Shown: positions 1-40,605 of the stretch, one piece after another
How positions within the stretch are numbered: the first letter of the stretch is position 1
Layout of the letters: every line of letters starts with the position of its first letter
Origin: a virus
Length of the DNA stretch: 40,605 nt
Reading direction: 5' to 3' (one strand)
IMG/VR virus record: IMGVR_UViG_3300042988_000706
Coordinates: 1 to 40,605 of that record
Notes under the pieces: generated by a model
Database searches by the model: none
The model's input: only the letters and a program-made list of their open reading frames with translations
Told to the model about the DNA's origin: nothing
Program-made: the position numbers and the translations under genes

Positions 1-127
1 AGTTCGGCTACGTCTAGTACTTACACGCTAGTAAGCGCAGACACTGGCAAGTATCTAAAAGTAGTTGCTACTGGCTCCGGTTCGTACACTGGCTCAGTTA
101 CTTCAGCGGCTACTGGTTCAGCAGTTA
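1..127. repeat. Terminal direct repeat (left copy)
   Basis: Bases 1-127 are identical to 40479-40605, and the coding frame is preserved when the two copies are overlaid. This suggests a circular contig with a 127-base overlap (a common assembler k-mer length), giving a unique length of about 40478 bp. The repeat lies inside a tandem 273-bp Ig-domain array, so the same bases also recur at 40206-40332 and, with one difference in the stretch checked, from 274. The closure could therefore be a repeat-induced graph join, and a true phage terminal repeat is less likely. Confidence 0.9.
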
Positions 128-1158
128 CCGAAGCTATCACAGCTATTGGAGCTATCACTGGAACACTAGCCGTAGGAAACGTACTGACAGCAGGGGCACT
201 TACACCTTCAGGAGCTACTGTTACCTATCAGTGGAGGCGAGCAGATACTAGCGGAGGTACTTACACAGATATCAGTTCGGCTACGTCTAGTACTTACACG
301 CTAGTAAGCGCAGACACTGGCAAGTATCTAAAAGTAGTTGCTACTGGCTCCGGTTCGTACACTGGCTCAGTCACTTCAGCGGCTACTGGTTCAGCAGTTA
401 CCGAAGCTATCACAGCTATTGGAGACATTACCGGAACGACTCAAGTAGGCTCAGTGCTGACAGCAGGAGCACTTACACCTTCAGGAGCTACTGTTACCTA
501 TCAGTGGAGGGAATGCGCAACATCAGGAGGTACTTACACTGACATATCAGGTGCTACTTCTAGCACGTACACGCTGACAACCACGCAGTCAATTAAGTTT
601 ATCAAGGTAGTTGTGACCGGAACTGGCAGCTATACAGGCTCAGCTACTTCGGCGGCTACGGCGAGAATAAAGGCAAACATATCAGTAGACGGAACCACTA
701 CCGACTGGGCAGGTATTCCAACTGTTGCCACAGCTTCAGGACAACCTGCAACCGCTATGAAGGTGTACAACGATGACACCTATCTGTATTTCTTGATAAC
801 TGGTAGTGGGCTGTCAGCGAACCTAGACTTGTTTATCAACTCTGACAACAACGCAAGCACTGGTTACACAGGTGACCCATGGACTACCCACGGCGCAGAC
901 TACTTTATTGACCAGGCAGGTGTTAAGTATCTATCCACTGGTTCGGGCTGGTCTTGGACTAACCAGGGCACAACAGGGGTAACGTACAGTAAGTCATCAA
1001 CAGTGTTCGAATGCCGTGTAGCACGCTCAGGGTTTGCCAGCCTAGCAAGCGCAATCACTGTTGGCTATGTTGACCTGAACGGTTCGTTTGTACAGCAGTG
1101 CATTATACCTACATCAGGTAACGCGATGGCTTCATATACATTGTTAACTGGATTCTAA
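1..1158 (+). CDS. Tail fibre/adhesin with Ig-like repeats, C-terminal part
   Basis: This is the 3' part of the gene that begins at 38736; the frame is open from base 1. Joined at the terminal repeat the protein is about 966 residues. This part holds the end of one Ig-like repeat, a full 91-residue repeat (136-408), a divergent last repeat (409 to about 675), and a C-terminal domain from about base 676. That domain starts ISVDGTTTDWAGIP and has a later YLYFLI strand and a DLFINSDNNASTGY motif, as in CBM9/DOMON-type carbohydrate-binding domains. The likely role is host-surface binding by a virion fibre or appendage. The function is inferred from domain types. An ATG at 454 is internal and is not the start. 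Confidence 0.8.
   Translation, partial: SSATSSTYTLVSADTGKYLKVVATGSGSYTGSVTSAATGSAVTEAITAIGAITGTLAVGNVLTAGALTPSGATVTYQWRRADTSGGTYTDISSATSSTYTLVSADTGKYLKVVATGSGSYTGSVTSAATGSAVTEAITAIGDITGTTQVGSVLTAGALTPSGATVTYQWRECATSGGTYTDISGATSSTYTLTTTQSIKFIKVVVTGTGSYTGSATSAATARIKANISVDGTTTDWAGIPTVATASGQPATAMKVYNDDTYLYFLITGSGLSANLDLFINSDNNASTGYTGDPWTTHGADYFIDQAGVKYLSTGSGWSWTNQGTTGVTYSKSSTVFECRVARSGFASLASAITVGYVDLNGSFVQQCIIPTSGNAMASYTLLTGF
136..675 (+). repeat. 273-bp tandem Ig-like domain repeats (left part of array)
   Basis: One 273-bp (91-codon) unit lies at 136-408 and a more divergent last unit runs from 409 to about 675. The tail of another unit occupies 1-135. The unit at 136-408 is almost identical in DNA to those at 40068-40605, differing at a few bases only. 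This implies recent duplication or active homogenisation, and copy number is uncertain because the contig breaks inside the array. Confidence 0.85.
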
Positions 1159-1180
1159 TTAACTAAGGAGGCTTTTAAAC

Positions 1181-1417
1181 ATGTTCGATTATTTAGTTAT
1201 GTATGTCACATCGGCTCAAATGGCAGGGATAGACACCCAAACGTTACGGAAAAGCAATGACGGCTTGCAATGTGTTGTTCACCGCGAGCTAGTAAACGCA
1301 GCGCAATTTAACCTGCTTTTAATCATAGCAATGATGTCAGGGAAACCGTTCTCATGCGGAACAGCGGCAGACCTGGACGCACTCATGTTGACCGCTGATT
1401 GGGTAGCGGCAGAATAA
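1181..1417 (+). CDS. Small protein downstream of the fibre gene, function unknown
   Basis: A 78-residue protein starting 22 bases after the fibre stop, with an AAGGAGG ribosome binding site about 11 bases before the ATG. It has a hydrophobic patch near residues 43-53 (FNLLLIIAMM) but no clear signal peptide or full membrane segment. I do not recognise the family. Its position directly behind the fibre suggests a small fibre-associated protein or chaperone, but nothing in the sequence shows this. The good RBS and tight spacing to both neighbours support a real gene. Confidence 0.6.
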   Translation: MFDYLVMYVTSAQMAGIDTQTLRKSNDGLQCVVHRELVNAAQFNLLLIIAMMSGKPFSCGTAADLDALMLTADWVAAE

Positions 1418-1442
1418 CACACAAATTTAGGAGGTTATCATC

Positions 1443-1754
1443 ATGGAAACAGCAGAGCAAAAGAAAGAGAAGTCAGCTTTACGGAAAGAATGTGTAGCTT
1501 CGGTATTAGGAAGTCCAGTAGAAACTATCAAGCTACTCTCAAGCTACGTAGCACGCCTCAAGGTTATTAACGAGGAGATTAACACATTCACTCAAGAGGC
1601 GAAAGAAATTAGTGAGTTAATCGATATCTTATCGGCTAAGGTGAATGATGAAAACTCAGTAGCGTTCGAAGGTGGTGAGTTTGTATGGAAGAACTTGAAG
1701 ACTACTACGAAGCCCTCATGCGAGTCTCAAAACACGAAGAAAACCTCAAAGTAG
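1443..1754 (+). CDS. Coiled-coil protein of unknown function
   Basis: A 103-residue, lysine/glutamate-rich protein preceded by GGAGG about 8 bases before the ATG. Residues about 25-70 look helical and could form a coiled coil. It overlaps the next gene by 70 bases in another frame, and its last 23 residues (lysine- and threonine-rich) lie in that overlap. It is the first gene of the replication block behind the fibre. No known family is recognised. Confidence 0.6.
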   Translation: METAEQKKEKSALRKECVASVLGSPVETIKLLSSYVARLKVINEEINTFTQEAKEISELIDILSAKVNDENSVAFEGGEFVWKNLKTTTKPSCESQNTKKTSK

Positions 1755-2074
1755 CAAAAGAAGATTTAGCCATCGCCGAAAAGAATCTTAACCTGGTCAT
1801 GGTAATGGATAACATCGACAGCTTGCTGTACAAAGGACTCAAGATTGAACCATCGGTCACAACGCATGTATCTTGTTTAAAAGAAAATCAAGCGGAGTTG
1901 TTCGAGCAACTCCGTGAAAATGATTTAGGTGATTTGATTACCGAACAAGTTCATCACAAACGCCTTGGAAAGATGTACCTAGAGCTAAAGGATGACGAAA
2001 CCTACGACAGTATTACCAGCCTTCTGAACGTCTACGAAGTACCATCCATATCAAAACGGAAAGTGAGAGGATAA
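1685..2074 (+). CDS. Helical protein of unknown function, overlapping upstream gene
   Basis: A 129-residue protein. Residues 1-45 are strongly helical and charged; the middle contains a segment around VTTHVSCLKENQ and the end is basic. The ATG sits after GGTGGTGAG within the upstream gene, giving a 70-base overlap that suggests translational coupling. Its stop is 2 bases before the next ATG. Position before the SSB-like and primase genes suggests a DNA-metabolism accessory protein. I do not recognise the family, and a Gam-like or recombination role would be speculation. Confidence 0.6.
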   Translation: MEELEDYYEALMRVSKHEENLKVAKEDLAIAEKNLNLVMVMDNIDSLLYKGLKIEPSVTTHVSCLKENQAELFEQLRENDLGDLITEQVHHKRLGKMYLELKDDETYDSITSLLNVYEVPSISKRKVRG

Positions 2075-2076
2075 CA

Positions 2077-2811
2077 ATGGATAAAAGCAAGCTGCAACAA
2101 CTAGGCAAGGGTGCTCAGGTAGAGAGTAACAAGATGCAAGCAGAACTTGCAAGCGTATTCCCAGAATCAAAAGAAATTAAAGTAAATGAAAACCAAAGCC
2201 CAGTTTTTGTCTTTGACGCTGAAGACTTAATGCAAGGGCTGGACGCTAAATATCCATTCATCAAGATGCCTCAAGGCACTACTAAGTTCTTTACTGTTGG
2301 CGACATGCCTTTGCCTGAATTAAGGGCTACTATCCTTTTCCACCATCGCATGAACGTCTACTACGAAACTAGTTTTGCTGAGCGAAAAGCCGATGATGAT
2401 AAGATTCCTGACTGTGCTAGTAAGGACGGTGTGACTGGGGTTAGTCGGCATACTGGCGAGTGTGTTTCGTGTGCTAACTGCCACCTGAACCAGTTTGAAA
2501 ACGGGATAAAGCAGTGCGGTAATAAGATCCGTTTATACATCATGCCCGAAGGTAATAGCTTGCCTCATATCCTTGACGTACCGCCTACAGGACTGACCAA
2601 CTATCAGAACTATCTAAACACGTTCTTAGCTATCCGAAAAAACACGTTTGAGTATATGACTAGCATCACTTTAAAAGATGACCGCTCAACCGGTGGGATT
2701 GATTTCTGCAAGATTAACTTCGCACGAGCTGAAGAGCACCCAACTAAGCTAAAAAATGATTATTACTTCACAAGAGAAAATATCAAAGCGGCATACACGA
2801 ACGCCGTCTAA
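2077..2811 (+). CDS. Probable single-stranded DNA-binding protein (Cys-rich phage type)
   Basis: A 244-residue protein with a cysteine cluster at C113, C129, C132, C135 and C147. The pattern DCASKDGVTG...CVSCANCHLNQF...QCGNKIRL matches phage proteins found next to primases and often annotated as ssDNA-binding or OB-fold proteins. The segment after it (LDVPPTGLTNYQNYL) is also typical of that group. Its place immediately upstream of the primase-helicase supports a role at the replication fork. The family resemblance is from memory of the motif layout. The DNA-binding role is inferred. Confidence 0.65.
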   Translation: MDKSKLQQLGKGAQVESNKMQAELASVFPESKEIKVNENQSPVFVFDAEDLMQGLDAKYPFIKMPQGTTKFFTVGDMPLPELRATILFHHRMNVYYETSFAERKADDDKIPDCASKDGVTGVSRHTGECVSCANCHLNQFENGIKQCGNKIRLYIMPEGNSLPHILDVPPTGLTNYQNYLNTFLAIRKNTFEYMTSITLKDDRSTGGIDFCKINFARAEEHPTKLKNDYYFTRENIKAAYTNAV

Positions 2812-2824
2812 GGAGCGGTAGGCA

Positions 2825-5302
2825 ATGGCAATCTATGACGCTTTAAATATCCGCTGGTTAGATTTATTCTCTCGCTGGGGGGCTTCAAAGCCGACCACTG
2901 ACGGTAATCATATTATGCGTTGCCCATTCCCGGAACACAAAGATGTTAACCCATCTTTTGTGTTTTCGGCGTTGACTGGGTTATGGAACTGTCATGGATG
3001 CGGCAAGTCTGGCAACGCCTCGCAGATAATCCAGCAGTTAGACGGGCTTTCCGAACAACTTGCAAACGAATACTTACTTGCCCTAGGCGGCGTGGTTAAA
3101 AAAGAAAAGAAGCTTAGCCGCGAGCCGCTAACAGTGTTTAGCTATGCGAGGATGAAGAAGTTTAGTGTTGACTTTTTAATAAAGCTGAAAGTTAACGACA
3201 CTCTATTTAAAAAACAAAGTGCTGTACTGATACCATACTTCGATAGCAACGGTACACTGACTGCCGAAAGATATCGTACTGGTGGACATCCTAAGTTCGC
3301 ATGGGGTAGCAACAACATGCTGAGCTTGTACGGGCTGTGGCTAAAGCTTAACCTCGAATCTGATTGGTGTGTTGTGGTCGAAGGTGAGAGCGATTGTCAT
3401 ACGCTGTGGCAGTATGAGATACCTACGTATGGTTGTCCTGGTGCGAATAACTTTAAGCCTGACTTCCCAAGCAGTATACCGCATATAAAGAAAGTTTTTG
3501 TAATGGTAGAGCCGAGCGACGAGAAGCAAAACGCCGGAGAGAAATTCCTCCTGAGCGTGTTAACTGCTCAGTGGGGAAGCGATGTAGAGTTTTACCGGAT
3601 AGAAACGTCTACGCTAGGGTTTAAAGACCCTAGCGATATGCATCTTGAGTCTGAGAACTTTGTAAGCCAGTGGAAAGATGTCATGGACGGTGCGAAAAAG
3701 ATTGATAAGCCGACAGTGAAATCATTAAGCAATTCCTTCGGCTCATGCCCTGTCAAGTTTGTAATACCTCAAGGATATTCTTTTAGTGACATAGGCATAT
3801 TTAACTACGCCGAAGATGGCACTGCTAAGTTAATAACCACTACTCCTATTTGCATTGACAGCATCCACAGCGAAGCTGACGGCATCGAATACGCAAGGGT
3901 ATGTTATCGGCATAGGTCAAAAGGCTGGGTGTACAGCATTGTAAAGCGCGGAGATTTACTATCCGCGAGAAAATTTAGCGAGCTTGCAGATAGGGGGCTT
4001 GATATATCTGACTCGACCGCTAGACACATGACAATGTACATGTCCGAGTTAATAAGGGTCAACACCGACATACCGTTTAAGTCTGAGATTCGCCGTGGAG
4101 GATGGAACAAGGCGTTCACAGAGTTTGCGCCGTTACTGATTAACAGCAACTCTTTCATAGACACTACAGTATTTAAAGGGTTTGACACTGCTGGTAGTCG
4201 GACTAAGTGGATTGATTGCGCTGTCAAGGCGAGAGAAAATATTTATGTTCGGGCAGTCATGGCGGCGTATGCGTGTTCTGCTATCATGCCTATTGTTGGC
4301 GTGAGGACATTCTTCTTTCACATATTCAACCAAGCATCCGGCGCAGGCAAGTCTTGCGCTCAGAAGCTTGCATGCTCGCTATACGGGAACCCCGCTGAGA
4401 TTATTAAAACGTTTAACTCCACAGTAGTAGGCTTTGAGCGAGCGGCGGCAACTAATAATCATATCGGGCTTGTGCTTGACGAGTATCAAATGTTAAACGA
4501 GGTAGAGAAAGAGAAATTTGTTAACGAGATTTACAAAGTAGTCGGCGAAGTTAGCCGAACCAGAAGTAATATAAAACTGCAATCTGTGCCGACTGATAAC
4601 TGGAACCTGTCTATTGTTACCTCCGGTGAAAATCCTTTGAACGAAAGGAGTAAGCTTCAGGGCGTTCGTAGCAGAGTTATTGAGTGCTACGGCAGACCGT
4701 TTGACGATGACAAGCAAGCACGAAACACACACTTATGTATTGGCGAGAACTATGGGCATATAGGTGCGTCATACCTGGGCTATATAAAGGGCAATAGGAC
4801 AGGCATCATTGCACGGTTTAGAGAGGTAGAAGAAATTATGCGCCCACTGCTAAACTCGCACAGAGGAGCTATGATTTCTCACTCGCCCATCCTATCGGCA
4901 ATCTTTCTTGCTGATGAGATACTGTCTATCTGGCTACCAGGTAGACCGATAAAACCAAGTGAGTTTTTAAAAAGCATCTATGCTTACGAGTCGGCGAAGG
5001 TGCCAATCGTTACACAGATTTCAGAACTGTTCATCGGCTGGATAGCAAAACACACAAACAGAATTCCACGCAAGCACGACATAGTGCTAAGCAGTAATAT
5101 TTTAGGCTGGACAGACGGCGATAAAGTGTTTTTATTGTCCGGATGTTTAGACGAGTTTGCGCATGATTTAAACCTGTCCAGGTACTCTGTGTCTACCCAG
5201 TTAAAAGACAAAGGAATACTGGCAAAAGCAACTGAGCGTCATCCCAAAATTAAAGGTCATGTATGCAATGGATATCGGCTATTGGAGGGTGTAGAGATGT
5301 GA
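2825..5302 (+). CDS. Primase-helicase: CHC2 zinc finger, TOPRIM, DUF927-type ATPase
   Basis: An 825-residue replication protein that would prime and unwind DNA at the phage fork. Residues 33-59 hold a CHC2 zinc-binding set (C33, H38, C56, C59). A TOPRIM-like segment has VVVEGESD at 183-190. The second acidic strand reads VMVEPSDE (about 227-233) where DxD is usual. Residues 306-620 resemble DUF927/D5-like helicases, with Walker A QASGAGKS (503-510) and Walker B LVLDEYQ (549-555). The start is set by GGAGCGG upstream of the ATG. It is the largest gene of the plus-strand replication block, and its stop overlaps the next gene's GTG start. Confidence 0.9.
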   Translation: MAIYDALNIRWLDLFSRWGASKPTTDGNHIMRCPFPEHKDVNPSFVFSALTGLWNCHGCGKSGNASQIIQQLDGLSEQLANEYLLALGGVVKKEKKLSREPLTVFSYARMKKFSVDFLIKLKVNDTLFKKQSAVLIPYFDSNGTLTAERYRTGGHPKFAWGSNNMLSLYGLWLKLNLESDWCVVVEGESDCHTLWQYEIPTYGCPGANNFKPDFPSSIPHIKKVFVMVEPSDEKQNAGEKFLLSVLTAQWGSDVEFYRIETSTLGFKDPSDMHLESENFVSQWKDVMDGAKKIDKPTVKSLSNSFGSCPVKFVIPQGYSFSDIGIFNYAEDGTAKLITTTPICIDSIHSEADGIEYARVCYRHRSKGWVYSIVKRGDLLSARKFSELADRGLDISDSTARHMTMYMSELIRVNTDIPFKSEIRRGGWNKAFTEFAPLLINSNSFIDTTVFKGFDTAGSRTKWIDCAVKARENIYVRAVMAAYACSAIMPIVGVRTFFFHIFNQASGAGKSCAQKLACSLYGNPAEIIKTFNSTVVGFERAAATNNHIGLVLDEYQMLNEVEKEKFVNEIYKVVGEVSRTRSNIKLQSVPTDNWNLSIVTSGENPLNERSKLQGVRSRVIECYGRPFDDDKQARNTHLCIGENYGHIGASYLGYIKGNRTGIIARFREVEEIMRPLLNSHRGAMISHSPILSAIFLADEILSIWLPGRPIKPSEFLKSIYAYESAKVPIVTQISELFIGWIAKHTNRIPRKHDIVLSSNILGWTDGDKVFLLSGCLDEFAHDLNLSRYSVSTQLKDKGILAKATERHPKIKGHVCNGYRLLEGVEM

Positions 5303-5667
5303 CAACAGACCAGCTTAGAGAGCGAGTTAAAAACTACCGTTTACTTTCGGCGGCAGATATGAAAAAATATGAAGTGGATTTTATTGAGCAAGTTTTGCTT
5401 CCTTATTGGATGGCGTGCTTCGAAAATAAGGAATTTAATGACGACATGTGTCTGCACTTATTCCCGTTTAAATGCAGGACAGACGCTGACATCGAAGAAG
5501 CTAGTGCGCTAGAACGCGAAGGGTCAATCTTATGGGTGCACACGCATGACACAACGGGGGACGAAGTTAACTTATGCGGTTGGTGGATAGAGAACCTAGC
5601 ACGCCGACAGTATGCCCAGCAAGTAGTTTATGAATGGATAAACCAAAAGTTAACGGAGGAGAGTTAG
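5299..5667 (+). CDS. Small replication-operon protein, unknown
   Basis: A protein of about 122 residues. I place the start at GTG 5299, overlapping the primase stop in the string ATGTGA and preceded by GGAGGGTG. An upstream in-frame ATG at 5263 lies inside the primase and lacks a ribosome binding site. The sequence is rich in aromatic and acidic residues, with three cysteines, and has no recognised motif. Tight coupling to the primase suggests a shared role in replication or its control. Confidence 0.65.
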   Translation: MTTDQLRERVKNYRLLSAADMKKYEVDFIEQVLLPYWMACFENKEFNDDMCLHLFPFKCRTDADIEEASALEREGSILWVHTHDTTGDEVNLCGWWIENLARRQYAQQVVYEWINQKLTEES

Positions 5668-5671
5668 AACA

Positions 5672-6238
5672 ATGGATGGAATAACCCAAGAGCCTAGGCA
5701 GCTCAAGAAATACTTCTCAGCAAGTGAGCTGAAGAGCTTTACAACTTTGATTTGCCTCGCGTCATACGTAGATGAAAAGATAGTTGCTAACTTTGATAAG
5801 ACCTCGCTATACAACCAGCGCGAACAAAGACATCTAGTCGCGGCAAGCTACCATCTAGCACTTAGTTATTACGATTTACTTAACCGAATGGATAACAACC
5901 AGATTGGCAGAGCCATTCGGACGATGAAAGAATGTTCTTTAGTTACGTTGCCGCATGCCGGGATTGCAGAAGTTCGTCGTCAACTACGAGAGCTTGATAA
6001 GCGTAAGACGTTTGACCGCACAGTACTAGAGGAATTATACGTAGGTATAAGCGGCTCACTGTGCCAGAATTGCACGATAAAAGAATTTACTAGGTGTAGG
6101 CTACGCAAGGCATTAATAAATGCTGACGCGCCTATGTATGACGAATTTGCGGAGGGGTGCGGCTATGCGTTTCAAGGAGATACAGAAGTGGAAGAATTTT
6201 TACTTAGTGATGAAGATTTTGATGCAAAAGTTGTGTGA
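5672..6238 (+). CDS. DUF5651-like protein
   Basis: A 188-residue helical protein. The C-terminal part contains LCQNCTIKEFTRCRLR, then an ADAP-x-YDEFAEGCGYAF segment, a cysteine-containing signature I associate with DUF5651 proteins of Firmicutes phages. GGAGGAGAG precedes the ATG. The function of the family is unknown. The cysteines (CxxC, then later C) may bind metal. It lies between the primase and a zinc-finger regulator in one operon. Confidence 0.6.
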   Translation: MDGITQEPRQLKKYFSASELKSFTTLICLASYVDEKIVANFDKTSLYNQREQRHLVAASYHLALSYYDLLNRMDNNQIGRAIRTMKECSLVTLPHAGIAEVRRQLRELDKRKTFDRTVLEELYVGISGSLCQNCTIKEFTRCRLRKALINADAPMYDEFAEGCGYAFQGDTEVEEFLLSDEDFDAKVV

Positions 6239-6258
6239 GAGTCTCAAGGAGGGAAAAC

Positions 6259-6549
6259 ATGGCAAGAGAAATCGGAAGTAAAATCAATAAAAATTCAACT
6301 GTGTATCTACCCAAGGAACTGACGAAAGAAATGATAGGTAAGCAGTTCAGATTGATAGTTAAACCAGATAGGTTTGTCATCATGAAGCCTGACACCGAAC
6401 ATGGCTGCGCTTTTTGTGGCTCAGTTGAAGATTTAATTCGGTATTTTCATGAATGCGTATGCGAAAACTGCATACTCATAATGCACGAGAGTATGTATAT
6501 TGAGAAAGAAAAAGAGTTGAACGAAAAATACATGGGTGGTGCGAAGTGA
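6259..6549 (+). CDS. AbrB/SpoVT-like DNA-binding protein with zinc finger
   Basis: A 96-residue protein. Residues 1-45 (REIGSKINKNSTVYLPKEL... then FRLIVKPDRFVIMKP) have the swapped-hairpin AbrB/MazE pattern of transition-state regulators. Residues 50-73 carry CAFC...CVCENC, a probable zinc-binding finger. The ATG at 6259 follows AAGGAGGG. An in-frame ATG at 6235 overlaps the upstream stop and lacks a comparable site. It is likely a phage transcriptional regulator. The target is unknown. Confidence 0.7.
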   Translation: MAREIGSKINKNSTVYLPKELTKEMIGKQFRLIVKPDRFVIMKPDTEHGCAFCGSVEDLIRYFHECVCENCILIMHESMYIEKEKELNEKYMGGAK

Positions 6550-6878
6550 AAAAACTCAAAGCTATGATATCACAGCCTATGAATGGAATGTCACATGATG
6601 AAATTACTGAAGCAAGAGAGCTTGCTATTAAGTATTTAGAGAATCAAGGTTATGAAGTGGTTAACACTCTTTACACTGATGAATGGTATTCAAAGGAGTC
6701 AATGGAGTCACGAGGGGTTGTTAATATTCCATTGTGTTTTCTTGCAAAAAGCGTTGAGGCTATGGCAAGTTGTGATGCGGTTTATTTCTGTAGAGGCTGG
6801 GAATTTGCAAGAGGATGCATACTAGAAATGTCCATTGCAAAAGCATATGGTTTAAAAATAATCGATTGGGCGGTGTAG
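6546..6878 (+). CDS. DUF4406 protein, nucleoside deoxyribosyltransferase-like
   Basis: A 110-residue protein starting at GTG 6546, overlapping the upstream stop. The N-terminal ISQPMNGM, the middle segment around SCDAVYFCRGWEFARGC and the C-terminal acidic LEMSIAKAYG are the DUF4406 signature, a relative of the nucleoside 2-deoxyribosyltransferase fold. The length fits the family. The family is common in phages and its substrate is generally unproven. It might act in nucleotide salvage or NAD/nucleotide signalling interference, which is inference only. Confidence 0.75.
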   Translation: MKKLKAMISQPMNGMSHDEITEARELAIKYLENQGYEVVNTLYTDEWYSKESMESRGVVNIPLCFLAKSVEAMASCDAVYFCRGWEFARGCILEMSIAKAYGLKIIDWAV

Positions 6879-6879
6879 A

Positions 6880-7419
6880 ATGAGCGAACCTACAGGGTTA
6901 GTTAAGGCACCTAAAGGCAGAAACAAGAATGTTAAGCGAACTTCTGGTAGCTACGCAAGGTCACGCGGCAATGGTGGCGAACGCGAGCTAGTCTTGTTTA
7001 TCAAATCCTTCGGCTTTAATGCCGAGCGGTCACAACAGTTCTGCGGTAATAGTGGGGATGCTGATATTCGTACTAACATCCCCAATATTTACGTCGAGTG
7101 TAAGCGAAGGAAAGAGTTTGTAGGCGAAGCTGAGATAGTTAAATGGCTGGATAAAGCCGATGATGAAAAGTCTATTAATGACTTATCGGTTGTCTTTTAT
7201 CGCGAGGACTACAAGCCGTGGTACTGCTACTTTAGATTAGACTTGCCTATCGGAGATACGCTACTCCATAAGCCTGTTGTAAGAGTTCTCGCAAGTGAAT
7301 TTATGGGCAGGCTGGTCGCCGCTTATTCTTGCATAAAATGCGGAATGCTTAGACTTCCAGTTACTAAAAATTCATTGCTCTGTGAATTGTGCCAGCATTG
7401 TGAGGCGATGAAAGAATGA
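6880..7419 (+). CDS. Holliday-junction-resolvase-like PD-(D/E)xK nuclease with zinc ribbon
   Basis: A 179-residue protein. Residues 28-80 follow the Hjc-like nuclease layout: GGERELV (E35), then NSGDADI (D60, D62) and IYVECKRRK (E73, K75). A C-terminal zinc ribbon has C151, C154, C168, C171 and perhaps C174. It would cut branched DNA to resolve recombination or replication intermediates before packaging. It begins one base after the DUF4406 stop. Its own stop overlaps the ATG of a 30-residue membrane micro-protein. Confidence 0.75.
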   Translation: MSEPTGLVKAPKGRNKNVKRTSGSYARSRGNGGERELVLFIKSFGFNAERSQQFCGNSGDADIRTNIPNIYVECKRRKEFVGEAEIVKWLDKADDEKSINDLSVVFYREDYKPWYCYFRLDLPIGDTLLHKPVVRVLASEFMGRLVAAYSCIKCGMLRLPVTKNSLLCELCQHCEAMKE

Positions 7420-7508
7420 TACTTGTGTACCTAGCCATTCCGTTTATCGGTGCCATTCTGGGGCTTCACTTAGGCAACAGGCTTTTTAAACGGAGGGGAT
7501 GTATTTGA
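7416..7508 (+). CDS. Putative 30-residue membrane micro-protein
   Basis: A short open frame starting in the ATGA overlap with the nuclease stop. It encodes one hydrophobic segment (residues 2-20, LVYLAIPFIGAILGLHLG) followed by a basic tail (NRLFKRRG), a typical N-out/C-in single-pass pattern. A GAGG lies about 9 bases upstream. It would end at the start region of the next gene, so it fills an otherwise unexplained 85-base gap. A role in lysis or membrane targeting is possible but unsupported. Confidence 0.45.
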   Translation: MILVYLAIPFIGAILGLHLGNRLFKRRGCI

Positions 7509-7735
7509 ACTGCGAAAAGTTTATGCAAGCAGTGTTAACAAAGTTAATTCGGTGGACGCCGAAAGGGTATGTGTTTAACAACCTACCCAGTGGGTTTCCG
7601 CAAAAAGATGAGTTAGTTTTTTTTGAATACTGCCCGTTCTGCGGCGCAGAGTTTGTTGAATATAAACACGGCACAACAGGATATACAGGTCACGGAATAC
7701 CGAAAGTAATAATCTACGAGACACAGGAGGAGTAA
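7505..7735 (+). CDS. Small cysteine-containing protein
   Basis: About 76 residues. I favour the TTG at 7505 because GGAGGGG ends about 5 bases upstream. The ATG at 7499 touches that site and is too close. Cysteines near the N-terminus (NCEKF) and in CPFCGAEF could bind zinc, though only one full CxxC is present. It lies two bases before the endolysin start. No family is recognised. Confidence 0.55.
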   Translation: MNCEKFMQAVLTKLIRWTPKGYVFNNLPSGFPQKDELVFFEYCPFCGAEFVEYKHGTTGYTGHGIPKVIIYETQEE

Positions 7736-7736
7736 C

Positions 7737-8519
7737 ATGTATTTTCACACCGACAAGACCTACGTCGATTACATCCGAGTAAACCCATATAGCCGTTGCG
7801 GTCGTAGGCGTAAGTTTCGGCGCGGCTTAGGTCTGCACTGGACTGCCAACCCTGGCACCGACGATAAAGCAAATAGAGACTATTTCGACAGTTTAGCCGA
7901 TAGTAAAGAGACTTATGCTTCGGCTCAGTGGATAGTAGGCTTTGAGCGTATTACACAGACTATGCCAGACGACGAAGAAGCTTTCCATGTAGGAGCGACT
8001 CACTACACCGAAGCAGGTAAGAGGCTTTGTGATGGTTGTGATACTCCAAACCAAAGCTTGCTAGGTATCGAAGTATGTTGCAAGGATGACAGCGGTATTC
8101 CTTCGGACTCTACGTATCAGCTACTGGTATCTCTATGCGCCGAAAAGTTAACTAGTGATGGACTGACACCTGAGAGTATGTTCCTACACGGCGAGGTCGT
8201 GCTTGATGATGTCGGTACGTATCTAAAACCTAGAGACTGTCATACTTATTGGATGCGAAATCCCGAAGCGTGGAAGACTCTCAAGGCTGATGTTGGTGCG
8301 TTAATGAATCAGAATGCATCTCATATACTAACGTGGAAAGAGCAAGCAGTTAAAGGGCTACTCGACCGTGGTAGAATCACCTCTCCAGACTGGATTAACC
8401 AAGCTGATGGCAGTGTTCCGTTGTGGGCACTTGCTGTGATACTTAACCGGATGGATGACAGCGCAGACAAACGTATGGCAGAGCTTCAGAGAGAGCTTGA
8501 TAAGCTCAGAGCTAAATAA
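7737..8519 (+). CDS. N-acetylmuramoyl-L-alanine amidase endolysin (Amidase_2/CwlA type)
   Basis: A 260-residue lysis enzyme that cleaves the amide bond between MurNAc and L-alanine in peptidoglycan. LGLHWTANPG (H34) supplies the first zinc ligand. Further candidates are H84 (EAFHVGATHY), H151 (MFLHGEVV) and the C168-H169 pair (KPRDCH). Residues about 195-245 form a small helical C-terminal domain with WKEQAVKGLLDRG and PDWINQADGSVPLWAL, a pattern seen at the end of other phage amidases. It has no signal peptide, so release needs a holin. GGAGGAG precedes the ATG. It is the last plus-strand gene before the bidirectional terminator. Confidence 0.9.
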   Translation: MYFHTDKTYVDYIRVNPYSRCGRRRKFRRGLGLHWTANPGTDDKANRDYFDSLADSKETYASAQWIVGFERITQTMPDDEEAFHVGATHYTEAGKRLCDGCDTPNQSLLGIEVCCKDDSGIPSDSTYQLLVSLCAEKLTSDGLTPESMFLHGEVVLDDVGTYLKPRDCHTYWMRNPEAWKTLKADVGALMNQNASHILTWKEQAVKGLLDRGRITSPDWINQADGSVPLWALAVILNRMDDSADKRMAELQRELDKLRAK

Positions 8520-8531
8520 TAAAAGCACAGC

Positions 8532-8566
8532 AAGAAACGCCGTGGGAAGGGAACCACTCCTATCAC
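8532..8566. terminator. Bidirectional intrinsic terminator
   Basis: A perfect 13-bp inverted repeat (AAGAAACGCCGTG at 8532-8544, complement at 8554-8566) separates the convergent endolysin and holin-like genes. It starts with AAGAAA on one side and ends TTTCTT on the other, so each strand gets a short U-rich tail. Confidence 0.85.
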
Positions 8567-8624
8567 GGCGTTTCTTAATCCTTAGAGGGATTATTACCAG
8601 AATATTATACATTAATGTTAGCAG

Positions 8625-8981
8625 TTATGCACTAATTTCTTTTCGTCCAGGACATCCTTCTACTTTTCGAGCGATTACTTCAGTGTTATCCGCGAACCGC
8701 TTCATAGACTCAACCATCATGTCCATGTATCGCTTGCTAGATTCAATCTGCGAGAGTAGCTGAACCCTAAGAAACTCTTCTCTCCTATCGGCTCTGTCAA
8801 GCTGTTCTGCGTGGTGCTTCTCCTGCATGGTCAGTTCTTCCTTGTGCATGTCTTTGGTCTGGCTCATTTGGTCATTGAAGTATTTGACCTGCTGTAAGTA
8901 CAAAGCTGAAATTGCCGCAATCAAACCTCCAACTACATAGTAAACAAAGCTCATGTCTCCTTGCAGCGCTTCGGGGGTCAT
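8625..8981 (-). CDS. Holin-like protein: one membrane segment plus coiled coil
   Basis: A 118-residue protein. A hydrophobic segment spans about residues 11-30 (SFVYYVVGGLIAAISALYLQ), followed by a long charged helix to residue 85 that is probably a coiled coil. This layout occurs in phage holins and lysis-associated membrane proteins, and the gene ends the late operon opposite the endolysin. The ATG overlaps the upstream stop (ATGA). An internal ATG at residue 10 has AAGGAG very close to it, so a dual start like that of holin/antiholin pairs is possible. The holin role is inferred. Confidence 0.6.
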   Translation of the reverse strand: MTPEALQGDMSFVYYVVGGLIAAISALYLQQVKYFNDQMSQTKDMHKEELTMQEKHHAEQLDRADRREEFLRVQLLSQIESSKRYMDMMVESMKRFADNTEVIARKVEGCPGRKEISA

Positions 8982-11900
8982 TTCTTCGTCACTCTCCCTT
9001 TCTTTAGTAGGTAATCCTCTTTAATCATATTGTTTATTTCAGTGTAGATACTGGCAATGTCCTTTGCTTTTCCTGCGTCATCCTGCTTTGCTGTCTTTGC
9101 CCTAAACTCTGGTGATGCCATGTACTCCGCGACCGATGCTTTAGCCATCTGTCCAAACTTCTGCTGATAGTAGACACGCTCTTGAGCGTTCATGCTGTAT
9201 TCGCGAGTGATACCTTTTTTAGTTTGCTTGATATCGAATGGTATGTATTGCGGAAACTGGCTTGTAAGACCTGACTCATCATACATACGGTTTAGTTCTG
9301 CATCGACTCTTGTCGGGTTAACGTCCTGCATTTTGCCAGGCAGTAACCAGTTGCTTATTGCGTTTGTTGCTGGTATTGACTCTCCCCATGTATCAACCTT
9401 TGGAGGCAGTCCGAGTTGACCAAACGGAACCTTGAGCATTGCAGGGTTAATACCATACTTAGTTGTTGCGCTTGGGTCGTCTGTGCCTCTAGTTGGTGCG
9501 CCAGTAACTAAGTCATATGAGCGGTTGAGCTGACCGACTGCCGAGCCAAACGGCGCGAACTGTGACATTGAGCTGATTCCCACTTTGCCGATGTTGTCAG
9601 GTAATGTACTATTGCCGCCAATCTCATTTCCTCCAAAGAGCTTCGCTACGCCCTGGAGCAATGAGTTGTTCATAATAGACTGCGCTCCTGAGCCTAAAGC
9701 CGTCAACACTGCGCTTTTCTCCGGTGCTTGTTTTTGGATTGCATCATACATATCGACACCCATTGCAATGATTGCGCCAGAAGGTTGCGCCCAGTCAAAC
9801 TGAATCCACCTGTCACCATCCCATAACCCGATGTTAGGCATTTTCATACTGTATGGCAGTGTCTTAATCCTCTGTTCTTTAAATAGCCTTGCGTCCTTAT
9901 CAGCAGGTATATTCCCTTCGGCTAACTTCATGCTTGCAAGTGCCCACCCAAGAGTTAATAATCCGTAACCTGTAAATACCTGTCCTGCTGATTTAACAAA
10001 TTGGTACTGGTCAAACTTACCGTTACCCTTTGCGGCGTTTATAAGCTGTTTACCGATTTCCCATGTACCGCCTATGCTGTGGTCGAGAGTTCGCTTCATG
10101 ACGTTGGCAATAGTATTTTTAAATGGCAGTACAATGTTTCCTAAGCCGAAACGCTGTCCGGATTTAAACGTCCAACCGACTACATTCATTACGTCCTGAA
10201 TCTTACTAAACGTCTGCGACAGTTCGTTAAAGTCTTGATACGTACGCTGTAAGGCTTCTTCGTGTGCGTGCTGGATATAATCCATTGGCACCTGAATATC
10301 ATCAACCGAATTGATATTAGGTATGTTTTGCTCCTTAGCTACCTTTAGAGCGTACTTCTTGTAGCCCATCATGATGTCATCAAAATGCAGTTGATAAAAA
10401 GGCTTGTCTCCCATCTTTAGGGCTGTAGTTGTGGCGGTGTCTCCACGTCCGTATATCTCGCCTATAGCTTTTTTAACTGGGTTGGCAGACGCTCTATAGT
10501 CCTGCCATGCGTTAGGTCTTGAGGTGCTAAGGTCAAAGGCACCGCCTCCACCACTTGTATCAATTCCCCTTTTCATATCCTCCCATACGTAACCAATACC
10601 CTTAGTCAATGACTTAGCCGATGGGCTTGGTTGGAAGGTTGTTCTAACGTTGCTAATCCCTGTATGCTCTGCAAACGCTGGGAATGCCTTAGCAATGCCT
10701 GTGAGTATCTTGTCCAGGAATGCTGAAGCTGATTGAGACATAACACTAATCGGCACCATTGATATATTACTGCCGATGTTCTTAGCATTACTCATCGTGT
10801 TGAGTAGCAAGTTAACTCGTTGCATGCTTTTTAACTTATCAGCCCAATCAGGGTCAATATACTTTTTAACTATCTTTGAGTACTCGCCCATGATGACTTG
10901 ACCTTCACGGGTCATACGCTGTTCTGGCGTTAGCCGGGTGAAATAATCTCTCGCTAGTCGCATGATTTCGTCTTCGTCTTCTTTGGTCATCTCAACAGTA
11001 GTTTTAGTTTTGTTAACTGTGTTATTAATCTTCCCTTCGGTCTTAGCCGAATATGGATTAAAGTTATCCGCTTCGCCTTTTGCCGCTATTTTATTCGGGT
11101 CAAATGGCTTTTTGATGACTTTAGATACTTCTTTATTCGCATCGTCAATCATCCTTTTTGCGCCTTGGAGCCATCCAGCAGGACTGAGCTTACGCCATTG
11201 ACTTAATGCTTGCATTGTTTGTCCAAGCTGCGTTGCCCTTGCTGCAAAGTCTAAGCCTAACTCTCCTGCTCCTTTAACATCGCCTTGCATCATTAGTTTA
11301 AGCTGTAGGGCTTGTCCGAGCATTGCATCATCGGCGTTGTCAAGTGTTGCGCTATTTTTGTATTGAGCTAGTGCGCTATTAAAATCACTGTCTACATACG
11401 TCCACGCTTTATTCCAAGCTTCAGCATTAGTGATAGGCTCATACTGTGGCAGGTTATCGCGTAGGTATGCCTTAACCTCTGGGCTAGTAGCATCGGCATT
11501 TAAAAGAGTATTGTTTACCCATAACCGAATTTTGCCGCCTGACTCAAATGCCTCAGCACCTCTTGTGTAAATATTCTCTCGCATATCAAACGCTTGTTTA
11601 GCATTTATCCGTTGTGCTCCACCTGTAGGGTCTATCTTAATTTTGTTGCTAGGTGAGGTATTAAACGGTTGCATCCCGTCCACTGTGCCGATGGAATCAC
11701 CTGCGCCCACTGTCCTGGTAGGCATGTTAAAATCCTGTAAGCCTAGATTAGACTCTCTCACAATTTCGGTCGGTGGTGCCTTTACCACGCCACCGCTTTT
11801 GATAGTAGCCGCTTTACTGGCTATAGACTCAGCATACGACATATCCTTAGCGTGAGCCGCCTTTTGCGCAATGGACTCAGCGGTGATTAGGTCTTTGTGA

Positions 11901-13660
11901 ATCTTGCCACCGCCTAGCTGGTTCAGGTCAAGCGGTAATACTGGCGGTGTCTCTATAGGTGTGCCTAGTGTTTCGGTCACTGGCGGCGTGTATGGCGCGG
12001 TCTGTGGCTTATCCATCAGTGGTGAACTCATCGGTCTAGCCGAAGGGTTGGGGTTAGTTGGGTCAATCGGCAAGTACGAAGTTTCCTGCCTTACTTGACT
12101 GGTAGCCGGATTGATTGGAGCATCAGGCATGACACTAGCTTCACTGGCTCCCTGCGCTCCTTGACTAAAATTTGGCTGTTGCCTTGACGCTACCCTTCTC
12201 TCAACTAGTGCTCGCTCATCAGGACTTAGGGCTTCCCATAGGCGAGTTAACATGCGCTGGTCGCCTGTTTGCGCGGCTCCGCTTGCATTTTTGTTGAGAT
12301 ATTTCCAAAGTTCTTGCACTATAGCAGGATTATTGAGCGCTGTATCTTCTGCTCTTACTGCATCCATATATCTGCTAGGAACCATTGACTCAGCCGAGTT
12401 ATTAATTAGCCGAGAACCTTTAACCTGTGGCATAGCAAACGCATTCTCTCCAACGCCTTGATATGGTGCTGTAAGCTGTAACCTTTCTGGTGTGCCTGAT
12501 AGTTGGAGGCGAGGCTCTTTTCCTGATAGTTGGAGTCTGTCTGGTCGTCCAGTCAATAAACCTTGTGGAGGCGTTGCCGGGGCTTCAAACGCTCCTAAAT
12601 CTTGCGCTTGTCTCTGCGCTAATGTTCGTCCATCTCCAATGACAGAGTTGATTCCTACAGGTCTGTCAAGCATTCTTTGAGATTGCGAAGCATCAAGTAT
12701 CTGTGGCTCAGACATTGCCGCCGCTCTTCTGGCGTTAATACCTTTCTTAATCACGTTTGATGCAACACCTAATAGACCACCGCCGACGAACCCTGTGCCG
12801 CCACCCCATAAGGCATTTTCTGCACCTGCTTTTAAGACTTCCTTATTGGTTTTTCCAGTTTCAAGGTTGTCATATATTCCCCGTGTTCCCATCATTCCTG
12901 CGCCGATTGCACCTTCTTGCACTGCATACCTAAGCGGTACACTAGCGATTCCTTTAACTAGCGGCATTGTTGCCTTAGTTAGCGCAGAACCCGGTGCTAG
13001 ATATCCTGCTATATCTCCAACCGTCGATGCGATAGGGTATTTAGCTCGCTCAGCTTGCATCTTTGCCGATGTTGATGGTGCAAACTTTCGCATTAAATAG
13101 TCTGATGCGCCTAGAGTTGCGCTGTTTATCCCAGAACCAAGCGTTGCCCTTGATGATGGGTCTACAATTGCCGCAACTATCGGACTACCTAGCATTCCCA
13201 ATGATTTTATCAACGCAGTCTTTGGGTCTTTTGCCGCCTTAATCTCTGTACTGTTGCCTAACTTGCTAAGGTAAGACAATAAGGCTTTGCTTTGCTCCTT
13301 TATCATCGACTCTTTTACTGGCTTCGCTGGCTGGTCTTCGATTATAGGCACTGCTTTAGCCTTAGCCGTAGATGTCCTCATAATCTTAGACACTTGAGCG
13401 GCTTGTTCGGGGAATGCATTGCTCGCACTCCTAGCGTCATAGGCGGCTTTTCCGAGCTTTTGCATGCTTGCAGACATACCCATATTAGTTTTGCCTGTTA
13501 TCTCGTCGCGATATCTACGGAGAGCAAGCGCGGCAAGCTCAAGTTCCTTTTTCTTCTTCTCCTCGTCCTGCATCTGCTGGATGACTAAAGGGTCTTCAAT
13601 CCCTGAGTAGTCCAGACTGCTAGCGCTAGTATTACCTGCCTTATAGTATCTTGGAGCCAT
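8978..13660 (-). CDS. Giant internal virion/ejection protein (1560 residues)
   Basis: The largest gene of the window. The first 100 residues are charged and helical. There follow small hydrophobic, glycine/alanine-rich stretches (about 180-310, LGMLGSPIVAAIV and GGGTGFVGGGLLGVA), a proline-rich low-complexity middle (about 500-590), and a long helical C-terminal half with further hydrophobic patches. No lysozyme or transglycosylase motif was found by eye. Size, position at the end of the structural block and membrane-compatible segments fit an ejection protein that enters the cell with the DNA, as in P22 gp16 or T7 gp16. AGGAGGTGACAGC precedes the ATG. Confidence 0.6.
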   Translation of the reverse strand: MAPRYYKAGNTSASSLDYSGIEDPLVIQQMQDEEKKKKELELAALALRRYRDEITGKTNMGMSASMQKLGKAAYDARSASNAFPEQAAQVSKIMRTSTAKAKAVPIIEDQPAKPVKESMIKEQSKALLSYLSKLGNSTEIKAAKDPKTALIKSLGMLGSPIVAAIVDPSSRATLGSGINSATLGASDYLMRKFAPSTSAKMQAERAKYPIASTVGDIAGYLAPGSALTKATMPLVKGIASVPLRYAVQEGAIGAGMMGTRGIYDNLETGKTNKEVLKAGAENALWGGGTGFVGGGLLGVASNVIKKGINARRAAAMSEPQILDASQSQRMLDRPVGINSVIGDGRTLAQRQAQDLGAFEAPATPPQGLLTGRPDRLQLSGKEPRLQLSGTPERLQLTAPYQGVGENAFAMPQVKGSRLINNSAESMVPSRYMDAVRAEDTALNNPAIVQELWKYLNKNASGAAQTGDQRMLTRLWEALSPDERALVERRVASRQQPNFSQGAQGASEASVMPDAPINPATSQVRQETSYLPIDPTNPNPSARPMSSPLMDKPQTAPYTPPVTETLGTPIETPPVLPLDLNQLGGGKIHKDLITAESIAQKAAHAKDMSYAESIASKAATIKSGGVVKAPPTEIVRESNLGLQDFNMPTRTVGAGDSIGTVDGMQPFNTSPSNKIKIDPTGGAQRINAKQAFDMRENIYTRGAEAFESGGKIRLWVNNTLLNADATSPEVKAYLRDNLPQYEPITNAEAWNKAWTYVDSDFNSALAQYKNSATLDNADDAMLGQALQLKLMMQGDVKGAGELGLDFAARATQLGQTMQALSQWRKLSPAGWLQGAKRMIDDANKEVSKVIKKPFDPNKIAAKGEADNFNPYSAKTEGKINNTVNKTKTTVEMTKEDEDEIMRLARDYFTRLTPEQRMTREGQVIMGEYSKIVKKYIDPDWADKLKSMQRVNLLLNTMSNAKNIGSNISMVPISVMSQSASAFLDKILTGIAKAFPAFAEHTGISNVRTTFQPSPSAKSLTKGIGYVWEDMKRGIDTSGGGGAFDLSTSRPNAWQDYRASANPVKKAIGEIYGRGDTATTTALKMGDKPFYQLHFDDIMMGYKKYALKVAKEQNIPNINSVDDIQVPMDYIQHAHEEALQRTYQDFNELSQTFSKIQDVMNVVGWTFKSGQRFGLGNIVLPFKNTIANVMKRTLDHSIGGTWEIGKQLINAAKGNGKFDQYQFVKSAGQVFTGYGLLTLGWALASMKLAEGNIPADKDARLFKEQRIKTLPYSMKMPNIGLWDGDRWIQFDWAQPSGAIIAMGVDMYDAIQKQAPEKSAVLTALGSGAQSIMNNSLLQGVAKLFGGNEIGGNSTLPDNIGKVGISSMSQFAPFGSAVGQLNRSYDLVTGAPTRGTDDPSATTKYGINPAMLKVPFGQLGLPPKVDTWGESIPATNAISNWLLPGKMQDVNPTRVDAELNRMYDESGLTSQFPQYIPFDIKQTKKGITREYSMNAQERVYYQQKFGQMAKASVAEYMASPEFRAKTAKQDDAGKAKDIASIYTEINNMIKEDYLLKKGRVTKK

Positions 13661-13675
13661 GCTGTCACCTCCTAA

Positions 13676-15685
13676 TTAAAAACTTCCAAATGGCGAGAAT
13701 GTATCTTTGGGAAGAGCTGTCGCAGGTCTTGGAACTGCAAAGTTTCCGAGCCTTGCGTTCACTGCTTGCAGTATCTTAGGGTCTGCTACACCTGACGAAG
13801 CAAGGTCGCTCATATAAATCTGAGCTAACATTTCGCCTTGAGGGTCAATGGATATATTCCCTTTAGCGTCTGGCGTTCCGAACTGCTCAAGCACCGAATC
13901 CATAATGTTTTCTTGTGTGAGTGGGGCATAGTTAACTTTGGCTTGTAAGTCTTGCTTTGCCGCTTCTAACTTGAGCTTATCTAAAGTTATCTCGTCTTGA
14001 GATTTCCCGTCCTGAGCAAGCTTTGCCCATCCTAGTGCTCTTGAGTTTGCAGCTTCCTGAGCCGATTGATTAAAATTTGCCCATCCTAAAGCTAACTGTC
14101 CTCTTTGCACGTCCACGTTAGTTTGTCCTTGAAGCAATTCCATCTCTATCTGCTTCGGCAGATACGTATTGGCGATAGTTAACTTAGCATTTTCCAAGTC
14201 TCCATTAGCAATTTGTATCTGCGCTAGTCTTAGCTGGTCTCGCTGTTGCTGTGGCAGGATAGCAAGGTTTAATGCCGAAATCTTATTGCTAATTGCCTGA
14301 CCTTCTACTGCGGCGGCGTTTGCTTTGGATGCATCTGTCTTGTAGATACCGCCATACTGAGTAAGTAAATCAGGTGAGGCAAATATCTTCGCTGCCCTTG
14401 CCGCTTCTAATTGCGGAATTAGTGGGCTAGATGGGTCTGTCTGCCTCAGCTCTGCAATTTTCTTTGCGTAGTCAGCCGAATATGGTGATGTTGCTTTCGT
14501 GTCATACTGCATTCCTGCATAAGGATTCACATATCCGAGCTGAAGCAATCTGTTATACTCGTCTAACTGCTTAGCCCTGTCGTTCTCTATTTTGTTCTGG
14601 TCTTTCTGAGCCGCTAAAGTCTGGTTAAACTGGCTACCACTCTGCGCTAGTGCCGCATTTTGATAGTTGTTTTGTTGCTGTGCCTGATACGCCTGTTGTG
14701 CTAACTGGTTGGCATCTGCTGTTCTTCCGTACAACATCTCATCAAGCTGTGCTTGAAGCTGTAACTGTTGCTGTGCTTGACTCTTAGCTTGGAAGTTGAG
14801 TCCTTGGTCTTTGTAATAGTTGTTCATCTGGTCTTGATACTGTGCGTATCTTTGTGTTTCCTGTTGCTTTAGTGCGTCAATCTCAGCCACTAACGCCTGT
14901 TCGCTTATCCCTGCAAGCCCTGCACTAAGGTCATTCATATAGCTTTTTTCTAAAGCTAGTTTCTGAGCCGTCAGGTCATTGAGTGCGTTGTTCTCATTCT
15001 TTGTGATGTCACTCATTGCGCCTGTCACTGCGTTCTGTTGAGACACTTTAGCCTGAGTCTGTGCACCTGACATTCCCATGCCACTGATTCCCCTTGCGGC
15101 AAGGAATCTATCCAGATTCAAGGCGGCAACGGCGGCTTGATTCTGAGTCATCAGCCTTGAGGCGTTATACTGGTCTGGCACTTTAGCGGCGATAGCATTT
15201 ATATTAGTGGTGGACTCTGCTCGTTTTGCCTCTAATGCCCTAGTAAGTTCGGCGATTCGAGATTGAGTTAACTTGTCTAGCTCTGCTTTAAGGTCTAACT
15301 GGCTGACGTATGGCGCAGGTTTTGTTGCATCTACATAGTTAGGTTGCTGTACATTCAAAGCGGCAATAGCGGCTTTAAGGGTTGCGTCCTGATAAGGCTG
15401 TGGTGTTGGTGCTTGTGACTGCTGGACTTGTGGAGTGTATGATGACTGACTAGAACCAGATCCAGAAGATGACCATGACGATGTTTGAGCTGCTGGCTTA
15501 CTTACCACTGCCGGTGCCGCTGTTTGTGTTGGTGTACTTACTGTTGGCGTAGACTTTGGTACACTAGCCATAAACTGCGCCTGAGTTTGAGTTGTTGCCA
15601 CTGGCGCAGGGGTGCTTCCAGTTTGATTCATTACAGTTTTTGCGTCTGTTGCTACAGGGTTATATGAAAATGGGTCAAATGCCAT
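13676..15685 (-). CDS. Glutamine/alanine-rich ejection protein (669 residues)
   Basis: The first 100 residues are Pro/Thr/Ser/Gln-rich and disordered. Residues about 110-440 are rich in Gln, Ala and Lys with heptad-like spacing, suggesting long helices, and the C-terminus is again mixed. GGAGGTAAGGCAAC precedes the ATG, and the gene ends 15 bases before the giant protein. Composition and place match small ejection or internal core proteins of podoviruses, but no family is recognised. It would be packed in the capsid and leave with the genome. Moderate confidence in the role, high in the gene. Confidence 0.6.
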   Translation of the reverse strand: MAFDPFSYNPVATDAKTVMNQTGSTPAPVATTQTQAQFMASVPKSTPTVSTPTQTAAPAVVSKPAAQTSSWSSSGSGSSQSSYTPQVQQSQAPTPQPYQDATLKAAIAALNVQQPNYVDATKPAPYVSQLDLKAELDKLTQSRIAELTRALEAKRAESTTNINAIAAKVPDQYNASRLMTQNQAAVAALNLDRFLAARGISGMGMSGAQTQAKVSQQNAVTGAMSDITKNENNALNDLTAQKLALEKSYMNDLSAGLAGISEQALVAEIDALKQQETQRYAQYQDQMNNYYKDQGLNFQAKSQAQQQLQLQAQLDEMLYGRTADANQLAQQAYQAQQQNNYQNAALAQSGSQFNQTLAAQKDQNKIENDRAKQLDEYNRLLQLGYVNPYAGMQYDTKATSPYSADYAKKIAELRQTDPSSPLIPQLEAARAAKIFASPDLLTQYGGIYKTDASKANAAAVEGQAISNKISALNLAILPQQQRDQLRLAQIQIANGDLENAKLTIANTYLPKQIEMELLQGQTNVDVQRGQLALGWANFNQSAQEAANSRALGWAKLAQDGKSQDEITLDKLKLEAAKQDLQAKVNYAPLTQENIMDSVLEQFGTPDAKGNISIDPQGEMLAQIYMSDLASSGVADPKILQAVNARLGNFAVPRPATALPKDTFSPFGSF

Positions 15686-15706
15686 GTTGCCTTACCTCCT
15701 TTCGGT

Positions 15707-16219
15707 TTAGTCTTCTTCATACCAGCTTACGTTTACCCAGGCTCTTGAAGCCGCATTGTTATCGTTAGTCATCCTAACTAAGTACTTTGTGCTAGGCTTT
15801 AAGATAAATTCAATCCTAGAGCCGCCAGAACTGCCGATAGCTTGACCTCCACCTGTGCCCTCAATCAGTTTCAATTCGAGCAGCGTTCCGTCAGCCGTTA
15901 CGGTTGGCGTATGCACAATAGTTGCTGTTGTTACGTTTGAAGATACTCTGTTGTTGTTGATTGCAGTTAATGCAGTACCGGACGATGTTGTTGGTGCTTC
16001 CAACAGTTCGATAGAGCCGATGGAGTTCAATCCGTAGTCAACTACGGCATGACATTCTTTTTCGCCTGTTGTTAGTTGCACCGTTAACACTTCGCCAGCG
16101 GCAAGCGTTTTGTTGCTGTGGCTAATAGTAAAGTGTTTTCCGTGGTGGACTCTTATATGGGGGTTTGCTTTATACATTCCAATTGTCGCTTTAATTAATC
16201 CGTTATTTGTAGCTGACAT
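15707..16219 (-). CDS. Podovirus virion structural protein (170 residues)
   Basis: Beta-rich protein. HIRVHHGKHFTISHSNKTL, KECHAVVDYGL, INNNRVSSNVTTATIVHTPT and EFILKPSTKYLVRMTN appear in order, a layout I recognise from a widespread family of small structural proteins in podovirus virion modules. The exact location in the particle is not known to me; a tail or head-tail interface role is likely. AAAGGAGG lies 6 bases before the ATG. Paired with the next similarly sized protein (16232-16750), with which it may form a complex. Confidence 0.65.
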   Translation of the reverse strand: MSATNNGLIKATIGMYKANPHIRVHHGKHFTISHSNKTLAAGEVLTVQLTTGEKECHAVVDYGLNSIGSIELLEAPTTSSGTALTAINNNRVSSNVTTATIVHTPTVTADGTLLELKLIEGTGGGQAIGSSGGSRIEFILKPSTKYLVRMTNDNNAASRAWVNVSWYEED

Positions 16220-16231
16220 GATAAGCCTCCT

Positions 16232-16750
16232 TTAGGTTGTCAGTATCGCTCCTGACACCTCGATGGTTATTTGCTCTTCCGAGACAGGTGTGTATGCTTC
16301 GTACGCTTGCAAAGCAAGATATAACTTCCCATCGGTTGAGTGTACTAGCAAGTTTGTCGGGGCTGAAACAGAGATTGAGTTGTTTGCAGTTTTGAAATTT
16401 GTTGATAGCTCCAAAACCTCAGCAGTTTTTGCTTCGGCATCAGACAGCCCAAAAGCCGCATTGTCATTAGTTGCTGTAAATGTTGCTGGCAATATGTACA
16501 GGTACGCTCTTAGACCTGTTGCACTGCTAGAAATCAATCGTGCGCCTGTTATCATTACATTGCACGCCTCTGTTGCATCCACTGTTACGCTTAACGTGGT
16601 TGGTGCTGACGTGCTGTTTGTGATTGCGTCTGCCGCCGCGTAAGCGTTTACATCTGCCGGACGGGTTAATGTCACCTGGCACTTGAAAGACTCAAGTCTG
16701 TCTCCTTGCCGCATGTCTTTTAATATCTTAATTACACCGTTATTAATCAT
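16232..16750 (-). CDS. Beta-rich structural protein (172 residues)
   Basis: A Thr/Ala/Ser-rich beta protein with a short N-terminal helix (NGVIKILKDM), as in its neighbour 15707-16219, whose N-terminus reads NNGLIKATIGMYK. The similar opening and size suggest distant relationship or joint assembly. AAGGAGG precedes the ATG. It lies between the propeller-type protein and the other small structural protein. The location in the virion is unknown. Confidence 0.6.
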   Translation of the reverse strand: MINNGVIKILKDMRQGDRLESFKCQVTLTRPADVNAYAAADAITNSTSAPTTLSVTVDATEACNVMITGARLISSSATGLRAYLYILPATFTATNDNAAFGLSDAEAKTAEVLELSTNFKTANNSISVSAPTNLLVHSTDGKLYLALQAYEAYTPVSEEQITIEVSGAILTT

Positions 16751-16761
16751 TGCGAACCTCC

Positions 16762-18561
16762 TTAAAGCGTTCTAATTTTCTCTTGAACCTGAGCAGGTAA
16801 TATTAGCGATATAATCGATAAATCCTTCGTCGCCGATGTCAGTGATATCTTTACTTGAATAAAACTAAATCTAAAATCCTGACCCATTATGTAGTGGATA
16901 TAAGGAACCAGATCCGTTCCGAAATCTGCAACCGCGATATCTACCGTGTCTTCAACCATTGCGCCCTCGTCCGATGTTATAAACTGGATTTTAAATTGTG
17001 TTGCCGCTGTGGTTGGTGCTAAAACAATGAACGCTGACTTCATAATTTTTTCGTAAAACATGGCACCCATATCAATATGTGAAGACTTCCAGGTACAGGT
17101 GATAGCCGCGCCGTCATCTGCGTATACAGTAGGGCTAAACCTGCATATCTGTGCGCTGTTCCTGCCGAAATACAACACGTCATCTATAACAATTAAGTCA
17201 TATATCGTGCTACCCATTTCAATTAAGTATTTGTAGAATAGCTTTTTGCTGTAGTTGTATACATAAACAATAGTGTTGTAGCTTGCGTCTGTATAAACAA
17301 CCCAAAGCTCTGTCTTTGCTTTTAAATCAATCATTCTGCATGTGCTTAAATTGATTTTTGCTAAGTCAGAATCTATCCTCTTGGATATTCTCGTCGCGTT
17401 TGTTTGGCTCTCTACGGCTGTAGGCTCCCAGAAATAGATTCCGTTATCAAGAGTAACCGGGCAGTTGTCCACGATAATTGCGCGACCTGGGGCAACATTA
17501 CCTACACCGGCGTTAAGCGGAAACACTGGGAATACGTCGATGTCCAATCCGCTCACAGTAATAGTCTCAGCTTGTGAATAAAACGCTTGAGTTGTTGTGA
17601 ACATTTTAAGCGTGTTGTACTGGACAACCATCCCTGTAATCTGCTCGCCATTACCCAATTGGTCAATGTTGTACTCCGGGAAGTAGGTCATAGATGGCAC
17701 GCCGTTAGCAATCCCTGACCAGATCCGATAAGTAGAGTTTCCCCACATAAACATTCTGTTATTCGTCTTGCCGTTAAATGGAGTCATGAAGCGATATGTC
17801 GTAAATGCATCCCCGGACATAGCAACAATCCCTGCGCCTGTTGCCGTATAGTCAACTTCGATATTTCCAATTCCTGAAGTTGGAGCCGCCGAAGTACCAA
17901 ATACAATTGCATTACCGGAGAGCTGATACCCATTAACCCCACCACTATCTACTGCAACGGTTGCTCCATTTACTCGAACAGTTACCGATGTGATCGCCGC
18001 ACAGCTTGTATAAAAAATTCTAGTTGAGCCGTTACCGTTAAATGTTTCTCTGGCGATATTAGGACTCATTCTATTGCGTTCTTCATAAGCGGTTCCTGTT
18101 CCTGCCGCTCCTGTTCCGTTTATATACAAAGTTGGTCTGTATGGGGTAACCTGTGATAGTGTTGTGCCGTCATACTCGTACAGATACGTTCCAGCCCATA
18201 CATATAACTTATCTCCAAACTGCATAAACTTAACTGACGCTGAGCCAGTGACCGAAGATATAGATGTATAAGTAGCATCAGTTAAATTGACTTTATATAA
18301 TGTTGATGTCTTACACACGATAAATTGCATTGCTCCGGCTATTTCCCCATACCACATTGCATTGATTGTTCCAGTACCAAGGTCTGCAAATACTTGATAT
18401 CCATCGCGTTTTTCAATACCGCCGTGGTCAGTGACACGCATATTAGTCATTTCAACCGCTTCGCCCGTCTTGAGCGTTGCCGCTGTGCCTGAGTAGTTAA
18501 CCCCTTTGAATGTATCAATTACCGTTGGTTTGATTTCCTTACGAGGTTTAATTTCCGCCAC
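16762..18561 (-). CDS. Beta-propeller-like head-tail/tail hub protein (599 residues)
   Basis: The N-terminus has TFKGVNYS...LKTGEAVEMTNMRV...GGIEKRDGYQVF, typical of podovirus proteins that sit where P22 gp10 does, and repeated beta blades follow (FMQFGDKLYVWAGTYLYEYDG, later ELWVVYTDASYNTIVYVYNY). This suggests a propeller that plugs or continues the connector after packaging. The GTG start at 18561 follows GGAGGAGG. It overlaps the small frame 18519-18653 by 43 bases. Assignment rests on motif layout and position. Confidence 0.65.
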   Translation of the reverse strand: MAEIKPRKEIKPTVIDTFKGVNYSGTAATLKTGEAVEMTNMRVTDHGGIEKRDGYQVFADLGTGTINAMWYGEIAGAMQFIVCKTSTLYKVNLTDATYTSISSVTGSASVKFMQFGDKLYVWAGTYLYEYDGTTLSQVTPYRPTLYINGTGAAGTGTAYEERNRMSPNIARETFNGNGSTRIFYTSCAAITSVTVRVNGATVAVDSGGVNGYQLSGNAIVFGTSAAPTSGIGNIEVDYTATGAGIVAMSGDAFTTYRFMTPFNGKTNNRMFMWGNSTYRIWSGIANGVPSMTYFPEYNIDQLGNGEQITGMVVQYNTLKMFTTTQAFYSQAETITVSGLDIDVFPVFPLNAGVGNVAPGRAIIVDNCPVTLDNGIYFWEPTAVESQTNATRISKRIDSDLAKINLSTCRMIDLKAKTELWVVYTDASYNTIVYVYNYSKKLFYKYLIEMGSTIYDLIVIDDVLYFGRNSAQICRFSPTVYADDGAAITCTWKSSHIDMGAMFYEKIMKSAFIVLAPTTAATQFKIQFITSDEGAMVEDTVDIAVADFGTDLVPYIHYIMGQDFRFSFIQVKISLTSATKDLSIISLILPAQVQEKIRTL

Positions 18562-18653
18562 TGCGCGACCTCCTCCATTCGACGCTTTTCCTGCTCTTTA
18601 TGCATGCGCTTAATCTCAACCGTTCCGTATATCACCACTAACGACAAAAGCAT
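18519..18653 (-). CDS. Possible 44-residue membrane micro-protein between connector genes
   Basis: Begins with an ATG one base past the connector stop and runs 43 bases into the next gene. A short hydrophobic start (MLLSLVVIYGTVEI) is followed by a strongly charged helix (KRMHKEQEKRRMEE). It would be translated by re-initiation, since no good ribosome binding site is visible. The frame is open further upstream (to 18734), but that part overlaps the connector. The alternative is that this is only the leader that carries the next gene's GGAGGAGG site. Confidence 0.35.
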   Translation of the reverse strand: MLLSLVVIYGTVEIKRMHKEQEKRRMEEVAQWRKLNLVRKSNQR

Positions 18654-18654
18654 A

Positions 18655-19578
18655 CTAGCGACCGCTATTGCTAAAACCTGAAAGCGTACCTGTGGACTCG
18701 TAGTAACCACCATAAGCATCCTCAATATCAACATTCCTTCCCGGCTGTTTTAAAGAATCTCTTGCTTCCTCAAACTTTTGCTGAAAAAATGATGCCGTGT
18801 TAGGGTCAATTAGCAACATGAAATTAGCGGCGAGGAAATAAGCTCCTGACAATGCAGCCGCATCATCTACTAGGATGGTGTCCGTTAGTGCTGTTATTGC
18901 CGCTGGGGTTGGCTTATAAACAATTTTCGTCGTCGATTTGATATCGTTGTCAACAACGAAGCTATTACCTTCGATATCTAAACTAATCCCTTGATATTTA
19001 AAATCGCATTCGTCAATGACGATATCTTGCCATCTGCAATCTGTAGGCAGTGCAACGCGAACCTCTTTTCTATATTCAGGTATTACATAATATTTGCTAG
19101 AGTAAAGTGCATAGTTTTTGAGCACAGTTAAATAAGTGCCGGATATGCTTATCCGTGACTTTGTGGCTCCTGATGTCGGAGTTACCGCCGCCGAATACCT
19201 AGTCACATCTCCGTCTGCTTTTGTGACTGTTGCAAGCGTGTTCCAGGTGCTTGTATAGTCCTGGATTAATACCGTACACGGAGCGTCAATTTCGAAAGTG
19301 TAGCTTTTAACTGAGCCGCTTCCCTCAAGTACTAGAGTTCCGGTGCTCATAACCTTGTCGTCATAGCCGTATACAATTAAATCTGTGTGAGGTCTGTGAA
19401 TATGCTCATACGTTTTGTAGTATCTGCCGAATCTTGAAATCTCGTTTTGCCACATTGTTAATAGGCTTGGTGCTTCTGCATCAGTTTTGATTCGTCTGTT
19501 TGTATCAACAGTTCCCGAAGCAGTGCCACGCCTTTGCATAAGGTCGTATGCGAGCGTTACAATTGCGCTTGCTAACAT
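18655..19578 (-). CDS. Head-tail connector/adaptor protein
   Basis: About 307 residues from the ATG at 19578, chosen because GAAGGGAGGG lies 6 bases upstream. An in-frame ATG at 19611 falls inside a hairpin. N-terminal helices (ASAIVTLAYDLMQ, then APSLLTMWQNEISRF) and the C-terminal AANFMLLIDPNTASFFQQKFEEARDSL resemble connector proteins that build the ring below the portal. A beta-rich insert lies between. Position after the coat genes and before the propeller protein agrees. P22 gp4-like function is inferred. Confidence 0.6.
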   Translation of the reverse strand: MLASAIVTLAYDLMQRRGTASGTVDTNRRIKTDAEAPSLLTMWQNEISRFGRYYKTYEHIHRPHTDLIVYGYDDKVMSTGTLVLEGSGSVKSYTFEIDAPCTVLIQDYTSTWNTLATVTKADGDVTRYSAAVTPTSGATKSRISISGTYLTVLKNYALYSSKYYVIPEYRKEVRVALPTDCRWQDIVIDECDFKYQGISLDIEGNSFVVDNDIKSTTKIVYKPTPAAITALTDTILVDDAAALSGAYFLAANFMLLIDPNTASFFQQKFEEARDSLKQPGRNVDIEDAYGGYYESTGTLSGFSNSGR

Positions 19579-19595
19579 AATTAACCCTCCCTTCA

Positions 19596-19620
19596 AAAAT
19601 AAAGGAGGCAAAATGCCTCC
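19596..19620 (-). terminator. Intergenic hairpin/attenuator after the decoration gene
   Basis: On the minus strand GGAGGC-ATTTT-GCCTCC is followed by TTTATTTTTG (hairpin 19604-19620, U-rich tail 19596-19603). It sits between the decoration gene and the connector gene. A partial terminator here would keep coat and decoration proteins abundant while letting some transcripts continue. Confidence 0.65.
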
Positions 19621-19645
19621 TCCATATTCTTTTTAAAACTGTTAA

Positions 19646-20041
19646 CTAGTTGGCGATTGGTTCATTAACGACAGATACAGTGAACACATGTTCGCTTGCG
19701 AGCTTTTTGCCCGAAGCCGGCGTAGCCGTGATTACAATCGTTCCATCTGCGAGCTTAAATGCTGCCGATTCCAGATAGATAATTTTGCTAGTAGCCTGTG
19801 CCACGGTGATAGTTTTAGCTGCCTTAGCCGCCCAATATCCTGTGCCTGCCGAAATCACGCAAGATACAGTACCGTGAGTTGGTCCATTTGTTAACATAAT
19901 AGCCATCTTTGCATCGCGCTCAGTTGGCGTAATAACAAACGCCTGAGCAGTGTTTGCTGTGTCAGTAGTTGCTACGTTAGCGGTAATTAGCTTACCGTCA
20001 TTGAGCAAGCCCTGAGTGTTAGTTACTGTAATATCTGCCAT
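19646..20041 (-). CDS. Small beta-rich protein next to coat, candidate head decoration protein
   Basis: 131 residues from the ATG at 20041, which follows AGGGAGG by about 9 bases. The ATG at 20062 precedes that site and is unlikely. The sequence is Thr/Ala-rich and beta-predicted throughout (GTVSCVISAGTGYW, KTITVAQATSKIIYLE, GTIVITATPASG), like an Ig-like fold. A gene of this kind directly after the coat gene usually encodes a capsid decoration or cement protein. No specific family is recognised. Confidence 0.6.
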   Translation of the reverse strand: MADITVTNTQGLLNDGKLITANVATTDTANTAQAFVITPTERDAKMAIMLTNGPTHGTVSCVISAGTGYWAAKAAKTITVAQATSKIIYLESAAFKLADGTIVITATPASGKKLASEHVFTVSVVNEPIAN

Positions 20042-20071
20042 GGGGATTAACCTCCCTTTCATTTAGTTAAA

Positions 20072-20911
20072 TTAGATTGCTGTTTCTGCCGCCTTAGTGA
20101 ATACTCCGAGCTTGATTTCTTTTGGTCTGATAATCTTTGCGCCGAATACGTGGCGACCACGGACACCAGCACCGAAAAAGTCAGGATGAGGGTTGATAAC
20201 ATTTGTCTCAACCATCTGGTCAGCATAACCAATAGCGCGATATGAGCCAGCCATTACTTGAGATATCGGTGTTCCGGCGGTACCTGTATTCACAACTTGT
20301 GTAGATACATACACGTCAAAGCCGAGGTCATCAGTAAATGTGATACCGTCTTTTGCATTAGAGCCGTTTTTAATTTGGAACTTGATTCCAGCAAGAGTTA
20401 ACTTAGTCTGAATCCAAGGAGGTACTACCATCCACATGTTCTTACGTGGCACGTTTTCATTCGCGAGTGCTTCTTCGAGTTCGGCAATTGAAGACAAAAC
20501 AGTTGTCGAATCCAAAGTTGTATCTGTTACTGCGGCACTTAATTGAGAGTAGAAACCCATCAAGTAAGAGTCGGCAGTAGCTTGAAGCTGATACATTGCT
20601 TCTCTAGCCTGATCCATCTGGATGTTTACGTTCGCACGCTTTTCATCCAATGATGGGATTTTAAACGCATAGTAGTTGTCTTGGTCGATGTACATAGTGA
20701 TTCCTGCGTCACTAACATCTTCGTAAGTTACAGAGCCAGCATAAGCGGCAACTGTTGGCTTAGATAGTCCTGGGAATCTAACTGCGTCCCCAGCCTTTTT
20801 GATTTCACCTTCATAGGCGTTGTAACAGATTTGCTTTGCAACTAGATTCGCGTGTAAATCTCTCAGTACCGTAGCCGCGATATGCTCCGGGGTAAAGTTT
20901 TTAACTGACAT
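20072..20911 (-). CDS. Major capsid protein (P22 coat-like, HK97 fold)
   Basis: A 279-residue protein. The N-terminal NFTPEHIAATVLRDLHANLVAKQICY with the following GDAVRFPGLSKPTV matches P22-type coat proteins. A central helix (KRANVNIQMDQAREAMYQLQATADSYLMG) and the C-terminal AKIIRPKEIKLGVFTK fit the HK97 spine and P-domain. It follows a scaffold gene, as expected for this capsid class. GAGGTGAG precedes the ATG. It forms the icosahedral shell. Confidence 0.85.
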   Translation of the reverse strand: MSVKNFTPEHIAATVLRDLHANLVAKQICYNAYEGEIKKAGDAVRFPGLSKPTVAAYAGSVTYEDVSDAGITMYIDQDNYYAFKIPSLDEKRANVNIQMDQAREAMYQLQATADSYLMGFYSQLSAAVTDTTLDSTTVLSSIAELEEALANENVPRKNMWMVVPPWIQTKLTLAGIKFQIKNGSNAKDGITFTDDLGFDVYVSTQVVNTGTAGTPISQVMAGSYRAIGYADQMVETNVINPHPDFFGAGVRGRHVFGAKIIRPKEIKLGVFTKAAETAI

Positions 20912-20952
20912 TGTTGCTCACCTCGTAGTTTTAGATTGAGGTGTCTAACGCC

Positions 20953-21777
20953 TTATTCCCATTGTTTTCTACTAGCTTCCACTTTGTCGTAGTTGTCATA
21001 TATTTCTTGGATACTCATTGTTTTGTAAACATCGTAAGGAATGAAATCTCCTTTACCTACTGCTCCACCTACCGCGCTTGGGCTGTTTAACTTATTCTTG
21101 GAGTTGGCTTGCTGAGCCACCATCCCTTTCCTAAGCTTTTCATTCTCCGCATTTAATTCTTGTAGTCTTTGGTGTGCGTATGCATCAGCGAGCGGTTTCC
21201 CAGCATGCACTTGCTCCCAAGTTTCTGCACTAATCTGACTCGAATGCACAGTCGGATATTGCCGAACAAAGTCTTGTAACATTGCTTGGTTCTGTGCTTC
21301 ACTTGCCCTTTGTGCTTCCATCTGCTGAGTTCTTTGGATATAAGCGGCAATCTCAGGACTAATATTGTGCTGTTCGGCGAGCATTAATGCTTCCTGCTCC
21401 GCTTGTTGTTGGCGTGTAGCCTCAACTAGCGCCTCAACACTTACTCCTAACTTGCGTGCTTCTTGCTCCATAAAGCTTCTGGCAGGGTCGTTCTTTAACG
21501 CATTTTGACGCTCTCTCTCAACGCGACTGCGAACGATATTATCAAGCTCGTCCTGCGTGAAATACTTTTGTTCCGGCACTTCTGGCACTTCAGGTGTTTC
21601 TTGGGGATTTTGTTCGAATGAATCTGTGGTATCTGGGTTTACCTGCCCATCAGTGAGTGAATCCGAAGGATTCTGACCATCTGTATCGTCGATGTCACCG
21701 GTAAATTGAGTTACACTTTGTTCTCCATCGTTTGTTATAGCGGTCAAGTCTCCGCTTTGTGTTAGCACATCTTCCAT
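20953..21777 (-). CDS. Scaffolding protein
   Basis: A 274-residue acidic, glutamine-rich protein. The first 70 residues are Asp/Thr/Pro-rich and disordered. QKYFTQDELDNIVRSRVERERQ (about 80-100) begins a long helical region reaching residue 215, a pattern typical of phage scaffolds that guide coat assembly and then leave the capsid. It lies between portal and coat. GGAGGCGTAGC precedes the ATG. Confidence 0.8.
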   Translation of the reverse strand: MEDVLTQSGDLTAITNDGEQSVTQFTGDIDDTDGQNPSDSLTDGQVNPDTTDSFEQNPQETPEVPEVPEQKYFTQDELDNIVRSRVERERQNALKNDPARSFMEQEARKLGVSVEALVEATRQQQAEQEALMLAEQHNISPEIAAYIQRTQQMEAQRASEAQNQAMLQDFVRQYPTVHSSQISAETWEQVHAGKPLADAYAHQRLQELNAENEKLRKGMVAQQANSKNKLNSPSAVGGAVGKGDFIPYDVYKTMSIQEIYDNYDKVEASRKQWE

Positions 21778-21803
21778 GCTACGCCTCCATTTACAAATTT
21801 AGT

Positions 21804-23729
21804 TTACACTATATTTTGATGCCCTGCAAACATCTCTGATAATGCTTGTGCTTGTTCTTCAACTGGCAATTCTTGAATCCTACCTTGAAGCTCCGGCGGC
21901 AAGCTGTTGTAAAACTCCATAATCATGTCTTCAGGTGGTGCTTGTGGCGGTGCTTCTTGCCCTGCTTCTGGCGGTGCCATCTCTGGCGGCATACCTTGAG
22001 GCATTCCTTCAGGTGGTGCGGCTGGTGCTTGTGGGTTGGCTGCTTGCGCTGCCTGTGCTGCTTGTATCATCTGCTGAGCTACCGCAGGAGGTGGATTGTC
22101 TTTAATCTCTTTCTTGAGCTGCTCTTGTTTAGGCACATACCCAGTAGGAACACGCTCTAAGTACTGCTCTAGCGTGATGTACCCTGCATGCAGTAGGTTG
22201 TCCAAAGTCTGAACCGAAGCAAGCTGTGACCAGTGGCTAGAGGCTCCAACATCAATCTTGACTCTGGTATCTTTAGGCTTGTCCATCATGTTGAGCATAT
22301 CGGCTTGAGGGTTGTTGTCCTTGACATAATTAATAGGTCTAGGGATGTCATACTTGGATGTCATGAAGTCTAGCCAAATACTGCCGATGTCCTCAATGAA
22401 CTGGTAGTACGCCGCTTTTGTGTTCTCTAGTGGCACTGCTGAGCTTTGCTGTATGGCTATAATAGCGGCGGCGTTCTCTGGTCGGATATTACCGAGAATA
22501 ACATCGTTAACGCCCATAACCTCGAACGAGCGGTCAATGGTGCGGTCAAATAGCTGTACTACGATTGGGTTAATCTGAGCTGGCAAGATTTGCTGAACTG
22601 CGTTGTCGAGACTGCCATCTACTTTGATAGCTACACCGACCTTGTTAGTCCAGTTTGCAATGCGGCTAGAGTCGTAGGCAATCTTTCCAAATGCGCTATC
22701 CATCGTCCAGCGGCTCATAATTGCGTGTAACTTATTCACGACAATCTGGTTAGGTATCATCTCTTCTATCGGACTAGCACCGTGATAAGTGCCCTTCTTG
22801 GGAATCCAGTTTAATAAACTGACTGGATATAGCTTTAACCCTGTGTCGTACGGTTTCCTGACCAGCGCAGAACGGGTATACTTAGCGTTCCAGATAGTCC
22901 TTGTTTTCTTGTCATACCAGAACCGATTGATGTAGGTTGCTTTACGTGCTGTAGTTAACTCAACCTTGGACGTGTCTCCTGCCGAATAGATATAATCATC
23001 ATCAGGACTGATTTTGTCAGGCTCGCCGCCATACTCCTTAGCTTCGTCGATTAATGCCATAGCCGATGTTCGACCAGTTAAAAGGACATAATCCTGTACT
23101 GGTTTACCATTTCGGTTGATGTCAGAACACTGAGGGTCTGCGAGGAATAGATGAGTGATAGGCAATAGCACTGTGCAAAAATCGCCTTCAATCTCAACTG
23201 GCTCCTCCATCATGGTTCCGTCTTCGTGATACTTGGGAATACCTTCGTCGTCAACTACGGGTGCAACCCCACCGGAAGAACCAACTTCTTGCTCAGCATC
23301 CCAGTAGGTATAGGCTACTGCCGAACCACTGACAGCCGCTTCCCTGAGCGATTCCCTAAGCATCATGTCCATCTTCAACGATTCCCATCGGTTCCTTGCG
23401 TGCCCGTTTAGTGCATCGATAAATGGGTCGTTCTCGTCGTTCCATGCGGTGTATCGCATAGTGACAGGCTCTGAGGCTATGCTTGATACGTCAAAGTCTA
23501 CGACACGCCGAAGGAAGTTAAACACTGGCGTTGGCAGACCATTAGCGTTCAAACCTTCCCAATGCTTGCCGACATAAAAACGATAGTTCTTGTCGATATT
23601 AGTATAAGCACCGATGCGATTGTTATACTCAATACCTGCTTGATACTCTTGCCATGCGGTAGTTTCGGGAAGCTGAGTCTTTAACCCCCTTACAACCGCC
23701 TTCACACCTTCCTTGAGTCCTTCAATCAT
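21804..23729 (-). CDS. Portal protein
   Basis: A 641-residue protein. N-terminal helices with YRFYVGKHWEG and PVFNFLRRVVDFDVSSIASEPV, then GVNDVILGNIRPENAAAI further on, match podovirus-type portals. The last 100 residues are rich in proline, alanine and glutamine, a low-complexity tail. Twelve copies would form the DNA entry ring. It starts in an ATGA overlap with the small membrane protein upstream, within the terminase-portal-scaffold-coat order usual for tailed phages. Confidence 0.85.
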   Translation of the reverse strand: MIEGLKEGVKAVVRGLKTQLPETTAWQEYQAGIEYNNRIGAYTNIDKNYRFYVGKHWEGLNANGLPTPVFNFLRRVVDFDVSSIASEPVTMRYTAWNDENDPFIDALNGHARNRWESLKMDMMLRESLREAAVSGSAVAYTYWDAEQEVGSSGGVAPVVDDEGIPKYHEDGTMMEEPVEIEGDFCTVLLPITHLFLADPQCSDINRNGKPVQDYVLLTGRTSAMALIDEAKEYGGEPDKISPDDDYIYSAGDTSKVELTTARKATYINRFWYDKKTRTIWNAKYTRSALVRKPYDTGLKLYPVSLLNWIPKKGTYHGASPIEEMIPNQIVVNKLHAIMSRWTMDSAFGKIAYDSSRIANWTNKVGVAIKVDGSLDNAVQQILPAQINPIVVQLFDRTIDRSFEVMGVNDVILGNIRPENAAAIIAIQQSSAVPLENTKAAYYQFIEDIGSIWLDFMTSKYDIPRPINYVKDNNPQADMLNMMDKPKDTRVKIDVGASSHWSQLASVQTLDNLLHAGYITLEQYLERVPTGYVPKQEQLKKEIKDNPPPAVAQQMIQAAQAAQAANPQAPAAPPEGMPQGMPPEMAPPEAGQEAPPQAPPEDMIMEFYNSLPPELQGRIQELPVEEQAQALSEMFAGHQNIV

Positions 23730-23986
23730 AGTTTTCTGTCTCCCATTTTTTCATCATAGGATAGCAATTGCGATAGTGCGTTTAGTGCTTCAGATTCTTT
23801 TCCGTCGTCAACTACGGAGTCCGATGTCTTACTCATTTTAGGAAGGATAGATAGGTTTACTCCGTCCTTTTTTGCGATGCCTTGAAGTATCCTTAAAATA
23901 AATGTCATTGCAATTGCGATTGATACGCAGGTTGTAGCGATTAAAAGCAATAAAACACTAGTGATTAAACCCGATAGCATATCCAC
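23726..23986 (-). CDS. Small membrane protein between terminase and portal
   Basis: 86 residues if it starts at GTG 23986, which has GGAGG 7 bases upstream. A GTG at 24013 and an ATG at 23980 are alternatives. One long hydrophobic segment (LSGLITSVLLLLIATTCVSIAIAMTFI) is followed by a basic stretch (ILRILQGIAKKDG) and a soluble acidic tail. It could be a holin or membrane anchor, but a position between TerL and portal is unusual for either. No family is recognised. Confidence 0.6.
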   Translation of the reverse strand: MDMLSGLITSVLLLLIATTCVSIAIAMTFILRILQGIAKKDGVNLSILPKMSKTSDSVVDDGKESEALNALSQLLSYDEKMGDRKL

Positions 23987-24016
23987 CTGCACACCTCCAT
24001 AGTTTGCTAACACTTC

Positions 24017-24205
24017 TTACCTGTGGACTTTTTCGTAGACTGAGAGCTTGATTTCGGCTTCTTTGAGCTGGGCTTTGAGCTTTTTGATTTCGTCTTCTGA
24101 CTCTTTCGAGGGAACTTGTTCAGAACTTTTTCTAGTAGATTCAAAAACATAACCTCCTATCAAAAACATAATGACTAATATTGTACTACAATAAACTTCC
24201 CACAT
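24017..24205 (-). CDS. Small membrane/coiled-coil protein after terminase
   Basis: 62 residues from the ATG at 24205, four bases after the TerL stop, with GGGGTGAG just before. The open frame continues upstream to 24373 inside TerL, but that part is a shadow. Residues 3-21 are hydrophobic (EVYCSTILVIMFLIGGYVF). Residues 33-60 are charged and heptad-like (EDEIKKLKAQLKEAEIKL). The single-pass plus coiled-coil layout resembles small lysis or spanin-like proteins, and also packaging accessories. The role is unknown. Confidence 0.55.
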   Translation of the reverse strand: MWEVYCSTILVIMFLIGGYVFESTRKSSEQVPSKESEDEIKKLKAQLKEAEIKLSVYEKVHR

Positions 24206-24209
24206 AAAC

Positions 24210-25763
24210 TCACCCCGTGAACTCTCCGGCGCATAGACTAAATATCTCTTTTTCCCATGCGTCCTGTGTCTCAACATCTTCTTTGCCGAAGGTGCGAACT
24301 GTATCAACTCTAGGTCGCTTGCCTTCCGCAGGTTGCATATATTTAATCTTCCAAATAGCCTGGCTGAGAGCATCTACGATGTCATCTGTCTGACCATTGG
24401 GAAACATTTTAAACTCCTTGAGGAAAACTTCTTTCCATGCGGCGTACTGAGGCAGATATACCGCTCCTGATTCAATCCACGGAGTGACCGCTTGTAGCCT
24501 CGCTATCTTGCTTTCCTTCGGGATGACGGGAATAATGCCTGTAATCTTCTTTTTGGTGCGCAGCGTGTCTATAATCGCCGCTCCGTTGGCTTTCTCCTCT
24601 ATGTAAATAATGTCTCTAGGCTTTCTCATTGCCATGATTGCGTCACACGTTTCTAAGAAGGTCATCCTTTGCCGAGTCATGTCAAGGATGTACATATTGC
24701 CTGAATGCGCTATACCGAGTCTCATAATGACCACATAGTCCGAAGTGTCAGACTTTTTAAATGCCGCATCGACCGAAACACAGTAGCGTGTAATAGGCTC
24801 CGGTACTACGCCCGAATACCACTGCCACCACTCTTCCTTAACTAATCCTCCGTCCGGCGGTGCTGGCTCCTGGAGATACTGACCAGCATACGCATAGTCG
24901 CCCATTGTCTTTTCTAATGACTCTAACTCGCTTTTGCTTTGGTGCTCCTCCCACAAGATGTCAAAACGCTTGCGGTGTATAGTGCGCTTTGACATCGGGA
25001 ATATAAGCGTCCTGTCTTCCCGTTCTTCTGATGGCAACTTCACGTGGACGTAATCGCCGAGGTCAATACACAAGCCCGATACGTCCATCTCGTGAAGCCT
25101 TTGCATGACGACTACTATTCGACCTGTCGACTGGTCATTTAAACGGCTCTGCAAGGTTGTTCGAAAGTAATCTACGGTAGTTTGTCGCTGTAAATCTGAC
25201 TCCGCGCCCTTGGGGTCGTGAGGGTCATCTACGATTAGAAGGTCACCACCGAGTCCTGTTGCAGTACCTGGCATTGGGCTTGCTAACATCATGCCTGTTC
25301 GGGTGTTGTCGATACGCTTCTGCGTGTTCATATCAGCCGAAAGGATAACGTGGGGGAATAACTGCCGATAAAGTGAGCTTGTGAGGATATTACGCCTGTC
25401 TATGTTGAACTTCTTCGATAAGGCATCGGCGTAAGAGAAGGACAGCATACGCCACTCAGGTTTCCGCGCCCAAAGCCACGCACCGAACATGACCGAAGTT
25501 AAAATACTTTTCATATTTCTAGGCGGTAGGTTGAGCAGTAGGCGTTTAATCTGTCCACACTCCACTGCTTCAAGGTGTTCTATCATGTAATGTATGTGCC
25601 AGTTATCCTTGTAGACGGTTGTAGGCTCCAACACGTTCCAGAACGTAGTCTGGAACGCAAGGAGAGAGTCCTTGCATAGCTCGCGCATTTCGGCTAAGAG
25701 GTATTCGTCATAAAGTGATAACATATTTTCAGGGATATCATTCGGGCTCAGTATTTCGCGCAT
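24210..25763 (-). CDS. terL: Terminase large subunit (packaging ATPase-nuclease)
   Basis: A 517-residue DNA-packaging motor. The deviant Walker A is LPPRNMKS (79-86), Walker B LLIVDD (175-180) and the coupling motif GRIVVVMQRLHE (214-225). The nuclease acids are D332 (VSVDAAF), E389/E390 (IYIEEKANG) and D461/D464 (TDDIVDAL). All expected motifs are intact. The ATG follows GAGGCGG and overlaps the TerS gene by 26 bases. It cuts and pumps phage DNA through the portal. Confidence 0.95.
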   Translation of the reverse strand: MREILSPNDIPENMLSLYDEYLLAEMRELCKDSLLAFQTTFWNVLEPTTVYKDNWHIHYMIEHLEAVECGQIKRLLLNLPPRNMKSILTSVMFGAWLWARKPEWRMLSFSYADALSKKFNIDRRNILTSSLYRQLFPHVILSADMNTQKRIDNTRTGMMLASPMPGTATGLGGDLLIVDDPHDPKGAESDLQRQTTVDYFRTTLQSRLNDQSTGRIVVVMQRLHEMDVSGLCIDLGDYVHVKLPSEEREDRTLIFPMSKRTIHRKRFDILWEEHQSKSELESLEKTMGDYAYAGQYLQEPAPPDGGLVKEEWWQWYSGVVPEPITRYCVSVDAAFKKSDTSDYVVIMRLGIAHSGNMYILDMTRQRMTFLETCDAIMAMRKPRDIIYIEEKANGAAIIDTLRTKKKITGIIPVIPKESKIARLQAVTPWIESGAVYLPQYAAWKEVFLKEFKMFPNGQTDDIVDALSQAIWKIKYMQPAEGKRPRVDTVRTFGKEDVETQDAWEKEIFSLCAGEFTG

Positions 25764-26043
25764 TCTTGACCGCCTCGCGTGCCGCTAATAGCGTGCTGTG
25801 CAGTTCATCGCGGCTGTTGGTTGTAACATTGATAGTCTGGCTAGAGTCAACTAAGCTATAAATATCAGCTAGGCTTTTGGCGGCGTTGTTCCTGTCTCTT
25901 ACTGCCGCAACTGTTTCAATAATCTCAGCTACAGAGTCGCCGGCTAAGTTTCGGGTCACAACAATGTGCTGGTCTTTTACTTCGCCAGACATTACAGCGT
26001 CGAAATAGTCAACTACCTTGCGTTTCTGCTTGTCGGTATACAT
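25738..26043 (-). CDS. terS: Terminase small subunit (probable)
   Basis: About 101 residues from the ATG at 26043, the first good start after AAGGAGG (26053-26059). A longer open frame to 26091 has no site. Helical N-terminus (MYTDKQKRKVVDYFDAVMSG), a central helical oligomerisation-type segment and a C-terminal tail with SRDELHSTLLAAREAVKN are consistent with TerS. The assignment depends mainly on overlap with and position directly before TerL. It would recognise the packaging site. Confidence 0.7.
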   Translation of the reverse strand: MYTDKQKRKVVDYFDAVMSGEVKDQHIVVTRNLAGDSVAEIIETVAAVRDRNNAAKSLADIYSLVDSSQTINVTTNSRDELHSTLLAAREAVKNARNTEPE

Positions 26044-26076
26044 GTATACATGCACCTCCTTTGTATTTAGTATACT

Positions 26077-26104
26077 AAAAAAAACAACCACTGTTTTGAG
26101 TGGC
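26077..26104 (-). terminator. Intrinsic terminator upstream of terS
   Basis: On the minus strand GCCACT-CAAAAC-AGTGGT (26087-26104) is followed by about eight U residues after TTG. It lies between the second paralogue and terS. No convincing promoter is visible between it and terS, so late transcription may depend on read-through. Confidence 0.8.
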
Positions 26105-26165
26105 TGTTTCTTTGGCTTGCCTCGCGTTATTTTGTTTTCACTGATAGGTTATTGGTGATGCTAGA

Positions 26166-27161
26166 TTATTTAATGCCTTCTTTTTCTTTAATAGAGCCGA
26201 TGATAGCATCAATCAATTTGTCAAATTCAGGGCTAAAACCCTTACACTTCTCACCTGATTCAATCACTTTTTTAGCCGATGAAGACCTGATACTTTCTTC
26301 ACTGCATCTTTCACAACAATACTCAGAGCCAAGGTCAGGGTCAGGGTCATCCATGTCTCTTAGACCAACAAGCATTGCGCCTACTTGGATATACATATCA
26401 TTGTTTTCGGTTACGGTGTCCGGTGTTTCTATCGAGTATTCGTCAAACATAATAACAAACATGATTAGCGTGTGTGCTAATAAACTGCGTAGCTTGATTT
26501 CGTGCTTCTTTGGCATCCGCTCAATTGCTTTTGGTAGTTGAGTGTTAATTGCAATTAAAACCTTAAACAAAAACTTCTCGTGTACCTCGTCGTCGCTAAA
26601 CACCATTTGAGGACTCATGACACTATCGGTTCTCACTGCTCCCATAAAACAACCCATGATTAGATTCAAAGTATGGTTGGCTTCCTTAGCATCCATATCC
26701 ATTAAGTTGTTGATTCTAGCAGTGCCAAATAGCTGACACCTTACAAACGCATAGATTAATATTTGCAGTAAGCCAACAACGTCTTTTAACGAATCATCAG
26801 CGTCAGCGTCTAGTTTATCCATCATAATCATACAACCCCAGTATTGCTTTTCAAGCGTTGTATACCGTGGCGAGCTGTGCAAAAACTTTCTTTCGCCGAT
26901 GGGTAAGTCTCTGTTTGAACCGTTTAGCCGATAGTCAATCGCGTTATTGTCCTCAATTAATTCAGTTATAGCACGCCATTCTTTATTTGTGAATGGTTTA
27001 AGGTTTAACTCTACCACAAAACTCTTACCATGACTGCCAGCATCATCTATGCTAAATACTCTGTCGCCTATACCCTTTACAACCTCAATTAACTTTTCTC
27101 TTTCTTCTTTGGATAAAACCTCAACCTCGTCCATAGCCTCTTTACAACTGTCCTCTGTCAT
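26166..27161 (-). CDS. Tandem paralogue B, unknown function
   Basis: A 331-residue mostly helical protein. It is clearly related to the adjacent upstream gene. LIEVVKGIGDRVFSIDD (24-40) matches LIEVIKSIGDRVLTIED, LKPFTNKEWRAI matches IKGFSDEEWDAI, and LLQILIYAFVRCQLFG and GEKCKGFSPEFDKLID have counterparts. It carries a CCERC cysteine group near residue 290 that the paralogue lacks. The ATG directly follows the upstream TAA, with GAAGGGGAAG as ribosome binding site. No known domain is recognised. Confidence 0.8.
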   Translation of the reverse strand: MTEDSCKEAMDEVEVLSKEEREKLIEVVKGIGDRVFSIDDAGSHGKSFVVELNLKPFTNKEWRAITELIEDNNAIDYRLNGSNRDLPIGERKFLHSSPRYTTLEKQYWGCMIMMDKLDADADDSLKDVVGLLQILIYAFVRCQLFGTARINNLMDMDAKEANHTLNLIMGCFMGAVRTDSVMSPQMVFSDDEVHEKFLFKVLIAINTQLPKAIERMPKKHEIKLRSLLAHTLIMFVIMFDEYSIETPDTVTENNDMYIQVGAMLVGLRDMDDPDPDLGSEYCCERCSEESIRSSSAKKVIESGEKCKGFSPEFDKLIDAIIGSIKEKEGIK

Positions 27162-28118
27162 TTATACTTCCCCTTCTCTCTCACGTAGAAATTTAATCAC
27201 CTGGTCTATTACCTTATCCATCTTAGGGTCTACTCCCTTACACTTCTCACCCTTTTCAATCAGCTCTTTCACACTAGGTACTCCGTCACCTTTATACTTA
27301 CCCTTTTCCTTCTTCTTATCGTTTTCTTCTCGCCGCTTCTGACCATCCTCTATAACACTCACTAATGTAGTCTTCACCTTGTTATCATTTGATAACGCTA
27401 CATCAGACTTGCACTCAAACTCTGTAAACATATTCGCAAACGAAACTAACATATGCGCCGTTAAAAATTCTAGTAAATCTTTCACATCCCTATCCTTCAC
27501 CTTCCAAATAACTTCTAACCCATGTCCTAAGCATGCAACAATCGTGTTGAACAAAAACTGCTCGTGCGGTTGCGATGGTAAAATATTTACTTGTCTACTC
27601 ATCGTGATATGGATAGGCATCGTTAATCTAAAATCAAACATTATCTTTGCCATAATCTTATCCGCAGACTTTGGCGATATCATCTTCATTGCTTTGACAC
27701 GCTCACCGCCGAATAACATACACCTGATGTTTGCATACGCAAGTATTTGTAATAAATGACGCATAGTGTTCACCGCGTCATAATCATCAGTGCCGTCTTC
27801 AAGCTTCTTAAATATATCGTCAACCCTGCAAGCGATGGCGCGCGTGGCGAAGTTTGTCATCGCGTTTATAAATGTCCGGCTTTCAATTTCTAAATCGTCT
27901 TCGTCTAACTGGTCGTTTTTAAACACGTAATAAATCGCATCCCACTCTTCATCTGAAAAACCTTTGATGCCGAGCTTAATTCCACAACCTTCGTCATTGC
28001 CGATGTCCTCAATAGTAAGTACCCTGTCGCCGATACTCTTGATAACCTCAATTAACTCTAGTCTTCTCTCCTCCGTTAACTTCTTGCAGCTACACTTTCG
28101 CTCCTTAACATTTTCCAT
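27162..28118 (-). CDS. Tandem paralogue A, unknown function
   Basis: About 318 residues from the ATG at 28118, which has AGGAG 8 bases upstream. The in-frame ATG at 28169 has none. It shares N-terminal, central and C-terminal blocks with the next gene (LIEVIKSIGDRV, LLQILAYANIRCMLFGGERV, GEKCKGVDPKMDKVID). Near residue 265 a lysine/glutamate-rich linker (QKRREENDKKKEKGKYK) replaces the cysteine group of the paralogue. It has an N-terminal KCSCKK. It sits just downstream of the small-RNA unit and the large structured RNA. Function unknown. Confidence 0.8.
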   Translation of the reverse strand: MENVKERKCSCKKLTEERRLELIEVIKSIGDRVLTIEDIGNDEGCGIKLGIKGFSDEEWDAIYYVFKNDQLDEDDLEIESRTFINAMTNFATRAIACRVDDIFKKLEDGTDDYDAVNTMRHLLQILAYANIRCMLFGGERVKAMKMISPKSADKIMAKIMFDFRLTMPIHITMSRQVNILPSQPHEQFLFNTIVACLGHGLEVIWKVKDRDVKDLLEFLTAHMLVSFANMFTEFECKSDVALSNDNKVKTTLVSVIEDGQKRREENDKKKEKGKYKGDGVPSVKELIEKGEKCKGVDPKMDKVIDQVIKFLREREGEV

Positions 28119-28208
28119 TGATAAATCTCCTGTCCAATCTGAATTTTGTTGCCTACGATAGTCTAACACTTTTCATTTAAAAATAGAACATCCGAAGTTA
28201 AAAACAAT

Positions 28209-28240
28209 AAAAAAAATGCCCAAAGCGTTTTCGCCGGGCA
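28209..28240 (-). terminator. Intrinsic terminator of the short RNA unit
   Basis: On the minus strand TGCCC...GGGCA (28217-28240), with inner CG-AAAA-CG pairs, is followed by eight T residues and ATT. It stops the short transcript from the promoter at 28286-28314, or attenuates entry into paralogue A. Confidence 0.8.
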
Positions 28241-28279
28241 AAGGGGATATTGCACCTTCATATCCTATTCAAGGAGTCC
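28209..28279 (-). ncRNA. Candidate small RNA or attenuated leader (about 70 nt)
   Basis: The interval between a near-consensus minus-strand promoter and an intrinsic terminator has no open frame. It can form a hairpin GGATAT/ATATCC (28245-28250 with 28260-28265) and the terminator stem. It may be an independent small RNA, or the attenuated leader of paralogue A, which starts 91 bases further on. Confidence 0.5.
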
Positions 28280-28285
28280 GAGTTA

Positions 28286-28314
28286 ATATAACATTTTGTA
28301 TGCTCGCCAGTCAA
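28286..28314 (-). promoter_or_regulatory. Sigma-70-type promoter for the short RNA
   Basis: Minus-strand TTGACT (28309-28314) and TTATAT (28286-28291) are separated by exactly 17 bases. Transcription would start near 28279. It lies 18 bases past the terminator of the large RNA. Confidence 0.65.
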
Positions 28315-28331
28315 GCCGAGAGTAAACATAG

Positions 28332-28352
28332 AAAAACCCCCGTAGCTGGGGG
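28332..28352 (-). terminator. Intrinsic terminator of the large structured RNA
   Basis: Minus-strand CCCCC-AGCTAC-GGGGG followed by TTTTTC (U-run 28332-28336). The upstream CGTAG can alternatively pair with CTACG inside the terminator loop, so an antiterminator conformation is possible. Confidence 0.85.
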
Positions 28353-28972
28353 AATTCCTACGCAATAAAAATCAATTGAAGAAAGTGGCACGCTCAGAGA
28401 AACATCCAAAACTCCAAAACGTAACCCAATTATAATACTAATTCGCTGAGAAATCAAAACAAAAGCCAAAATCCCCTACCGCATCGAAGCAATAAGGGAT
28501 TCTGACCATCAGACAGAGGTTTGTAGACTTTTCAATGGAATGTCCAGGCTAGACACATTCCAATTTTATTACACGTTGGCAACGCATTCAACTCAAGCGT
28601 GGTTGGTGCTTGAGGAAGAGAACAGCTTTTGGAGAACTTTCCTAGGACTTTTCCGCAGTCGCTGACACCCTTCCTCAAACACCAACCTTGTACTGATGGA
28701 AACTTGATTCTATTAGTGCTTGAAGATGGGCAGAGAGGTACTTCCGCCGTTGCCCAACCGAGAACAACTTCGCTTTTGCTCTCATCCATCTTCAAACACC
28801 AACCACCACAAGTGTTTAATTTAAGCAGTAGCATAGGTCATACAGTCATAGTGACTGAAGATAGTTTTATGGGAATTGAACGCCTAAACGTTCCCTTCTT
28901 CTTAAAATTATATAATCGATACATTTATTATATTTGTTTTAATCCACACTAAACTGTATTCCCCTCGCCCTG
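28332..28972 (-). ncRNA. Large structured non-coding RNA, candidate ornate phage RNA (ROOL/GOLLD-like)
   Basis: About 640 bases with no credible gene, bounded by a promoter-like sequence and an intrinsic terminator. Visible minus-strand helices include GGGAACG with CGTTCAATTCCC (one bulge) near 28870-28895 and CAGTC/GACTG at 28843-28856. A 17-bp stem begins TTGGTGTTTGAAGATGG (arms about 28785-28802 and 28714-28730). A second stem of 18 bp, GGTTGGTGTTTGAGGAAG, has arms 28669-28686 and 28601-28618. GGAATGT/ACATTCC lies near 28537-28562, TCTGA/TCAGA at 28501-28513, and a 12-bp stem with loop TTCGAT at 28471-28500. The two long stems share sequence and a G-U wobble in the same place. Size and architecture recall ROOL or GOLLD RNAs of phages. 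The class is inference and the structured RNA is well supported. Confidence 0.7.
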
Positions 28973-28979
28973 CAAATGC

Positions 28980-29009
28980 ATTCTACTATGCTACTGTGCC
29001 GATGGTCAA
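28980..29009 (-). promoter_or_regulatory. Candidate promoter for the large RNA
   Basis: Minus-strand TTGACC (29004-29009) and TAGAAT (28980-28985) with an 18-base spacer. A TATAAT at 28908-28913 closer to the structured part lacks a good -35 but could be an alternative. Confidence 0.5.
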
Positions 29010-29016
29010 TATGTTT

Positions 29017-29433
29017 TTAACTTAATTCTTCAACCGTGTGCGATGCTAATATATGCTTGCCGTTAAACTTGTCCACTAACCACTTAACATCTTCAGGGCT
29101 GAGCAACGGTACGCTTGTAGGTACTTTGTAAAACGGTACTTGATACTTGTCCGATAAATACTGCTTCCACTTCGTGAACGCTATGTAGGCTCCCTTGATG
29201 CCGATGAAAAACATGACTGAATAACCCTTGCCGAATTGATGCTCAATCGCTTTCTGCGTACTCTTTGAATCCATCGGGTGGCGATATCGCTTGAGTAAGA
29301 AAGGCGACAGTGGAAATGTAGGGTACGGTCTGTTATAGATACACACATACCCCACTAAGTCGTGCTCGTCATAACACCTGTTTAATAACGCTTTCCTTGT
29401 AGCTACTTTGTATGGCCCCGGTATCTCACTCAT
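29017..29433 (-). CDS. Unknown protein in RepL-like operon
   Basis: A 138-residue basic, aromatic-rich protein. The ATG overlaps the stop of the upstream winged-helix gene (ATGA), so the three genes from 30266 are one translationally coupled operon. It contains GYSVMFFIGIKGAYIAFTKWKQYLSDKYQVPFYKV and no cysteine motif beyond single residues. No family is recognised. Context suggests a role in replication initiation, copy control or regulation. Confidence 0.65.
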   Translation of the reverse strand: MSEIPGPYKVATRKALLNRCYDEHDLVGYVCIYNRPYPTFPLSPFLLKRYRHPMDSKSTQKAIEHQFGKGYSVMFFIGIKGAYIAFTKWKQYLSDKYQVPFYKVPTSVPLLSPEDVKWLVDKFNGKHILASHTVEELS

Positions 29434-29762
29434 TTGGTTGGACTCCTTTTAGTTGGATTCGGCTTTATTAACAATGACTCACTTACTGTGTACCACCTGT
29501 CACGGTTGTCGTTATCTGATTCTATTAATCCTTCATCCAACAATATTCTTATTGACCTATATACAGTCATCCTGCAACGCCCAATATACTCTGCAAATAC
29601 TTCGAATGCTTTCTTTTCTCGCCTATAAAACCTGTTTTCTCTGTCAGCATGCGCGATGATATACATCAAAATACATGGCGCCCACAAGTCTTTTTGGTGC
29701 AATTTCGAAATACGTAAAATACCCTCCCTGCTCAGCCTAACACCACCATTTAAACTAATCAC
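29430..29762 (-). CDS. Winged-helix DNA-binding protein, RepL-like
   Basis: 110 residues from GTG 29762, preceded by AAGGGGAAG. Residues about 52-82 (AFEVFAEYIGRCRMTVYRSIRILLDEGLIES) form a helix-turn-helix and wing start, similar to residues 57-85 of the upstream protein. It is probably a diverged duplicate of the RepL-type domain. It may be a second initiator, a copy-control protein or a repressor. It is coupled to both neighbours. Confidence 0.65.
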   Translation of the reverse strand: MISLNGGVRLSREGILRISKLHQKDLWAPCILMYIIAHADRENRFYRREKKAFEVFAEYIGRCRMTVYRSIRILLDEGLIESDNDNRDRWYTVSESLLIKPNPTKRSPTK

Positions 29763-29765
29763 TCA

Positions 29766-30266
29766 CTACTTCCCCTTTTTAACTAAAGTCAAAACTCCAT
29801 TAATCCTTTTTTCATCCCAAGCACTTTCACAAATATTATGCCTCTGCCGAATGGTTGAAAATTTCTTAAACTGGCTTTCCGAGTCATAATCTTTGTTTTC
29901 TCGATAGCTTATTAAAGTAACTGCATCAAATTGTGCATACTGCTTGCCATCATCCCATGATGTCCATACAACTTTTGGGTTGGCAATATACACATTAGTT
30001 GTGTTGGATTTTACTATGTTCACAAACCCATTATCGTAAAGAAGTTTAATTGCTCTGTAAATACTCGACCTGCTTTTGCCGAAATAATCTTCAAATACAG
30101 CAGCCGAACATACTAACGCATTCTTTTTATCCATCTTCTCAAGGATAAAAAGAAATACATCATGTGCAATTACGCTCTCACGGGCTAACCATCGCATTTC
30201 TACATATGTGTCTCTGTAGTGCTGTACAAAATTTTTGTTGGTCAACTTTGGGTTTCTTTGTGCCAT
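29766..30266 (-). CDS. RepL-family-like plasmid-type replication initiator
   Basis: 166 residues. FVQHYRDTYVEMRWLARESVIAHDVFLFILEKM is followed by a winged helix (about 55-90, VFEDYFGKSRSSIYRAIKLLYDNGFVNI) and then NVYIANPKVVWTSWDDGKQYAQFDAV. This order is that of Firmicutes RepL plasmid initiators. AGGAGG lies 8 bases before the ATG, and a strong promoter lies at 30308-30336. Iteron-like repeats are about 210 bases upstream. It could start replication of the phage genome as a plasmid or act as a regulator related to RepL. Homology is from motif layout only. Confidence 0.65.
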   Translation of the reverse strand: MAQRNPKLTNKNFVQHYRDTYVEMRWLARESVIAHDVFLFILEKMDKKNALVCSAAVFEDYFGKSRSSIYRAIKLLYDNGFVNIVKSNTTNVYIANPKVVWTSWDDGKQYAQFDAVTLISYRENKDYDSESQFKKFSTIRQRHNICESAWDEKRINGVLTLVKKGK

Positions 30267-30307
30267 TCTTGTTGCCTCCTGTGAAATTATAAGTTCAGAT
30301 AAATAAT

Positions 30308-30336
30308 ATAATAATTCATTTCGCTGGTTGCGTCAA
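30308..30336 (-). promoter_or_regulatory. Promoter for the RepL-like operon
   Basis: Minus-strand TTGACG (30331-30336), a 17-base spacer and TATTAT (30308-30313). An AGTTCA half-site near 30292-30297 sits at the predicted start of transcription. Confidence 0.7.
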
Positions 30337-30403
30337 CAACTATTTTATAATTCTTAAAACATTAAATTGTTAACCTGATTTGACACGTGTCTGCTTCATT
30401 TTG

Positions 30404-30419
30404 TGAACTTATTTGTTCA
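30404..30419. promoter_or_regulatory. Operator-like inverted repeat
   Basis: TGAAC-TTATTT-GTTCA is a perfect 5-bp inverted repeat about 70 bases upstream of the RepL-like promoter. The same half-site (AGTTCA) recurs near 30292. A winged-helix or HTH protein of this module is a plausible ligand. Confidence 0.45.
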
Positions 30420-30476
30420 TGAAATGATGCATACATGTGTCAAATTTTAAAATTGGTTTACATTTATTTTTGGGTT

Positions 30477-30541
30477 GACAATAACACGTGCTTGTGTCAC
30501 CAGCTATGACACGTGCTTGTGTCACCAGCTATGACACATGC
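30477..30541. repeat. Iteron-like 25-bp tandem repeats with TGACAC boxes
   Basis: Two identical 25-bp units (30484-30508 and 30509-30533) start ACACGTGC and end CAGCTATG; a third begins at 30534. Each contains TGTGTCA and TGACAC in opposite orientation around CCAGCTA. Further boxes lie at 30381-30391 (TGACACGTGTC) and 30433-30442. The interval 30267-30835 otherwise holds the promoter, the operator and the hairpins described separately. It is a candidate initiator-binding site or operator. Confidence 0.7.
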
Positions 30542-30699
30542 AAAATCCGCAAAGCATTGCTATAAGCTGAGTTTCCAAAATCGCCCTCTGTATATGATCT
30601 CATTTGCGCTTTTGTTTTTGTTAGTCAAGACCTAAATTCAAAAAAAATAATAATTACTGACTTAGCTTTGAGGTAGTTTGAGATACATGTGCACGTCGA

Positions 30700-30761
30700 G
30701 ACTGCTTTGACCGAAGGTTGAAGAGTCGAGTAAGTGAACCCTCCGAAGGATGATGTACTCG
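30700..30761. other. Twin hairpins with CCGAAGG/CCTTCGG cores
   Basis: Two adjacent imperfect inverted repeats. GACT...AGTC (30700-30703 with 30724-30727) encloses ACCGAAGGT, and CGAGTA...TACTCG (30727-30732 with 30756-30761) encloses CCTCCGAAGG. On the minus strand the cores read CCTTCGG, favourable for stable UUCG-type loops. They lie just past the HTH-gene terminator and could be a structured RNA end, a protein-binding site or part of an origin. Confidence 0.4.
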
Positions 30762-30766
30762 CTAAT

Positions 30767-30796
30767 AAAAAAAGACAGCTCAAGAATCTGGCTGTC
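30767..30796 (-). terminator. Intrinsic terminator of the HTH gene
   Basis: Minus-strand GACAGC (30791-30796), an 11-base loop, GCTGTC (30774-30779) and seven T residues (30767-30773). It isolates the HTH gene from the RepL-like operon. Confidence 0.85.
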
Positions 30797-30835
30797 TCGT
30801 ATTTAGGGACTCCGATTTATGTTAATCACTAAAAT

Positions 30836-31339
30836 CTAGCATTCTTCCAACGAAACATGCGCGTTCTTTGGCTTGAAAATTTTGCAGAATATCCTGTGCG
30901 GTATCCACCCGTACGCGTTGAAGCCGATGGAAAAACAATATCCCATCTCGTTCGGGCTGTACTCCTCACTTACCCTGATTCCCTTACTGTCACAGTAATC
31001 TACCCAACTCAGCCGATGCATCTCAGGAAAATACCCCCTCGGTAAATATACCTGCAATGAACACTCGTCATTACTCCCTACCCCTGCTTGCCTCCTCTCC
31101 GCTACCTCCATCAAATACGACTCCCTAAACGCTAGTCTCGCATACGGACTGCTCGACTCAGATACTAACTCCCCCCTCTGGATTAAGTTCCAGATGTTGC
31201 TGACCGAGGTCGAAAGGATTCGTGCGACCTCCTCCCTGCTAGTAATCAACCTGTCCTCTCTTATCGCCGCTCTCGCTTGCTCTTTCGTAACCCTCAAAAG
31301 ACTTAAAACCTCTTCCTCGCTAAACATCCGCTTCGCCAT
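30836..31339 (-). CDS. Helix-turn-helix protein, probable regulator
   Basis: A 167-residue protein. Residues 33-58 (TSREEVARILSTSVSNIWNLIQRGEL) form an HTH of the kind seen in MerR-type and excisionase-type DNA-binding proteins. The first 30 residues hold a second helical repeat (FSEEEVLSLLRVTKEQARAAIRE) that resembles it. The C-terminal half is unknown and has several aromatic residues and cysteines. AGGAG lies 9 bases before the ATG. It has its own promoter and terminator and sits at the boundary of the two transcription arms, as a lysis-lysogeny or copy-control regulator would. No integrase accompanies it. Confidence 0.7.
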   Translation of the reverse strand: MAKRMFSEEEVLSLLRVTKEQARAAIREDRLITSREEVARILSTSVSNIWNLIQRGELVSESSSPYARLAFRESYLMEVAERRQAGVGSNDECSLQVYLPRGYFPEMHRLSWVDYCDSKGIRVSEEYSPNEMGYCFSIGFNAYGWIPHRIFCKIFKPKNAHVSLEEC

Positions 31340-31386
31340 CCGCTCAGGCTCCTGTCGCTGTAGTTTTTGTAATGCATATATCCTGT

Positions 31387-31415
31387 ATTATATATCTTTT
31401 TGGTCGAAATTGGAA
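31387..31415 (-). promoter_or_regulatory. Promoter for the HTH gene
   Basis: Minus-strand TATAAT (31387-31392) with a weak TTCCAA (31410-31415) after a 17-base spacer, 48 bases upstream of the ATG. Confidence 0.5.
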
Positions 31416-31807
31416 GGCTCTTTCTGACTCTGCCGAAGGTAAGGGAGTGGGGTGGGTCAAGGGCGGTAGTGCAAGGGCGGTAGGGATTGGGTAGGGCGGT
31501 AGTTCAAAGGCTTGAAGGTCAAGGTCAAGGGCGGTGCCCTTATGCCGAAGGTAGTGACTGGTTTGGTAGTGCGGTAGTTCAAGGGCTTAAATTCAAGAGA
31601 TTAACGACAAGGGCGTTTAAAGGCGTTTTAAAGGGGTGGTTGAGTTGAGAGGTTAAATTATTCGGCTAAGTATATTTGAGCGTGTGATGAAGGAGTTAAA
31701 TACCTTCTCGTTGATGTTGAGTGCATGAGTCAAGAAAATTTGGGAAATTTTTTGGAGCGGCGAAAAGGAGATGATGGGGGTGCCTGTTTGCTGGTGGGGC
31801 TTGCTGG

Positions 31808-31821
31808 CGACATTAATGTCG
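31808..31821. promoter_or_regulatory. Perfect 14-bp palindrome, candidate operator
   Basis: CGACATTAATGTCG is a perfect palindrome inside the G-rich repeat region. Its length and central AATT-like core are typical of dimeric repressor sites. No second copy was noticed. Confidence 0.4.
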
Positions 31822-32175
31822 GTCGCTAACTGACTGGCGGTGACTGCTTGCATAGGGCGGTGCCTATGCCGAAGGTAGTGACTGGTTTTGAAGGGCGGTA
31901 GGGCAAGGGCAAGTACAAGGGCGGTAGTTCAAAGGCTTGAAGGGCGGTAGTGCGGTGAGGCGGCTAGGAGGGTCAAGGTTGAGTGGTTCTGGGCTGGAGG
32001 TATTTGGGCTAGTGCGGTGGTTCTTTCGTTTAGTGGCGAGGCAGAGAGGTGGGTAGGTGGCGATTTTGGGGTGGCGTGGGTCGGGTGATTTGGTGGGGAG
32101 GGTCGAGCGGGGTGGTGATGTTGTGGCGATATATATCACCTTGAGCCGGAAAAGTTGGCGGGTGCCCAAAAGCCT

Positions 32176-32219
32176 CCTACCCCGGTGGGGGTGGGGGTGG
32201 GTGTAGGGGTGGGGGTAGG
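32176..32219 (+). other. G-quadruplex motif flanked by short inverted repeat
   Basis: Five runs of three to five G separated by one to four bases occupy 32186-32216. CCTACCCC (32176-32183) and GGGGTAGG (32212-32219) flank or overlap the runs and could alternatively pair. The motif would form on the plus strand. Confidence 0.7.
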
Positions 32220-32229
32220 TGGCTAGAGA

Positions 32230-33194
32230 AGCCGAATTGAGACCGCAAATATTATGTGAAATTAGACAAAATAGTTATTTGTTGCAATTTTAAATTTTCG
32301 AAAAAAAATAAAAAAAGAGGGACAACACACTGGTATGAGCGGGTTGCCTGCCCGCGTGCTGGTGCTTGCATAAGATGCCGATGGAAAAAATAGAAGGATG
32401 CCGATGGGAAAACTGGAAAAAGAAAAAAACTGTATCCAAACTGCCCAAACCTTGAAAGCATTGGTATAAGCTAGGTTAGCTGATTTGTAATCGTTAAAAA
32501 TGCGTTATGTAACAAAAAGTTACGGAATGGATACAAAAAGATACAAACATGCATATTAAGAAGATACTACTTTTGTATTCGGAGGTTCCGGATAATTTTT
32601 TAAAATCCTCGTAAGGGAGACCTACTTGCAACTTTTTTTTTTATAAAAATGGGGTATATATTTTCCGGAAAAAAAAATCAGCTGGAAATTATTTTTAACT
32701 TCCGCAATATTATGTCGTCACACCTCCAATCAGCCACGTCCCCGCCATTATTATGTTAAGGTAAAAAGTTGGTTTTGTATCTTTTCAATCGGATACAAAA
32801 TTCTCCCAGCAGTTTCCAGTACCAAACCGTTGCGCTGCAACACTTTGACGATGGAAAATTTTCCCATGGAGCCAATTGGAGAATACAATTTCCAGTTCCG
32901 GAAACCCTTGCGCACAACCAAAAAAAATCTTGTGACAATAATAAAAATTCGCCTAATTTTTCCCACAACTAATATATGGCATTATTACATTTACCCATAT
33001 CATCCCAACAATCCAATATCGCGCAGTTACATCCTAACAAAATGTAAAATATTACAACTACATTTCTTGCCAATTCTCCAGCCACCAAACCCAATCAACA
33101 TAACACCAAACGCCTTTCTTCCAATAATAGTTTTTCTAAAATTCAACTCATCGGCACCACAAAAAATAATCAAACAAAAAAAATAAAATAGTTG
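32230..33194. other. A/T-rich non-coding region with GATACAAA boxes
   Basis: No convincing gene. GATACAAA-type boxes recur: two direct copies near 32529-32545, TTTTGTAT near 32572, and a perfect 9-bp inverted pair TTTTGTATC/GATACAAAA at 32773-32781 and 32792-32800. Other features are a GCGGG/CCCGC hairpin (32339-32355), a GGAAAATTTTCC palindrome near 32853-32864, and a duplicated ATGCCGATGG (near 32370 and 32398). From about 32960 to 33180 the plus strand is C-rich and G-poor, opposite to the skew at 31430-32230. A melting or initiation zone is plausible. Confidence 0.5.
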
Positions 33195-33223
33195 TTGACA
33201 TTAACATTATCAAGCGTTATGAT
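33195..33223 (+). promoter_or_regulatory. Strong early promoter of the plus-strand arm
   Basis: TTGACA (33195-33200), exactly 17 bases, then TATGAT (33218-33223). An A-rich stretch upstream could act as an UP element. It precedes the first plus-strand gene by 61 bases and is the best promoter in the window. Confidence 0.85.
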
Positions 33224-33284
33224 GTATACATAGCAAGCGTACAACACAACGCATCAAATTAATTAACTTAGGGGGTTTTTTATT

Positions 33285-33437
33285 ATGGTCAATTATTTTA
33301 AAGGAGTAACTACAATTGTGCACGCAAAAGATAGACTTATTGAGTTTTATTTAACGGAGCATTTTAACCGCCAAACTTTAAGAGTTATCAACGCACAATA
33401 TGTTGCATTAATCAAAGAGTTGGAGGTTGACAAATGA
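33285..33437 (+). CDS. 50-residue early protein, unknown
   Basis: The first gene after the strong plus-strand promoter. Protein opens MVNYFKGVTTIVHAKDRLIEF and is basic and helical in its second half. TAGGGGG precedes the ATG by about 12 bases. Its stop overlaps the next ATG (ATGA), so the two are coupled. Early small proteins at this position often modify the host, but nothing in this sequence shows a specific function. Confidence 0.6.
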   Translation: MVNYFKGVTTIVHAKDRLIEFYLTEHFNRQTLRVINAQYVALIKELEVDK

Positions 33438-33715
33438 AAAAATATTATTGGGGTACCTTCGACTTATGGGGTTTTGACCGTACAAAAAAGTTATTTATTT
33501 CGCAACTGAAAGAATTTAACAATTTAGATTACATAATATCAGAGCTAGAAGAAATAGACGAACGCACTTTTAAGCATTTAACTTCGCCTAAACGTACGGA
33601 CATTAAAGACTTAAAAAAAGCTTCTGGTACTGGTAAAAAAGTATCATTACACTTCGGTAAAAAAGGAAATGATATCTATTGGGATGGAGTAGTTTTTCTT
33701 GAAGTAGCAGTATAG
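33434..33715 (+). CDS. 93-residue early protein, unknown
   Basis: A lysine-rich protein opening MKKYYWGTFDLWGFDRTKKLF, with an acidic middle (SELEEIDERT) and a beta-like C-terminus (KVSLHFGKKGNDIYWDGVVFLEV). Coupled by ATGA overlap to the preceding gene; GGAGG lies 7 bases before its ATG. No family is recognised. Confidence 0.65.
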   Translation: MKKYYWGTFDLWGFDRTKKLFISQLKEFNNLDYIISELEEIDERTFKHLTSPKRTDIKDLKKASGTGKKVSLHFGKKGNDIYWDGVVFLEVAV

Positions 33716-33747
33716 CACTACAAAATTATATCAAAGGGGTTTTTATT

Positions 33748-34140
33748 ATGGAAAATCATGGCACTGCAAGAATTCACGGAGTAACTTTCACCTTGACCGA
33801 ACAACCATATTATGACAATTACGGTACGAAAGGTGAAATCAGATTTTATGCGCTTGCACTATCGCCAGAAGGAAAACCAGTAAAATTGACGTGGGAAACT
33901 ACTGGAAATTACGACGCAAGTTGCGAATTGTACAACTTAGTTGAGTATAGCAAGTGTGAAGAAGATTGTGATTGTGAAGATTGTCAACGAATTGAGTATT
34001 TGAAGTCATTGGATGGAGTCAATATGAATGATGCTGAAAGTTTGGAAAATGCTTGTGAGTGGGAATATCCGATAGACGTTGAGTATTTAGACGATGAAGA
34101 AGAAGATTTAGATGATGAAGAAGAGGAGAAACAACTATGA
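33748..34140 (+). CDS. Acidic early protein, paralogue 1
   Basis: 130 residues, strongly acidic. AAAGGGG lies 8 bases before the ATG. The N-terminal half has a beta pattern (ARIHGVTFTLTEQP, then GEIRFYALALSPEGKPVKLTWETTGNY) that matches the protein at 35524-35859. A cysteine group (CEEDCDCEDC) follows, and the last 20 residues are nearly all Asp or Glu. Small acidic phage proteins of early operons can be DNA mimics that block restriction or CRISPR enzymes. That is inference from charge and position only. Confidence 0.65.
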   Translation: MENHGTARIHGVTFTLTEQPYYDNYGTKGEIRFYALALSPEGKPVKLTWETTGNYDASCELYNLVEYSKCEEDCDCEDCQRIEYLKSLDGVNMNDAESLENACEWEYPIDVEYLDDEEEDLDDEEEEKQL

Positions 34141-34445
34141 TGAATACAACGTATATCACGGCTTTAATGATGGATTTAAACAATGATGTAACGGTACCTG
34201 TAGGCGTAATGGGCTTGACTAACACTAGTGGGCTTGCAATTGTCACAATGGATGACTATTCGGACACGATAGTTGTATGCATGCATAATGGCACTGAATA
34301 TTGTTATCCAGAGGAATGTGAAGTTGAGTATAAAGAGAATCCAGAACGTGCGAATGACTTAGAGGACGAAACAGATACTTTATATCCAGTATTCACCTAC
34401 AACGGAACTGAGTATTTTCTAGATGACTTCATGATATGTGGGTAG
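34137..34445 (+). CDS. 102-residue early protein, unknown
   Basis: Starts in an ATGATGA overlap with the acidic protein; either ATG is possible. It contains two similar short blocks, HNGTEYCYPEECEV and YNGTEYFLDDFMI, suggesting an internal beta repeat. It is acidic, with no recognised family. Its stop is directly followed by an intrinsic terminator. Confidence 0.6.
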   Translation: MMNTTYITALMMDLNNDVTVPVGVMGLTNTSGLAIVTMDDYSDTIVVCMHNGTEYCYPEECEVEYKENPERANDLEDETDTLYPVFTYNGTEYFLDDFMICG

Positions 34446-34468
34446 AAGGGTTATTCCCTTCTTCTTTT
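34445..34468 (+). terminator. Intrinsic terminator in the early operon
   Basis: GAAGGG-TTATT-CCCTTC followed by TTCTTTT. It would limit transcription beyond the first four early genes or be overridden by antitermination. Confidence 0.75.
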
Positions 34469-34528
34469 ACCCCTTCGGAATGGGTACGAGAAGCAGTGAA
34501 TACAAGTAAAAAAGTGGAGGGAACCAAT

Positions 34529-35059
34529 ATGAACAGAATCAATTATTTTAAACACGTGAATGGCAGGGATGAAATAAGAAAGAAGTATCTGGAACTATGC
34601 AAAAAGTTTCATCCTGATTTAGGTGGTGACGCTGAAACGATGAAGGTTATCAATAACCAGTATGAGCAACTAGAGGATAGTTATTTTCAGAACGCCAGGT
34701 ATGAGAAAGAGGAGAAGAGGCGAGCTGGAGACACTAGTTACACTGAGACTAGAAGCTTTGATACAGAAGCTTTTGAATCTATTTTAACTCAATTATTTCG
34801 GCTAAACCTGCCATTGACGGTTTCTATAGAAATTTGTGGTGCGTGGTTGTGGGTTAGTGGCGACACGAAGCCGTTCAAGGAACAGTTTAAAGAAGTAGGC
34901 TTGAGATTCGGCGGTACTAAAAAGGCGTGGTACTGGTACCCAGAGGGGTATCAACCTAAGCACAAGGGTAGCAAGGGGAACCTTGATAGTATTCGGGACA
35001 AGTACGGTTCGCACAGGGTAAATAAGCAAGGCAATAAAGGACTAAACGAGGCGATTTAA
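34529..35059 (+). CDS. J-domain (DnaJ-like) protein
   Basis: 176 residues from the ATG at 34529, which has GGAGG 8 bases upstream. The open frame from 34436 starts before the terminator and is not used. Residues 3-50 hold a J-domain with the essential HPD at 28-30 (KKFHPDLGGD). The C-terminal domain has ICGAWLWVSGDTKPFKEQFKEVG and KKAWYWYPEGYQPKHKG, a pairing I know from Firmicutes phage and plasmid proteins. It would recruit host DnaK, perhaps to remodel replication or assembly complexes. Confidence 0.8.
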   Translation: MNRINYFKHVNGRDEIRKKYLELCKKFHPDLGGDAETMKVINNQYEQLEDSYFQNARYEKEEKRRAGDTSYTETRSFDTEAFESILTQLFRLNLPLTVSIEICGAWLWVSGDTKPFKEQFKEVGLRFGGTKKAWYWYPEGYQPKHKGSKGNLDSIRDKYGSHRVNKQGNKGLNEAI

Positions 35060-35068
35060 TTCGCCTCG
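35047..35068 (+). other. Hairpin overlapping the J-domain gene stop
   Basis: A perfect 7-bp stem CGAGGCG/CGCCTCG with an 8-base A/T loop that contains the TAA stop. No U-run follows, so it is more likely an RNA-stability or processing element than a terminator. Confidence 0.5.
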
Positions 35069-35083
35069 TATGGAGGGGTAAGT

Positions 35084-35221
35084 ATGGAAGAATATGATGA
35101 AGAAATTTGTAAGTGCTGCGGTGAAGAAATTGGTGAAGGTGGTTCGGCTTGTCCGTTATGTTCAGCGTTTAACAGTATCGATTATGATGACGAGTGGGAA
35201 TCAGTAGGCAGGTATGAGTAG
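35084..35221 (+). CDS. 45-residue zinc-ribbon protein
   Basis: A short acidic protein with CKCC and CPLC knuckles (residues 9-12 and 23-26), a likely single zinc-binding ribbon. GGAGGGG lies 5 bases before the ATG. Its stop lies within the start of the next gene (ATGAGTAG). Too short for a catalytic role; a DNA- or protein-binding adaptor is possible. Confidence 0.6.
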   Translation: MEEYDEEICKCCGEEIGEGGSACPLCSAFNSIDYDDEWESVGRYE

Positions 35222-35414
35222 ACCAGAGGGGTATCAACCTAACAATGAAATCAAGGTGTACGAGGTCATAGGTGATTATGGTTACGGTTTTGATTGTGTA
35301 GTGTTGAAGGTATGCGAAACATATAAAGAGGCTCTTAGATTCGTCAAAGAGTATAGGGAAAAAGACAACAGAGTTTTATCACTGAGTATAAATTTAGAGC
35401 GGAGGTTGTTATGA
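35214..35414 (+). CDS. 66-residue early protein, unknown
   Basis: Starts in the overlap with the zinc-ribbon gene. It opens MSRPEGYQPNN, encoded by a 20-base stretch identical to part of the J-domain gene (34940-34959 and 35223-35242). The rest (KVYEVIGDYGYGFDCVVLKVCETYKEALRFVKEY) is a compact alpha/beta sequence. No family is recognised. Confidence 0.55.
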   Translation: MSRPEGYQPNNEIKVYEVIGDYGYGFDCVVLKVCETYKEALRFVKEYREKDNRVLSLSINLERRLL

Positions 35415-35488
35415 AAAAGTATTTGTTTGTTATCAATGAGTTAAGACCGGTAAAGTCCAGCGGAGAGATTCGGCATATGGGGGTTTGA
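35411..35488 (+). CDS. Possible 25-residue micro-protein
   Basis: The ATG at 35411 has GGAGG 5 bases upstream and overlaps the previous stop. The product is MKKYLFVINELRPVKSSGEI and five more residues. The good site is the only support. It may be the remnant of a longer gene. Confidence 0.3.
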   Translation: MKKYLFVINELRPVKSSGEIRHMGV

Positions 35489-35523
35489 AATGAAGGGTTA
35501 AAAAATTGAAGGGGTGGATGAGT

Positions 35524-35859
35524 ATGAGTTACACAGAATGGGATGTTAAATTTAACGGGAAGAAGTACACAATAATTCAAGAACCAGTAATTGCAGGGAC
35601 TCCATTAGAAGAACTCGAAACATTTTTTGAGGCGAAAGCAAGGGATGAAGAAGGTAATGAGTTTACAATTACTTGGGAAGCAAGCGAAGAGTATTTAGCT
35701 TCCAGAGAATTGAGTGAATTATTGCATGCTGAGCATAGGACAAGAGAAGAAATTGACCGAACTATTGAATTAGTTAATAACAATGTGAATCATATGTTTT
35801 GGGAAGATGATTGGACATCTTGTGATTGGGATGATGTGTTAGAAGTTAATCCATTGTGA
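35524..35859 (+). CDS. Acidic early protein, paralogue 2
   Basis: 111 residues. The ATG at 35524 is favoured by GAAGGGGTGG about 6 bases upstream. An ATG at 35518 and a TTG at 35506 are alternatives. Related to 33748-34140: FFEAKARDEEGNEFTITWEASEEYLASRELSELL aligns with FYALALSPEGKPVKLTWETTGNYDAS-ELYNLV. Here the cysteine group and poly-acidic tail are replaced by a helical segment (REEIDRTIELVNNN) and WEDDWTSCDWDDV. Function unknown; see the finding on acidic paralogues. Confidence 0.65.
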   Translation: MSYTEWDVKFNGKKYTIIQEPVIAGTPLEELETFFEAKARDEEGNEFTITWEASEEYLASRELSELLHAEHRTREEIDRTIELVNNNVNHMFWEDDWTSCDWDDVLEVNPL

Positions 35860-35880
35860 GGGTGAGCCAGTCACCTTCCT
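35859..35880 (+). terminator. Weak intrinsic terminator
   Basis: GGTGA-GCCAG-TCACC with flanking A-T/G-T pairs, followed by TTCCTTTTAC. The downstream sequence (TTTCGGAAT) resembles that after the terminator at 34445, suggesting duplicated module ends. Confidence 0.5.
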
Positions 35881-35911
35881 TTTACACCTTTCGGAATATG
35901 GAGGGTTTGAA

Positions 35912-36370
35912 ATGAAGCTGATTTTCATTCGGCTATCAAGTAGAAAAGGGGTTGAAAATATGAATAAAAGCTTCATATGGACTGGCTGGGTACAAGATGA
36001 ATGTGAAAAACAAAAAAGTTATTGGGTGGAGAACGCAAGGTTTACTTTTAATTCTCCGATAGAAAAAGCTGAAAATGTAGATAGTTTTTATGGTTGGTAT
36101 GCCACGGCATTAGACGATATGAATATTGAATTTGATATTTATTTTGACCTTCCCAAAAAGTATGAATTATCAAAAGTGCTTGATAATCTTATAGCTTTTA
36201 AAAAAGAGATGGAATTAAGAAGTGATAACATCGGCAAAAGGAATCAAGATGTGTTGGATTGGCTTGTAAAAGAAGGAGTCGATCCGAACTACTGGAAAAC
36301 TGTAGAGGACACAATGGAACCATCGGTTGAAGAGATTAGTTTAATAGTTCGGCATTACGAGAGGAGGTGA
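35912..36370 (+). CDS. 152-residue protein, unknown
   Basis: The ATG at 35912 has GGAGGG 6 bases upstream. A second in-frame ATG at 35960 follows AAGGGG, so a 136-residue form is possible. Tryptophan- and tyrosine-rich beta strands (FIWTGWVQDECEKQKSYWVENARFTF) precede a helical C-terminus. No family is recognised. Its last codons form the ribosome binding site of the next gene. Confidence 0.6.
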   Translation: MKLIFIRLSSRKGVENMNKSFIWTGWVQDECEKQKSYWVENARFTFNSPIEKAENVDSFYGWYATALDDMNIEFDIYFDLPKKYELSKVLDNLIAFKKEMELRSDNIGKRNQDVLDWLVKEGVDPNYWKTVEDTMEPSVEEISLIVRHYERR

Positions 36371-36376
36371 AGCAGA

Positions 36377-36856
36377 ATAAAAAGTCTGACTGATAAGTTA
36401 GTATCGGCATATATGGGTTTTAAGGGTAGTAAGCACGAGTATATGGAATACTTACTATCGGAATATGCCGATGAGAGAATCGCTTTAAAGGTGTTTAACA
36501 CGCTCAACAACTATCAAGTCACCGCTGGGGGTAGATTAATATCCTCAGAGGTGTTTGAAGCCTACATGAAGGCGTTTAGTGGCAAGATGCCTAAACGAGT
36601 TGAGCTTACACTTCGGTATGTGTACGAAGCGCAGAACAAGAGCATGCGCCACTTGCGGACGGTAACATGTATGGACATTGACATGCAACCTGCTTGCAGT
36701 GAGTACACGAAAGATTTAGCGTACCACGTAGCTAGAAGAGAGCTTTATACGCCTATCCTAGCTTCGCCGCAAGCTGCAAATAGCATGTTATCGAAAGTGT
36801 TCGGAGAGACAGTAACAATTAGTAACTTAGTAAAAGAGGATTTTACTATATTTTAG
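36377..36856 (+). CDS. Unknown protein with possible AUA start
   Basis: The frame is open from 36371. AGGAGG (36362-36367) is followed 9 bases later by ATA at 36377, while the first ATG (36413) has no ribosome binding site. The upstream codons read I-KSLTDKLVSAYM-GFKGSK, protein-like. So the gene may start at ATA (159 residues), at CTG 36386, or at ATG 36413 (147 residues). It contains RLISSEVFEAYMKAFSGKMPKRVELTLRYVYEAQ. Function unknown. Confidence 0.6.
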   Translation: MKSLTDKLVSAYMGFKGSKHEYMEYLLSEYADERIALKVFNTLNNYQVTAGGRLISSEVFEAYMKAFSGKMPKRVELTLRYVYEAQNKSMRHLRTVTCMDIDMQPACSEYTKDLAYHVARRELYTPILASPQAANSMLSKVFGETVTISNLVKEDFTIF

Positions 36857-36867
36857 GAGGTTAGACG

Positions 36868-37068
36868 ATGGAAAAAAATAAGAATAGGTCTAAGAAAAAG
36901 TCTATTGAGATGTACAGAATTAATGTATTGATTCGGCAAGACACCGCAGACACGCTTGACGAGTATGTGTTTAACAACTTAGGTAGTAAAGGTGAGCACG
37001 TGGACAAGGCAATTGAAATGTATCTTAAAGCGAATGGAGCTTACAACCATGGAGGACGCATTGAATAA
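36868..37068 (+). CDS. Ribbon-helix-helix-like DNA-binding protein
   Basis: 66 residues with a lysine-rich N-terminus (KNKNRSKKKS), then YRINVLIRQDTADTLDEYVFNN and SKGEHVDKAIEMYLKAN, which fit a beta strand followed by two helices as in CopG/Arc-type regulators. AGGAGG lies about 9 bases before the ATG. It overlaps the helicase gene by 20 bases. It may autoregulate this part of the operon. Confidence 0.6.
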   Translation: MEKNKNRSKKKSIEMYRINVLIRQDTADTLDEYVFNNLGSKGEHVDKAIEMYLKANGAYNHGGRIE

Positions 37069-38506
37069 AAGGCAAGCCTATAAACTAGCCGACTATCAGC
37101 TTGCAGGTGTTAACTATGTCTTATCCCAATTCGGCAAGGGTAGCGGTGCACTGCTTACTATGGATATGGGTACTGGTAAGACATTGACCTCCATATCAGT
37201 GGCTCACAGGCTCTTGAGCGAAGGTAAAATCAATAGGGTGCTTATTGTGTGTCCTAATAGTGTTTTGTCCGTATGGGAACGGGAAATAGCCTTCTGGTAC
37301 GCTTCCTTTGTGAATGCCGAGTGTCCGAGTGTAGTTAATATTAAAAATTATAAGTCAACCCATCGGCATGACAACCTTCCTGACCGTGGTTTTGTGCTAG
37401 TTAACTATGAAAGTGTTTGGGCATCCAAGAAGGTTGGCAAGAAGAAGCAAGTGACACCGCAAGAGTGGATAAGCGTGTACTCTCCTGACCTTGTTATTGC
37501 AGACGAAGTTCACGTGCTGGGAACGCCAGAGTCTAATCAATCTATCGCAATGCATTGTTTAGGCGATAAAACACCTTATCGAATTGGTTTGACGGGAACG
37601 CCTATACAGAACACGCCACTCAACCTGTGGTCAGTGCTCCGGTTTATTGACCAGCGAATAATCAACAAGCCTTTCTTCGCGTTCCGGGCAAGGTATGCAG
37701 AGATTAAGCAGATGATGGGTAAGGGTAGAGCATACCCACAGATAACAGGTTATAAGAATCTCAGTGAGTTAACTAGCCTATTGCACTCATGCAGTTACCG
37801 AGTGATTCTTGACGAGGTGGTTGATATGCCACCTTGTCGGCACGTTGTCATGCCTATCGCGATGAAATCAGACGACAAGAACAACTACGATGATTTGCGA
37901 GTGAGTGGCTTTAACCTGGCGAGGGAAGGCAACCAAGCGGCGGCACTTACTACACTGATACACCTTCGGCGGTTCCTGGGTGGTTTTGTGCCCGTAGTCA
38001 ACAACGAGGTTGAGGAGTGGGCATACGGCAACACGGCGAAGGTAGAGGCGTTTATTGCTTTATGTCATGAGCTTCGGGATAGAGGCGAGAGTTTTGTAGT
38101 GTTTTGCCAATTTACCGCTGAGGTAGTTTTCCTGCAACAATTCGCTCAGGAGGCAGGGCTAAAAGCACAATGCATGTATGGACAAACGTCGCCAGAAATG
38201 AGAAAATCATTAGTATCTGATTTCCAGAATGGTTTGATTGATTGTTTGATATGCCAGACAAAGGTTGCAGGTACTGGACTGACGCTGACACGTGGCACTG
38301 TGGCGATATTCTACTCGTTGTCGTTTAGTTTTACGGAGAAGCAACAAGCATTGTATCGGCTATGGCGTAATGGACAAAAGCAAATGGTCACCAACATCTA
38401 TCTGATAACTGCAAACTCTGTGGACGAGTATGTTTACGGCAAGATACAGAATAAACAAAATGTGTCTACTCGCATAGTGGACTTAAAGGAGATACTTACA
38501 GGATGA
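37049..38506 (+). CDS. SNF2/superfamily 2 DNA helicase
   Basis: 485 residues from the ATG at 37049 (GGAG 10 bases upstream). The open frame from 36992 lies inside the previous gene. Motifs are Walker A DMGTGKT (39-45), DEVH (152-155), LTGTPIQN (181-188), and a C-terminal lobe with FVVFCQFTAEV, TKVAGTGLTL and YRLWRNGQKQ (arginine-finger motif VI). It is an intact ATP-dependent helicase or translocase, as in many phage replication blocks. It may replace or assist the DUF927 helicase. Confidence 0.9.
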   Translation: MEDALNKRQAYKLADYQLAGVNYVLSQFGKGSGALLTMDMGTGKTLTSISVAHRLLSEGKINRVLIVCPNSVLSVWEREIAFWYASFVNAECPSVVNIKNYKSTHRHDNLPDRGFVLVNYESVWASKKVGKKKQVTPQEWISVYSPDLVIADEVHVLGTPESNQSIAMHCLGDKTPYRIGLTGTPIQNTPLNLWSVLRFIDQRIINKPFFAFRARYAEIKQMMGKGRAYPQITGYKNLSELTSLLHSCSYRVILDEVVDMPPCRHVVMPIAMKSDDKNNYDDLRVSGFNLAREGNQAAALTTLIHLRRFLGGFVPVVNNEVEEWAYGNTAKVEAFIALCHELRDRGESFVVFCQFTAEVVFLQQFAQEAGLKAQCMYGQTSPEMRKSLVSDFQNGLIDCLICQTKVAGTGLTLTRGTVAIFYSLSFSFTEKQQALYRLWRNGQKQMVTNIYLITANSVDEYVYGKIQNKQNVSTRIVDLKEILTG

Positions 38507-38736
38507 CAGCATTCGATTATAGCGGAGATGAGCTTCAGGAAGAGTACCACGACGAACTTGAAGAGATATACCGACCTTTTATCGAATGTTTGGAAGCTTG
38601 TGAATTAGATATTAACCAAATACTAAAACGCTCTGGCGATGAGTTGTCTTCGCACGAGCGTTGTTTATTGCGCGAATTAGTTTTAAGAGTTAGGAGCATC
38701 ATTGAGACATTTGAAAACGAGTTGGAGGTGGACTGA
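38503..38736 (+). CDS. 77-residue acidic helical protein, unknown
   Basis: The ATG overlaps the helicase stop (ATGA), and its own stop shares one base with the fibre ATG. Strongly acidic and helical (YSGDELQEEYHDELEEIYRPF), with two cysteines in a FIECLEACELD segment. It is coupled to the helicase, so a helicase partner is conceivable, but nothing proves it. Confidence 0.6.
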   Translation: MTAFDYSGDELQEEYHDELEEIYRPFIECLEACELDINQILKRSGDELSSHERCLLRELVLRVRSIIETFENELEVD

Positions 38737-40605
38737 TGATTTTATTCAACAACCCTGCAATATACGGAAGCCGGGGCAGTGGTGATAGGCTTGCCGATGC
38801 CGCAGGGGTAGTCATGCACTTAGACGTTAGCACACTGGTTACGCCTACTGTAATTCGCGACCTTGCAAAGAAAGGTAACAACGCCACGCTATACAACACA
38901 GCAGGTACCGCGCTATCAGGGATTTTAAATACTGATACGCGTATTAAGTCTATGGTTAATTTGTTAGGCAGCACGGGGAACTTTGATAATTCCGAAGCGT
39001 GGACATCTTCAAATGCATCTAATGTACAGTCTAGCAATGAAATTGTAACAACTGGTAGTGGTGCCAACCTAACTGTCAGAACACAAAAAATAGTAGGTAC
39101 CGCGCCGACTGGTGATGTTTTATACGCTTGTGGTTATTTTAAGCATAGTGGATCAGCTAGTAGTATGGCAGTATTGATACGCAATGGGTTTAGTAGCACT
39201 ATATATTCCACTGGTACGATAGCCTCTCCTACCGCTAATACATATTATTTTGTCGGTACTATGGCAACATTACCATCGAATGCAACATCGTTAACAATTG
39301 GTTTACAGGTGCTTTATCCTGACGCCGCAACTGCCAGTGGCAAAACTATGACAAACAAGAAAGCACACATCATAAACTTGTCGCAAATAGTAGCCTCAAC
39401 AGGTATCCCTATGCCAACGAAAGCAGAGATGGATTTAATGATGCAAGCCCACTACGACACAGGTGGTCAGTACATCGGCGCAACGCCACTAGGCAGTGGG
39501 TATGCTCTCAAGGCGTGCAAAAAGCTAGACGGTACCGATGATTATGGTCGTGTGCTGACTCCTAGTGCTGGGACGAATATAACCACTGAGCAATTTGCTC
39601 TTGGGTTTGTTGGGTATTGGAGTGCTATAGCATCGGGTTTTATAGTATGCAAAAACGGTGCCAGCTCTGCATTTATACAATATTCCGCAAATTTAGGTGC
39701 AATTGCAGCTGGGAAATTTACGTTTTTCTTGAATGGTACAGCCAATCAAATAACGATACCTACTGCTATATCTGCATCAACTTGGTATTCTGTTATTATG
39801 CATCGCGATGCATCTGGAAATCTGTCGATATTGATAGATGGGACTGTTGTCGCAACGGGAACATACGCGACAGCCTTAAATCCTGCGGCTAATTTAATGC
39901 TAGGGTGTCGAAGTAACAGCGCAGATGGGTCAGCGCAAGCGTCATTTTCAAACGCATACACCAACCATGAATTCATCGCAGTAGGCGCAGACGCAACAAT
40001 AGAAAACGCTAAGAACTTCCAACGCTCACACGCACTGACTTATGTATCGTCATATGGGACAGTACCTATCACAGCAATAGGAGCTATCACCGGAACACTA
40101 GCGGTAGGAAACGTGCTGACAGCAGGGGCACTTACACCTTCAGGAGCTACTGTTACCTATCAGTGGAGGCGAGCAGATACTAGCGGAGGTACTTATACAG
40201 ATATTAGTTCGGCTACGTCTAGTACTTACACGCTAGTAAGCGCAGACACTGGCAAGTATCTAAAAGTAGTTGCTACTGGCTCCGGTTCGTACACTGGCTC
40301 AGTTACTTCAGCGGCTACTGGTTCAGCAGTTACCGAAGCTATCACAGCTATTGGAGCTATCACTGGAACACTAGCCGTAGGAAACGTACTGACAGCAGGG
40401 GCACTTACACCTTCAGGAGCTACTGTTACCTATCAGTGGAGGCGAGCAGATACTAGCGGAGGTACTTACACAGATATCAGTTCGGCTACGTCTAGTACTT
40501 ACACGCTAGTAAGCGCAGACACTGGCAAGTATCTAAAAGTAGTTGCTACTGGCTCCGGTTCGTACACTGGCTCAGTTACTTCAGCGGCTACTGGTTCAGC
40601 AGTTA
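38736..40605 (+). CDS. Tail fibre/adhesin, N-terminal part, runs off the right end
   Basis: Starts at ATG 38736 with GGAGG 7 bases upstream and stays open to the last base; it resumes in frame at base 1. The opening residues (MILFNNPAIYGSRGSGDRL) may be the virion anchor. A central jelly-roll/LamG-like domain ends in the typical strand WYSVIMHRDASGNLSILIDG followed by NLMLGCRS (about residues 345-390). Ig-like repeats begin at 40068. It is probably a receptor-binding appendage, unusual in lying between helicase and primase genes, away from the virion block on the other strand. Confidence 0.8.
   Translation, partial: MILFNNPAIYGSRGSGDRLADAAGVVMHLDVSTLVTPTVIRDLAKKGNNATLYNTAGTALSGILNTDTRIKSMVNLLGSTGNFDNSEAWTSSNASNVQSSNEIVTTGSGANLTVRTQKIVGTAPTGDVLYACGYFKHSGSASSMAVLIRNGFSSTIYSTGTIASPTANTYYFVGTMATLPSNATSLTIGLQVLYPDAATASGKTMTNKKAHIINLSQIVASTGIPMPTKAEMDLMMQAHYDTGGQYIGATPLGSGYALKACKKLDGTDDYGRVLTPSAGTNITTEQFALGFVGYWSAIASGFIVCKNGASSAFIQYSANLGAIAAGKFTFFLNGTANQITIPTAISASTWYSVIMHRDASGNLSILIDGTVVATGTYATALNPAANLMLGCRSNSADGSAQASFSNAYTNHEFIAVGADATIENAKNFQRSHALTYVSSYGTVPITAIGAITGTLAVGNVLTAGALTPSGATVTYQWRRADTSGGTYTDISSATSSTYTLVSADTGKYLKVVATGSGSYTGSVTSAATGSAVTEAITAIGAITGTLAVGNVLTAGALTPSGATVTYQWRRADTSGGTYTDISSATSSTYTLVSADTGKYLKVVATGSGSYTGSVTSAATGSAV
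40068..40605 (+). repeat. 273-bp tandem Ig-like domain repeats (right part of array)
   Basis: Unit 1 is 40068-40340 and unit 2 starts at 40341 and is cut by the contig end after 265 bases. The two differ at only a few bases. Each encodes an Ig-like module running from ITAIGAITGTLAVGN through TYQWRRADTSGG to TGSAVTEA. Confidence 0.9.
40479..40605. repeat. Terminal direct repeat (right copy)
   Basis: Identical to bases 1-127. Joining here keeps the fibre frame open (codon phase matches at 40479 and 1), supporting a circular map of about 40478 bp. Because it lies in the Ig repeat array, one or more 273-bp units may be missing from or added to the assembly. Confidence 0.9.

Follow-up and report, generated by a model that had tools for sequence, protein, structure and literature searches.

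A strand-biased, repeat-rich gap between the divergent gene arms of a phage genome: a candidate origin and early-control region

Background

In phage c2 the replication origin lies in a non-coding gap between divergent early and late gene blocks, yields an untranslated transcript and supports plasmid replication (PMC7150918). The three known types of such origins, c2, bIL67 and 923, are wholly different in sequence (PMC7150918). The origin of the PLE satellite is a non-coding region holding several repeat types and RepA iterons (PMC7145576). R-loop origins have been described for T4 (PMC3016281) and ColE1 (PMC5043065), and the R-loops of T4 depend on the DUE, not on G-clusters (PMC3016281).

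The window considered here is the whole of IMG/VR virus record IMGVR_UViG_3300042988_000706, 40,605 bp in length. Its largest gap resembles the lactococcal Ceduovirus (c2) origin in separating divergent arms, in having an early promoter at the early side and in holding no ORF or RBS. It resembles the PLE origin as a non-coding interval with several short-repeat families in a phage-related genome. On the present analysis the gap, 31340-33284, may be an intergenic replication-origin and early-control region with a c2-phage-like layout, a tentative reading to which we assign a probability of about 0.4.

Genome organization

The record carries a 127-bp terminal direct repeat within a 273-bp tandem array of a tail-like gene. 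Because the terminal repeat falls inside this array, the genome is probably a closed circle cut in the tail-like gene, and the repeat copy number at the record junction is uncertain for the same reason. The 273-bp repeats, possibly Ig-like, belong to one long tail-type gene and occupy 1-659 and 40066-40605.

Genes are arranged in two arms. The minus-strand arm runs from 31339 to 8978 and encodes terminase, a P22-type portal, scaffold, capsid and tail genes; the plus-strand arm runs from 33285 through the record ends to about 8763 and encodes a SNF2-type helicase, a DUF927 primase, a RusA-like resolvase and an amidase. At the convergent end of the minus arm (8978-13660, minus strand) lies the gene of a 1560-aa protein with no Pfam or PHROG match. 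The structural genes show about 27-31% identity to Bacillus Pagevirus, and the replication genes are similar to their counterparts in clostridial phages, among them THSA-485A and FP_Epona; these resemblances make a Firmicute host likely.

The gene-free interval sits exactly where the late/structural and replication arms diverge. The sequence-only reading had described 800 bp without genes; that block is indeed gene-free, but the gene-free stretch is longer, 1945 bp, the largest gap of the genome and 4.8% of an otherwise tightly packed sequence. It comprises four parts: a G/T-rich block, an A-rich middle, an oppositely skewed wing and a promoter (Table 1). The promoter is the best of the region; other plus-strand candidates in the gap reach 9/12 matches at most, and their total number is within what shuffles explain. 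Perfect inverted-repeat arms of at least 9 bp occur at five places in the genome, including the one in the opposite wing.

The predicted structure of the HTH_17 protein bordering the gap is unusable (mean pLDDT 41). A terminator-like hairpin of its gene is present at 30797-30773, followed by a T run. Beside it, within 30700-30800, is a further hairpin, CGAGTA...TACTCG with inner CCTCCGAAGG, which could be a small structured RNA.

Table 1. Positions of features in and around the gene-free interval
Feature	Position	Strand	Evidence or remark
RepL/DnaD-like winged-helix protein, candidate initiator	29766..30266	-	PF05732 2.8e-5; phrog_186 5.9e-4
Rival iteron/operator cluster: TGACACGTG-type sites, including 25-bp tandem copies	30380..30541	.	
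167-aa HTH_17 DNA-binding protein, adjoining the repeats	30836..31339	-	Pfam HTH_17 3.2e-6; SD, coding score
Whole gene-free interval	31340..33284	.	Coding scores, SD sites, gap list
G/T-rich block	31430..32230	+	Keto skew +0.33 overall, GC skew +0.52
GGGCGGTAG copies 1-3	31461..31502	+	Exact matches
Repeat X copy 1, 26 bp, AGGGCGGTAGTTCAAAGGCTTGAAGG	31493..31518	+	
Repeat Y copy 1, 24 bp, TATGCCGAAGGTAGTGACTGGTTT	31541..31564	+	
Repeat Y copy 2, 24 bp	31865..31888	+	
GGGCGGTAG copies 4-6	31893..31950	+	Exact matches
Repeat X copy 2, 26 bp	31918..31943	+	Identical to copy 1
GGTGGG tract	32184..32222	+	Strongest G-quadruplex-type motif of the genome
A-rich central segment with TGCCGATGG direct repeats (32376, 32399) and GATACAAA sites (32530, 32540)	32231..32700	.	
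Oppositely skewed wing, G/T-rich on the minus strand	32700..33195	-	Keto skew -0.23, GC skew -0.40
Inverted repeat TTTTGTATC-N10-GATACAAAA	32773..32800	.	Candidate operator or initiator site
Near-consensus sigma-70 promoter of the plus arm, TTGACA-17-TATGAT	33195..33223	+	11/12 matches
First gene of the plus (replication) arm, 50 aa	33285..33437	+	Coding score 0.23

Repeats in the G-rich block

Short units recurring about eight times had been noted in the block, and this holds: GGGCGGTAG occurs in six exact copies (31461, 31475, 31494, 31893, 31919 and 31942), with no copy elsewhere on either strand, and GGGCGGT has eight copies in the block and a single one in the rest of the genome (6868). 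The block holds 139 repeated 9-mer pairs, whereas 1000 dinucleotide shuffles gave 6.1 on average and never more than 40, so that the observed number is about 23 times the shuffled mean; the longest exact repeat of the block is 26 bp, against a shuffle maximum of 15. Only windows in the tandem array at the record ends contain more repeated 9-mers.

Two longer repeats were said to stand in swapped order, with lengths of 24 and 25 bp. The order, X1 Y1 ... Y2 X2, is as described; the lengths are 26 and 24 bp. Past shuffling, to which the swap had been attributed, is possible, but tandem duplication followed by loss can also produce this order.

Spacing of the G-rich units is irregular (14, 19, 26, 23 bp and other distances); their copies are degenerate and reordered, and the units are not palindromic. 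The irregular spacing and reordered copies speak for a largely neutral spacer, in which repeats were multiplied by slippage and recombination and strand-biased mutation accumulated, so that the DNA serves only to separate the arms; that no homologue keeps the block and that no structure signal is seen (both below) point the same way. This reading is nonetheless rather unlikely, as 1.95 kb has been retained in a tightly packed phage and the extreme skew requires some asymmetric process.

G-quadruplex motifs number three in the block and none elsewhere in the genome; relative to composition-matched shuffles, this enrichment is not significant (P about 0.06).

Strand skew

G exceeds C on the plus strand of the block as the sequence-only reading had claimed (G 332, C 104, T 201, A 164), and no 800-bp window of the genome has a higher GC skew than the one at 31451 (+0.51). 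GC skew alone does not set the block apart, because values up to +0.47 occur in early coding genes near 35.05 kb; keto skew (G+T minus A+C, 400-bp windows; genome mean 0.033, SD 0.087) does. The skew plot that had been proposed as a check places the most extreme values of the genome in both directions within this one gap, up to +0.39 in the G/T-rich block and down to -0.28 at 32.8-33.2 kb. Keto skews larger than 0.28 in size are found in 0.17% of 9,238 windows from other loci, mostly viral contigs. The opposite wing, C/A-rich on its plus strand and lowest in keto skew genome-wide, is a mirror image of the block.

The bias is as strong in segments without G-rich repeats (31591-31850 and 31961-32180) as in the repeat clusters; it is therefore not merely a by-product of the repeats, and there are two separate features to explain. 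Gene direction does not account for the keto skew, because the coding strands of genes in both arms are purine-rich and not keto-rich. Both the strength and the two-way pattern of this letter bias are unusual.

Coding potential and transcripts

The block is non-coding with the boundaries first proposed: stops interrupt all six frames, and its larger ORFs have non-coding codon scores. The largest, a minus-strand ORF of 101 aa, would be the trace of a gene if the block were the remnant of a decayed one. With a codon score of -0.15 it falls below every real gene (lowest 0.08), no RBS is apparent upstream of it and it has no family match; every other frame is broken as well, and the distances between repeats, for example 14, 19, 26 and 38, are not divisible by three and ignore reading frame. 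Gene decay is thus a very improbable source of this DNA. Between the repeat clusters, at 31763-31835, AAAAGGAG is followed by a 20-codon hydrophobic ORF (MMGVPVCWWGLLATLMSVAN). Its spacing from AAAAGGAG is too short, so it was set aside as probably due to chance.

A long repetitive RNA and a decoy for host factors had both been suggested. As a structured non-coding RNA the block was rejected: folding on the two strands is no better than for shuffled sequences (z -0.42 and -0.06), and there is no match to an Rfam family. The decoy is unsupported. A long untranslated plus-strand RNA, acting as a regulator or as a sink for a host factor, could take its support from the G-rich sense composition, from two hairpin-forming GGGCGGTGCC units in the block and from the transcript made by c2-type origins. 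No convincing plus-strand promoter able to transcribe the G-rich wing was found upstream of the block, however, and with the folding and Rfam results this makes such an RNA improbable.

Relatives

No homologue of the block was found in phages (blastn), plasmids or IMG/VR viral contigs, which is weak evidence since these scans reach close relatives only, nor in 25 related virus records or other retrieved loci. Searches with the HTH gene, helicase, portal and capsid, each on its own, yielded no relatives, and those with TerL, portal and primase yielded only relatives of about 25-43% identity that share one to four genes and do not have this gap. No syntenic relative was found among viral contigs, genome contigs, or phage and plasmid records.

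The block has a GC content of about 54%, which drops to about 35-40% to its right; this contrast and the block's sharp edges would suit DNA captured from a host or another element and still foreign in composition. Plasmids, phages and viral contigs hold no match to it, though, and the 18-base repeat pattern gave 12 scattered single matches in about 85,000 genomes, as expected by chance; capture is accordingly a poor prospect.

An origin and early-control region

An origin was among the functions first suggested, and the position of the gap supports an origin or control region. The gap is the largest of the genome and lies at the divergence of the arms, with replication genes on the plus arm and structural genes on the minus arm. 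Its two wings hold the genome's extreme keto skews in opposite directions. Short direct and inverted repeats mark the A-rich middle between them, and the 11/12 promoter, the inverted repeat and the GATACAAA sites add an early promoter and repeats that look like protein sites. Against this, no DnaA box was found in the gap, the skew signs of the wings are opposite to the usual leading-strand bias expected for forks leaving the gap centre, the G-rich wing has no convincing plus-strand promoter, and there is a competing iteron-like site beside the RepL-like gene.

That site is a serious rival. The true origin might be the TGACACGTG repeat cluster upstream of the RepL-like gene, about 1 kb from the G-rich block, which would then be only spacer or regulatory DNA. 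An initiator-like gene with an adjoining iteron-like cluster is a classical plasmid layout, repeated 12-mer pairs number 18 in the cluster and at most 4 in shuffles, and the neighbouring protein has a RepL match and also matches a Vibrio phage 'replication protein' (7e-7). The same sites could, on the other hand, be operators of the promoter region of the minus-arm genes there, and the RepL similarity is weak, phage winged-helix regulators looking alike. We consider this placement of the origin unlikely, though deserving of weight.

If the gap is an origin and control region, the G/T-rich block would form the left half of 1.95 kb of control DNA holding a (theta) replication origin and the early-promoter controls. 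The adjacent HTH_17 protein or the RepL-like protein may bind the repeated sites, and the A-rich middle may be the melting zone. More speculatively, a plus-strand transcript through the G-rich wing could leave a stable RNA:DNA hybrid from which synthesis is primed, and deamination of C and A in a displaced strand left exposed for long could have helped to make the wing G/T-rich.

R-loop-forming sequences were called with our own reimplementation of a published model (PMC4489302). All matches in the genome lie on the plus strand of the block and none on the minus strand; these motifs are not independent proof, because they follow from composition. Origins of the R-loop kind would give a reason for the G-rich sense strand; that R-loops form on it is guesswork. 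A bolder arrangement, in which oppositely G/T-biased wings and a degenerate GGGCGGTAG array make a dual, inward-pointing R-loop origin with transcripts converging on the A-rich centre, is a long shot. To our knowledge, no phage example of a dual, inward-pointing R-loop origin has been described.

Were the gap to prove an origin, it would offer a compact, testable example of a replication start in a phage whose control DNA has no recognisable relatives, and of a strand bias fixed locally in non-coding DNA, with neither gene direction nor codon use determining it. Were it neutral, it would warn that spacers of kilobase size, with expanding repeats, can occur in packed phage genomes.

Comparison with known systems

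The c2 gap is 611 bp long with mapped early promoters EP1 and EP2, whereas the gap here spans 1945 bp and has one good promoter. The c2 origin has 4 repeated 9-mer pairs and a keto skew of about 0.02-0.04, compared with 139 pairs and +0.33 in the block, and blastn against phages found no sequence similarity of the block to the c2, bIL67 or 923 origins. PLE iterons are semi-palindromic and bound by RepA_N; the G-rich units here are not palindromic, and no RepA_N protein was detected. An iteron-controlled origin suits the block poorly, given its irregular spacing and its HTH_17 neighbour, and suits the 30380-30541 cluster better. With the T4 oriF and ColE1 R-loop origins the block shares a non-template strand rich in G and an AT-rich zone next to it (PMC3016281, PMC5043065), and R-loop-forming sequence is present on its sense strand, as motif only. 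A difference from those origins is that no good plus-strand promoter was found upstream of the block. The G-rich repeat region is thus real and unusual in degree, while its position and layout are of a known kind.
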